From the NCBI GenBank assembly GCA_015227615.1, contig JAALGZ010000006.1, positions 744,001 through 808,000 on the forward strand: DNA of 64,000 nt, read 5' to 3'. Both the position numbers and the translations under genes were made by a program. Under the pieces are notes generated by a model that saw nothing but the letters and a program-made list of their open reading frames with translations, was not told the DNA's origin and searched no databases. This DNA is from Labyrinthula sp. Ha. Taxonomy: Eukaryota; Sar; Bigyra; Labyrinthulida; Labyrinthulaceae. This document shows positions 1-64,000 of this stretch, one piece after another. The first letter of the stretch is position 1; each line of letters starts with the position of its first letter.

Positions 1-3000
1 TGCTCCTTTGTTAGTTTATGCTATTATGCTGACCCATCTTACCTTATCGTGAGGTCACGGATCTTCTGTGGGTACTCTCTGCATAACAAACAAAATGGTA
101 TAGTCAAATTGGCTTTATATTTACAACCTTCTCAAGAACTTTGCAATATTTTAGCTTTGATAGCTCAAATGTGTCCTACTTTAACAGCAATTCTTCGATA
201 TTGATGTGTATCGTATCCATCTAGTACCCATTCCATTTTATGTTCTCCTTTATTTTAAATACTACATTATTTAAAATAATAACCAAAGGACCAACCAATC
301 GATATATCTCCTCAGCATGTATCCACAACTCAATTTATCTTATATATTCATAAGATATTGGTTATTTCAAGGAAAAAAAGAAATATGGCATTTGTGCTGT
401 AAGATATGAAATGTCTCTACCTATCTTTTTACGTATAGAATAAAGTAAGTTAGGAACTACATTTAGCTTCTTATATATATAATGGAAGCAACATGAGTCA
501 GACACGAAGCAGCGGAGTATGCGATTCTCCTGTTACTGACTGTTTAGATTTTATATAGTTACACAACAATATTAGATTACTGCACAATTAGGTTAATTTT
601 TACATACTAATTCTTTTTCTAATGTATAAGATCCTGAAAAAGAATGATAAAGTTGTGACATTAAAGAAAGTGCTAGAAGCTAGTAGAAATTGCACATATC
701 ATTATAAAGCCCTTCTGTATATATATTTTCTCATATAGTAAAAGTTAATCTGTCCGAGTGATGTTCTTTTTTTTCAACCTACAGTAAAAGCAAGAAGACT
801 TTCATGATATCGTTTTATTTATCTAGATTATACCCACCACCTGCATTAATATTCTTTGTTGTCGCCTTTCGAATATGTTCCAACAGAAGATATGATTACA
901 TACCGAACTCAAGTGAAAATATTATACGGTGAGAAAACTTCTCTTTTGCTGCAAATCAAGGTTTTTTAGATCTTCCATCTAAACTATTTTAATCCAAACC
1001 ACCATCTACTTGGTGTTTATATGAATAATATCTTCTTTTTTTTTAAACCACCATGGATATATTTTTGTACAGAATTTCTGTAGGGTATATTTATATTCTC
1101 ACAAAATATCCAAAAAATGTCCTTACTCGTTTGAGAATTTAGTGAGGTGGTTATTTTATATAAACAACCTATTTGATAGTTCGGGCCTCGGATACTTTCT
1201 ATTCTACCAGCACTGTTTTCATTAACAGTTGGTATTTTTACTTAAGTGGATATTCATCTAGTTGAACAATAACACTGACAGCTTGTTCAAATGAGTTTGA
1301 AGTTGTATGTGATGCTTTCTTGTATGCTATATACTATTCTTGCATCGTAAGACATGGTTACTTCACATTAGATGCACATCCATCATTTACCCTAAGGGCT
1401 AGATTCATCGTCTTCTTGATGCTAGTTACAGTGTGAGCTTTGCTTGCAATTCTTATGCTAGATGCAGCTTCTAAGTTCGGAGATACAATTATTTTGCAAC
1501 AACGGTTAGGTTATATCTATTAACAATAGTTCTTCCTTGAAGACTGTTTCTTAAGACAGAGTTTCTTGCTAACGCAATGTTTCCGGGAATATTTCCTTTT
1601 ACTTTTTTTACATCAGAAAATTTCACTTCGATATTCTACGCTTCAACAGTTTCCGAGCCTATTCTTTTCTACTTGGATCGTTATGAATCACCGAATCCGC
1701 TACATGTTCTAAGTTGACTGCATTCTAACTTATTGTGTTAATACTTCCTTGTTACATATCTTCTCCTACCAATTTATTCCTGGCCTTCTTCATAGTGTTC
1801 ATTAATAGAAGAATGATCAGAAGCCCCGCCAGAGTTGCTTGAACACCTTTTTTGTATGGGAATTAAAGTTTAACCTGGCATAATATTTTGTATATCGTTC
1901 TGGTTCATCATAGGAAGTCTTTCACTTTCTGAAGAACTCCAATGAGCTCGAGATTTTTGCCTTTTTAAATATTCTTTCGTGTTCAACATGTTCCACCTCC
2001 TTAGTTTAAAATCCTTTCCGATTGACTCGCTGTAACTAGTTATCAGACTGGATACTTTTGTTTTCAAACGCAATTATATGTAAGATCTAGAATTTATGTG
2101 TGACTTGTTTTAAAACACCAAGCTTAAACTTTTTTTCTTACGAGCCCATGCTTTACAATAACAAGGCAGTACTTTGATTCTTTTTTCGACTATTTAGTGG
2201 GTTCCTTCTAAGATAGTTAGAAATGACTGTTTTCCAAGTTTTTGTTGTTTCAGTAGCTGTTGTAGTCTGGTATTAGCTCTATATATCATTAAGAAGACGC
2301 GAGCCCCAATCAACTAGAATCCCTTATTAATACTATATAAATTACCTTCGACATGGCACTGACAATATGAGCGATAAGGCTAGGCAAAAAACTGATCTTG
2401 ATAATACCTGGAGTCTTGATACACTTTCTGAGCAGGGAGATTTAGAATGGAAAATAATAAGAGGACAAAGCTAATAAATATTTTTTTGAAGCTCTAAGTC
2501 ATCCTTTTACTGAAAATATAAGTAAAATTCTTGGTTTGACTTGGTTGGGATAGCATTTTCAATGGAAGTACAAAATTAGCATTCCATCTATGATGAAGTT
2601 GTGGCAGTTGACGCCTGGGTGAGATTAACTAGGGGTATGTTATTCGAATATCGGGTAGATATATATTTATGCTATATGGCAACTGTAGATTCAAATATAC
2701 TTCAACAACTTATTCTATCATAAAAGTTGAATATTTATTTGACTTAGATCTTTGTTAGTATCATAATTTTTGGATAGATAGTCAGTCAGATAAACATTGT
2801 TCATTTAAGGGAATCTAATGAGCAAAAATATAAAATACAAGGACTTCTTTCCTCGTAAAATATAGAAATTACCGCTGATATCTAGGTTCTGAAGACCCGT
2901 ACTGGACAATATAATTAACATAGTATGTGTTGTCCGAACGGATCTTAATTTAGAAAAAATTTTACTGAAACAAAGGATATCTAAATACTCATCACAGAGT

Positions 3001-3930
3001 TTGGAGCTTAGGATAAAGTTCAAATTACCTGTAGCAACATCTATCTGTGCATAGATGTGAATTAATGAAAAGTATAAGTTACAGTTTTAGGGTTTCACAT
3101 ATAAATCCTATTCTGAACTGAAATTGTAGCTAAGTAGCAGGGAAGAAAGAGTGGTCCTCGCTAATGCCTTAATGTAAGCAATAGCTGCATGATTCGTATT
3201 TGTAATATCGCGCATAGATTTATATCCATATGTTTTAAAGCCTCTCAAAGTAAATTGAATAAATAGTACTTTAATTACAATAAAAATAAATTTTATTAGA
3301 TTCTGAGAGAAACTATACATAGATTCTATCCTTATACAGATACTAGGCATTAGAATCTAAGATTTTAAAAACAAAATGGAAAAGACTTGGTGAGTAGCAT
3401 ATATATAATATATATCCTACGTGTAGTCATAGATAGTTGATTTCGAGCCTATCTTATGGTTTTGTCATCTCTTCCAATTAGTAGGATTACAAACATAGTT
3501 TTGGTAAAACAGATTGAATTCATCAAGTGAAGACCAAAAAGATTAAAACAAAGAAAAAAGCAATCATATACCATTCTTAAAATAGGTAGCTACGACAAGC
3601 TAGCAGAAATCATTGCCAAACCTTGAGATAAATAGACATTTCTAAAAAAATAAACTCTGAAAAAAAAATTAGAAAATGAGAGCCAGAAAACAAGTTTAAA
3701 TGTGAAACTCATGATTATGGAATATAACAGGAAATAATTATTTAGAAGAAGATTTGAGGGAACAAATAAATTGGTAGGAAATAAAAACAAGGTGAGAAGT
3801 AATATTATGAAGAAAAATGAGAAAGTGAAAACCAGCTTATAAAAAGTGGATCAAATGAGGAAGAATGAGAAGCTAAGAAGCAGAAATAACAGTTTCACCT
3901 ATAAATATTCACATTTGACTGTCTTTACTG
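1..3930. other. Gene-free AT-rich region
   Basis: I find no convincing gene here. The short open frames are AT-rich and match nothing I recognise. A weak coding-like remnant begins at an ATG near 2367 and reads about 36 codons with charged, protein-like composition. It then continues with further interruptions to about 2640. This may be the last trace of a dead gene. No tRNA or rRNA was recognised by eye. Confidence 0.5.
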
Positions 3931-3934
3931 AAGA

Positions 3935-4455
3935 AGCACTTTTTAGGTTCTGGAGAGTATGCTATGAGATTTATGGAAATGATTTCTCGTGCCATGTAGA
4001 TATTATGTTCTTTATCCTGCCTAATGTTCTTGCTCCAAACAAGATCAAGATCATTGGGAAACTGAATTGCATTTTGTTCACCTTGATTTAAACAACTTGA
4101 GAGTAGAAGTCCTAAATGTGTTAGGTTCGGAAGAATTGATTTTGCAGAAAGTTGATCTAACAAAGTTTTATCTTTCATCGGCAAACGCTTCTTATTATCT
4201 TTACCATTCTCTTTTCCTAAGTTCTGGTGCAGCGATACTTTGTATAACTGTTATCACAGTAAACAAAACCTTAAACAAAGCTTCATGTGGTAAAGAGAAT
4301 TTTCATTCTATCTGCATGTGGAAAGTCATAGATAGATAGGGGAAAGCATAGTTGTAACAAGAACAAGCAAGTTTCATCATGAGCTCAATATATTCAACGA
4401 AGCAGAGGCATGGAAAAGAAAGTGTCAAGCATTTAACTTTTTGTGGAGAAGGGGT
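3935..4455 (+). pseudogene. Broken LRR-like gene fragment, copy A
   Basis: This fragment is nearly identical at the nucleotide level, in inverted orientation, to 16749-17265. Its reading frame changes near 4060: the first part contains YEIYGNDFSCHVDIMFF and the second LHFVHLDLNNLRVEVLNVLG, which are continuous in copy B. The leucine spacing (HLDLNNLRVEVLNVLGSEELILQ) resembles leucine-rich repeats of F-box or disease-resistance-like proteins, but the family is not identified. Similarity to copy B stops sharply after the bases ggggt near 4455, where both copies have a GT that could be an old splice donor. It is most likely a duplicated fragment of a decayed host gene family, or part of an unrecognised repeat. 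Confidence 0.6.
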
Positions 4456-4686
4456 AATAGCCTTGGTTTCAAATTCAAATGCTAAGAACCGGGTATTTAC
4501 CTAAATACCAATATTTAATAACCCTAAAGGTTACTATCTGTTATTTTATCCCTTAAAATGAAGAAAATATTGTATACCAACTGCATTAACCGAGGTCATC
4601 GTTTTTGCTTTTCGGATACACCTTTATTCAAAGAAGATCGTTGTGATCTAAAATGTGGTAATGCAATACTGAGTCCAGTTATGTAA

Positions 4687-4692
4687 TGACGT
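4687..4692 (+). promoter_or_regulatory. TGACGT core upstream of the UDG-like gene
   Basis: TGACGT followed by GGC lies 77 bp before the ATG at 4770. TGACGT is the core bound by CREB/ATF and plant-type bZIP factors. The same core occurs at a similar distance upstream of TPI and AP-4 epsilon in this window. Its function is inferred. Confidence 0.35.
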
Positions 4693-4769
4693 GGCGCTAT
4701 TAAAGATTTGTGCATTAGAATCTTTCACTGACTCTATCGAAGAAACGAAACAAGAAAACAAAAACGAAA

Positions 4770-5494
4770 ATGGATGAATTGCTCAATGAGTTTGATGAAA
4801 CTTTCCAAAGGGGAGTTTCCAAGAGTTTATATCCTGAAACCACCATTGAGTTAAAAGAAAAGGTAGTGGCGTACTGGAAACTGCTTCCTCACAATTTACC
4901 AAAGTAAACCTCCACTCTTCTTTATAATATAGAATTATTGTATTTGGTTTAGATCCATACAATCAGAAAAAAGATTTATCACCAAAGCATTATGCATCTG
5001 CTTTTTCTTTTTGTCCAAATAAAGTAAAATCAACAAAGTCTACCATTGTCCTTAGCAAAGTACTTGCAAGGAGTAATGACGATGAGAAAGAAAGGTTTCT
5101 AAAGTTACTAGCTAAAAATTATTTACTACACAAGAAAAAAATATATTTTCTTGATGTTTTTCCATTCCATTGCAACAAGGAAAGGGATAAACTGGTCTTG
5201 GCTCGAAAGCAAGCCAAGATTCTTAATACTCTCTTAGCTGAAGAAGTTGTAGAATCAGTTTTCCTGTTTGGAAAAAAAACCCAGAAGATGTTTTCATGTT
5301 TGTTTACATTTGAAGTCAATGAGGTATATAAACTTAACCATCCCGCTGCTGCGCGTTTTAAAAGTAACATCTTGAGCTCCAAGGAAAATGAAGAGGGGAT
5401 ACTGAAACTAAGAGAGGTCTTGGGAAAACACCTAGATTGTTTTGATGTCGAAGTAGATCAACTTGTAAAAAGCTTAGAAAGTTTAAACATGTAA
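4770..5494 (+). CDS. Divergent uracil-DNA-glycosylase-fold protein
   Basis: Two exons (4770-4903, 4933-5494) flank a 29-nt intron (GTAAAC...ATATAG) and give 231 aa. Residues 46-55 read IIVFGLDPYN, matching motif A of family-1 uracil-DNA glycosylase (GQDPYH) with the catalytic-type Asp (D52) and Tyr54 kept, but Leu for Gln and Asn for His. ASAFSF follows, like the GLAFSV segment. FGKKTQ and NHPAAAR (H181) resemble the late GKKAQ and HPSPLS regions. The length suits UNG enzymes (about 225-300 aa). If active it would cut uracil or a related base from DNA to start base excision repair, which fits its tandem neighbour OGG1 starting 112 bp downstream. The altered motifs make the substrate uncertain. 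The assignment to the fold is fairly good, to function only moderate. Confidence 0.7.
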
Positions 5495-5606
5495 AAATAC
5501 TTTGTATTTATATTTATAATTATATTTCCTCACTTTTTCGGAGGAATATGAGAAGAATATAACAGCTTAAACTCCGTGGTGCATTACCACAGATGAATGC
5601 AAAGAA

Positions 5607-6811
5607 ATGAAGAACACGCTCATCAGAATAGAAAAGGGAAGACTTGATTTATACAACACAATACAGAGTGGGCAATGCTTCAATTGGTATTTAATTAATT
5701 TAATATAAGTACTAGGTCACTTATATCAAAAACAAAGGATTATGTATGTTTGTTTCTTGAAGTAAGTCTTTCAGGTTTGTTTCACTGGAGTACTTGATCA
5801 AACAGCTCTCTGTCTAGAACAAACGTACAATCAAAACTTCTCCACTATAAAATATACCATATTAAATAATAAAACTCAAAAAAAGGACATCGAAACACAT
5901 CTTTTGCACTATCTAACCCTATCAAACCCGAACACAAACCTATTACATCTGTACAAGAAGTGGAACTCTTGCTGCCCTTATTTTCAATCCCTATCTACCC
6001 AAATAACAGGTCTTGCAATTCTGTCTCAACCAACATTTCCAACTTTAATATCTTTTATTTTATCAAGTAACTGTTTTTTTTGTTCATCCCTTAGGTAACA
6101 ACAATATTAAGCGAATAAGACAACTTGTACAGAAACTTTCTGTGAATTACGGAACACATCTTGTAGATAACTTATTTTCTTTTCCTTCTCTTGATCAATT
6201 AATAAATGCAACTGAAGAAGAACTGAGAGATTTGGGTTTAGGTTATAGAGCTAAATTTATAGTTGCGTCCTGCAAGACATTAAGAGAAAAAGGTGGTGAA
6301 GAATATTTGGAGAGTTTGAAGAAAGAGAACGGAACTTCCTTTGAAGACTGTAGGAGTGCGTTACAAGAGTTTCTTGGAATAGGAAGAAAGGTTGCTGATT
6401 GTGTTGCTCTGTTCTCACTTGGGTTCTCAAAGTAAATCTTCTGAAATTTTGATGTTGTTTAGCAGTGTTCCTGTTGACACGCATATGTTCCAAATTGTTG
6501 CCAATAGATACAAGTATTGGTTTGAGGGAATTAAAGCCAAGTCCTTAACCAAAGAAAAACATGATGCTGTTCAGAAAGGGTTTGAAGATCTTTTTGGCGA
6601 GTACTGCGGTTGGGCTACATCTGTTCTCTTTGCTGCTGAGCTCTATGACTTCAAAACTATTGTAAAGCCAGTTGCACAAACACCAGTAAAAAAAAAAATC
6701 AAGCTGAAAAGGGAAAACCAAAGTTCTTCACCACAGAAGAAGGACTCCAAGCCATTAAAATCATCACTATTAAAGCGCAATATTTTCAAGAGGATCAAGA
6801 CAGAGGAATGA
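5607..6811 (+). CDS. OGG1: 8-oxoguanine DNA glycosylase/AP lyase (OGG1)
   Basis: Five exons (5607-5686, 5716-5743, 5775-6066, 6095-6431, 6463-6811) with introns of 29, 31, 28 and 31 nt give 361 aa. Exon 2 is only 28 nt. The N-terminal domain has SGQCFNW (residues 21-27), the counterpart of SGQSFRW in OGG1. The central part has TLISFILSSNNNIKRI. The helix-hairpin-helix contains GIGRKVADC with the Schiff-base lysine K232, followed by VPVDTHM with catalytic Asp D251. These are the defining OGG1 residues, so the enzyme should excise 8-oxoguanine and nick the strand. The tail (KKKIKLK, LLKRNIFKRIK) is basic and probably nuclear-localising. The start is the first in-frame ATG after a stop at 5568. 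The last acceptor could instead be 3 nt downstream (CAG at 6465), removing one residue. Its stop codon is one base from that of the convergent gene. Confidence 0.93.
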
Positions 6812-6812
6812 A

Positions 6813-8475
6813 TTATAGCTTAGCTGGTGTTTTGTTTAATTTCAGTGCTTGCTTAATACCCAACGACCCCATAATCTCAGTGCTTCCTCCATAAACTCCA
6901 GGCAGTCGATAACTTCTTTGAAATCTTTCTACGTTAATTCCCATTCCTTCTCTTGTCAACGCCCGTCCTCCAAATATTTGAACAGCTTCTGTTGCGATTA
7001 GGTGAGAAGCCTGAGCAGCTTCGTACTTCAACAGGGCAATATCTCCTCCTAATTTCACGTTATACTGATCAAACCCCATTTCCTTCATCTGATAGGTCAT
7101 TAGCTCTAGCCAGGAGTAACAGGATTCAACTCTGGAAGCCATCTGTGCCAGTTTATCCTGGATGACAGGTTGTAAAATCAACTTTTTTCCAAAGACAGTT
7201 CTCTGTTGTGCCCATTGGAAACACTCCTTGACCATCATTCGACATCTCTGTAGAAGTCCTACACAAATATACCACCTTTCGTGGTTAAAATTGTGCATAA
7301 CAGCTTGGAATCCTTGATTTTCTGGAGTAAGAAGATTATGTGCAGGTACCTTACAATCCTCAAAAATAACGAGACTTGTAGCTGCTCCTGATGAGTAACT
7401 CGTTTTTATTTGCTTTGTCTGAATAGCTTCATCTCCATATGAGTTCTTTTTAAACTGTTCCCGGTCAATTAAAATCAAAGAGACCCCAGCAGCTCCTTTA
7501 CCACCAGTCCGAAATGCAGTTATAAAGTACCTGCAATGTCTACCTTCAGTAATCCACTTTTTCACTCCGTTAACAATGTAAAAATCTTCTCCATTTTCTG
7601 TTATTTTTTCACCTCTAGTTCTTAAAGAAGCAACATCACTTCCGACAAATGGTTCTGTGATTGCTAAACAGGTTCCCACCTTTCCCAGGAGCGCATCCTT
7701 CACAATTGAGTTCCTTAAAGCTTCATTATGCGTAAATCCAAATTTTAGTAAGGTAGGAACCGAAATATTTCTTCCACCAATCAGTCCATCTATTATTCCT
7801 GGGCATTGGGTTCTCATAATCTCTTCAACTGTAATTAACTCATGGAAATTATCAAAGTCGTCTGGTGACATACCAACTTGAGTTAAGATCGGCATTTTGG
7901 GAATAATTTTTAAGTGTTCACCAGGACCAATACAAGCAGAAAACAGGCCAAAAGCCCCTAACTTCTCTTTAAACTCAGTAGATATTTGTTTGTTATTGAT
8001 TTCGCACTCTTCCATATAATCTCGCATTTCCTCATAAACGAATTTTCTCAGATTAGCTCTATATTTTATATGAGACTCATTAAAGTAAGGTGAAGGCTTA
8101 CGTCGCCAAAAGTAAGACTCACCATAAGGAACGGTGCTAATGTCTCCAAATGACTCCCTATTTCCTAAACAAATGAATAAATCTTAAAGTTTATACTATC
8201 CTTTGTGCCCTCTATCTTTCCAATATATAACTTTGACTCATATTTTTCTAGAACACTTACTCTATGAAGTCCAAAGAAGTCTTCAGTAACATCCTGTCCA
8301 CCATATTCTTTCAACAACCTTTCACCCCCAGGACTAAATTCTCAACCAACACTCAGAAAAAGTACTGCAAAGGTGCAAACCTAGTAACATCGTATACTTT
8401 ATTTTCTATAATAACCCAACAGTCATCATCCTTATTGTGTTTGGCGACTTCTGCCCTTGAAAATTCCTTACTCAT
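6813..8475 (-). CDS. Cytochrome b5-acyl-CoA dehydrogenase fusion
   Basis: Three exons (8475-8366, 8333-8197, 8164-6813) with two 32-nt introns give 532 aa. Residues 1-65 form a cytochrome b5 domain: YDVTRF, the heme motif HPGG (H37) split by intron 1, and the second heme ligand in FFGLHR (H60). Residues about 125-525 form a flavin acyl-CoA dehydrogenase with CLAITEPFVGSD, QQRTVFGKKL and RLPGVYGGSTEI. The catalytic Glu of the MCAD/SCAD type (YEGT) is Gly here, but HERWY supplies a Glu (E378) where isovaleryl- and long-chain-type enzymes keep theirs. Such fusions are known in fungi and other eukaryotes. The b5 domain presumably takes or donates electrons. The exact acyl substrate is unknown. 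The gene runs tail to tail with OGG1, so their 3' transcripts probably overlap. Confidence 0.88.
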
Positions 8476-9298
8476 TTCTTTCTTATATTTCTGTAAACGG
8501 TTCAATTTTCACTATAAATGGCCCCGGATTTTCCTCGAAATATGATTGGCTAAAGGATCGGAATAGAATAAACAAACATGAGTATTATTGTGTAGCTGTT
8601 TATAATTAATATAAATTGCTTCTCAAGTTCAAAAAAGGCAAACGAGAGGAAGGTATAGTTGAAGTTTCAGGAAAATAAGAGCTACCTTCACGATCATGCA
8701 TAAATTGTTATCTAACTCCGCATTTCCAATCAACATGTTCTCTCGAAGCATAACTTACTTTAGGGTTCTCGACGGAACCTTTCTTGAAATTGCTGGGTGG
8801 GGATGCCTTTTCATGTCTTTATTATATATCAAATCTATTTTAATATTTTAATTTTAATTAAGGCTGATCATAAAATTCCTCTCTTCACTTTTAGTAAGTT
8901 TTGAGATTGCTATCGCCATCGTTGGAGGTGTTGGCATATGGCACATGATTGCTTGACGTTTAGATGCCCTTGAGGTTTCCGTCTTTTGCGCCCCATCGGA
9001 TTGATATAATGAGTTTTCTTTTCAGTTTCATTTTTTTAACTGATTCTCGTATAATTCATTAATCTTTTAACTAAATAAGAGAACAGTACTAGTTTTCATG
9101 GCTCAATCAACCTTCAGTACCAGTCCTGCACTTTAGTGACTATCCCTACATCCCATGAAGTCCCGGATGAAAATCCCCATGCTTATTTTGATTCCACACC
9201 ATTTGTGGGCAAAGAACTCCGTTATATACTAGTATCCATGTGTTGCAAAAATATTTCTGCGTTCCCTCAAGGGAATCTGTTACCATATAGCCCGGTCA
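8476..9298. other. Intergenic region upstream of the b5-ACAD gene
   Basis: No gene was seen. The first ~250 bp presumably hold the promoter of the minus-strand b5-ACAD gene. I saw no TGACGT core there. Confidence 0.4.
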
Positions 9299-9306
9299 CG
9301 TGGAAT

Positions 9307-9790
9307 TAGGGGTGGGATTTGATAAGAATTATTAATTATTATCTGAAAATCATTTTGATTCTGAATATCAACAAAAGAATTGGGACTTTGAGTTTTATCA
9401 AATGATTCTGATTATATTTTTTTATCATCAATAGATTATCAAAATAAAGATGGGTTGTGCGGCCTTTTTTCAAATTTCCGAAAATTTCTTACTTATTTTC
9501 TGCGCCTTATGAGAACCTTTAAAAACTGTCCACATGACATGGGAATATTTCGGTAATAGGACATTGTTGGGCAATGCAGAGAATTTGTGAAGCTTTGCGT
9601 ATGGTGCAAAAAATGAAAAACTATTTCTTTGGCTATTTGGCCGAGTACCTTGTGACGCATCCTTGTACTGATAAACATTTGATTATTAATAATGAATCAA
9701 AATGGTTGGGGAATTATTAGAATAAATGAATAAGAAAAATATAAATAAATTTTCCATTGAAAAGTTATCAATAAATCAATCCCCACCCTA
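9307..9790. mobile_element. Non-autonomous hAT-like DNA transposon (MITE)
   Basis: The 484-bp element starts TAGGGGTGGGATTTGAT and, read on the opposite strand, its other end starts TAGGGTGGGGATTGAT, giving imperfect terminal inverted repeats. The flanks are an 8-bp target-site duplication: CGTGGAAT (9299-9306) and CGTGTAAT (9791-9798), 7 of 8 matching. TIRs beginning (C/T)AGGGGTG plus an 8-bp duplication are typical of the hAT superfamily. Subterminal inverted pieces include CATTTTGATTC on both sides. No transposase is visible. A 61-codon minus-strand open frame inside (9493-9678) is not recognisable as one. The element is dead or moved in trans. Confidence 0.75.
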
Positions 9791-9798
9791 CGTGTAAT

Positions 9799-12700
9799 AG
9801 ATTTGATTATGCACAACTCTGATATCATTCGAGGAATATAAAAAACTTTGAAAGGGAGCATTAAGAGCTGAAATTTTTGATAATATCGATTGAGCTCTGT
9901 TAGTTTTTGTTAAAGGAACACCCTTACTCCCTGGTATTAGTTACTTGCACAGATGCCCCTCAGAAGTGTGTTACCTACCTGAAAGGGTGTACTCGTAAGA
10001 AATAAGAAAGGCCAAAATATAATTCATCTTCGGAAAGAAGAAGAGAGACACATAGTTTGTATGAGCTCTGTTCAGAATTAGTGTCCCTATTATTATCTTC
10101 TAGTAATATTCATTGCCTTTGGCATACTCTTCTCGACTACTTATGTTTGGGTTAAGTTTAAATATTCCAAATTGAGACAAGCATGTGGTTTGCATCATCG
10201 CTAAAAGTAAACAAGGTAAAGAGAGCATTTAAATTTTTCTTGTATAATGCAGCTCGAAGCAACTTAAAACTTGGAGTAAAGCAAGGCATTGGATAAGGTG
10301 TTCTTCATCCGTACCCAACCTCAGGAGTCATTATTTCCTTGCCCTCTTACAGTATGCTAAGGATAGGTTCTGCCAACCATTCAGGAAGTAAAGAGCTTTA
10401 TATAGTTTACAAATGGAATCATGTATAGCACTCTTCAAGTAACTCGATCGCATAGAAATTGATATGCGAACTATAGATAGGACAGGAATTCAATAGTTCT
10501 AAGTAATTCTAGGAGGTAAGTATAAGCATACAACAAACTGGGATAAGATTAAGTTAGTAAACTGCTCAAAACAATCTTCAGGCAATACTCTTGTTCATGA
10601 AGAGTTTGTCTTTACTTTGTAATTCCCATGGATTCAACCAAGTCGTAGAAGATTGCTACCGGTAATCTATTCAATGCTGTTAATGCTAATGTCAAGAGTG
10701 GCATACTTGATCCAACGATTTCTCTTATTATATTAGCGTCTAATTAATTCCCAACATGTAAGGAGGACGAGGGCAATTGATATTCCTTGTACTGCTTAAG
10801 CATTTCATCATTCTTTATCTAGTTGCACTAAGAAATTGTTACTGATATGAATTTTAGTAGAAGTAGGCCATATCTATAAGTACAGTCTATATTTCAGCTA
10901 TTGAACTAATTTATAGCTATAATATTTAAAAGACATCATTTGTATTTACAAACCTCATTACTAAACAGTTTATGTATATGTGGATTTATGAGACTAACTA
11001 TGTATACAGGAATGCTCAATTTATCTGAAGGTGGCTGTCAGTGGTTTTGAACAAAATTTCGTTGATATAAATATTGTTTTAGAGTTAACAGTTAAGTCAA
11101 AACGCTTATCATACATCAATTTTGTCAATCAGTATTTGTTCTGCATTTTACTCGGTTTTCATATCTACAAGGGTACTCGAAATTTTAGAATACAATAGCC
11201 CAATAAATAAAAAAAATAGAATCAAATTAATCACTCATTGCCGGATTCTTTGTAAATATCCTGATGATAACAGAAATGCAAATGTTCTCAAACACAATAT
11301 TGCCAACAAGCTCAGAGTCTCAAAATATTTGAATTATCTAAAGTTTTTATCTTTAGTATTTGAATGTAGATTCTTCTAATTTTTTCTAAGCTAATAACAA
11401 CGTGTATGAAGAATAAAACTAAATACTAACTGCAATAGCTTCTGAAAATATTAATTGTATTTACCATTTATGGATGTGACTAGAAAAAATTATGTTTTCA
11501 GTTGAACCCTAGCTTGGCAGCGGAGGCAAAATTGATGCTACTATTAATAACGAGATTAAAAACTCAGAATTTTGGGGCGCGTATATTGCTTCATAGTCTA
11601 TAGTTTCTCTAGGCTACCAGAGAACTTCCTTCACTTAGTATCCGGCTATGCATACTTATATCAAGTTCCTGTGGGAAATATTAACCGGTTCAAGTCACTT
11701 CAACTAAACTGTCCACTTAGAATTAATTTTTAAATATTTTGGTATCTAACTCCTAGTTTTTGTAGACCTGCATGAAATTCTGTAATTTATACTTTAAAGA
11801 GAATAATATTTCATACACTAAATCCTCTCGGTTTTATGAATGCGAAATATGACCTCAGTAACTACAGTAATGTTTCCGTTAAACTTCTATCTGAAAAAAA
11901 TATTTTATTGAGGTAACTATGGCCGTTAGGTTTTATTTTTCACCCTTGCTTCAAGTTATACATCTCTAATTATAGAGCTCACCATCTTTATCATAGAAAG
12001 ATACACAATTTAAATATTTTTATATTTCCTTTTCTTCACCATTAAATTGCACTGTACATTTTTTTTATTTTCCTGGTATTTTAAAAATATCTCTACTCTT
12101 ACTTGGATGGATACCATTTCCTGGTAATTTTCTTTCAGTACTATTATTTTCTTCAGAATTTTCCTATTTACTCTCAAAACAGCGAATCCTAATTCCCAAA
12201 CCAAACATTCCTCGACCAGAAATTATACCCTATAGTTTCTGTTATGGTTTTTTCGTTACTTATAAAAAGATTTAATAAGAAGCTTATTCGGAGAATCTCA
12301 GACCTAAGAAATCAAATTTAACTACTTTTAATATATTCCCGATCGATAATAAAAAAGTTAAAATAGTTGCTAATACATAATTATTCAATAAGTCACCGAA
12401 TATAATCTGTCTCTTAACTCTGTATGCTACGATTGGTCCCATAATGAACACGCCACTTATTGATATTTTTTTAATTTAAAATCAACAACATCAAAAAAAA
12501 ATCCACAAATAAAAAGGCTTCAAATATGAAGCAATCAAATAACCATTACATGACAAAATTATTCTCAAACACTTATCAGTTTCAAAGCTGGAGCAAAGTG
12601 AGAGACGTTGGATGTATCACGAATCTCAAGACATGGTCATATTTTAGAACTTTATAAACCGGTTCAGCACTATTATGTTTTCTTAGTGCTACTTTCATAT

Positions 12701-13600
12701 TAGTTTATACGAACTGGTTTCTGATGAACATTCTCTTATTTAATCCATTATGGTTGAAGTTTATTCTAAACTCATTGATATCCTGGCAACGTTAAGAATA
12801 TAATTGTCTAACTTGTTGCAGGAGAAAGTTTGAAATTTTAAAAGGCTTACCAGATCTAATATACTCGTATGAATTGTCTCGTTTATTGTATCGTTTAGTA
12901 TACATTGCCTCGCTATAGATATAAGACTATTGTTATGTATACCGTCTCTAAAGCTTCTCCTGTTTCATCGCTTCTTCACGACAAAGTACAGAAAATGTAC
13001 TGTCCCAAAGTCTGTCGTGTAGAATAATTAGAGATGGAACTTTCATAATTATACTAAAGATTGGTAAGGTAACCTCATTTAAACCCCTGGAAAGGCATAT
13101 TTTAGTCTATAAGAATACAACCGAGAAGACAATCCACTAGAGATTTTTTGTAAATTACTAACTATGTTATTATTTAATACTTATCAAACTCTAAATTCAT
13201 CAATCTAAATTAGAAAAGTAAATATTATTCTATATTTTAAAGTTAGTACTATTATTATTAGAGTCCCATAAAGTAATCGTGTTGGAATGATTTTTTTAAT
13301 TTTGGAGAAGAATTATGTACCTAGGTTGCACCAAGAATGAATAAATGCTTAATAAATATTTTACTGGATTCATATATGCTAAAACAGGTATTTTCAATGA
13401 GCTTTTTCAGAATGAACAATAGATTTTGTATTGGCTCACCTAATCTGAGGGATATTAAGCTCGATTACGTGCTTCCATTAAAAGCTGACATACTTATTTC
13501 CTGAAATATACGAAACTAAAGGTACAAGAACAAATTTGAATTTACCAAATATATAGATAGTAATTCTAGGGAAAACATAGGTATTTTGGCAGAAACAACC
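9799..13600. other. Gene-free AT-rich region
   Basis: No supported gene. The open frames at 11122-11379 and 12010-12204 are AT-rich, show no conserved motif and are probably chance or badly decayed. A short imperfect palindrome at 12977-13019 is listed separately. Confidence 0.5.
12977..13019. repeat. Short imperfect palindrome
   Basis: CACGACA (12977-12983) pairs with TGTCGTG (13013-13019). Inside it GTACA and TGTAC flank a 5-base GAAAA loop. A nested stem-loop is possible in DNA or RNA. No function is assigned. Confidence 0.4.
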
Positions 13601-13633
13601 TCAGATCATCTATTTTCCTTGTTTCCTTTAGGG

Positions 13634-13639
13634 ACGTCA
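13634..13639 (-). promoter_or_regulatory. TGACGT core upstream of AP-4 epsilon
   Basis: ACGTCA on the plus strand (TGACGT on the minus) ends 62 bp before the ATG at 13702. Its distance matches the cores before the UDG-like and TPI genes. It therefore weakly supports 13702 over 13873 as the start of this gene. Function is inferred. Confidence 0.35.
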
Positions 13640-13701
13640 ATGAGACATCAAATAATGAAATCTAAAGTTTTAGTATAATTTATAATTCTTAATTTTTAAA
13701 G

Positions 13702-16548
13702 ATGGAATATTTGATTGCAAGGACTCCATCAAATTTCGAACATGAAATCGCGAACCCAGAATTTCAGGATTTTCGAAATCCATGTTCATATCTGTTATGT
13801 TCTTCACTTGGCCACGTCATTAGTTTTAAAACTCATGATTGCTTTACCACAGCTAAAGGAAAACTAACCAAAATGACATCCAAATTATCCAGAGGATATT
13901 ATGAGCTTGTTCGATCAATTGGGGAATCTAAAAGTAAACAGGAAGAAGATAGAATCATTTCAAAAGAAATAATTTTTCTTCGAGAGGCACTTCCAACTGC
14001 ATCTGGATCACATGCCTCCCAATTTGACGTTTCAGCAATATCAAACATAAAAACTTTTGCAGAGCTCTCACAAAACATTGGGAAAATAACAAACCTTACT
14101 CCATTAAAGAGAGAATTAGTACTTCGCCTGATTTACGTGGAAATGCTTGGTCATGATGGTAGCTTTGGGTATGTTCAAGCAGTTCAGCTTTGCGCATCCG
14201 ACTCGCTCTTAGATAAGAAAGTAGGATATCTTTGTGCTGGAATGACTCTTAAACCAACTCATGATTTACGGTTCATGTTAGTAAATCAAATGCAGCGGGA
14301 TCTTAAGTCACCTAATTTTCTTATTAGCTCAACTGCTCTTTCTGCTGTGAGTCGACTCATTTCCGTTGACATGATTCCAGCCGTTTATTCTGATTTGTTA
14401 ATTCTTCTAGAACATTCGTCAACCTTACTAAGAAAACGTGCATTGAATACTGTATCGAAAATATACAGGCTAAGTGGCAGCAGAGAGTTGGACGATCCTT
14501 TGAGGTCAAAGTTAAAAAAATTGTTGGAAGACTCAGAACCTAGTGTGTATGTTGGTTGTCTTAATTTTCTTGCATATCTGCTAACAAAACATCCTTTATA
14601 TGATTTGAAGCAGGACGAGGGAGCGCGGTTGAGTGAAGAGCTTGATCTGAAACGTCATCTTCTTGGCAAGGTTAAGAGGTATACAGTGGGAGCTTCAGGT
14701 TCGTCAAGAACCAACTGGATTCAAGTCAGGACAATAAAATTAGTTTCTCTTTTCAAAGGAACCCTCGATGACCAGATTGTTATCCTTTCAGATTTTTTAA
14801 GAAGTGTTTGTTCAACTTGCTCTATATCCCACACTTCTGCAAGTTATACACTGTTGTATGAAACTATTCTGTGTATATCTAAGATATATGAACCCAGAGA
14901 CAATATGTCAGCACTACTTGGAGAAGTTAGTAGAGCACTTAATTTGTTTCTTTCAAGTGCAAACAATAATCTGAAATATCTCGGATTGGGTTTGTTGGTC
15001 AAAGTTGTCGCCTTTGGTGACAGATTTGCTGCTGAGCATGAGGGAATCGTAATGGATTGCTTAGATACTGACGAAGAAGGAATTGAGTCAAAGACAGTTG
15101 ACTTATTGATAAACATGATAAAGAAAAATAATGCAGAGTTCATTCTTCAGCGACTGCTGTCTCATTACCAGAAAAAAGAGGTTTCAGTTCAAACCGTGGA
15201 AAAGCTAATGAAAGTAGCTGAGAGTATGCTTGAAAGTGACACGGACTATGTAAAGATTATGTTTAAGCTCATGACCAAGGTTTCTATGAATGATAATGTG
15301 ATACAAGAAAGACTGGATATTTTATTGAATAGAGTTTCCCATAAGCAAATATCTTCCGAGGCTATAGGTATTGTCTATGAGCAAGGGATGAATTACTTGT
15401 CTCGAGTTTGCGATGGAAATTTCTCAGAGATCGTTGCCGTAACTAAGGCTGTTATTCTCTTAGTTGGTTATTCTTGCCCGCTTGAGGAGATCACAAAGGC
15501 GGAGGATGTTTTAAAAAAAGTTCGAATCAATTTGGGCGAAATGGATGATCTTTTGGAGGTATTTCTATTCTCTATGTACACAATGTACAAGGGGGATAAA
15601 ATTTCAAAGGAAGAAATTATTATTTTATCTGAAAACCTGGATAGAAAGGCTCAAGATTCCGTAATTTCAAGAAGCATTAGGTTCATGCTGGATCGAAGCG
15701 ACAGTACAACTGAAAGTAAAGTTCACAATTTTACTATGGATAGTTTGTTGCTCCCAGAAACTCTACCAGGAGAAAAGGACTCACCTGGTTTAAGTTTGTG
15801 CTTGGATGACTTTGACTTAAGTTCGACAAATCTTACCGATTTCGAAGATTCTGAGAGCGACACAGATTATGCAATACGAAGGCAAAATAGTAAAGAGTTG
15901 CGCCTTGACCCGTATGATGAAGCAGATAGCTCCGTCCAAAGAGAACCAGAACGTATTGAATCTACATCTCAACCTAGAAAAGTCTTTGCCTCTTCAAGCA
16001 TTACGCCAAATGTATGGTCTTCAACGGGTTATCACGAGGGCGGGAAAGTGGAGAAAGCAGAGTATAAGGAGTTTGTTAAACAGAAGCAGAGCAGCAATGA
16101 CTCAGATAACCTTCTCAACTTTGAACCTTCAGAACAGAAGCCAGTGGAGACAAAACGTTCCTGGAATCTCTCCGCAAGTGATTTGGCAACTAACTGGAAG
16201 GCAATGGAGCATTCTAAATCTCTTGAGTTTGCGATGATTGATACAAAAGAGTTTATTAATTTTCTTGAAGTTTTTTCTCTTAATTTATCAGCTAAGATTG
16301 TGCAATCTGTGGAAAAATCAAGTGAGGCAATTGTCGCTGGAGAACTGAAGATAAGTGGGACATCTACTGGGAGGGATGAAATAGACGATCTGCTCAATTT
16401 GAACTCCTCATTTAGCGGTGATGAATGGGGTAAATACCTTATCCATATAAAGCTGCGAGCAGAGACTACTTCTGTTCAAATTAAGTCATCAGAGATAGTG
16501 GTGTTAGAGAAAATCACTTCCATGGTTAATTTCGCATTGAAGAGGTAA
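13702..16548 (+). CDS. AP4E1: AP-4 adaptor complex epsilon subunit
   Basis: An intronless frame of 948 codons. Residues 65-85 (GYYELVRSIGESKSKQEEDR) and 141-157 (LRLIYVEMLGHDGSFGY) match the adaptin trunk, and within it AP-4 epsilon (FLDLVKSIGEARSKAEE, IRLVYVEMLGHDASFGY). The helical-repeat trunk runs to about residue 620. A Ser/Asp/Glu-rich hinge follows (about 690-800), then a small C-terminal part (about 830-948). AP-4 is a trans-Golgi coat adaptor for cargo export, and epsilon is one of its two large chains. The start is uncertain: the first ATG gives a 57-residue N-terminal extension that homologues lack, whereas Met58 (13873) would give the usual beginning. The long open extension and the TGACGT core 63 bp before 13702 mildly favour the longer form. 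A gamma-type adaptin is less likely. Confidence 0.85.
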   Translation: MEYLIARTPSNFEHEIANPEFQDFRNPCSYLLCSSLGHVISFKTHDCFTTAKGKLTKMTSKLSRGYYELVRSIGESKSKQEEDRIISKEIIFLREALPTASGSHASQFDVSAISNIKTFAELSQNIGKITNLTPLKRELVLRLIYVEMLGHDGSFGYVQAVQLCASDSLLDKKVGYLCAGMTLKPTHDLRFMLVNQMQRDLKSPNFLISSTALSAVSRLISVDMIPAVYSDLLILLEHSSTLLRKRALNTVSKIYRLSGSRELDDPLRSKLKKLLEDSEPSVYVGCLNFLAYLLTKHPLYDLKQDEGARLSEELDLKRHLLGKVKRYTVGASGSSRTNWIQVRTIKLVSLFKGTLDDQIVILSDFLRSVCSTCSISHTSASYTLLYETILCISKIYEPRDNMSALLGEVSRALNLFLSSANNNLKYLGLGLLVKVVAFGDRFAAEHEGIVMDCLDTDEEGIESKTVDLLINMIKKNNAEFILQRLLSHYQKKEVSVQTVEKLMKVAESMLESDTDYVKIMFKLMTKVSMNDNVIQERLDILLNRVSHKQISSEAIGIVYEQGMNYLSRVCDGNFSEIVAVTKAVILLVGYSCPLEEITKAEDVLKKVRINLGEMDDLLEVFLFSMYTMYKGDKISKEEIIILSENLDRKAQDSVISRSIRFMLDRSDSTTESKVHNFTMDSLLLPETLPGEKDSPGLSLCLDDFDLSSTNLTDFEDSESDTDYAIRRQNSKELRLDPYDEADSSVQREPERIESTSQPRKVFASSSITPNVWSSTGYHEGGKVEKAEYKEFVKQKQSSNDSDNLLNFEPSEQKPVETKRSWNLSASDLATNWKAMEHSKSLEFAMIDTKEFINFLEVFSLNLSAKIVQSVEKSSEAIVAGELKISGTSTGRDEIDDLLNLNSSFSGDEWGKYLIHIKLRAETTSVQIKSSEIVVLEKITSMVNFALKR

Positions 16549-16639
16549 CCTGAATCCAGTCTATTCAGCATAAAGGTTGAAAAACAAATTTTCTTCACAA
16601 TGTTTTAGAAAGCTTAGCGATTATATATCACGTGAAGGA

Positions 16640-17520
16640 AATCTGAAAAAAACCAACCCGGAAACGAAGCATTCTCTTGCCTCTTATTGAGCGTTATTTT
16701 GGTTTCAAAATTGATGCTTCTTGCAGGGGCTTTGGCAGCAGGGAACTCACCCCTTCTCCACAAAAAGTTAAATGCTTGACACTTTCTTTTCCATGCCTCA
16801 GCTTCGTTGAATCTATTGAGCTCATGATGAAAGTTGCTTGTTCTTGTTACAACTATGCTTTCCCCTATCTATCTATGACTTTCCACATGCAGATAGAATG
16901 AAAATTCTCTTTACCACATGAAGCTTTGTTTAAGGTTTTGTCTACTGTGATAACAGTTATACAAAGTATCGCTGCACCAGAACTTAGGAAAAGAGAATGG
17001 TAAAGATAATAAGAAGCGTTTGCCGATGAAAGATAAAATTTTGTTAGATCAACTTTCTGCAAAATCAATTCTTCCGAACCTAACACATTTAGGACTTCTA
17101 CTCTCAAGTTGTTTAAATCAAGGTGAACAAAATGCAATTCAGTTTCCCAAAGATCTTTGAGCTTGTTTGGGGCAAGAACATTAGGCAGGATAAAGAACAT
17201 AATATCTACATGGTACGAGATATCAATTCCATAAATCTCATAGTCTCCTCTCAAGAACCTACTAAGTTCTCTGTCAGCATATGCAGATCTAAGTTTGATA
17301 TTGAATACCTCGACATTTTCACATAAACATCTTTCTTAACGAAGAAGCCAATTTTGCTGATCTATACAAACCCTTTTTGCGATTTTTATTAAGGTCAGTA
17401 TCCACCATTCTCACAACTCTAAGACATGTAACCGAAGCAAGCAGATCTTTTAGTGGGCTGCTATTGGTGCCTAATATCTTCAAAGCTTTAAAATTTGGGT
17501 TGAAGGCCTAAACGTATGCT
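16640..17520 (-). pseudogene. Broken LRR-like gene, copy B
   Basis: On the minus strand, coding-like segments follow one another in changing frames. One contains LKILGTNSSPLKDLLASVTC (about 17500-17350). The next runs from about 17325 to 16865 with VEVFNIKLRSAYADRELSRF and HLDLNNLRVEVLNVLG. The last contains HELNRFNEAEAWKRKCQAF (about 16820-16760). Leucine spacing suggests leucine-rich repeats, but I do not recognise the family. At least two frame changes and internal stops make it a pseudogene. The part 16749-17265 is nearly identical to 3935-4455 in inverted orientation. Past 16749 the two copies diverge at once, at a GTGAGT that may be a former splice donor. It begins about 90 bp beyond the AP-4 epsilon stop, on the opposite strand. 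Confidence 0.6.
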
Positions 17521-20500
17521 AGCTCTTGGAGCAAATATATATGATTACGATACTGTTTTTCTGAGCACGCAGGGATAAATTTCTTCTTATAAAGTAGGAT
17601 AAATTCCAGATTTTTGCTACTTGCAGTATTTTCTTTAAGGTATGATCTCGAAGTATGCTGAGCTATTGTTCGCTTTCTTCTAATGCAGCTTTCGTCTCTT
17701 CAAGTTGATAATACCTCTTTTCTGCGGCAACAAAGAGAAGCTGCTTGAGAGTGGAGTGGCAAGCCTGGGAACTCTTTGAAACATTAAAATTTCGGCACAG
17801 AACGTTGTGGAAACAATTTTGTTTCGGTTTGTATGGTTTAAACCTACAGGAATGTTAAACTTCTCGTCCGAAAAAGTCAACAAACAGAGTAGCAGCATCT
17901 TTTCTTCTGGTCTCATACCTGATTTAAGCCAATGGCTTCTTTTCTTGAACCTGGACTACTTTTTCGATAGCACCGCTATCGGGATTGAGGTTTTATCTTA
18001 AGAAGAGAATATATGGACTAACATTGCATGCCGAAATTTGTTGCCAGCCTGACGCTTGATTTGAACCATGAATGTGCTGAAAGATATACGCCGGGTTTAA
18101 ATTCATATCTATTCTATTCTTAGTAGGGAATATTTTTTAGAAAGTCAGGTGCCTCAATAGTTTCAAGACTTTGGCAAGAATCAAGTTAAGAATTGACAAG
18201 CTAAGACAGTTACACAAAAGCTAGTTGTTTCTGGGGGCACGAAGACATGCGTATTTTCAAGAGTTCAAATGGTATAAGAGTACCTATCTTATCCGGATTC
18301 TTTGCTGCCTATCCAAAGTTTATTTTCATTCACACAAATAGAACTCAGATTTCTCAACAGTGTTCGTAGATAATTTTCTTCTTACCATGCACCTTCCGTT
18401 CTTTCATGTAGAGCTTTAATAAACAAACAGCATATCTTTATATTCTTAGTCGTATATTGGAGTCAAGACCTAGGAATGACTGATGATCCTATTTGACTTC
18501 CTCATTGATAAAAGTGTCTTTTTTCTAGCAAAGAATTTTTGAACTTATCTATGTGTCGTTCTTTGGCTTTATGCCCTATTGAACAAAAGTTTCAATGCTA
18601 AATTTTTATAAAGTGGCATAGACTTACCTCTTGAAATATTTTTACCAATACATAAAACAAGAGTTTTGATTCTTTGTATTGTATTGAAGCAGCTAGGACA
18701 CGTCCAACCAGAAATATTCCTTGTAAAATATCATTAGAAAAAGATATATGCAGTTTTTTATTCTTGTACTTTTGCACAATCAGCGTAAGTAGTAGCAGTG
18801 TCACCACTGGAATAGCAGGCTTTTACCTAGATTCAAGAGAGCAACAAAGATTTCCTGGTCTTTTTAATGATCTAATCACAGGTGTTCTTGAGGAAAGGTT
18901 GCTATAATTTGAACCTTTATCATGAATACAATAATGAAGCTTTAGGGAACTAAGGCATATATTCTGAATAGCCTTCTTGCTCGTAGGAAACGAGATGTAC
19001 CAAGGTGATCAATACCGAAATTAGACAGATTCATATGTAGCAACCACGTACATCTGTATTTAGGTATGCACATTATACATCACAACATATAATAATGAAA
19101 AGAAACAAAGATATCAAAGTATTCCATTAACTTAGGAAAAGATGAACTGTAGTTCAAATCTGTACTAGGCCTGATTCTCAGTGCAAAACCAAATGACACA
19201 TCTTCAATTGAAACAGCGTTATTTGTATTATAAAAGCTAAGTGTAGCTAGTATTCTATCTTTATTTCGACTGAACTTTTTCTTCAGTTGTAAAAATGGTT
19301 TATCTATTTGAACTGTGGAGGGGTTCTTTTCTACCATGAACAACGCCTTTAGAAGCTTACAAGAATTCTGAGAATATGATGTGTTCCTTAAATTAATTTC
19401 ATTGACTCTTTTATTTTAACCTAATTCTATTAATACCAGAAAAAGTCCTTCTTATACTTGACCCTGTATATCTTAAATATGAATCTGCTTCAGTCAGATG
19501 GAATTGAAAGAATATCTGAAAACTTATTTTCTAATAGAGGAAGACAAACATTTTTATACTCGAAATAAATATGTAAAATGTTTCCAAGAAGATTGTATGA
19601 ACATCTGTCTTCTTGGAAGCACTAACGAAGGTAGATGAAGCTTTTTTGATGAAACATTCCACTTTGATTTCTACAGGATATAGTATATAATTATTTTTTG
19701 CAGTTAGATATTTGAAGTCGTATTTTCTGTATCTGTACGTGAACAGCACCGCACATATTGATGTTGTTACGGTTGTGCAGTCTGTGTATGTAGATTTTCA
19801 CCACCACGAAGGTTTCTGTGAATCGACCAATTTTTCAATGAGGGAGATGAGTCTTAAGTTTGGGAAGAACTTGTTTGTTTTTCAGTCTTCATTCATTACC
19901 GAAGCAATTAAAATAAAAAAGTACTGTGTTGCTCGGATCGGTACTGCTTTGAACATTAAAGGAGTTCTTTGAGTCTTGAACTTAAGTTGGTAACAAATAT
20001 GTTTTTCTTGTTAAATATCGAGCAATCGAACTTAATGCAACACATGAGTTCAATTTGTATTCAAAGCCAAAACCTATGAAACATAGCTCAATTTAGACTC
20101 ATTTAGTTCTTTCCAAGGAAACTTTACCAGATTAAAGTTGTTAGAATTTAGAACACTCTACGAAGACGTTGTAACACTGACTACACCTCCCACAAGACTG
20201 TTCTACTTTGCCACGCAAAACTTTTACATTCATTTGCCTGTATTAACAATAAAAAATTGGATAGTGTTGTCTTATATTTTTTTCTCTCCTCTCTGATTCT
20301 TTATTTTTTAAATTCGCCAAAGAAGTATCCATCAGTCTCACTTCTCTTACAGATACACCAAAGTTCATACAGAATTAGAATACATAAACTAAGAAATAAA
20401 AATACAGTGTTTTCGCAACGACTATGTTTAAAATGATGTTCAGCTTCTGGATAACCTCATTCAAGATAAACAAACACTTAACATACTCTAGCACCAAGAC

Positions 20501-20708
20501 TCAAGTTGATAGCAATACAATTGAACAATCAATGTTGAATGCATATTTTTCTCATCAATATAGGTTCAGTGATATAAAGAAGAAAAAATAAAGTTAGTGG
20601 CTTTAAGATAAAAATTTAGGTTCAATTCTCATGAGAAAAAACATTATCTATACCGCAGATTTGGCATCTACACAGACGGATATTCTCTACATAATTAGAA
20701 TAATAGAG
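17521..20708. other. Gene-poor region with decayed coding-like pieces
   Basis: No intact gene. The minus-strand continuation of the LRR-like relic may reach about 17920. Open frames with protein-like composition lie at 18674-18907 (+), 19080-19343 (-) and 19712-19972 (+). The first contains AGFYLDSREQQRFPGLFNDL and the last MREMSLKFGKNLFVFQSSF. None has a recognisable domain or flanking exons, and they are probably remnants of dead genes. Confidence 0.4.
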
Positions 20709-22652
20709 TTACACAATGTCTTCATTTTCAGTTTTCTTCGCTTCATTAAAAAATGCCTCCACAGTTGCATTATTCTTGATGATATATTCTCCTTGAGCTG
20801 CCAAAAGTGTAACTTGTTTGGTTGATAGTGTCACTGGAATACAGCAGTTTTGACAATTGGTACTCAATTGAGGATATTTTGCAAATGGCCCTTCTTTAAT
20901 TGCATCTATGCAGACATATTGGCGAAAATTTTTTACACAGCAGTTATCCGGACTTGTTTTCAATCGTTCCTCAAAATGGCTAACTGGGGCATTATACACA
21001 AAAAGAACATTAACTTCATCATCTCCTTCTATATTCCAAGTACTATTTGGTAATACTTCAAGTGTTCTCTTACAAACAGCTCCATAACCTTCAGTCTGTG
21101 TTCTCTTCAAATCATTCAAAACAGGAATAATTTCACTTCTTCTAAATACTTGATTACTTGAATAATTCATCCCAGATTCACTGAGATCTATATATCCAAA
21201 AAGAGCAAGTAAATCAGTAGTTGCAACTGCTCCACTCGCAGAAAAAGTTCCATAAGAATATCTATATTTCGGTTTGATCAAATCATTTATATCCTCTTCA
21301 CTCAATTTACTAATGTCTTCATCGCTTAAGATAGTCCAATTCAGTGAACCTGACGTGTGAATAAAACAAGCAATATTTTTCACTTTTCTTTGAAGTAAAC
21401 TTAGTATTCCTAAATTATCAAATGATCCAGCATCTCCTAATCTACATTCTTCAGATTGCCCTCTATTTGGTATTTGATCCATTTCTTCAGAAAGATATGG
21501 AGTATAAAAAAAGCGAGGTGAAGCATCAACCCAACAGGCAAGGTTTTTAAAGGCATAAGCTAATGCTGCACTACTTGCAGCAACTCCATGATGTAAATAA
21601 AAGCCATTTTCATACTTGTATGGTTTGAAATTTCTTGTTTCAACAGTTTGTTCATCTTTCAAAGAGAAAAATACACCTTTATTCTCATTTTCATCATCAG
21701 GAACTCCGGAGTTTAATGCAAATGTTTCTATCAATCCACCTCCAACAGTTGCAGTGTATTCTCTACTAGGTGCAAAACAGTCTTCTCCATAACTTCCACA
21801 ACATCTTGTTATACAAGTTTTTCCACAAACTTCTCTAGATTTATATGTCATTGGTCTTTTTTCTCTATAATATGGTACTCCAGAATACAAAGGAGTTATT
21901 TGAAAAGGATCTCCTAATCCAGAGTTTATATTTTCTCTTCCTAAATGAATAGCGTTTATTATAAGGAAAGGTTTGTTTTTTCTCAAAGTAACAAACTCAT
22001 CACGTTTAAAAACTTCTTTATTTCTTGCTTTGATATCTTCTAAATGTTCTTCATCAAGTGCAACTCTTTTATTTCTTAACCCTAATGGTGTTAATACTTG
22101 TTCCCTTACTCTTCTTGTCCACATTTGCCAACCTTTTGTAAAAAATGCACCTGAACAGCAATCTACACAGATCATACCAAAACTAAAGTTCGAGCAGAAC
22201 ATAGAAGAAGGAGTAGCATGCATAGCAATTTTTCCTGGAATATTTCTGCGACCAAAAACGTTATCACAAAAGTTAAAACTCAGGTCTTCTGGGTTTGTTT
22301 CTTCTCCCAATAAAATCTTGTCAACTTCTTCTTCTCCTTTGTTTTCTTTATCAGTGTAAAATGAATACACACTTGAAGCCCAACTTCCCCCAGAAACAGA
22401 AGAAAGATAATCTACTTTCACATCTCTGAACTTTGCGTTTATTCCTCTAAGATATCCACTTGTTAACGACATTGCACGTGATCCTCCTCCGCTCATAGCT
22501 AAACCAAGATTTGTCTTAACTGCGCGACCGTTCTCAAGTTGTTGCTCAGGAAAGGAGTGTAACGAAGGCGACTGCATCTGATATATTCTTGCTTTTATTA
22601 TTCCTGTTGCCGCATTAGTTCCAGATTGTCTATTTTCTCTTTCCTCTGGCAT
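20709..22652 (-). CDS. Cytosolic phospholipase A2/patatin-like lipase
   Basis: An intronless frame of 647 aa from a clear ATG. The N-terminal half has the oxyanion-hole glycine cluster MSGGGSRA (residues 53-60). The nucleophile elbow SSVSGGSW follows, with Ser87 the expected catalytic serine. The partner Asp is D407 in RLGDAGSFDNLG, in the place of the cPLA2 D-x-G. This Ser/Asp dyad arrangement belongs to the cPLA2/lysophospholipase B catalytic fold. There is no C2 domain, and no obvious signal peptide or membrane span. Cys-rich segments (CVDCC 162-166, CGKTCITRCC 276-285, CQNCC near the C-terminus) are unusual and could bind metal or form disulfides. It should release fatty acids from phospholipids or lysophospholipids. 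No gene lies within 3 kb on either side. Confidence 0.85.
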   Translation of the reverse strand: MPEERENRQSGTNAATGIIKARIYQMQSPSLHSFPEQQLENGRAVKTNLGLAMSGGGSRAMSLTSGYLRGINAKFRDVKVDYLSSVSGGSWASSVYSFYTDKENKGEEEVDKILLGEETNPEDLSFNFCDNVFGRRNIPGKIAMHATPSSMFCSNFSFGMICVDCCSGAFFTKGWQMWTRRVREQVLTPLGLRNKRVALDEEHLEDIKARNKEVFKRDEFVTLRKNKPFLIINAIHLGRENINSGLGDPFQITPLYSGVPYYREKRPMTYKSREVCGKTCITRCCGSYGEDCFAPSREYTATVGGGLIETFALNSGVPDDENENKGVFFSLKDEQTVETRNFKPYKYENGFYLHHGVAASSAALAYAFKNLACWVDASPRFFYTPYLSEEMDQIPNRGQSEECRLGDAGSFDNLGILSLLQRKVKNIACFIHTSGSLNWTILSDEDISKLSEEDINDLIKPKYRYSYGTFSASGAVATTDLLALFGYIDLSESGMNYSSNQVFRRSEIIPVLNDLKRTQTEGYGAVCKRTLEVLPNSTWNIEGDDEVNVLFVYNAPVSHFEERLKTSPDNCCVKNFRQYVCIDAIKEGPFAKYPQLSTNCQNCCIPVTLSTKQVTLLAAQGEYIIKNNATVEAFFNEAKKTENEDIV

Positions 22653-22696
22653 TATTGTCTTTTCGTTTCGGATATTTTCTTGTTCCCATTTTTCAG

Positions 22697-22702
22697 GACG
22701 TC
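22697..22702. promoter_or_regulatory. GACGTC core upstream of the lipase gene
   Basis: GACGTC, the palindromic half of a CRE-type bZIP site, lies 44 bp upstream of the minus-strand start codon at 22652. It is related to the TGACGT cores of other promoters here but is not identical. Confidence 0.25.
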
Positions 22703-25700
22703 TTTTTCATACACAGAATTATGATAAACTTATTTTGATTCGTTGAATTCAAAGTCGGGCCACATGACCAAAAATCATATTCCGCAGAATAAGAAAAAAC
22801 AAGAGAAACAATGTAAGTCATTTCAAAAGACTCAGAAAACGAGCAGAATACACTTCTAGTAGTTGAATGGTAACGATATAGAGTTATTACTTCCACTCAG
22901 AAGTTTGAAATATGTACACAATTTGTTAGAGGTCGATTTAGATGGAGACAGAGAAATTCTCAGTACTTTACACTCGATGAAAGTTCACAAAAGTTAGCTG
23001 CAATAATTAAAAAACTATAATTCAGCAGAGTGAGGGCTCTAATTGATCATTTCGTGCTAGCTTAAAACTTGATTCTAATCTTTCTTAGTAATTTAATCAG
23101 ACTTCAGTACCAAACATGAAAGACATGACCTTGAATTAAACCCTCAGCTTCGGAAGTACCAAGATGATTTGACTGCTCATGAACATAATCTTGGTGAAGC
23201 ACTAGGTGATGCTATGAATTCAATAAGTACCATCAATTTAGCTCTTCAGAAAAAGTTCATTTTCTTTGAGAAAGAGCCTCTTAGAAAGGTATTGAGAAAG
23301 GCTAGAGACGAAGGAAACACATCTGAAGAAACCAGTATGATTAGATTGGAGAAATGTGCAAGAAGCTGACTCAGTATAGAAGCAACATTTGAATCATATT
23401 TTAACAAAGAACTACAGGCAAGCCTACAGTACAATGCCTAGCATGTCAAGAACATCTACAAACAGAATGAACAAAAGTGTGCCAACACTCGACTTTAATA
23501 GATACAGCGCTTGACCTTTCAAGTCGACAAATGCTGGCGATATTTCTCTTCGTCGTTGACTACTTCTTATGCACCGTTAATTTTTCCTGCAGTTTTAAGG
23601 AAACGGAGCATTGTTCGAAGACGTTCGTGGCCTCAAGAGTCTCAGGTTAACTCATCATTCTGTAGTTATGAGTGCTGGAAGCCCAGTTCCCGCAAGAGTT
23701 GCTATTGAGTAAGGAGCCATTCGTGTGAGATGTATTAAGTATTTTACAACCGCACTGTGCTCATCTTCAAGGGTTTTCTTAGGTGAAGATCTTCTGCAGT
23801 CTAATGTAAACTTAGCAACTGCTCTTTTTCACCTTTTTGATTAGAAGCAGCTCTTAAAACCCATCTTCAATGCTTGGTACACAATGACCAGCAGCAACAT
23901 CAGCAGAACTATCATAAGAGTTTAGCAAAAAAGAAAATAGCGAGCTGCTAGAGCCACGCTAGCAGAGTTTTTGACACTTTATCATAGATCGAGTCAAAGG
24001 GTCGAGTCTTTCCATTCAATGTTGAAACGAAGGGGGGGATTAAAACAAACGCTAAAAACCAAAACTTTGGATTAACTTCTAGAATATCATTACCAAACGG
24101 GTGATTGATATCAACATGAAACCATGTCCAAAATGAAGGATCGGAACAGGAAAGGATTAGAGGTGTCTAAAGAAGTAAAATCTCTAAAGGGAGAAGAATT
24201 AGAAAGGTTTTTGGATGTTACATAACCTTGAATCATTGAAACTCTAAGTACATCATTGCTGAAAGGGTTGATCACAGCACAGCTGATTCTAATCTTGAAG
24301 TTGACCTCGTGTATGGGGTTTTATATCCTCAATGTTATTGTACCTTCCGACTTGGCTTCAACTTAATTTCCAAACATTAAGCTCGCGTATGCTACATGGA
24401 AAACGGAAATAAATTGCCCAGGCTAATTTTCTTCCTAAATGTGACTTTCATCGTCCTCCATTGTAAATTCCAGCTCTAATAGAATTGAGGAAAACAGAAA
24501 GTTAAAAATTGGGGAACTGGAGTTTAGGGTCAAGGTTCCATCTTTCAACGTGCTAAGAGCACCATCAATTAAAAGTGTTCACTTTTTATCTGTTTACAGA
24601 GAATTATGCATAGAAACAAAGAGAGATGAAAAAGGGTTGAAGAAAGTATTGAAATCACTTTGAAGATGTTTGATGATCAGAAGAACAATCCAGATGGAGG
24701 GTTTTCGGATTTTGTCTCATCCTTGTCCCAAAGCTATCAAAAAGTCTAAACTGGCCTCAGAAAAGAAAACCGAGACGCAAAAAAGATGAAGAAAAGTCAC
24801 AGGGTAGACTGAACTTAAGTTAAATGAAAAAACAAGAATTTTCCTCTTGTACTTATTCATGCCATAGAAGTTCATAGACTCTACTCTAATCCCTATCCTC
24901 AAAACCGAAAGCTACATCCAGCAGTTGAACTTCCCATATGTACTCATTAAACTCACTAACACTCTAACAGCATATATTGCTGCTACCCCTTCCAAGCACA
25001 TGAGAATGGGCCAAGAAAGCAGTATTATGTTCCCGCTGCATCCCTCCCATATTTTGTTTTAAAGTAGCTAGTAAGAGCATAATACAACTTAGCTATTGAA
25101 TGTATGACTTTCTAGTTTTACTTTCTTTTTGTTGGTTTTAGTCTTTATTTCCGGTGTAATTTTCTAAGTACTTTCATAAAGTTTTTATTTTAAGAGTCAG
25201 AAGGTCTGTCAATAGAAAGAACTCACATGTAACATCTGAACCTTCCAAGTTGAAGTAAGTAAAGTGCGAAGAACTTTCCCAAGGAATTCATGTGCTCAAA
25301 TAATATTGACAGGTGTCTTAATCCGTGATGATATCATGAAGAAAACTTGTTTATTAAATTTTAATTAAGAATGTAACGTTTTTTTCTGGAAGAATGCCTG
25401 AAGTATATATTTTGAAACTTCCATTTCTCCGTTGCATGGCTTTTTGACTAGTACATTTAATTCCACAGATATATATCTCAGCTTCTTTCATTTCTTACTT
25501 GAGCTTAGATGTAAAAAAAATCATTCCACATCTTTCAATTCAATGTCATCTGTTCCAAAATAGCTTCTTTGAAGCATCGTTTCTTGTTTGTCCTCAATCT
25601 TTCAACAGTTCATTTCCATTCACCCCCACATCTTTCTTTTAAGCCCTTTTTAACATGCAATACACATCTTTCATCATTCTCTTAATATTTTGTGCTTAAT

Positions 25701-28700
25701 TTGAATTTATCGGTTTGTTTCTAGTATTTTGTGAAATCTCTATTTTGGGATACTCAATCAAGCAATTACATCATGTGTAGTGTTATACTGCGGTGTCATA
25801 GAAGTATTAACCTCTTAACGTCCGCTTAGCGATCAAAAAAAGGAAAAATTTGCGATTAAAATCAAAACACCTATTGAAAATAGTTTCAATTATTCTCATT
25901 TCCGAGGAAAAAAGAACAAACTCTGTTTCTGTTTCAAAGTTTCATATCAAACTGTGGTAAGAAAATGTTCTGGAGATTGAATTGGTGAGATTAAGCCAAC
26001 ATGAAGCAAGAAAAGACTCTCGGCCAATTTCGTCCTCATAGTAAAACTGATAAGTTTCTAATGTTCACGTAGGCCCGTGAAATAAAACTTGTTGAGACTT
26101 TCGGATGCAGTTAATATTAATTGATTTGTGCTAATCTGAAAGAAAATATAAAATATTGAAAAGTTTAAAATGATGATTGAATCTTTTTTTTTATTTGGAC
26201 TTCAAGAAACAGTACACCAAATTATTAATTAAGACAGTTTTGTTGCAGTGCTTTAAATATACTATGATGTTAACAATAATTTGATAAACATTTGTCTCTC
26301 CTTAGATCATTCATGATAATACATCCCAGCGATCACCAAACTTATTATATTCTAGGTATTGATTGATATATTTTAATCAAATTATCTTTTATTCAATTGC
26401 GTGAACTATAGTTGCCGCATAAAATGAAGCATTGTTTTAAGTATCTGCATAATTTTAGCAAAGTAACTGAAAGATAAATTACATCAATCTCTGCTAGTTT
26501 ACAAGTAAGCTTAGACTTAGTATAGTTAACTGGCAATAAAGTGTCGCGAAGAATGCTAATCTCCTGGTAAAATATGTTTAGTTGTCCCAAATTTCTATGC
26601 TCGTTCCAGGGGGGGGCTGAAAATATCTTAGCCTATCACACTTTACCTTCTTGAGCTTTATAAATGATTGGACTAGAAGCCACGTTCTTTTATCGGAAAA
26701 TACTACCTCAAGCATATGAAGGGAAGAAAAGTCCCTTCCAAACTTCGTAGAGGAAAAAATTCTTCAGAAATATGATATCAGCTCCAAGGTTCTTAACCTC
26801 ACTTTTTGTTCCCAGATTTGTGTGTGGTTATGTCGTGTTCTTTTCAGTCCTCTGGCAAAATCCTACCACAGTTTGTTTTTATATTGTAGTTATTAAATTG
26901 GGACCACAAAAGAATAATGCCATTCACGTTTGTTTTTTCCTACCAATATGCGTTGTCAATGTGTAAGCTACTCTTTGTAAATAGAATCCAGAAAAGGTGA
27001 GTTCATACATTATGACAAAATATTCGGTTCTACATTTGCTTTTCCGGACCACCACTGAAGAAGATAATCAGAGTTCAACCTTTGGAACTAGTGCTGTTTC
27101 GCAGGGAAAGTAATAAGCTCCAAAGTTAGTTCAAATGCAGGATGGAATTAACTTCACGATCTTTCATAATCTACATTCTTTAATTAAGAAAAATCAAATG
27201 TAAAAAAGCGAGCTTATTTAACATGCTAGAAATCTCCACCACGAGATATTTCAAACTTATGTATTCAGTTCATAGTATATGAAGCAAGGCCCTAGGAAAC
27301 AAAGTGAAGAGAAATAAATACAGGAAAATTGCTATTGTCTGTCTTCAAGTTTTATTATTTTTCTTGTGAAAATTTGAGCATAAATATAGATTCTTCAAAA
27401 CGATTACACCGCCCATTCCATATAGTTAAATAGGTTAATTGATTATACTAGGACAGATTATTTCAGATTGATACAATAAGATCACGAATCTAATGGTTAG
27501 AAGGCTGCGCCCATTTATCAATAATTTAAGCAATAACATTGAAGTATTAAGTATAGATTATTCTCTCCCAGTATTGAGCAGTGCATCGAAATAGGATCTC
27601 ATTGACCTCCTATTCAAAATATTATCAGGTACTCTTATTTTCTACGTCAATTGACCCTATTAGCTATCATGAAGCCAATTATTCTGAGCAATATTAAACT
27701 AAAAATCTCTCTGGGGTTCGTTTTTATCCTCATTGACGATTCGTTTAAGTCAACCCTTATTGAGAAAAGAACAATGATAATGTGAATGAATTATCTCAAG
27801 GCTGTGGAACCAGCCATATATGACTTTCATGGTAACTGAGTTGCAGTTTGGTGGTTGCTCTTTATGAAATGGTTTTGTACACGTTGTCAAGCAAGGGAAT
27901 CTAAACTGTGTATGCCTTGGGCCATGCCACAAAGCGGTAAGCCACACTTTCATCAAGAAATTATCTCATCTAAAGAGTTAGAATTAGCTAGGTTGGAATA
28001 TTGCACCAGTTATATCATCTGATTCTCTATGCAGAAAATCAGAATAATCATACTTTATCAGGTATCTAGTTACATAAAATATAACTTAATTTTAAAATAT
28101 GTTTAACCACTGATATGATATCAATTCTCTGTTCCCTCGTTAAGGTGCTCTACAGTACATTTTTTTGGGAAGCATATGTATATATAAGTAATGAAACGTA
28201 AGAATCCTTTTTCCGAGAAGTATTGTTAAAGTAATGTACTTTGATCTAAAAACTTCATGTACTAATCATATTTATAGAAGCATTAGGGAGAAAATGATAT
28301 CTGACAAAATAACCTGAAAATTGGTTCATAAGCTAAAATGACTAATGTCTTCCATAACCTAAGTTTTTAACCTTTTTCTAGATCTAATAAATAATTTCAA
28401 TGGTCTATGAGACATGCTTTAGTTTTTCAAAATCAGGGTGATAATTTCAAGGTAGAACCTGTGAATTTTCTTGAGTCGATGATTAAACTATTCAAACTTT
28501 TTATTGCTCTAGGTAAGAGGTCGGTAAGGTTCCCAATAATTTCTATCTTCTAGAAGGTTGAGTTACTTCTCATATTTCTAGTCTTGGTTTCTAGTTTTCC
28601 CAAGATTTCCCTTCAAATGTCTACTTAGCTACTATCAGGTGATTCAATAGTGCTTTGGTAAGTGACATTCAGCGATAATTAGGAGAAAATATTATGTTTT

Positions 28701-31136
28701 TATTTTATATATGAAGTAGATGGCACTAGTTAATATAGGAAATCTGTTTTAGTGCAGTTACTTTATGAGTAATGAGGAACTTTTTCATACATTTTCAAAG
28801 ATTGCCACCTGGTTACTATGCTTTTCAACAGTTTACTTGGTATTTTCTCTGTGGCAGGGACTTTCTAATAGTTATATCTTTTCTAGTTCCCACAATCTTT
28901 TTGATGGAGTATACCCATTAATACTCTCCGATTTAATAAGGATCAAGACCTGGTCCAAATCTTTTCACTCGCTAATTAATACTTATTGGAAGAATTTGAA
29001 TATTTTAATCATATATTTTTGTATATGGGGCGCTTATATTCTTCTTTTAAAGTTTACTTGCTTCAATGCAGAACTATTTACTTTCGTAACTATCTTTAAC
29101 ATCTTGCAATAGGTTTTATACTGAGCATTATTCTGTATTCAGGATAGTTATAGATAGAACCTGTCCTAAAGTTTTCTTTTTTATCCTCTAAGAAACGAGT
29201 AATGTATATAGTTAGTGCACCTGATTTTCCAAACCAAGGGAAACTTGAACAGGAAAGAAACAATAAAGAACACTTTCAACCTTATGTTGAAAACAAGTAT
29301 AAAAGATTCTTTCTTGTTGTTGATTTGGATTTTAGCGTAGCTGATGACTGCATTGGCTTTTAGTCAGTTAATGCCGCTTTGAAATTCATAGACTCTATCT
29401 CTCTAATGGCATATCATTTTTAATCCAGTTGTTACTATCGTAAATCAATTTGTATTGTTAAATCCCACCTTCGGGTTTTCATTCTTTACTTTCTATTATC
29501 AGCGAAGTATAGAAGAATTAGTGAATATGTTATTTATTTGTCTTATTGCTTTGGATTCCCTTAACTTAATATTATATATAAACCTCCATAAAATGTATAT
29601 TCTATTAATTCCCAAACTTTTAGGTAAAAACAAAGAGGAAAGCACCCTCAAGCAGATACTAACTCTATTTATCTTTTCCACAGCATTCTTAATACCTAAC
29701 TACATACATTGACTGCAACATGCTTTTCCTGCTTATGGAAGTTTAGAACTGGTAAATAATAAAAGGAACCTATGTATTTTCAACTAAAGAGCAACTGCAC
29801 GCTTCTTCTCCTCTCTCGACTAGACTTTTCACTTACCTACGTTATTTTTAGGTTAGCTTACTTTTATGTTAATGTTAGTATTTCTCATAACATACTTATC
29901 AAATGAAGTCTCCGATATTCATTTCCTGAAAAGATTTACAAACTTGTTAAAGTTATTATAGATGTATTTTAATAGCTCGAAAAAGTTTACCCAGACATAT
30001 TATTTACGAATATTGAAAATAATGCTTTTCTCCTTAGCTTATCAATTTTACAATCGCACGTTTCTAAGTTGCAATAGAAAGCTACTCATTAGTATAATAT
30101 CAATATCTGTACGTTGTTTTCTTAAAGAATAGATGTCTTTGTGAAATGCTTAAAGATTAAGTTATGTCAAATTAAATGGTACTATAACAATGCACATAGT
30201 TATAACATATAAATAATAGGGTATAACAAGCTTGGAACAGTTCATGCACATTTATGGGTCCAATGTTAGTAGACGTCTCGGTAGGATAACAATAAAGACA
30301 TCTCATTGTAGTCAGGAAGCACGTTTCGGTGCGCTTGTTCCTTTTGAGTTTCTCTATTTCTAAAAGTTTCTTCTTTTGGATCATGTAAATGCTATATGAC
30401 TTTTATTTTAAAGTGCTTTGGAGGATTATCTCGCACTTGTTCGATCTTGGTGCTTACATTGTACTGTTGTATAATAACCCCTATGTTAAACATACTTTTT
30501 TGTTACTCAAGGAGCTTCCAATTTCCATGCTAGCTTAGTAACTAACCCATAACTAGAGTTGAAGAATTAAATCTTCTTGCCGACATATTCCAAATGTTGA
30601 ACAAATTTCTGATTTTTTGAGTAAGAAAGAGTGAATTGCATATCACTTTGATCAAGAATTGGGGAATTTCATAAGGGATTCTGGTAGAGGCATTCAATGA
30701 CTTCCATTAATTAAGGAATAACTAATTCATTGAGGAATCGAATGAGTATTTCTGAAGAACTGACTAAGAATATTTGAGGATTATTTGTTCCTCAATACGA
30801 AAATTTACCCAATCTACACCCCTAGCCCTAACTATTGGGCAGTGGGGCCTTTTGAGAAAGGGGGGTTGTAAGAATAAGTAGAAACTACTAAATATATGAA
30901 AGGATTTGGTAATAGTCACATTTTTTAGATACAGGGTTTGTAATAAAGAAAATTTTCTCATATTATAACTTTAAAACCTTTTCCTGTACCACTTACAATT
31001 AGTAAGAAATGTTCTTCTTATTTCTTGTAAAGGATTCAAACTCACGTTTTGCAGTTCTAGTTTAATGCCAGAGCAAAAAAGTTTTATCAAAGAAAGTTAA
31101 GTAATCTGAGAATATAAATGAGATGGATCTTTGGTA
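22703..31136. other. Long gene-free AT-rich block
   Basis: About 8.4 kb without an intact gene. Besides the relic at 23095-23460, weak coding-like traces occur around 24130-24680 (+). Two leucine/phenylalanine-rich open frames with membrane-like composition lie at 28765-29112 and 29455-29712 (+). The latter two have no recognisable family and could be chance products of AT-rich sequence. No RNA gene, CRISPR array or clear transposon end was recognised. Confidence 0.45.
23095..23460 (+). pseudogene. Decayed gene fragment, helical protein
   Basis: An open stretch of about 90 codons ends in a stop at 23367-23369. It contains LNPQLRKYQDDLTAHEHNLG, EALGDAMNSISTINLALQKK and EKEPLRKVLRKARDEGNTSE. 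The same frame resumes with coding-like sequence (SIEATFESYFNKELQASLQY). The charged amphipathic pattern suggests a long-helix or coiled-coil protein, possibly BAR-like, but I cannot name it. There is no plausible start or intact remainder. Confidence 0.4.
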
Positions 31137-31905
31137 CTAGACGAGAGTATCCGGGTTGAATCTGAGGACAAAGTCTCCATCCAGCTCATCCTTGACCCTT
31201 CGTGATTTGTGTATCTTAAGGAGATCATTTGCAGCTTCATTTAACAACACAAGTCTCCTTTCTCTTTCAGATTTATATAAACTCGAGGTGTCTGGATGTA
31301 AATATCTCACAATTTTTCTTTGTGCTGATTTAATTTCCTTAACAGTAGCATTCTCCGTTACATCAAGTTTTGTTATTGGGGAAGATGCGTCAGACCAAAT
31401 GTAACCTTGAGTGTTGAACCGAACCTGATCCTTCATTTCCAGTATCATATCATCATTGCATTCACATGCTGAACTTACCTGAGACATATCAGAACAAACA
31501 TCTTCCAGAAACTTTTTCAGGTTCAACATGTCCAACTCAGTGGGTCTTAGTTTAAACATGCAAAGTTCCTGAGAATCCTAAAATAAAATCTAAGAAACAC
31601 TCTACCGAAAACCATTTTAAATCAATTTCATCAACAGAAGGAAGGTAATAGTTTCTTCTGCAAGTAACTTTCTCATCTTCACACATCTTTTCAAACAGTG
31701 CTGCCCTCTCTTCCATTGACGCGTTGATTCGTTCACTGAACATCACCAGAGCGTCCACTGGTTCAGTGCCAATAGGAACCTGAAGCAGGCTTTGATTAAG
31801 AGATTTTTCATACAATATCTTTGGCCCAGCAGCAGTTATCCGAATTGAGTGTACACCAGTGTACATTGACAAGAAAATCAAAAGTGTTCCAATCAAATTC
31901 TTCAT
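31137..31905 (-). CDS. Signal-peptide J-domain (DnaJ-like) protein
   Basis: Two exons (31905-31606, 31577-31137) flank a 28-nt intron (GTAGAG...TTTTAG) and give 246 aa. The start is the ATG at 31905, because the frame upstream has only a TTG. Residues 1-20 (MKNLIGTLLIFLSMYTGVHS) are a classic signal peptide. Residues about 170-222 form a J domain: LDVTENATVKEIKSAQRKIV, then HPD at 194-196, the tripeptide that stimulates Hsp70 ATPase. There is no Gly/Phe region or zinc finger, so it is a type III J protein. The middle has several Cys (CSD, CEC), which suit an oxidising compartment. It probably recruits an Hsp70 in the ER lumen or secretory path. It is transcribed divergently from the Msp1-like gene. 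Confidence 0.8.
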
Positions 31906-31991
31906 CGTTTTCAATTTACGCAAACGGTTAAATTCATCAATTCTCAATTGCCCAAAATCAGCGTCATTTGAAAGAGGTAGTCAACAAAAGA
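31906..31991. promoter_or_regulatory. 86-bp bidirectional promoter
   Basis: Only 86 bp separate the start codons of the divergent J-protein and Msp1-like genes, so both promoters and 5' leaders must overlap. It contains TGACGC (GCGTCA on the plus strand, 31961-31966), a variant of the TGACGT core seen before other genes. Confidence 0.6.
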
Positions 31992-33359
31992 ATGAATATA
32001 TCAACTGAAAGCCGTTCGGTGACAACACCAAGAGGGCCAAGCAGAAGCTCAGGGGCCTTTGATTCACCTTTTTGGGCGAGTTTAGCGCAAGAGCTTGTAA
32101 TTACAGCTGCCCATTCAGTAGTTATTTGCGGGGCTCTGGGTTTAACACTTTACTCTCTGGATCCTTCCCGCAGTTCTTCCAAGTCAAGTAAGAAATATGA
32201 GAAGCAAGTAAAGAGAAAGTTTGTTGAAAATGGAAGAAATCCACTATCTTTGACCTCCCATGAAACAATAATTGCTATGGATTTAGTTTATCCAAGAGAG
32301 ATTAGAACGACCTTCGGAGACATTGGTGGACTAGAAGAACAAAAAAGGGAAATTTATGACTTGATTTGCTTGCCACTGAAAAACATAAATATATTTGATC
32401 CTAAGAGCGAATTATTAAGACCACCAAAAGGAATTCTGTTGTATGGAAGTCCAGGGACAGGAAAAACATTAACAGCAAAAGCTATTGCGAAAGAATCTGG
32501 AGCTGCGTTTGTTAATCTAAAAGTATCAACTTTATTGGATAAATGGTTTGGAGAATCAGAAAAATTAGTTCGTGCTACTTTTTCTCTGGCGCATAAGTTA
32601 AGTCCTTGTGTAATTTTTGTTGATGAGATCGATTCATTTATGAGAAAGAGAGGATCTGGAACTGATCATCAAGCTATGAGTAATATGAAAAACGAGTTCA
32701 TGAGTTTGTGGGATGGACTGAACACTTTTGTAGCGAGTAAATCAGGAAAAAAACTTCATTCTGTTCCCTTTTTTGTGAAACTACGTACGGCTTTTGGATT
32801 TGACACCGTTTACGATAGAAAGGTAACAAAAGATGTCGAGTTGAAAAATGAGCTAGAAGAGAAAAGAAAGCAGTTCGGGGTTATTGTAATTGGAGCTACC
32901 AATCGACCCGGAGATATAGATCAAGCTGTTCTTAGAAGAATGGCAAGAGTTTTTCACTTTGATCTTCCAAATGGGACACAAAGATTTCAAATTTTGCAGC
33001 TTTTGTTGAAAAATGAGAACCTCAGTTTGGAGTTGTCTAGTGGATTGAGAAAATTGGGTGAAGCGTTAGAAGGATATAGTGGAAGTGATTTAAAAGAACT
33101 TTGTCGTGCTGCTGCTGTTTTACCACTGAAAGAATATTCAAGAAGGTTAAGAGAAGGAGAAACTGATGTGAGAATACGAAAGCTGCAAGTTGCTGATTTT
33201 CATGCAGCTGTACAAAAAGTGAAGCCAACAGGAGTAGAAGCAAATAAATTTCAGGATGACTTGCGTGCGAAAGAGGGAGCTAACAGTGATGCAGCAGCAA
33301 TACAGAATTTTTTCAAGATGCTTTTAATGTCAGCCAACAATGGAAATAAAGTTGGATAG
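31992..33359 (+). CDS. MSP1: Msp1/ATAD1-like membrane-anchored AAA ATPase
   Basis: An intronless gene of 455 aa from the ATG at 31992 (the open frame extends upstream only to a TTG). One membrane span lies at residues about 34-56 after a short Ser-rich tail, as in Msp1. The AAA domain has Walker A GSPGTGKT (152-159), the pore-loop region KWFGES, Walker B VIFVDEID (207-214), sensor-1 GATNRP (N304) and the arginine-finger region RRMAR. Msp1/ATAD1 pulls mislocalised tail-anchored proteins from mitochondrial or peroxisomal outer membranes. About 50 residues (about 246-295), charged and carrying FVKLRTAFGF, are inserted between Walker B and sensor 1, which is longer than usual. It shares its promoter with the J-domain gene and converges with B56 (123 bp apart). 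Confidence 0.88.
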   Translation: MNISTESRSVTTPRGPSRSSGAFDSPFWASLAQELVITAAHSVVICGALGLTLYSLDPSRSSSKSSKKYEKQVKRKFVENGRNPLSLTSHETIIAMDLVYPREIRTTFGDIGGLEEQKREIYDLICLPLKNINIFDPKSELLRPPKGILLYGSPGTGKTLTAKAIAKESGAAFVNLKVSTLLDKWFGESEKLVRATFSLAHKLSPCVIFVDEIDSFMRKRGSGTDHQAMSNMKNEFMSLWDGLNTFVASKSGKKLHSVPFFVKLRTAFGFDTVYDRKVTKDVELKNELEEKRKQFGVIVIGATNRPGDIDQAVLRRMARVFHFDLPNGTQRFQILQLLLKNENLSLELSSGLRKLGEALEGYSGSDLKELCRAAAVLPLKEYSRRLREGETDVRIRKLQVADFHAAVQKVKPTGVEANKFQDDLRAKEGANSDAAAIQNFFKMLLMSANNGNKVG

Positions 33360-33482
33360 ATGTTTTTTGTTCATTTGTGTTTTCTGTATCTCAGTTAGTC
33401 TTTAAATACCCATATAAGAAACAACTAAATAGATCGATTGATTCATACGCCATATCCTAGTTTATGTGTAGACAGCAACAAC

Positions 33483-34973
33483 TTATTTTTCAGCAGTTAT
33501 AGTTTGTACTTCTTTCCATACATCTTCTCCATTTTGCCCTCGATCATCTCTACCCTTAGAAGTAAGTTTCTGAAACTCTTGAGGAGATAATGAAGCTTTG
33601 TACAAACTCAACACTCCCTCACTCAAAGAGCTTACTGTTGGATTCCAGTGTGGATGAGATTCGTCTATGTTCTTCATCAACCCCCGGTACAAAATTGGCA
33701 GTGCATCTTCAGCGTACACAAAGCTTAGGCATCCATTTGTATTTAAGGAAGCATTATTCCACAGAAAGAGAGCTTTTTCTGCAACTTGAAAGTGGTCACT
33801 GGCGATAATCTGGCTTAATGTTTGAAACAATAAACCTCCACTCTCCTTCAGAACCTGCAAAGATACTGGATCCAGCGGATGCATTGCTTCAAGTACTTCT
33901 TCTAGTTCATTTAGAAAATTCTGCTGTTTTGTCGAGGAACTCCAGGGCCAGAGGTAAAACAAATTCTTCAAGACATGAAGAGCTATAGATTTGTCTTTTT
34001 CAATGTACTGTACTAGAGAGTAAGTAAGCTGGTGTTGATATGTAGCGTAAAAGTTGGATTTGTGTAAAGGCAGCAAACAGTTTCGTAGAAATTTCTTATG
34101 TTCTTTTTTCAGAGGAAGAGCAAACCCATTAATGATAGATCCAAGTATCTCGAGCAGTTCAGCTATCCCCATATGCTGGATATCCTCATTCAAAAAAGTA
34201 ATAAAAACGTTTCCAATCTGCTCTCTAATGAATCTTCTGTGGGTAAAGAATTTTCCATACAGCCGATGAAGAATGGACTTTAAATAATCCCTTTCTCTAG
34301 GATCAGCTGATTCGAAGAGGTAAAGAAGCTTCAATATAAAGTATTGATCAAAGAGACCACTCTTCTTAGAATATTTTACACTCAAGTAGGGGCAGACAAC
34401 CAAGCGAAGCAGAAACTCTAGGATCACCTGTTTATGCGGCCATGAAATATCCAAAACTGGATCATCTTCTTCTTCATCAAAACCTTCTTTTTGTGCAACA
34501 TGTTCTAGAAACAGGTTAGAGCTAACCATGAGTAACATCGGTCGCAAAACATTTAAATTAAATCCATCTGTAGGAGAAACTATTATCTTTGAAAATCTGT
34601 TCTCGCGCTTATCACTTATACCAGATGTGGATGGTTTGGATTTAAGTTCAGTAAGAAACTCTGTCAAGTTAAGCAGCATTTGTCGTTTTTTATCTCTCTT
34701 ACAGATATCTTCTGGTGTATCCTTGAAAAAATTCATTCTCCCTGTGCAAAAAGCTAGTTTTTTCAGTAACACATCGTAGAGCTTCTGGGGATCTTCGATT
34801 GAGCGTAGATCCTCATTGGAACTTAAGCTGTGGTTGTTGTTTCTGGGAGAGGAGCCGCTAGATCCATTCATTTGTCTCATTGAGTTGATGTTTGTGTCTG
34901 CTGTGTGTGAAGAGAAAGAGGAATTTGAGATTTTGTCAGATAGTTTTCGAAGCATTCTTATAGGAGCTGGCAT
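33483..34973 (-). CDS. PPP2R5: PP2A B56 (B') regulatory subunit
   Basis: An intronless gene of 496 aa. After a Ser/Asn-rich N-terminus (about 1-60) come the B56 helical repeats: KLYDVLLKKLAFC, WPHKQVILEFLLRLV, DPRERDYLKSILHRLYGKF, LLEILGSIINGFALPLKKEH, LPLHKSNFYATYQHQLTYSL and FLWNNASL. These segments are characteristic of the B56 family. It targets the PP2A catalytic/scaffold dimer to substrates, usually through LxxIxE motifs. The conserved core is near complete. The region about residues 110-150 (KSKPSTSGISDKRENRFSKI) holds a family-atypical insert. No introns, transmembrane spans or localisation signals were seen. It is convergent with the Msp1-like gene. Confidence 0.93.
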   Translation of the reverse strand: MPAPIRMLRKLSDKISNSSFSSHTADTNINSMRQMNGSSGSSPRNNNHSLSSNEDLRSIEDPQKLYDVLLKKLAFCTGRMNFFKDTPEDICKRDKKRQMLLNLTEFLTELKSKPSTSGISDKRENRFSKIIVSPTDGFNLNVLRPMLLMVSSNLFLEHVAQKEGFDEEEDDPVLDISWPHKQVILEFLLRLVVCPYLSVKYSKKSGLFDQYFILKLLYLFESADPRERDYLKSILHRLYGKFFTHRRFIREQIGNVFITFLNEDIQHMGIAELLEILGSIINGFALPLKKEHKKFLRNCLLPLHKSNFYATYQHQLTYSLVQYIEKDKSIALHVLKNLFYLWPWSSSTKQQNFLNELEEVLEAMHPLDPVSLQVLKESGGLLFQTLSQIIASDHFQVAEKALFLWNNASLNTNGCLSFVYAEDALPILYRGLMKNIDESHPHWNPTVSSLSEGVLSLYKASLSPQEFQKLTSKGRDDRGQNGEDVWKEVQTITAEK

Positions 34974-35269
34974 CCTACTTTTTCATTAATCTTTCTCTTT
35001 GGTTGTTTTGGTCATATATGGCATTTTCAGACATCGTTTTGGATCATTTGTCTTACTAGGCCAAATTGTGGTAAACAACTCTAAGAGCATACATTTTGGG
35101 CTTGTGAAAAGAATCTCAAAGAGGAAACAAATTTCTTAGTTTTTTGTGTTGAGGTTTAATTATACCTGCGAAAGTGGCCACAGTGGCGAAAGGCGGGCAA
35201 AAGCTTTTCTCATATTGCTCCTTATAAAATTTGGTTTTCTAACTTCTCCCAATAGGAAGTATTTGATCA

Positions 35270-35810
35270 AAAGAATATAAAAAAATTGGTACACTTAAGG
35301 CTGCAAGTAAACGTCATATAACCAGAGGAATCAAGTTGCTTCAAGAAGAAGTTTCCAAACCCACGGTAGTAGTGACATGTCTTACAGGTGTGCTTGCTCA
35401 GCAACTCGAAACCATAGATGGACGGTATACAAGATCCTTTCCAATCCGAAAAGGAGATGTACGTTATTCGAATATAAGAAGAAAAAACAATCTTATCACG
35501 GATAAGATGTAGCAAATTAAGTAAAGTCCTTGTTCAACCAATGAACCTATAATGTTATACATGCTCCATGGCACCAAATACGAAGTTATTATATAGTAAA
35601 TGCCACGATAATACATCTTAACTACAGGCAAATGAAAGATGTACATCTCCAAGCAACAAGTACAGAAAAAGGAGTCGTACAAGTCAAGATTTCCATCGAG
35701 AACCATAGACTGGTTACACGAATCCACAGAGGCGTCCAGAAAGAAACACTACAAGACCGAATCAAGCTGTTCCAACCCAATGCACACAAGAGTAAAAACC
35801 AGTTCTAAGT
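35270..35810 (+). pseudogene. Decayed coding relic, possibly retroelement-derived
   Basis: Plus-strand coding-like segments lie close together, with highly charged sequence: KKIGTLKAASKRHITRGIKL, TVVVTCLTGVLAQQLETIDG and KISIENHRLVTRIHRG. The first piece has the basic helical look of some retroelement gag N-termini, but I cannot assign a family. It is broken and is treated as a fossil. The GC content is higher than in the flanking DNA. Confidence 0.4.
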
Positions 35811-37819
35811 TTTAAGCACCAGTGTTTTGAATTCGTTTCGTATTTTATCAGCTCACTGTTAGAGACACTAGGTGTGGATAAAAAAGAAACAAGAAATCTC
35901 CAAATGGTCGTACCAACGAGCAAATAAAATTTCAATGAGTCAGAGCTCGTAAGTACAACCATATGAAGATGTAAGCTTATATACTTTAGCTCATATCTAG
36001 CTGCTTTTCTACAAAAAAATGTTAATAAATATGCTGAAGGCTCTTAACTGTGGGGCCATTTGGCGAGCACCTGAACACAAGTACCACCGTGAATAAAGTA
36101 AAGTAACCCTCCACATCAGAAAGGTAAGTGAGGAAGCTCTTCAAAGGAGGAAATATTCTAATTGAAATACCCAGTGGGCCAGTTAAGGGTAAAACAGCAA
36201 TCCATGAATAAATATAGAACAATTCCGGTGGTTTATTACAATTTCTGCTTTCTCGTTTGAAGCTAATTGGGAAAATATGAGATTCTTGGTTCATACCAGT
36301 TAGTTTTATTAATACCTTTCAAGGTACTAATGAGAATGCTAATAGTTCATGGAATGAGAAATTAATTCTATTCGAAAGATATTGCGAATGCCATCATTGT
36401 ATGTACCTATTAAGAATTGTTATATCATCATTGTAGAGCTAGGATTTAGGTCCGATGAACTCGCTTCAAAGCTGCAACTCGAACTCTAAGTGTATTTACC
36501 ACGGATTGCACGATGCTATAATCTAAAGTTGGATCGAAACCTGTATGTGTGATTTTCCTAGAGTTTATGGTCACAAATATTTGAACAATACTAAATTCTG
36601 GCAATTTCAATTAATAAACATACTCTCGCTTTGTTAGAAATGGGCGCTACTATTCATATCATTAGAAAATATGTTTATGAAAAAAAATCTTACATATGTA
36701 GAGAGATACCAATAACAACTTAATTATTCATTATATTAAATAAAATGATATCATACTGGCAAGTGAGAGGCTAAGCATCTTTTGCACCTCTACCAATATA
36801 AATGATCCCTTGTCCTTGCTTTCCAAATGTTTAGTCAATTATATGGGGTTAGTGATATAAGAAGTATCTTATTTCCATTCACCTCTGGTTTGTGGACAGC
36901 TGTTCAGGACACCTAAAAACTTTGTTGTTTTTAGTAGGTTCAAGAATAACTGGCTTGTCCATTAAAGAACATACGTACCAAGACTATATACATTCTGCTT
37001 GCAAGAATTATAAACTGCCAGTGAAATTGGCATTCACTATAACGTTTCAAGCGAGAAGCAATATTTACTTAGTAGTACTTTTAATTTGTAATTTTCAAAC
37101 ATTCATACGCAAATAAAACTCTAAAGAATTGTTAATGTAGCCTATAGAGCAAGCTAATGGATTAGCTATACAAAGATATCCATAGAAAGAATTCCTAGTT
37201 CAAGGACAGTAGGAATAAATGAACGCCGAAGTATTAGGCCTTTCCATTACTGCTGGGTTTCCAAGAAGGTACCGAGCAAAAGCTGGTTGTTACTTTTTCT
37301 CAATACATGGCAGGATAAATTATATTGAGTTCAAGAAAATGAAATGAAATTAAAAAAACTATCAGCTAGATACGTGTAATAATGTAAGAAAATACCATCG
37401 TTGTGAAGTGATAACGATATTGCTGCTTTCCAGTTTCAGGAATATAGACACTTGTTGTTACCACAAACAAAATTTTAATCAATACTGGTCTATTTGGTTT
37501 GGTTAATCAATATTGAGCAATATCTTAGCTGTAACTTGACATCATTAATAAAACCTTTTACTAATTGCCTCAATGAGCCTTTCCTTGCCCATTCTAATCA
37601 TTGATGTGAGAACTGTGCCCATCTCTCCCCCCCTCCCTCCTTCCCCTGATTTCTATAATTTAAAGTTACAAAATCCAAAAATATTTTGTTGTTTTTCATA
37701 TTTTTTCCATAAAGTTGATGCCAGTTATTAAAAAACAAAATACCAACAGTAAAACTTCCGCCTACGAAATAAGGTTTGTTCATAGATGTTAGCTCTGATT
37801 ACTTAACAATATAAGCAAT

Positions 37820-38400
37820 TATGTCGGAGACTTCAACTATAAGAGAAACAGAAAATTCTAAGCGAGTCTTCAAAGTTAATCTCTTTAGAACATCAAACAT
37901 ATTTAGCAGAATAAAAAATAAAAAAACTATACCTAAAGATGCATGGGCATATCTTATTCTCACTCCCTATGAACAATAGGAGTATCAAGCAGCATACATA
38001 AGCAGTCGTTCTCACTTTACTTTGGCATATGAGCGGTTATTTTTTTTGTTAACACTAACATGACTAGTCTATGGGGAAACAAAGTTTGACTAAGCTGCTA
38101 ATGCCTATGATAGCTGTACAAGAATGTTCAAGCCCGGATTGAATTGCGAAGTGAAACGAAGTAAAGAATCATTCCGAACCATCAATGTAAGAACGAACTT
38201 CATATTCACTCGGTGAAAATTAAAAGTGGAGCAAAAAATAAAACTACTGACTGTCAACTACTGATTCCTGAAAATGTTTCCAAACTGAATTATAGTTATC
38301 GCTCAGGATATTCCATTGTTTCAGTTTCTCGATCCGGAGTGCCTGCTACTGATAAGCTGGAATTCTTAGTCCGACTTCGCCTGTTTCTTTTATTGATGTG
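37820..38400 (+). pseudogene. Decayed coding relic, unidentified
   Basis: From an ATG at 37821 a protein-like frame reads about 52 codons (contains SKRVFKVNLFRTSNIFSRIK, IPKDAWAYLILTPYEQ). Coding-like pieces continue with EYQAAYISSRSHFTLAYERL. Near 38213-38400 there is DCQLLIPENVSKLNYSYRSG. The family is not recognised and the piece is broken. Confidence 0.35.
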
Positions 38401-38694
38401 AGGTATCTTTTAAACTTTCCGAAATATCATGTAGGTTTAATTGATTCAATTAGTTCTGTTCCGACGATGGCCAGTGATTAGAGGAAGCTTGACTTTGTTG
38501 CGTAGTATAGAACTGGACCACCTTGGCAGTAGGTAATAGTTACCTGTTTCTAAACTGCCACCCCTTCTGCTCAACCCTAGCCGAAAGAGTAAAGACCTTA
38601 GAATAGGATAAGAGCTACAACCTCAAACGAATTAAAATGAGAAGGTATCTACTCGAAAATTAGAAGTCAGATTTAGTTGTGTTTGTACGAAACT

Positions 38695-39119
38695 TTGTCA
38701 GTCGACGAGTGACTAACCGAAGATAACTAAATCGAAGGAAAAGTGACCCCTTAAACTCGGTCACAACAAATTCCTTTAAAGAAGTGTTTCTTTCGTTCTA
38801 AACGATGCTTAGGATACTTCACACTCGCGAAGTAAGCTAACCTAAGACTTTCCGAAGGTTTTCCTTTGTCTTGATCAGATAACTGTAACTATAGCTAAGT
38901 ATTCGAACTCTCAAATACAATAGTTACTTTTTATCTTCTCTTGGTTTTGTGTTAATTAGTTATGTCTTAATTTCCCAAAATATCACATACAATCTAACCT
39001 ATTATTTATCCTAGAAAAAGCACCTAAAACTATGGGTACTTTAATTGAAATTCAATTACCTACATTCTACAATAATTAAATAGCACAAGTCTCTAAAGTA
39101 AATCACAAGAACTTACACA
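38695..39119 (-). repeat. 3' LTR of the element
   Basis: On the minus strand it starts TGTGTAAG and ends CTGACAA, directly followed by the target duplication AGTTT. It matches 48149-48572 with about ten differences. Confidence 0.9.
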
Positions 39120-39137
39120 TCCCCCTCCTCTTCTTCT
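39120..39137 (-). other. Polypurine tract
   Basis: On the minus strand, AGAAGAAGAGGAGGGGGA directly abuts the 3' LTR, where the plus-strand primer of LTR elements is expected. It fixes the LTR boundary. Confidence 0.8.
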
Positions 39138-39149
39138 AAAAGGCTATTC

Positions 39150-40140
39150 ACTAGCCTTTTCGTTAGGTAATCCTTTAGGGACGAAACATCCAAATGCTTT
39201 GTCTGAAACTAAAGGATCGACCTCTAATCCAATCTGAATCCACCCGGACTTCAGATTAGCACATCTAGCAAATAGTTCCACCTTAAGATGCCGATTATCA
39301 AAGACCTTTCCAAACATTTCATATACCTTTCGAGGCTTTACACCTTCCACTAGGCGATCTGCAAAGATTGCCTTTTCCTTTCTAAGTCCTTCTACTTTTT
39401 CCACTACTAGAGAGGAAGTGCATTCCTTTCTCTTTACAAAAATCAATAAAGACTCTGCCGAGTGCTGGAAATAATAGCCTAATGATGCTCTTATTCTACC
39501 ACTCGGTGCCAGTTTTACCCATTCGATGATATGAACTAAGTCATATCCCTTTTCAAACATACTATCTAAGGTTAAAGCGAGCGTTCGCTCCACTACCCAA
39601 ATTGCTACAAAAGAAGCTTTAAGAGCTTCGAAATTCAAATTTAGTACCTGAGAATCAGGTTTTCGTACATAAGGAACTCTCAATCATCTGATTTGGTTTT
39701 CCTGTCCAATTGCCCAAGGAGGATCCATTAATAATAAATCCACCTTATCCCCGGGCCATTCCGTCAAAATTTCCGACTTATATAAGTCTGCAGTAAACCA
39801 AAGTTTATCCCGAGGCGGGACACAAATCCTTGTCCAAAAAGGATTTCCTTCAAAACCAACCAAACATAAATTGTCACAAAGATGTTTAAACGTAAAAGTT
39901 TGTTCACGCCTAAATCCTGCGACAAGACTTCCCCCAGACAACTCGCACTCCACTGGAGTAACAAGTATTCCTTCAATTTCTGAAACCAATTCTTTAGGGT
40001 ATTCTTTGTCCAAGACTTCGTGTAGGTACCCCTTACGACTTAGTTCTAGTGAGTATAAGAGATACGTACATTTCATCCCAGCTCTCGAAATACCAGTTGC
40101 ATAAAGTTTAATGAAACGATCTTCACAAATTTTAACCATC
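39150..40140 (-). mobile_element. MT-A70-family adenine methyltransferase part of the LTR element
   Basis: This part lies between the integrase/chromodomain/SANT part and the 3' LTR on the same strand. It has the catalytic motif DPPW preceded by hydrophobic LLLM, as in MT-A70 (METTL3/METTL14/METTL4 and Ime4-type) N6-adenine methyltransferases. Downstream are family-like segments: SAESLLIFVKRK, a charged VKPRKVYEMF and KVELFAR followed by SGWIQIGLE. The DPPW sequence is the SAM and adenine-binding signature of the family. Whether the ancestral enzyme acted on DNA or RNA cannot be read here. I know of cytosine methyltransferases captured by retroelements in some protists, but not of this arrangement. 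This copy is broken. Confidence 0.82.
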
Positions 40141-40339
40141 GTCTCAACCTCTTTTTTCTTTCGTTCGAAAGCATTCCTATACGTTTAACTAACTCCTTCC
40201 GGACAAGTCTCTTTCAAAAATGTCTTCGCCGAACTCAGCGAATCCACTCTCCTACTAAACCCCAATTCCTTCAAAGAAAACCTTTCATAGGTTTCTTTTC
40301 CAGAATTAATATCGATGAACTGACCCCTCAGAGGTGCCA

Positions 40340-42100
40340 AATCCCTTCTTTGAAGTCTCCGTTGCAAATACGAGTAAACCATTGCCTTAGACTTATAAGG
40401 CATATACTTCGCAAATTCACTAAAACTTCCCATTCCAAATTTAAGAATCAAATTCCGAAGTAACTCATGATCCTCTTTCTTCCAGCCTGACACAAAATCT
40501 CTCCTAACTGGGAGAGCTCTCCACAAACTGGTGTCTTCCTTATCCTTCAAGTAATGCAACAAACTCGGTCGGAACCTTCCAACCCATGCTGCGTTAACTT
40601 CTATAGCAAACTTCCGATCAAGCCACTGCTGAGCTTGCCTCCGAAGTTGCTTCTTTCTAATCGAAACCCGTTTTTCCGATAAAAACTTAAGAACAAGTTC
40701 CTTAACATCCCGATACATGGTAAGCAACGGCTCCCATGTATCATCTATAGGTTCAAATCCCCTCCATCGAACTCTCACAAGGTACTCGCCTTTAGAGTAT
40801 CGAACCTCAAGGAATTTTTGAACCTCCAACTCTTCCCAATTATTGATAAAGACCTTCCGAAGTGCATCATCCGGCACAAAGCCATCCCGTTCATAGAAGT
40901 ATAAACGACTTCCATGCACAATTTGGGTCTCCCCATTCAACAATCTTACTTTGTACACGTTAGATGAGAGCAACTCAATCACATTAACCAGTCCTGACCA
41001 AATTAACTTTGCTTTGTTGTTCTCCCTAGGTGTATTCTTCGAACTTAATAAACACCAATCGCCAGGTACATACTGAATACATGCCTTATCGACTCGCTTC
41101 TGGCGTTTATTCCAATAATCATTCCTTCTTTTCTTCATGAGCGATACATAACCAGCCACCTGACTATGCATTTCCTCTAGCTCACGGCGAGACTCCTTTG
41201 ACAAGCGGTATAAAATGTCTTTATCGACATTAATTACGCCTTCTCTTCCCCCTATTTTCCGAAAAACGACTTTGGGACAAGCTTCCGTTTCGATATATTC
41301 CTTAGAAGGATCCGTATTTAAGAACAAAAGGTTGGCACTAGGGGCTTCCTTCATACCAGGGAGTTTCCTACTAGGCAACCGAATCTCATTAACTGCAGTC
41401 ATCACTGACTCAATCACATCCGGCCATTGATCCCATTTTAATCTCAACTCTGAGACCAAACTTCGCAAGAAACTTAAAACCTTTCGACGAACTATTTCCA
41501 CCTCACCATTAGTCCAACTAGAATAACTTACCGCGCAATTATGCGTAAATCGAACCTCCTTCTGTAACAGTTCTAACAAACTATTGGCAAAATGAGAACT
41601 TCTATCAGTAACTAGAGTGAACTCTGCCTCCAATCTCCAATAAGTATGAAACTAACTTAGAGCCATAACCACTGTTACAGCGTCCACTTTAGGTGTACAA
41701 TGAAGAAAGCAGAATCAAAAAAAAAGCATCGGTAATCACTAAGATATAACCCTTGGTGTTAACATACAAAAAGTCAGCTACAAGAACCTCCTTAGGCCTT
41801 CTAGCTTCCGTGACTATTCTCAAATTCGTCTTTATCAGTTTCGGGACTCTATTACATTGTATGCAATTGGCTCTTAAACCAAACATCACCGTTTCCGCCG
41901 AAACCTTTTCACCATAACTAGGTGGCACCTTCCACTTGAAACGCCGTACCTCTGCAACATCCTGGATCCTAGACCCGTGCCTATTAGCCAGATGAATGTG
42001 CACCAATTGACGCTCAAACAACGATTGGGGAATAATCACTCTCCACTCCTCTTCCGAAATCTTTAGTCCATCGCCCAGAGACTCCTGTTTCTGAGCATTT
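40340..42100 (-). mobile_element. Integrase, chromodomain and Myb/SANT-like parts of the LTR element
   Basis: The integrase zinc-binding region (HIHLANRHG, CIQC, about 41.85-42.03 kb) is followed by the core, with acidic positions in VLVADFLYV and VTDRSSHF and a later Glu in TNGEVE. A chromodomain sits at about 40.69-40.83 kb (VRWRGFEPIDDTWEP, the typical aromatic and W-E-P pattern). A Myb/SANT-like helix bundle follows at about 40.35-40.49 kb (WKKEDHELLRNLILKFG). Chromodomains steer chromovirus integration to marked chromatin. The extra SANT-like domain may add DNA or histone binding. Broken. Confidence 0.8.
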
Positions 42101-42849
42101 AACAATTCCCTTTCAGAAATCCTCTCCTACGAGCCCTCGTAGTAAGGATTAAAACTCGAGATACGATCCTTGTCTAAGGCTTGTATTCTTTCAAACGTTA
42201 GCTTTTCTTTCTGTTTTTTAGGAGACAGACGCAACTCCGAGGCAATAATGTCGATACCAACTCTAGGTACCTCCATTTTGACTTCCTTCTGCATAGTAGC
42301 TTCCGATTTCATACGCTGAGATGAAACCCAACTACTAATTTCTTCTAACGACACGGCCGACTCGGTATCTACCATGGCCAGTCTACTATATTCTTCCTCT
42401 AGATCAGGATTCTCAACCTTAATCTCAAGTCCCCCATCGGGACGCAATCCGTATGAAAATCTTTCCTCTAAGTACCAGGGATCATACAGTCCTTCACTCG
42501 AAGAACTACTTTCTAAATACTTATTCTGTAGAGGATGCCATTTCCCAACGAGACCTTTTCCAACTTCCCGGGGATGTTTAAACATCTTCCGGAAGTATTT
42601 CTTTTCTTTTGAAGTCAGGGAAACTTGAGGTCCCAGAGAGACATCTGACCCAGATCTCTCACGGCGTAACGCCGCCCTCATTATTCTTACTGCTTCAATC
42701 CTATGTTTTTCCTTTTCCGGCGTTATCGCCCATCGAGAAAGCATGTCTGCAAAGACGTTATCTTCCCCTTTGACATGATGCAACTCCACATCTGCCTGCT
42801 GCAAGGTTAAGACCCATCTTTGCAATCTATTCAAGTGGCCGTGGTTGAT

Positions 42850-44150
42850 CTTAGATCCCCCCCTTTATAATGGCCCTTAGGTTCAAATGATCCGTGTACA
42901 CCTGAATTGGTGTAGGGTGAAACGGAAGCAAGTATAATAACCTACTAAAAGTCTTTACTATTGGGTATAGTTCCTTGTGCACAATGTCCCATCTAACCTG
43001 AGAATCCTGAAACTTCCCAGCAAAGAACATCATAGGAACCACCCTCTTTTCTAACAATTTCTTATTCCTTTCTGACGAATCGGCTTGCATCAGAATCGAA
43101 CTGAAGAACATGCCAGAAGCATCTGTTATCAACAAAAGATCCTGGGTTCTATCGTACAGACTCAATTTCTGTTTAGCCGCGACACTAATCGTCTTAACGA
43201 ATTTCCTAAAGGCAGCTGTCAACTCAGCTGTCCATGAAATCCTTTCATTTTTCCTTTTCAATTCCGATTTTTTACCCCTCATTTCAGGGTAAAATTCCAT
43301 AATAACACTTCTCAACTCAGCTAACTCTGGGATTGCCAAAGATAACCACTGAGACAAGTGCATCATTGATGCCAATTGATAGATATATTCCGGTCTTGGC
43401 ACATCCAAGATCCGTGAAGAGTACTCCTTCCTAAATTCCATTTGCCATTTGCCACCTTTCGGCCGCAATATACTATTTCCTTAGCAAAAATGATCGATTT
43501 AGCTGGGCTAATCCGAACTCTTGCTTTCCTCAAATTTCTCAACAAAGTTTCCAATAGCTTCAGATATTCCCCGAAGTCGTCCGCATAAAGCAAACTATCA
43601 TCGATCCATTGAATGACTCCATTCCTTGGACGATTGACCAATCTTTCCCCCACCACTTCATCTACCATCCTCTGATGGAAGAATACTGGGGTACTATGAT
43701 ATCCCATATGTGCAAATTGAAGTTGGAAAGTACCATGCTCCGATACAATGTTAAAGTATTTCTTTGCTTCTTCAGTCATCCCTAACTAATCAAAGCCCGA
43801 AACCACATCAAAACTGCCATAATACTTGCAACCTGCAAGATTATTAAAACAAGCCTCTAAATGCGGGAGTTCATTAGCATCCCTCCTAAGTATCTTGTTA
43901 ACATCAACAAGATCGACAACCATTCGTAACTTATTGCCTTTCTTTGGTACCGCAAATACCATCGAGCCGACCTCGGCAGATTTAACCTTGGTGACCAATC
44001 CTCTTTCTGCCATACTTAGCAGCTTATCTCTAATGAAGTTCGGCTTCTCAGCCGACATCGGTCGCACCCTTGGGTACGAAAAGTCAAATACTTCCAGTGG
44101 ATACACTGGCATTGGCGTTAAGCCACTAATCTTTGTCTGCGTATGATCAG
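42850..44150 (-). mobile_element. Reverse transcriptase and RNase H parts of the LTR element
   Basis: RT segments include VFAVPKKGNKLRMVVDL and YYGSFDVVSGFD, then the catalytic YADD box. RNase H follows with LLLITDASG and VYTDHLNLRAI. The order and motifs are those of Ty3/gypsy. Broken. Confidence 0.85.
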
Positions 44151-45119
44151 TCGCAAAGACATCCCAATACTTCAAACATAACTTCCTCAATGAGATTCTC
44201 ATCTCCTCCGAGGCCTCTGATCGGTCTATCATCTCATGGATAGCCTGTTTTATCATAGGTTCCTCATCCTCAATACTTAGGTCTCCCTCCACCTCTCGAA
44301 GAAGGTTATCCATTAGATTATCATCAGCGATGTCCTCGACATGGCGACGTAATTTAATTATTTCTCCGAAGTCTATCCCTTCGAAGTTCCCTGAATTTAT
44401 TCGCTCAACTAAATCGAGATTCCCTACTGAGCTATAAATTCGTGTCGGTGGTATCTGTATAGCGGATGAGCCGACGTTGAATGACTTGGTTCTTTCCCTT
44501 CGTCCGTCATCTAAGACTCCATCACATGCGGAGTACAAAACCGCTGTAGAACATCCCCGATCGTCCTCGTTGGATAGGCGTCTACTTTCCGTGAGGCTCT
44601 CACAGTGTGATTGCCTCGCGTCAATGAATCGGACCTCGAAATATCTATCTAGATTCATTGAGGTTTTTTGGCACGTTGCCGACCGAGATTTGAGGGTAAA
44701 TTGAAATGGCGCCATCCTGCAGTGATTTAGCCATCAGTATCAACCGCTCCACCTCCCCGACCGCACCATGGGGTACCAATTGCACATTCTTGTGCCTTTG
44801 TCTCTTGACCTGAGACCCTCTAACCCTTTTTCCTACAACAAGATACCATCTAACCGACTTTAGATTCCTTTCCGATTCCCAATGTAGTACTCTTACTAAC
44901 TCTAGTAATTTGTACGCCTTAGACACTAAGTAACTTATTACTACTTTAAACATTGAAGGTTGTACACAAATGAATACTACATTAGGCCAATTACAGATCT
45001 CTAATCTACTCTCTAACCACAAAGCACTATTGACATACTTATAAACAATGAGAGTTGAGATCTTTTCTTGTACTTGGCCCACCAGGTGGTCAGCCTGGCT
45101 GCCGATTTCCTACCCGAGA

Positions 45120-48050
45120 CCCAAATTTTGAATGGGGTCTAACCCCATCTTCCTCAACTCGGGTCTTCCAATCAGAAAGCTTGGCCAATCCTGTGATTGC
45201 ACCAACACAACCTTTGCTCTAGGGCAAGATCTACTTTCTATACCATTCACTTTCACGAGCAGCCCCATATGTCCTACGGCAAGAACATTAACCGGAGCAT
45301 CATTAGCCACATGAACTCTTCCTTTAGCACTCGAATAGCTATCAAGCAAATCCTTGTGCTTCCACCAACTTCCGACTGTGACCTCTGCTCCGCTATCAAA
45401 TTTAGCATCGCCGACCACATCTCCTTTTGTTGTGCATATTTCATACCCTTCGTCAAAATTTCGAAATTGGTCTAACTTCCCAACATGCACATCGATTGTA
45501 ACATACTCCTCAGTACCCTCGATCATTGGATCGTAATCTTCAGGCACCATGGCCTTCACAGTTTCCAACTCCTTTTTTCCGGAAGGAGCTGCCAGAGCTA
45601 GAACTTTACTACCTCTGAACCCCGAACGCGGGTCCGCTCCATCAGGAGAGACCTTTCCTGCATTCATCATTCTTGCCTTAACAATGGCAGAATGCTTAAG
45701 GGACGTATTCCCACGATCCATCTTGTAGTCTGTTCTACCTTCCGGATCACCCGCTTGGCGATTAAACATCCTATTGATGAATTCCTGCACTTGGCGAGTC
45801 CTTAAAACGTCCCCTTCCACCGCCTTAAGTCTCTTCTCATCATCCTTCTTGATCACCACGGCCGCAAACATAACGCAGTCATGCATACCGTGCCCATGAT
45901 TCTTGCAATACGCACAGGATCTACGGGTAGACCAAGAGATTTCCGAGTACCAGACATCATGAAAGGCTTTTTCCTTATTAATGACCTTAACACTAGGTCC
46001 CGTTATGTTAACCGGCATGGGCCCCGACGCCTGAGGATAAGGGGTAAACCCAGCAACTTGGTTAACTAGAGAAGACCTAACCTTACTTACAGTAGGCGTT
46101 TTCATTCTCTTTTCCTTTAATCTTGTTCCTGTTTCTGAAACCTGTCCCGTCGATGCACCTACCCCTCTATCCAATGCAAATTGACGTTGAGCTTCAAGAA
46201 GGTTCTGTAAAGCATCGATTGACTTAAGGGGATTTTCAGTTTTCCGTACCTTCGCTCGGATCGCCTCCTTAGACAACCCGAAACTAGCCGGCACCTTTCT
46301 TGGTATTTCAAACAAAAGTTCAATGAGTGCCTCCTCACCAATCCGATCCGTGAAACCTGGATCGATCTTAGAATTGACATTCATCATGTAAGTCTGAAAC
46401 CTCTCCCTGCTATCCCCCAAACCAGGGTATTTAACTTCCTTAAGAAGCCGCATGGGATCCTGGCGATTTTCAGCCTTACCTTTTTCATAATAATCTTTAA
46501 GGGAGTAGAAAACCGTTTCCCTTTCACTTTCATTCCTACAAAATCTCTCCAGAAGCTTCTCGTGAATAAAACGACGAGACTGGAATGATGGCTCCAAAAT
46601 CATCTGTTCCCCAACAAGATTAAGCCATTGACCAAGCTTCTGCATATCGAGAGATTCCAAGATATCAATTTTTGGCATCAAATGCCTTGCTCCCACACCA
46701 TGAGCTGCATGAGTGGACCTAGTTTGTGACATCATATTAACTAAATCACGCAAAGAACTAACCTCAGCCCTTAGCGTTTCCACGTAATTACGATTGTCAC
46801 CCAACATCCCGTGAATCTCACGATTACGGAATCTTCTTTGTTCGATTTCCTGATGCAATTCTTTTTGTACATTTCCTAGTTGATCCGACAGCCACGGCAA
46901 GTACGAAGATACCGCCTGCGAGTTAACATAGTTAATGGTTACAAACCTCTTCAACTCTTCAGTGTTTGGATCCTGAGGTTGAATGGTATCGAACATTCCT
47001 ATGTTTACCTTTGCAGCCTCACCGGCTGCGTGCACATCTAGGACTTCCCCATCCACCCTCTCGGGCAGATCCAAACCAGGAAGGCCCTCGTGCCCTTCAT
47101 TAACTTCTTTGCTCCTAAGAGCCAACAGAGTTTTGCTCTGGGCAACTCTAGCCCGTTCATACAGTAGCCTCATCGAGGCAAACAGCTTCCTTTTCTCTTG
47201 AGGATCAAGAGCATCATATTCTCTTAATCCTCTTTCCACAATTTTCTTTTCTACTAGAGAACCAGCCGCATTCCCGCTGGTAGGATCGTGTAAACTCTGA
47301 GTTATATCCTTGTACAACTCATTCAATGATGCAGTGTTCCTCACGGAACCTGCTGCCGAATGACTCCCTACTTCGACTCCAGCCACGTAATCAAGGGACC
47401 CTTCTGAAGTAGTTCGCTTACTAATAGTCAGACCCTGACGAACTCTCTGCTTACGGTAAGCAAGAATTTTACGATCATCATCAAAAATCTGATCGAGATC
47501 TTGCTCGTAACCTAGGGTCACCTTCTTGGAGTGCTCCTCCATGTCACGGTCAATTGTGCCATGGCTGCCCTCATCATCACTGCCCCTTGATTGACTACTT
47601 GTTTCCGCTCTCGAGGCTTGCGTGGCCGTAGCAACCAAGGTTTCCGGAATCCCCCTTTCACCGTCATCGGCTTCCAAGGTCTTCTTTCTGGGAGCTGAGG
47701 TGCCGATATCCACAGTCGAAGTCGCAAGGATTTCAACTTCATCGACCACTCCTTCGTTAGCCGTCGCCTTTACAGGCTTCGACTTCTTAGCAACTGACTT
47801 CACAGTCTTCGAAGTTGCTTTCCGTTTTTTCTTTGCAAGTTAGGTCTTAGATCCGACCTTTCCTGCTTTCCTAGTTTTCTTAACCGGTTCCCCTCCATCC
47901 TGAGGTTCCCCTGTTCCTACGGTTGCTATTTGAGTAGGCTTCTCAACTGAGTGTTCAAGCTCGTTTTCCCCCTCAGCTGTGTCCACCGACAACTGCCGAT
48001 CCTTAGGATTTGATGTCCGTAAGATTTCCATCAAATCCTCGTCACTGACC
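45120..48050 (-). mobile_element. Gag and protease parts of the LTR element
   Basis: The gag is long, with a charged N-terminal part rich in Lys, Glu and Thr. A CCHC zinc knuckle (CAYCKNHGHGMHDC, spacing CX2CX4HX4C) lies near 45.87-45.92 kb. An aspartic protease motif follows (DSGAEVTVGSW) near 45.36 kb. It belongs to the broken element. Confidence 0.8.
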
Positions 48051-48148
48051 GGGCTCGGTCTCTTCGCCGATCGTGTGACCCTAGAGGATCCTCCTTTCTT
48101 TTCAACCGTTCTGTTCGATAAGTATCTTCTAACGTTTGTTATAACAAT

Positions 48149-48572
48149 TTGTCAGTCGACGGATGACTAACCGAAGATAACTAAATCGAAGGAAAAGTGA
48201 CCCCTAAACTCGGTCACAACAAATTCCTTTAAAGAACTGTTTCCTTCGTTCTAAACGATGCTTAGGATACTTCACACTCGCGAAGTAAGCGAACCTAAGA
48301 CTTTCCGAAGGTTTTCCTTTGTTTTGATCAGATAACTGTAACTATAGCTAAGTATTCGAACTCTCAAATACAATAGTTACTTTTTATCTTCTCTTGGTTT
48401 TGTGTTAATTAGTTATGTCTTAATTTCCCAAAATATCACATACAATCTAACCTATTATTTATCCTAGAAAAAGCACCTAAAACTATGGGTACTTTAATTG
48501 AAATTCAATTACCTACATTCTATAATAATTAAATAGCACAAGTCTCTAAAGTAAATTACAAGAACTTACCCA
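48149..48572 (-). repeat. 5' LTR of the element
   Basis: On the minus strand it starts TGGGTAAG after target duplication AGTTT and ends CTGACAA. The sequence directly inside does not begin with TGG, the usual start of a tRNA primer site. Priming may therefore be non-canonical, or the site may be set further in. Confidence 0.9.
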
Positions 48573-49006
48573 AAACTGAAAAAGGAAGAAAATCAAATGG
48601 AAGAAGTCCATGCAAAGCTAAGGTAGTTTAAATTAAAAAAAAAACATCCAAGAAGCAAAAACTCCTCAAGAATTGAACAACTAAGAAGAGAAATGAAATT
48701 ATATGAAGTTTTTTGTCAACTTAAGAATTGAAATCTGTAACTAAGTGAAAGGTTTATCTTATATTATAGTTTATAAGCGTCAAGTTGGAAATACTCGTAT
48801 TTGTTATACTTATTTGTTTCACATAGACTAATCGACAGACAAAGAAGTGACTATTTTGCACCCACTGCCAAGATCCTGAGGAGAAGTTAACTCTAACCGT
48901 AAACATTTTACTCTGTATAAATCAGAAAGAGATCATTCCAATAAAAATTAGCTTTTAGATAACTCATCTGTAAAACTAAAATCGGGTAAATACAAACTTG
49001 AATACA

Positions 49007-50726
49007 ATGTTGAAAACATTAAGAGGACAAACAACTAAACCTGTTGAAGACGATGGTCCACAACCAGCAAACCTTGGTGGAAAAACGAAAAAACGTAAAG
49101 CGCGTTTGGTTAAGCCAAAAACACTTAAAGGTATACTTATTTCTTCTCTCAACTTTTAGGAAAACCAAAAGCAAACGATGTAATAGTCGTAGCTATTCCG
49201 AAAACATTTGTGCGCAGTGAAGTAATCCAAACTTCAAAAAAGCTTAATTTTCCCAGTGTAACAGGGGGAAACTTTAATATCCCAGTTGGAGGTAACTTTT
49301 CTTTTTTATCTTGATTTCAGGTGCGAAAAGCAGTGTGGTAATCTATACAATCGAAGTGCGTAATTCAGCCGGAGATACTTGGAAATTAGAAAAAACGTTC
49401 AAGGACTTTGCAAACCTTAGAAATAGAATTAACGAAAAGTTTCCATGTATATTCTTGTTTGCTGTTTTATAATTTTAGCACTTGCAAAGTTAGTCAATTC
49501 TTTTCCCAAGAAGACTTTATTCAGTGCTCCTACTGCAGAACAGATCGAGTACAGAAAGAAATTTTTCCAAGGATATTTGCAAGCTCTTCTTCAGCTTAAA
49601 CCTAGATTAAGTTATGTGAATGATTTTCTTGAAGTTCATCAACATCTTCTTCATAAGAAAAAAGAACAACTTGGGATCGATGATTTTGAACTTCTGAAAC
49701 TTCTTGGAAAAGGATCTTTTGGAAAAGTTTTTCTGGTTAGAGTAATTGGAAGTACAGATCTTTTTGCAATGAAAGTATTGAGAAAATCTGAAGTAAAGAA
49801 AAGAAGACAAATTGAGCACACAAAAACAGAGCTTAGAGTAATGGGTGCTGCTGATCATCCGTTCATTTGTACCTTGAGATACGCATTCACTACAGATACG
49901 AGGTTATTTATGGTGTCTGATTTTTGTCAAGGAGGAGAGCTCTTTTTTCATTTGAAAAATTTAAGACATTTTAATAATCAAATGGTGCAATTTTATTCAG
50001 CTGAAATATCTGATGCACTTAATTATCTACATAATAGAAATATTATTTATAGAGATATCAAGCCTGAAAATGTTCTTTTAGATGAGTTTGGACATATTAG
50101 AATAACAGATTTTGGTTTGTCTAGAGATAATGTTACTGAAGCAGAAGAAGCAAATACTTTTTGTGGAACACCTGAAGTATATATTTTTTTGTTTTTTTAT
50201 TCTTTAGTATTTATCCCCAGAAATGCTTCTTGGAAGACAAAAAGGATATGGATATGGTAAAAGTGTAGATTGGTGGGGATTAGGTGTTTTAATGTATGAA
50301 ATGTTCTTTGGATGGCCTCCTTTTTATGATAAGAATAAGAAAGTTATGTGCAGGAAAATTCTCAGAGGGCGTCTTGTGTTCAAACATAAGATTAGTGATG
50401 AAGCCAAAGATATAATTAGTGGATTATTGCAGCGTGAACCAAAAAGGAGATTAGGTATATGTGGAAATGGATTTGAGGATTTGAAAGAACATCCGTTTTT
50501 TGACGGAATTGATTGGGAGCTTCTTGTGCAAAGACAACTTGAACCACCGTACAAACCAAAGATCTCCAAGACTACTGATAACTTTGATAAGGAGTTTACA
50601 GATCAATCTGCTAGAATTTCTGCACATGAACAAGGAATTGAAGAGGACTTTGATGAAGAAGAGGACGATGTATTTGATGACTTTACCTTTCAGAGACCAA
50701 TTGCTGACGATTTCTGGGAGAACTGA
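49007..50726 (+). CDS. PX-domain AGC protein kinase (SGK3/CISK-like)
   Basis: Five exons (49007-49130, 49160-49291, 49321-49446, 49479-50176, 50208-50726) with introns of 29, 29, 32 and 31 nt give 532 aa. A PX domain (residues about 50-183; FKDFANLRNRINEKFPSLA, FPKKTL, FFQGYLQALL) should bind phosphoinositides. The kinase domain has GKGSFGKV (204-211), K226, YRDIKPEN (D320), DFG (338-340) and activation-loop TFCGTPEYLSPE, with T354 the PDK1-type site. The AGC tail keeps FDKEFT and a hydrophobic motif FDDFTF (T520). This layout matches SGK3-type endosomal kinases. Intron 4 lies inside the activation loop, right after CGTPE. The LTR element sits 435 bp upstream. Convergent with argininosuccinate lyase. 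Confidence 0.92.
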
Positions 50727-50918
50727 GTTAATCGAACTGAGTTCAACTGTATTGACGATAATAACTAAAGTTGGCTTTATACTTTTTTTTCTTCTTTTTG
50801 TTCATGGTTTAATCCATTTTGTATTGTGAAAGTGCAAGATAGTAAATAAGCTTTTCTTTTCGATAAATAATAGTATTTGATATATGATGTCCATTCTAGA
50901 CACTAGAACTGCTTTTTA

Positions 50919-52577
50919 TTAACTATTATGTTCATTAATGAAAGCTTTTAACAGCTTGAGTTGGTGCTGGATGCTTCTTAAACTAGTGCTTCCTTCTGCA
51001 TTTTTTTTCTCTACACTAACTTTCGCATCAAAAATTTTTTTTACGTCTTCTTCAAATAAAGGATGCAAACTTTTAAACTCTTCCAAACTCAATTCAGAGA
51101 GCAATTTCCCCTAAAATTTAGTTCTCTAAAATAAAAATACAGTATCTTCAGCAAGCTGTACTGCTTCTCCAGCTACATGATGCGTTTCTCGAAAAGGAAC
51201 TTTTTTTCGCACAAGATAATCTGCTAAATCTGTAGCAAACATATCTGCACCTAACTTTTTACTTTGATCCATAACTTCAATTGTATTGATAACCCCTTCC
51301 GTAATTTGAACACAATCCATGGCTGTATCAAAGGCAGCGAAAGCAGATTCTTTATCATCCTGTAGATCTTTATTATAACTCATTGGTAGACCTAGATTTC
51401 AACCAGTATAAAAAAATACCTTTAAGAATAGTAAGCATGGAAACTAGTCTTCCAACTGCGGATCCTGCTTTTCCACGAACTATTTCACATGCATCTGGGT
51501 TCTTTTTCTGGGGCATTAAACTACTTCCTGTAGCATAAAGATCACTCTGCTTTACAAATCCAAACTCTGCTGAAGAGTAGATTATTAAATCCTCGGCTAG
51601 ACGTGAGAGATGTACTCCTAATAAACTTGTATTATATAAAAAGTCCACTACAAAGTCTCTGTCAGAAATATGATCAAGAGAATTGGAGAGCAAATTGTCC
51701 TAAAATAAACCTCAAAAAATGTGTATACATCAGCTCCTTTGAATCCAAGTTCTTTAGATAAGCTCTTACGCTCATCAGGATTGAAGAAACTATGACCAGC
51801 TAACGCTCCACTTCCTAATGGTGAAATATCGACTAAGTGAAAGCTATTTTGCAATTTTAAAAAATCCCTTTGAAGCATAGCTGAATAGGAGAGCAAATAG
51901 TGAGCCCATCGAATAGGTTGAGCTTGTTGTAAATGAGTATATCCTGCAATTATTTTATCTTGCTCTACAATAAAATGGTAGAAAAATAGTTACCTTTGGG
52001 ATCAGATAATTTTGTGTGGATTGAATCAAGTAATGAAAGAATAGCTCGTTGAAGATCAATGTTTGCATTTTTCATCCATAGTCTGAGATCAGTAACGCAT
52101 TGGTCATTTCTTGATCTTCCAGTATGCAACTTGCCTGCAACTGCCGCACCAATTATTTCAGTCAGTCTTCTTTCATTTGCCTATAAATATTAATCAGTTA
52201 GAAAAATATACTGTATGAATATCTTCATCACTTGGTTTGATGTCAAAGTTGTTTGATTCCCACTCCTTGTACACTGCGTCTAACCCATTTTGCATTTTTA
52301 GCTCTTCTTCTTGGGTAAGTAATCCAGCACTGCATAAGCTTTTAGCATATGCTTTACTACCTATCAAATCTTCTCTCCACATTCTTTTATCAACATTGAT
52401 CGACGCGTTGAACTTTTCCATCAATGGATCAACACCACCACTAAATCTTCCACCCCACAACTTTGCACCAGAATCAGAGCTTGAACTTAGGAAAATGATA
52501 TTTTTTCGGTTTATAGGTCTTTTGAAGGCATTTTTCAGTGATTTCTGTTTCAATGAGAAAGAAACAAAGTTTTTCAT
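50919..52577 (-). CDS. ASL: Argininosuccinate lyase, probably organelle-targeted
   Basis: Six exons (52577-52212, 52180-51994, 51964-51729, 51699-51420, 51391-51141, 51110-50919) with introns of 31, 29, 29, 28 and 30 nt give 503 aa. It has [44 protein letters not shown] and the superfamily signature [12 protein letters not shown], whose loop holds the catalytic Ser. It cleaves argininosuccinate to arginine and fumarate in arginine synthesis. About 40 residues precede the conserved start. They are rich in Lys, Arg and Ser with few acids ([18 protein letters not shown]), like an organelle transit peptide. Phe near the N-terminus is typical of red and glaucophyte plastid targeting. The 30-nt last intron is the only one here of 3n length, and it contains an in-frame TAG. 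Confidence 0.92.
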
Positions 52578-52731
52578 CTCTAGGTGTTTGCAATAGTGTC
52601 TGTACTTCGCTTTTTCAGTATGTGTATATTAATTAAATACCATTGTAATGGATCTATGATCTATTATATAACACAAGGAACTTTCAGGCAATCATGTCCT
52701 GCTAGTATTTTGGGCAATCAGTGAGTTCTAA

Positions 52732-52803
52732 CAATAGAACAATAACTGAGAACAATAGAACAATAGAACAATAACTGAGAACAATAGAACAATAGAACAA
52801 TAA
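52732..52803. repeat. Tandem repeat, 29-bp unit
   Basis: About 2.4 copies of a 29-bp unit (AACAATAACTGAGAACAATA plus GAACAATAG), itself built from AACAATAG-like 8-mers. It lies 155 bp upstream of the argininosuccinate lyase start codon. Confidence 0.8.
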
Positions 52804-55800
52804 ATAAGAAAAGAGAAAGTTGTCTAACACCAAGGAATTCAAATAAGTGATAATATTGAAAATATCATTCCTTATCGGAGTTGCTTCGGTTTAAAAAAAA
52901 GTTTGAAAAGGATTATTGCTGTTGAAATATGAACCTAAAGCATAACACTATTTACATATAGATATGATGATAGAGTACAATGTCGGAACTTATATGAGCT
53001 CTTGTCTGGGAAATTCATTGCTGCATAAAATTGAGTTCTCATTTTTATTATCTGAATGAACTATCGAGCACCCACAAACTCGAAGCTGTGACAGAGTTAC
53101 TAACAAGAACGTTATGCGTTTATAATGAAGTCAATCAGGAACTTAGCATATCTATCCCAAGTATTTTATTCAGTCTATGCACGTGAATTTCCATAAAGAA
53201 ATTTTAAATTTGTCAAAACTACTTCATATACTCTGGTCCTTGAATTCTAAGTCGTAATACTCGTGCCGGGTCCTTTTGTTTTGATTCTCTAGCTTGCTGC
53301 TAACTACGCTGTATTGTAGTTGTATTTCTTAGACAATGTCACAAGATTGAATATGTTGTAACCTTTAAATTTATATATATGTGCATTCTTTTCGCTGTAC
53401 TAATTAGTACTGCTTTGACAATTGACAACCAACCAATATACATGGGCTTCAGCGAATTGCCCATTAGTAAAAAATACCACAGATAAAGTCATGAATATCG
53501 GCAGAAGCATTTAATTCAATATTTAAGACGACTTTTGCCCAGTTTTCCTTTTAAAAGTATATTCAACCACTGCTGGGTGAGCTTGGTATTTGCACATTTC
53601 GTCAATCGGCACTCCGGCAAAAAGTTCTTGCTTAAAGGCCCGTCTGGGGTGCTTGAAATTCTAAAGCTGCTTTTTTTGCTTTCTTAAGGTTAAAGAAAAC
53701 TCTACTTAGTTTAAAAAATAAGAGAAGGTATGGCCAACTAGAGAAACCAGTTAAGAACCAATACTCAATCGTTGATGTACTGGAAGTTTTTGGACGGTAG
53801 GTCGGTGTTCTTGAATGGGAATTAAAATTGACAGGTACTCAGTTATCCCTCTAAGAAAGAGAGAAAACCCTCGGTTTAGATACGAATGATAGGTTTCGTC
53901 AATTCATGAACTTCTAAAGGTGATGGCATTATGAACTCTTTGGTTTTATTATTAGGAATATAGAGGATTCTGTACTCCTAATGAAGGAAATAGTTCGAGT
54001 AGGACACGCAGAATATATGAAACCATACAAGAAGAACCAAATTGGGCAAAGGACTATATTCAAGTGTTGGTGGTTAGCACAAAAATTTCCTGCTTGTCAT
54101 CTCATGAATCGTCTTGATATGTCTTTCATGGAGCATTGTAGAAGCTCTTTATGTATGCTTTTCTTTACGTGCAGTTTTCTCCTAATAATAGAAGAAAGCA
54201 TAGGGGATTGTCTTTTGTGATCTTGAACATGTAGCAGGGAGCACAAACACTAATAAATTTTGAAACAAGTAGATCAACAAAGTTATTTAAAGGACGTTTC
54301 ACAAAATTATTTGGTTGACCTGGCTGGGCTTACTCAACTCTTTTCGCGTTAATTGCCGTTCTTTCGAGAAATCATGTAATATAGAAATCTTTCGTAACAA
54401 GTGAGTACTGACGCAGTGCTCATATTGCAAGGTAAAGTTACCAGTGTTAAATTCACTCTGAAGACTATAGAAATAAATAAAATTCAATATTTAGGTACTC
54501 CAGATATTCTAAGATGTGATATAGAGCATTAGAACTTTAGTTTGTGCACTCAAAAGACATGTAATTGAATTTGGGTACTGCCAAGTTGGTAATAAGCTAT
54601 CTTAGACAGATGAACATGCAGAAAAAGGCACTATTTAATAATAAGAGCTTAGCGAAATTATAAATAAACGTAAACTTTGTGTCTACCCCTGAAAAAACTA
54701 GCAACTTTGAGTTTCAGTTTCTCAAATTATGCAGATAAGAAATTCCTATTTATCAACAAGATGGAGACATGTGGTAATTGGATACAACCCTGCGGTTCAA
54801 TGCTGTTAGAATAATTTGCGAAAATAATGACCTCATGAGTTCTCTGAGTGTCTAGAAGAAATTTTCAGAGGCAACTACCAGAGTCTGTAATTATTTACAT
54901 CTACTTCAATTATTCGTGGAGTTTAATATTAGCACAGTTTTAGCTTCACCTGAAGATGAGTGCATACACTGCTAGGAAAAAAGTGCTCTCTAGAAGTGAG
55001 GTTAAATCATCATCTAGGAAATAACATGTGGTCCTATCAATATCTTAACTTTTTTCTATACACCCGTTTTCATTAAATGGCAACCAGTTCAATAGCTGAG
55101 TAATTTTTTAGTCCTGGAGGTCATAGGTGTATTAAATTAAGTGGAGCCTCAGCTGTATAATATGTTACTAACAATAAAAAAAATTGAGTTAAACAATCTT
55201 TCAAATCACATATTTAGCCGTTAACAGTAGCTTCATACCAATATCAGCATGTTCCTATTCTTATTCAATTATTATATACCATAACTACCTAATTTTCCAA
55301 CAAATACGGAAGAAATATTGCAAAGGTTACTCCTGAGGAAGAATATAAGACTAAATAGACGAATTCTAGCCGAAGTCCACGGTAACATAGTTTAAGGGTA
55401 AGGGAGATGCTTATGGGATAATGCATAAGATGCCAACCCTTAATAAGAATTAACCTAAGCGCTTCAATGTCGCGCTCGTTCACCGGTTCTGGACAACGAC
55501 CTTAGCTAAGTTGTCGTCATTTCAACAGTTGTTCCCAAATGCCTAAGGTTCTCTGGTAATGTAAGACATATCACATTCTTCCCGATAGCTGTTGCGACGA
55601 GTTGGAATTTTAGGATTAATGTTTGTTAAGGTTAACCTTCCAAATCCTATTTCAACATTACTTGTAGAAGTATTTCATTTCTCAAAGTAGTTCCCCAAAA
55701 GGAGAGATCAAACCCTAGCAAAATGAAAAGGCGAACCAAAGGTACAAGACAATATGAATGCGAAACCAAGCAACTAAATGTAGGACAAATGCAGATGTTT

Positions 55801-58350
55801 TTGGATATAATTCTAATGTGAAACTCAATTTAAACAGATTTTAAACGATATCATATATTTTCAAAGGCAATTGAAAATAAGTAAAGAGACGGTTTAAGAA
55901 AAGGTCTAGGAATTCCCAACACACAGCGGATGTGAGGCAGAAATGAAAAATTCACCAAAATTTATGAACTGGAACCAACAAGAAAAATGAAGGGCCAAGA
56001 AATCTTAGCCAAATTTTAGAGCTTCAGGTGACCTGGGCGAAAATGGGAAGGTGAGTGCTATATATAAAATATCAGCACGGAAAGAGGCAGAGGAAACTGA
56101 AATGAACCAGCATTATTACAACAATTGTTTAGTTGTTTAACTTCAGTATCGCTATGACCAAGCATTCCTTTTATTCATATGTTTCTCTTCTTCATAGACA
56201 GAGCTCTTGGCTTCGAGTTTTGGGACTGGAAAGTATTAGCAACATAAAAGTTTCCTTCGGCATTTTGCCTCAAGACCTGTGCCATGTTAATGATTATTAC
56301 ATATATCTTCCCCGACCCCTTCTCCGATCTATGTTATGCTTCTTCTTATAGAAGTTTAGAAAAAAGATATAGCGAAGGAGTATATTACTTTAGTTTTTGA
56401 AGGCAAGGTAATGTCTGTAATTCTTGAGATATTCAACTTGTAGTGCTCCCACTTTATTAATTTCAGCACAACCAAATTTCTTTAAAGCTCTCTAAACAGA
56501 AGATGTTTACTAAGACGAAAACTTAGGGAAAGATGATTTGCTTTCATTAATTCAATTTAATTCACACCCTTGCAAAACGATGATGAGAAACGTTAGAGTT
56601 TGCCATGGTAGCATACGTGATTTCTAGATGTAAGACATTCCGTTGATTTTGCACTCGCAGATGAAACTAGGTTCTAAACCTCCACACTTTCTCGGTTACA
56701 AAATATTTCTTATTTCCTAGATCCAACAAAATGAAGCAGCCATGCATCTGTTTAATCTTCTAGGTCATGCTTGTAGTCATCTACTTGGACAAATTTTCTC
56801 GAATAATGACGAAATCGTTTATGTCTTTTTGGGCTGCTTGCTTGTAATCCTCAACCCGCCTGTCATGATATGACAGTAGTTGATCAAGACTCTATTTTTT
56901 TGATTTTAAAGAGGGTTTGCCCATTTCTTTGAGTTTGGAATGATATTCCCTAACACTTTGGGTAGAAATCTTGGAAACTATTAGGTCCTGATTTACATTT
57001 GGTTCTTCGTTTGATTTTATCTTTATTGGAAAGATTGCTACTCACTACGAGGAAAATAAAAATATATGCTATCAACGCGTTGTTCAAGATCAGTTTCAGA
57101 TTCAAAGTCTTCTCTAACAGCTTCATGCAAGCAGTAACTAAAATCATTTAACTCAAGTTATTATTATTAATTTCGACCCGAGCCAAAATAGGTATCAAGA
57201 TGTCTAATATAATGAACATGTGAGACCCAGAGTTTTTGAGATGTCTTCATCAATACTAGTGACCCATCATGAATTATTACCTCAGCTGAAACTATTGCCA
57301 AGTCTTCTAAACCCTTCAAGAATACTAAGTGATTTTCAGTTTGCATTACCTTGCAACTGGAATTTACCATTAAGAGAAACCACACAGTACTTACGGGGAA
57401 CACTGGGACAGAGCTATGACTAGGTTACGTATGGGTGGTACCCACTTGTACATAATTTGAGTTTAGGTTTTTTTAGGTTTATGTGTAATTCTTCCAGAAA
57501 CATTTACCTGTTAACTGTTGGGACCATCCCTACACGTTAGCCTAAGCACAGTCTAAAAAGAACAGTTTTTCTTAAGCAGATTTGATTAAATTTACGTAAT
57601 ATTTTAAAACACTTGTCATTTGCATCTCTTCCTTCTTCGCAAACTGTGTTTAATCCATATAAAAGTAAGTCGTTGCTGAAGTAAATTCTTGGATGTTTAG
57701 GATGTAGTGCAACTTCTACCATTGCTAAGAGTATGTTAACAGTTTTTAGGTGCCTAATCATCTTCCTTACTTCTGATTTTACTTCAGAACGAAACTTTCT
57801 TTCATCTTCAATGACTTGTAACTCATGACTTGAGGGGAGTAATCACTTGACTTAAAAGATGTATTCGCCAAGTTGAAGAGTAAAGTTAATGCTTAATCAA
57901 AAAGTACAAAGCTTAGATGAAATGTGTTTTACGCTACACCTTTGTAACAACCTTTGACTAAATACGAAGGTTCTGTGTGTCTTCCTCTGAAAAGTGGTGT
58001 GACGAAGCTTTCTTCCATCTAAATCGGTTTGCAACTACTTTCTTAAATGCTTGGAACATTGATTCTGATATGGATCCTCTGTACAGTGTCCAATCCTCTG
58101 TTTCTTGCGTTTGAGCTTAGTGTTGAAAGTATATTACTTCAAGGCTCCTTTGCCACTTCTTTCTTCCTTTTCATTTATGTTTGGATCTCTTCACAAATTT
58201 TGGCTACATGGCCACAGACCTTCCGAATATCTTACTGGAAATGGAATTCGAATGACTGGCCTCAGAAAATTTGAACCTTACTTTTGCCGTATATTTATCA
58301 CAAAATTAACCAGGAGGACTTACTGGTTTTGTAACGGTATGTTGTTTAAC
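52804..58350. other. Gene-free AT-rich region
   Basis: No intact gene. Coding-like traces appear near 53980-54130 (+; HAEYMKPYKKNQIGQRTIFK) and 57160-57860 (-). Other open frames look like chance products. No RNA gene was recognised. Confidence 0.45.
57537..57860 (-). pseudogene. Coding-like fragment, unidentified
   Basis: The minus-strand frame stays open for about 100 codons without needing an ATG. It contains SHELQVIEDERKFRSEVKSE, HLKTVNILLAMVEVALHPKH and GLNTVCEEGRDANDKCFKIL. The composition is protein-like, but the family is unknown and there is no complete gene around it. It could be a dead gene or an exon of an unrecognised one. The minus-strand frame at 57167-57403 may belong with it. 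Confidence 0.35.
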
Positions 58351-58358
58351 ATACAGTA

Positions 58359-58364
58359 TGACGT
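58359..58364 (+). promoter_or_regulatory. TGACGT core upstream of TPI
   Basis: TGACGT followed by AGC lies 69 bp before the TPI start codon, close to the distance seen before the UDG-like gene. It is a candidate bZIP/CRE-type site. Function is inferred. Confidence 0.35.
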
Positions 58365-58433
58365 AGCCATTTGCTCCATACGAACTACGAAGCCCAAAAA
58401 GATATCCGTTTAAATAATAAAGCAAATTTTCCA

Positions 58434-59216
58434 ATGGCGATGCGAAAAGTTTTTATTGGAGGTAACTGGAAATGCAACGGCACTTTAGAGAAGATCAGAA
58501 GTTTGGTAAAAATGCTGAATGAAGCTGCAGCGTTCCCACAGAATTGCGAAGTGGTTGTTTCCCCTACTGCACTTCACGTTTCTGAGGTGTGCTCGTCAAT
58601 TGACAAAACTAGAGTACAAGTTGCCGTCCAGAACATCTATACTGAATCAAAAGCAGGTGCTTTCACTGGAGAGTTGACACCAGATTTGGTCAAAGATGTA
58701 GGTGCTGAATGGGTAGTCCTTGGACACAGTGAGAGAAGGAGCTTGCCTGGGTTAACCGAATCTCCTGACTTTGTTGCGGCAAAATGTAAGACAGCAGTGG
58801 AAAGCGGACTCAAGGTTATTGCATGTATTGGAGAAACTCTTGCGCAGAGAGAAAGTGGAGAAACTCTGAACGTGTGCAAGGAACAGATGGAGCCTATTTT
58901 TGATGCTGTTGGTAAGGACTACTTGAAGGATATTGTGCTTGCCTACGAACCTGTTTGGGCGATTGGAACTGGTAAGGTAGCAACTCCAGAGCAAGCGCAG
59001 GAAACTCATGCACAGCTGAGAGAGTATTTGAGAGAAAAGATCAGTCCTGAGGAAGCTGAGAAGATGAGAATTATCTATGGAGGAAGTGTTAAAGGTTCAA
59101 ATTGCGAGTCCCTGATGATTGGTGCTGATATTGACGGTTTCCTTGTTGGAGGTGCGAGCCTGAAAGAGGAATTCTTGGATATTATTCAAAGTTCTGCTTT
59201 GAAGGCAAAGATTTAA
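58434..59216 (+). CDS. TPI1: Triosephosphate isomerase
   Basis: An intronless gene of 260 aa from the ATG at 58434 (the longer frame upstream starts only at a TTG). All catalytic parts are present: GGNWKCNG (K13), GHSERR (H98), AYEPVWAIGTG (E172, followed by loop 6) and phosphate-binding YGGSVKG and GFLVGGASL. It interconverts dihydroxyacetone phosphate and glyceraldehyde 3-phosphate. The segment after SERR (SLPGLTESPDF) is two residues longer than the usual form. No transit peptide is visible, so this is probably the cytosolic enzyme. It converges with the ACBP-repeat gene (146 bp between stops). Confidence 0.97.
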   Translation: MAMRKVFIGGNWKCNGTLEKIRSLVKMLNEAAAFPQNCEVVVSPTALHVSEVCSSIDKTRVQVAVQNIYTESKAGAFTGELTPDLVKDVGAEWVVLGHSERRSLPGLTESPDFVAAKCKTAVESGLKVIACIGETLAQRESGETLNVCKEQMEPIFDAVGKDYLKDIVLAYEPVWAIGTGKVATPEQAQETHAQLREYLREKISPEEAEKMRIIYGGSVKGSNCESLMIGADIDGFLVGGASLKEEFLDIIQSSALKAKI

Positions 59217-59362
59217 ACTTTGAATAGAAAAATAAGGAGTAAGCCTTCTTTGACTGGGTAAAAACCGGCAAATAATAAAAAACTTTTAAAGCAAAGCTTC
59301 CAAACAAAATGGCAGCACATAATATACCTATCATCTACAACTAGTTCAAACGGAGAATTCAT

Positions 59363-61897
59363 CTACACGAGAAGTTGCTGATCAGTTCCTGATCTTCCTA
59401 AATTGGAATCCAAGTCCTTATTGTACTTTTTCCTTAGGTTGAAGTTCAACGCATCTCTTCCATTCACCATGGCCCATTGAAGAATTTTCTCAAAACCCTG
59501 GCTAACCTTCCGCGGATCAACTCGAGTATAGAAATCATGAAGTTCCTTCCTCAAATTTTCTTCCTCTAGCATAAAATTGCTCAAACTTTCCCCGTACTTC
59601 TTCTGAAGTTCGCTATCAAGGTTTTCTTCTCCATTTCTTTTTGCCCATTCAAAAACTTTGTCAACTTGATCCTCAGCAAGAACCATTGGATCATACTTAA
59701 CATAGTAACTCTTTAGCTTTTCTAAGAAATCACGTGGTAGATCTATCTGATGAAACTGCTTCATCTGAGGGCTGCTATTCTGCCCTCTTCTTGCAGATTG
59801 ACGCACTCTAGAGGTTGCTTGAGAGTGGCTATCCTCCCATTCATCCTCATCTCCAAAGTTATTCAAAGTTTCCCCATATTTCATATATAATTTTGTGTTC
59901 AAGGCGTCAATTCCATGTTTCTTATGATACTTGGTCATAGCAGTCACAGCCTTATCTATATTCTCTGGAGATTCATGCTTATTCACAAACTGCAGCAACC
60001 TAAATTGAAACTCTTCGTGAGTAAGGTCTGCAGAGGTACTTACAGGTATTTTGTCAAAATTTTCAAGATTCACCATATACTTATTTTTCAACTTTTTATT
60101 TAACTCTGAGATTCCGTCGTTCTTCGTAAATTCGAGCATAATATCAAGCGCATTTTCAAACCTGTTGGGTTCAAATCTCCTCAAGAACTTCTTTAGCCTA
60201 GCTTCAAACTGATCCCTAAGTTTGGGGTCATCAAGATCATCAGTCGTCAACCTAAATTGACGCGTGGAGTTAGCCGGGGTACTTACTGCTGATCTTCCAG
60301 GACTTTGCAAACCTTTCACTCTTGGTCTAGAAACTCGTTGCCTTTGTTTTCTATTAGCTGAGTTTCTAGCAGATGCTCTGGACGTTTTTCTTACAGTTTG
60401 TTTCCTCTTCAGCTCTTCATTAATATCAACAGTTTGCATACGAGGCCTTGACTGCTGTGGAGAAGATACAGGCATCAATTTTTGTGGATTGATGTTCAAA
60501 TTTTGCATCTGATTTTGCAAAGTATCTTGAACAACACTTTGCACGGTTGACCTCCCCTCTTCGTTGTTACCAAAAAGCGGCTGGTTGAGCATTTGCAAAT
60601 CATTCCCGTACTTTTTCTTCAATTCTTCATTTAGTTGCTCATCCGAAACACTATCCAGAGTTTTACCGTAATTAGCTTTCAAATTCTTATTTAGTGCTCC
60701 TAATCCCTTGTTCTCAATGAACTTCATCATCAAAAACATTCCTCTTGAAACAAGTTCCGGATCATTCACTAATAGAAACCTAGTCAGCTTGTCCATCTTC
60801 TTCCTCGTTTCCGGATCTTTAGTAGCAGCAAGCCTTCTACTTAACAAAATCTGACTCTCTCTCTGAGCACGTGCATTCTCTCTCCTCTTCGCTAAATCTT
60901 CACTTTGAACTTTTTCCAGATCTCGTAAATTCTTTCCGTATTTCTTTTTCAAGTTTACGTTCAACTCTCCTTCTCCATGCTCCATCGTCCACTCAACAAG
61001 GTAACCTATCCCTTTCTTTAACTTACTAGGTTCTACTTGCATGTAAAAAGTTCTAAGTCTATCATATAATTCATATCTCTCACCTATATTATCTTCCATT
61101 CCGTCGAACATTGGATTCTCCCCAACAACTGAAGAAAAGGCCCGAGACCTGAACAAATTTTTCTTAACATCTGGTCTTAGCGCAACGCTAGAGGTTTTCA
61201 GTACATTTGGCAACTCCACATTATCTTCTGAGCGAGATCCGACACTCGCACTTTCCATATTCCTTTGCTGCGTTCTAGCTTTCGATCTCTGCCTAGTAAG
61301 TCCAAGATAAGGCGAAGGAGGAGGCGCAGGTGAAGCAACACCTTCATAAGTAGTATAGTCTGTTAATTTCTGCGGTTTTTTTCCTTCCATAGCCCTTTGC
61401 TGCTGCGGAGATGTCAAAAGTTCTGTCAAACCAGTCTCTCTAACCTCAGAATGGTTGTCTCTCTGCTTAGTCCTCCTTCCTCTTGTTTTCCCATGCGCCT
61501 TCCTAGCAGCTGGCGATTTTGGACGATTCTGCGAACTGTCTCCAAGAAACTTTCTTTTCAATTCGCTGTTTCTTCTATTCTTTAGTGCTTGATAACTTCT
61601 TGTTGCTGCTTTTTTTCTAACTGCTTTCATTGTCGCTCTACTTTCCTTTAGGACCTTATAGGCGAGATCTACGTACCTTTCCTTCGCCTGATCTTTCGTT
61701 AATCCTTTGAAGGAATTCCAGGCCTCCCATTTTTGCACTGTGATTATCTTAGTATCAATCGGTTCACTGCGTTTGCAATCTCCCCTCTTTGCTTGGTTAA
61801 ACAGTCCGTATAGTGCTAACTTGTCTTCCAATTCTACTGGAGCTCGGTTTGTCATTATTTTGCTGAATGCCCTGTCAAAATCCTTATTAAGAGACAT
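59363..61897 (-). CDS. Acyl-CoA-binding protein with six C-terminal repeats
   Basis: An intronless gene of 844 aa. Residues about 6-85 are an acyl-CoA-binding (ACBP) domain: LALYGLFNQAKRGDC, KWEAWNSFKGL and AKERYVDLAYKVL. Residues 90-250 are basic and low-complexity (Lys/Arg/Ser/Gln). Six copies of a roughly 50-residue repeat follow at about 277-328, 366-416 (with an extra half unit at 418-437), 567-616, 632-682, 726-776 and 786-832. The consensus is L-x2-F/Y-x5-DP/EP, a helix, W/F-x4-G-x3-LN-x2-L-x-KYG-x2-L. Another basic linker lies at about 495-545. The repeat resembles the short KYG-ending repeats found in many protist cytoskeletal proteins, but I cannot name it. There is no membrane span. 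It may tether acyl-CoA or lipid metabolism to a scaffold. Confidence 0.8.
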   Translation of the reverse strand: MSLNKDFDRAFSKIMTNRAPVELEDKLALYGLFNQAKRGDCKRSEPIDTKIITVQKWEAWNSFKGLTKDQAKERYVDLAYKVLKESRATMKAVRKKAATRSYQALKNRRNSELKRKFLGDSSQNRPKSPAARKAHGKTRGRRTKQRDNHSEVRETGLTELLTSPQQQRAMEGKKPQKLTDYTTYEGVASPAPPPSPYLGLTRQRSKARTQQRNMESASVGSRSEDNVELPNVLKTSSVALRPDVKKNLFRSRAFSSVVGENPMFDGMEDNIGERYELYDRLRTFYMQVEPSKLKKGIGYLVEWTMEHGEGELNVNLKKKYGKNLRDLEKVQSEDLAKRRENARAQRESQILLSRRLAATKDPETRKKMDKLTRFLLVNDPELVSRGMFLMMKFIENKGLGALNKNLKANYGKTLDSVSDEQLNEELKKKYGNDLQMLNQPLFGNNEEGRSTVQSVVQDTLQNQMQNLNINPQKLMPVSSPQQSRPRMQTVDINEELKRKQTVRKTSRASARNSANRKQRQRVSRPRVKGLQSPGRSAVSTPANSTRQFRLTTDDLDDPKLRDQFEARLKKFLRRFEPNRFENALDIMLEFTKNDGISELNKKLKNKYMVNLENFDKIPVSTSADLTHEEFQFRLLQFVNKHESPENIDKAVTAMTKYHKKHGIDALNTKLYMKYGETLNNFGDEDEWEDSHSQATSRVRQSARRGQNSSPQMKQFHQIDLPRDFLEKLKSYYVKYDPMVLAEDQVDKVFEWAKRNGEENLDSELQKKYGESLSNFMLEEENLRKELHDFYTRVDPRKVSQGFEKILQWAMVNGRDALNFNLRKKYNKDLDSNLGRSGTDQQLLV

Positions 61898-64000
61898 GGA
61901 GATTATCTGATGTTTATGAAAATATTAAAAAGTTCAAGTTTGGAAAGGTTTTTGAGGAATAAAGTCGTCGCTAGGTCCTATTTTCCAGTGTTTGTATTTT
62001 TAGTGCTGATTGTGTCTCTGAAAATATAGTGTTTTGGTTCAGTACCTTTTTTGAAATTTGAAGTAGCTGATTTTTTTATAAGTATTATATGATAAATAAA
62101 TTATTGGCGAGAAAACGATGAGATACTTTTGTACAGATAAACCCGATTAAAATACAATAAAGAACTAAAGAGCATGTTATATTTTGTTTGTTTTTTTTGC
62201 AAGAGATTAAACTTTATTCGTCTTTAAAAAAACAAATCTTTCTTTTAAGGTTTTTATTGGGAGATGTGGTAGTCTTTTTTTTAAATTATTCTTGTGGTTA
62301 AGCATTTGCTTAGATCAAGAATAATATTACCTCAACCAAGTGCATGATTAGAGGCTGATTAAGTAAAAGCACTTCAGCTTGTAGGAATCAGCTATGGGGA
62401 ACAATCCTCAAGTTTGAATTCTTCCCCTTTTGTTGTACTCTTGAGAAAAAGGTAACGTGGTCTTGTTTATTGTTGTAATATTAACTCATTTGGAAACTTC
62501 TTGAAGCCTAGAATTCAACTAATGCCAATAAATTCTCTTTGTTCGGGAATGTCGTTTCAATATTCCCGTACTGTCCCGTTAAAACAGCTGTCCAGGCTCG
62601 GAAAGAGGCTCAACTCTTCGTTAATGTCTGTCCCGGTTAGGATTCTATCGAAAAGTAGGCAATTATTATACAAATAATAGGATAAGATAATCAATGCAAT
62701 TGGCCTCAACTATGAAGAAAGATATAAAGGGAAAACACTAAATAGAAAATCACACTTGGATTCTTGTCTTTCTTCTACGTTTACTCGGATTTTTCTATCG
62801 CCAGGAGCAGCTACTTTTCCATATATGTTGATAACATTTCATTTGTGTTCTGTGGACTTTTTCATCGGGTCACGCATTGAAAGATAATTCTATGCCTGCT
62901 CAATCTTCGAAACAACATAGCATTCCAACATATTTGGAGTCTTTTTGGAACCAATGCTGAACACGTAGCGATGAAGTTGCAGCTCACAAAGTCTTATACA
63001 ACGATGCCCCATCTTCAACTAATGCAGAAGTTAGCTTTTGGATTCGATGTTGAGCAAATAGTATTGTGCTGCTAGGTTCCTTTAAAGTCTTTTCGCACCG
63101 AATAATACTGGAAGTACCTCAAATCGGTGTTTTTTAGAAGTAGAAACACAGAACGCAATAAGGAAAACTTGTGTTAGAAAATTCTGCTTAATAACTACGT
63201 TGAACTAGCTGCTCCATATTCATAGTGATATCACACATCTTTTTGCCAAAATAAACATCAAATCTTTTTCTTTAAAAAGAAATGCAGGAAAATTTTTCTT
63301 GGAAATTATAGGATAAGTATTCACTGTCTGAGCCAATGTATTCTTAGTTTGTGACGTAGCTCGGTTGCCCGGGGAAACCCCACAACTAAGAACTTACCAT
63401 CACATTGAAACTCTAAGTTATTTAAAAATGGAGCCAAAAGGGGAAAGAGGATGGTTTTGAAAATAGTTAGTCTCTATCACTCTAATAAAGTACAAGTTTC
63501 CCTGATAGTTCTTTATGCTCGACATGATCTCGTGCTGCTAGTTCTAGTTGAAGCACACTACATTTTCCACAGTTCCTTTTCTTAAAGGCGAATAATTATT
63601 CCATAACCAGATATGTTTCATAAAAAGGATCTTGTGTATGAACATTATTTCTTTGTAACTACAGGTTTAGCAATTATACTCGAACGCGAACATAATAGGA
63701 CTGGTTAATATGAAAACAGACTTCTAGCTCCTAGAGTTGCTCTCGTTACTAATAAGACAGTTCTCTAAGTTATTTTCCATAGCAGACTGGCTTAATTTCC
63801 AAATTTCTTGGAGATATAATAGAACATATTATGACCTTCCAAACTAGTTATTATTTTATGCCTTTTGCGCTAACAGTTCAAACGCAGTTTATCATACCAA
63901 CTCTTATTCTTGATTTCAGACATGGCGCTTCTAGTTTTTAGAATAAATAAAGTTAAACGCTCTACATTAGTTTCCCCGGTATCCCTATTTCAGATACAGG
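61898..64000. other. Gene-free AT-rich region
   Basis: The first 100-200 bp presumably contain the promoter of the ACBP-repeat gene. I see no gene, transposon end or RNA gene in the rest. Confidence 0.45.

Follow-up and report, generated by a model that had tools for sequence, protein, structure and literature searches.

LTR retrotransposons with a putative MTA1-type MT-A70 adenine methyltransferase domain in Labyrinthula sp. Ha

Introduction

Can an LTR retroelement possess a eukaryotic adenine methyltransferase of the MT-A70 class as one of its own domains, or is such a domain a host gene that was inserted into one element only? This question is raised by a locus of Labyrinthula sp. Ha, located in a stretch of 64,000 nucleotides (G000:C110:744001-808000 in our numbering) which in the following will be referred to as the window. 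The initial annotation had described there an MT-A70 domain between the integrase/chromodomain part of a chromovirus-like element and its 3' LTR. As for known enzymes of this class, MTA1 of Tetrahymena is a writer of N6-methyladenine (6mA) in DNA, and METTL14 and MTA9 are the partner subunits of METTL3-type and MTA1-type enzymes.

Results

Anatomy of the window copy

The PF05063 profile of the MT-A70 family matched the minus strand of the window at 39147-39683 with an E-value of 8.1e-16 (58.9 bits, cut-off 23.9), which confirmed the described position, and the DPPW motif claimed for the domain was present (Table 1). The surrounding sequence is a degraded LTR retroelement on the minus strand (38695-48572), whose LTR pair carries a 5-bp repeat, AAACT/AGTTT, outside both LTRs. 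Thus, the domain indeed lies on the strand of the element and inside its target duplication. The LTR boundaries were taken from a scripted search, which also gave shorter alternatives.

The order of domains is gag, reverse transcriptase (RT), RNase H, integrase, chromodomain, Myb, MT-A70 and 3' LTR. The gag ORF was named by its position because the Pfam scan of this ORF gave no gag match, and the protease identity of the DSGA segment at its end is putative because no protease match was obtained in the Pfam scan of this segment. Regarding the RT, RVT_1 matched at 43363-43785 with 1.9e-6 and 28.2 bits, slightly below the cut-off of 29.6. The copy is disrupted by multiple stops and frameshifts, with ORF breaks throughout pol. 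Its methyltransferase region is 49% identical (245 bits) to the domain of L035, another element of the same genome.

Table 1. Features of the retroelement in the window, and location of the late DSGA segment in copies of two families
Feature	Position	Strand	Remarks
Target-site duplication, 5' side of element, AGTTT (element orientation)	48573..48577	.	
5' LTR	48148..48572	-	97.7% identity to 3' LTR across 426 columns
gag ORF, 909 aa	45110..47839	-	named by position
DSGA aspartic-protease-like segment, gag end	45113..45478	-	motif reading
Reverse transcriptase, broken pieces, box WIDD in place of YxDD	43363..44733	-	RVT_1
RNase H	42866..43153	-	RT_RNaseH 2.1e-11, above Pfam cut-off
Integrase region, broken pieces	40827..42126	-	ORF reading; weak Integrase_p58_C match below cut-off
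Chromodomain	40683..40826	-	Chromo 23.1 bits, slightly below cut-off 25.1
Myb/SANT-like DNA-binding domain	40356..40484	-	26.1 and 28.9 bits (two scans), cut-off 24.4
In-frame TAA, pol/methyltransferase boundary, window copy	40185..40187	-	
MT-A70 (MTA1-type) region, one TGA interrupting	39147..40184	-	profile and alignment
Catalytic motif DPPW	39714..39725	-	same frame as PF05063 match, just upstream of it
TGA within methyltransferase domain, window copy	39684..39686	-	
3' LTR	38695..39119	-	
Target-site duplication, 3' side of element	38690..38694	.	
Late DSGA segment	L012:1487-1864, L026:1487-1864		polyprotein, just before methyltransferase

Spread of the domain in the genome

The assembly of 50.84 Mb (153 contigs) was searched with PF05063, giving 354 candidates, of which the best 150 were scored and all 150 exceeded the cut-off. 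These matches were merged with those of the host MTA1 (122 scored), the human METTL3 domain and the L035 domain, and with the window locus, so that at least 254 MT-A70 places were obtained after removal of overlaps; one of them is the host MTA1 gene and a few may be fragments of one broken copy. A search for RNase H (PF17919) gave 352 candidates, again with the best 150 scored. At least 115 of the 254 places have a listed RNase H 1.5-6 kb upstream on the same strand, as compared with 0/254 on the opposite strand and 3/254 downstream on the same strand among the matches listed.

Seen from the RNase H side, among the best 150 of the 352 loci a listed MT-A70 domain follows downstream in none of the 12 top-scoring loci and in 114 of the 138 others. 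One of the top 12 (L048, L049) was inspected; its RT is of the YADD type, and reading the ORFs downstream by eye showed no methyltransferase. As to the 24 remaining loci without a listed domain, three lie, by our reading of the coordinates, too close to a contig end, where the methyltransferase would fall off the contig. A further insight is given by L046 (G000:C117:27400-29400), also one of the 24, which holds a degraded methyltransferase with DPPW changed to DLSG and a PF05063 score of 16.8 bits, below the cut-off; this methyltransferase appears to be dead. The family of L046 is kin to the window family in its RT and gave a weak Myb match.

The search for other carriers proposed along with the first description thus recovered many LTR elements with the domain in an equivalent position. 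The domain is neither confined to one member nor a host gene inserted once, the latter being excluded by the at least 115 of 254 places with an upstream RNase H; a chance occurrence of the DPPW motif is excluded by the profile E-values and the many loci.

In addition, pairs of nearly equal methyltransferase matches on one strand were seen about 7 kb apart (G000:C132:835172/842412, C62:563456/570271 and C1:1636119/1643108), which suggests tandem copies, perhaps with a shared LTR.

Complete copies

To describe complete elements, 20 stretches of up to 10 kb around the best-scoring PF05063 loci were taken. One of them was the host gene L016. LTR pairs were found in all 19 element loci (80.9-99.8% identical), two stretches being cut by contig ends. 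Target duplications of 4 bp were located at the same LTR boundary (TGT...ATA ends) in 13 of the 19 loci, 11 from the script and two (L014, L028) read off the flank printout. The LTRs with up to 99.8% identity show that the spread of some families is recent. On different contigs, L024 and L026 have an identical printed 5' flank and a differing 3' flank, a pattern that could reflect a duplicated region, a haplotig or recombination.

In four loci gag, pol and methyltransferase form a single frame (2278, 2333, 2333 and 2358 aa) with MT-A70 at the end. Pfam scans of three of these four polyproteins placed MT-A70 last in each, behind RT, RNase H, integrase and chromo in this succession; the integrase match (rve) was above the cut-off in two of the three. 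It is important to add that the chromo matches of the window protein and the three polyproteins ranged from 17.2 to 23.1 bits, all below the cut-off of 25.1.

The RT box reads W[IL]DD in the window, in L047 and in 11 methyltransferase-bearing lineages (including L012, L026, L043, L037 and L041), as compared to YADD in the comparison element L049. Families A (L012) and B (L026, L028) each have a single DSGA motif, which follows the integrase and is flanked by the Myb-like region on one side and the methyltransferase on the other; the best protease models of Pfam match weakly here, at 0.0004-0.009, below the cut-off. The Myb-like region of family A matched PF00249 weakly (0.00037, below the cut-off), and the Pfam scan of this region in family B gave no Myb match. 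No Pfam match to a tyrosine recombinase or to a Dam-like methyltransferase was obtained in the proteins scanned. A DIRS element is excluded, since the proteins scanned give no tyrosine recombinase match and have integrase and MT-A70 instead.

Type of the methyltransferase

The host gene L016 (G000:C91:220293-221273; L016:8327-9307) encodes 327 aa and has no LTR pair. With 249.6 bits against Tetrahymena MTA1 and 126.8 against METTL3, it is, judged by these scores, the host's own MTA1 orthologue. It lies near an ORF read as pantothenate synthetase. The METTL3 query of the genome gave nothing closer than L016 (43%) among the matches listed, so that no METTL3 gene was seen, one that introns could hide.

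Comparison of seven lineages with solved structures of MTA1, METTL3, METTL14 and METTL4 gave Tetrahymena MTA1 as top match in all seven. The bits of the best MTA1 chain and the best METTL3 chain were 134.7/105.3 in L012, 129.6/85.1 in L029, 126.7/79.6 in L030, 119.0/67.0 in L032, 124.4/62.0 in L033 and 82.1/30.9 in L035, with a near tie in family B (L028, 111.1/108.8). In addition, the catalytic motif is followed by P[TV]RG in every aligned lineage, with single-copy deviations in L018 (PTCG) and in the window copy (QIR, then stop). The corresponding stretch of MTA1 reads P[ST]RG; METTL3 is devoid of the P-x-R-G segment, and the letters are absent from the six phage and plasmid rows compared.

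In a tree whose rows did not include AMT2/5 or AMT6/7, the domains of eukaryotes and retroelements were separate from the six phage and plasmid rows (support 99/93), and a bacterial origin of the domain is excluded by this separation. The order inside the group was unsettled, with a clade of retroelements plus MTA1 at p-AU 0.31 and the retroelements alone at p-AU 0.065. The initial annotation had asked for a placement against METTL3, METTL14 and METTL4; nearest by score is the DNA-directed MTA1/AMT1 type. Thus, it is by these scores and the common stretch, and not by the branching of the tree, that the METHYLTRANSFERASE of the elements is putatively assigned to the MTA1 type.

The element domains are mostly 29-41% identical to the host MTA1. 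No relatives of the host MTA1 were found in prokaryotic genomes and viral contigs, and none in viral contigs with the methyltransferase of L030 and the RT of L041 as queries. The family-A methyltransferase query gave seven viral loci; DPPW was readable in two of them, neither of which had the P-x-R-G stretch, and scanning for the first motif match per ORF gave no W[IL]DD box in the seven.

Shared history of reverse transcriptase and methyltransferase

RT and methyltransferase sequences were taken from the same element in 11 lineages. Identity values of the two domains are correlated across these lineages (Mantel r 0.925, p 0.0001; Spearman 0.514, p 0.0002). Of the eight splits, six occur in both trees; after relabelling (50 trees), the mean number of shared splits was 0.46 and the largest was 4. 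The methyltransferase topology is not rejected by the RT alignment (p-AU 0.446), but the RT topology in its exact form is rejected by the methyltransferase alignment, at p-AU 0.008 and with a difference of 12.2 log units; the two disagree at RT nodes with supports of 35 and 48. RT identity among the deep lineages is 25-37% among the values listed. The simplest reading would be that the domain was already present in the common ancestor of these lineages, and a later exchange of the methyltransferase in one lineage is possible.

Selection and catalytic motif

Close copies were compared by dN/dS, as in distant pairs synonymous sites are saturated or nearly so. For the methyltransferase, values of 0.112, 0.079, 0.144 and 0.193 were obtained in close family-A pairs, 0.225 for L009-L010 and 0.327 for L026-L028, this last value being based on only 9 changes. 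Four close pairs with RT data gave 0.048, 0.137, 0.078 and 0.062. At the sequence level, the methyltransferases of close copies in family A and its sister A' are thus shown to be under purifying selection (0.08-0.23). Altogether, the equivalent position in divergent families, the polyprotein fusion in open copies and the purifying selection bear out the earlier attribution of the domain to the element.

Among 29 retroelement domains from non-randomly chosen loci (27 plus the window and L046), the catalytic motif reads DPPW in 13, DPAW in 14, DLPF in one (L036) and DLSG in one. DPAW was found in 14/14 loci seen of families A and A', and family A has young copies; this points either to tolerated catalysis or to service as a partner subunit, as with METTL14 and MTA9. 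Apart from these loci, 40 places were drawn at random from the 225 outside the loci read earlier, and the first 20 were used. Here, DPPW was found in 14, DPPY in two and other motifs in four (NSPW, DPPR, DPPG, DPHW), that is DPP[WY] in 16/20; the true share in the genome may be lower because the pool excludes the 14 earlier family-A loci. A P[TVI][RK]G stretch adjoined the catalytic motif in all 20. Across nine diverse rows including the host MTA1, 19 columns are invariant, among them D, the first P and W of the motif, R-G of the stretch, and K-P, F, R and N, some of which presumably line the SAM pocket in METTL3.

Discussion

Proposed function and alternatives

We propose that a retrotransposon clade with LTRs, a chromodomain and an RT of the W[IL]DD type may have acquired an MTA1/AMT1-type MT-A70 enzyme early, as the C-terminal domain of the polyprotein, and would have kept it through deep divergence. 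In the DPP[WY] families, the domain would methylate adenine at N6 in cDNA of the element itself or in its freshly integrated DNA, with the chromodomain and the adjacent Myb-like domain possibly guiding it. The 6mA written in this way would copy the AMT1 mark of the host, which is associated with permissive chromatin in other eukaryotes, and new copies could thereby escape silencing. Families with an altered motif (DPAW) may have reduced catalysis or bind nucleic acid as partners of an active MTA1. Derived from sequence comparison, this explanation as a whole, early acquisition together with self-marking by 6mA, has in our judgement slightly less than an even chance of being right. The more specific view of an element that would carry a 6mA writer, a chromodomain reader and a Myb-like domain to stamp a permissive mark on fresh copies, with some families as inactive partners, is put forward more tentatively. 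According to a recent survey, AMT1-dependent 6mA accompanies transcriptionally permissive chromatin; the same survey describes transposable elements without 6mA enrichment in its species, which counts against our explanation (PMC12695648). Further points against it are the altered motifs (DPAW in family A despite its young copies, DLPF in L036, DLSG in L046), the near tie of family B between MTA1 and METTL3, the tree in which retroelements and MTA1 do not separate out as one clade, and the rejection of the exact RT topology by the methyltransferase alignment.

Alternatively, the domain could write m6A on the element's own RNA and affect its export, translation, packaging or recognition. MT-A70 includes METTL3, the METTL3 score of family B nearly equals that of MTA1, and a polyprotein domain packaged with the genomic RNA would presumably meet RNA first. 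However, MTA1 scores 29 to 62 bits above METTL3 in the other 6/7 lineages and shares with the elements the P-x-R-G stretch that is absent in METTL3, so we regard an RNA writer as rather unlikely. A similarly low likelihood is given to a mostly non-catalytic domain, which as a nucleic-acid-binding or heterodimer subunit would recruit or block the host MTA1 on element DNA. Such a role would fit family A, where DPAW is uniform, yet dN/dS is low and LTRs are nearly identical; it would also fit the dead version in L046 and the inactive partners with which AMT1 and METTL3 are reported to operate (PMC12695648). Retention of DPP[WY] in most sampled loci outside the earlier family-A loci and the 19 invariant columns argue against it.

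Much less probable is a domain directed at competing DNA or host genes, in defence or to reprogram the host methylome, as has been suggested for transposon-borne methylases generally (PMC6338049), since the gag-pol fusion would put the domain with the element's own particle. Finally, host MTA1 sequence may have been captured by chance and copied along as a neutral passenger. The broken window copy would agree with this, but the largely common history of RT and methyltransferase over lineages only 25-37% identical in RT, the purifying selection and the methyltransferase downstream of 114/138 RNase H loci outside the top 12, among the matches listed, make it barely credible.

Relation to known systems

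Self-marking of element DNA by an MTA1-type enzyme, as we prefer to read these elements, can be compared with several known systems. With the AMT1/MTA1 family itself, the elements share PF05063, DPPW, the P[ST]RG-type stretch and the top structure match in all seven lineages; unlike in this family, their domain is part of a retrotransposon polyprotein, occurs at many places in one genome and has altered motifs in some families. In DIRS elements, too, RT and RNase H are followed by an adenine methyltransferase (PMC3266345, PMC5890265), but there a tyrosine recombinase is combined with a bacterial Dam-like enzyme, whereas the elements described here combine a eukaryotic MT-A70 domain with LTR pairs, target duplications, an integrase and a chromodomain-like stretch. 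A host-type DNA methyltransferase on a retrotransposon is also described for KnitGypsy-Dnmt3, where it is located in the Pol polyprotein and under purifying selection, and for the LINE/DIRS-Dnmt elements of Symbiodinium (PMC5890265). These enzymes are cytosine DNMTs unrelated to MT-A70, in contrast to the adenine type found here, which, from the agreement of RT and methyltransferase, was probably already carried by the ancestor of many deep lineages.

Ty3/gypsy chromoviruses have LTRs and the same order of RT, RNase H, integrase and chromodomain-like stretch; they differ by a YxDD/FxDD RT box instead of W[IL]DD, by a protease between gag and RT, whereas the sole DSGA motif of families A and B follows the integrase, and by lacking the additional Myb-like and MT-A70 domains. 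In Ectocarpus, Sola1 with ParB and an N4C/N6A methyltransferase is a further case of a transposon-borne enzyme thought to modify its own DNA, although it is a DNA transposon and the enzyme is of prokaryotic type, encoded by a separate gene on the opposite strand (PMC12477816).

The claim that such an element was undescribed holds in part. A full-text search, judged on titles and abstract openings and with most subscription journals, Repbase and preprints outside its scope, found no literature on MT-A70 in LTR elements; adenine methyltransferases in retroelements are already known from DIRS with its Dam-like enzyme (PMC5890265, PMC3266345). As far as searched, the enzyme class in LTR elements and the breadth of the clade are thus new. 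Eukaryotic MT-A70 families are described as relatively static compared to DNMTs in the recent survey (PMC12695648). Here, one genome of 51 Mb contains at least about 250 MT-A70 places, at least 115 of them tied to the RNase H of an element, and some families moved recently. MT-A70 gene counts in protist genomes may consequently include transposons. Should the domains write 6mA, a retrotransposon would be using an adenine DNA methyltransferase of eukaryotic type, and the genome would provide intact, altered and dead variants as a natural set for testing the effect of 6mA on chromatin and silencing.

Elsewhere in the window, an ORF of 853 aa at 59363-61924 contains repeated units of the L-x-KKYG type.
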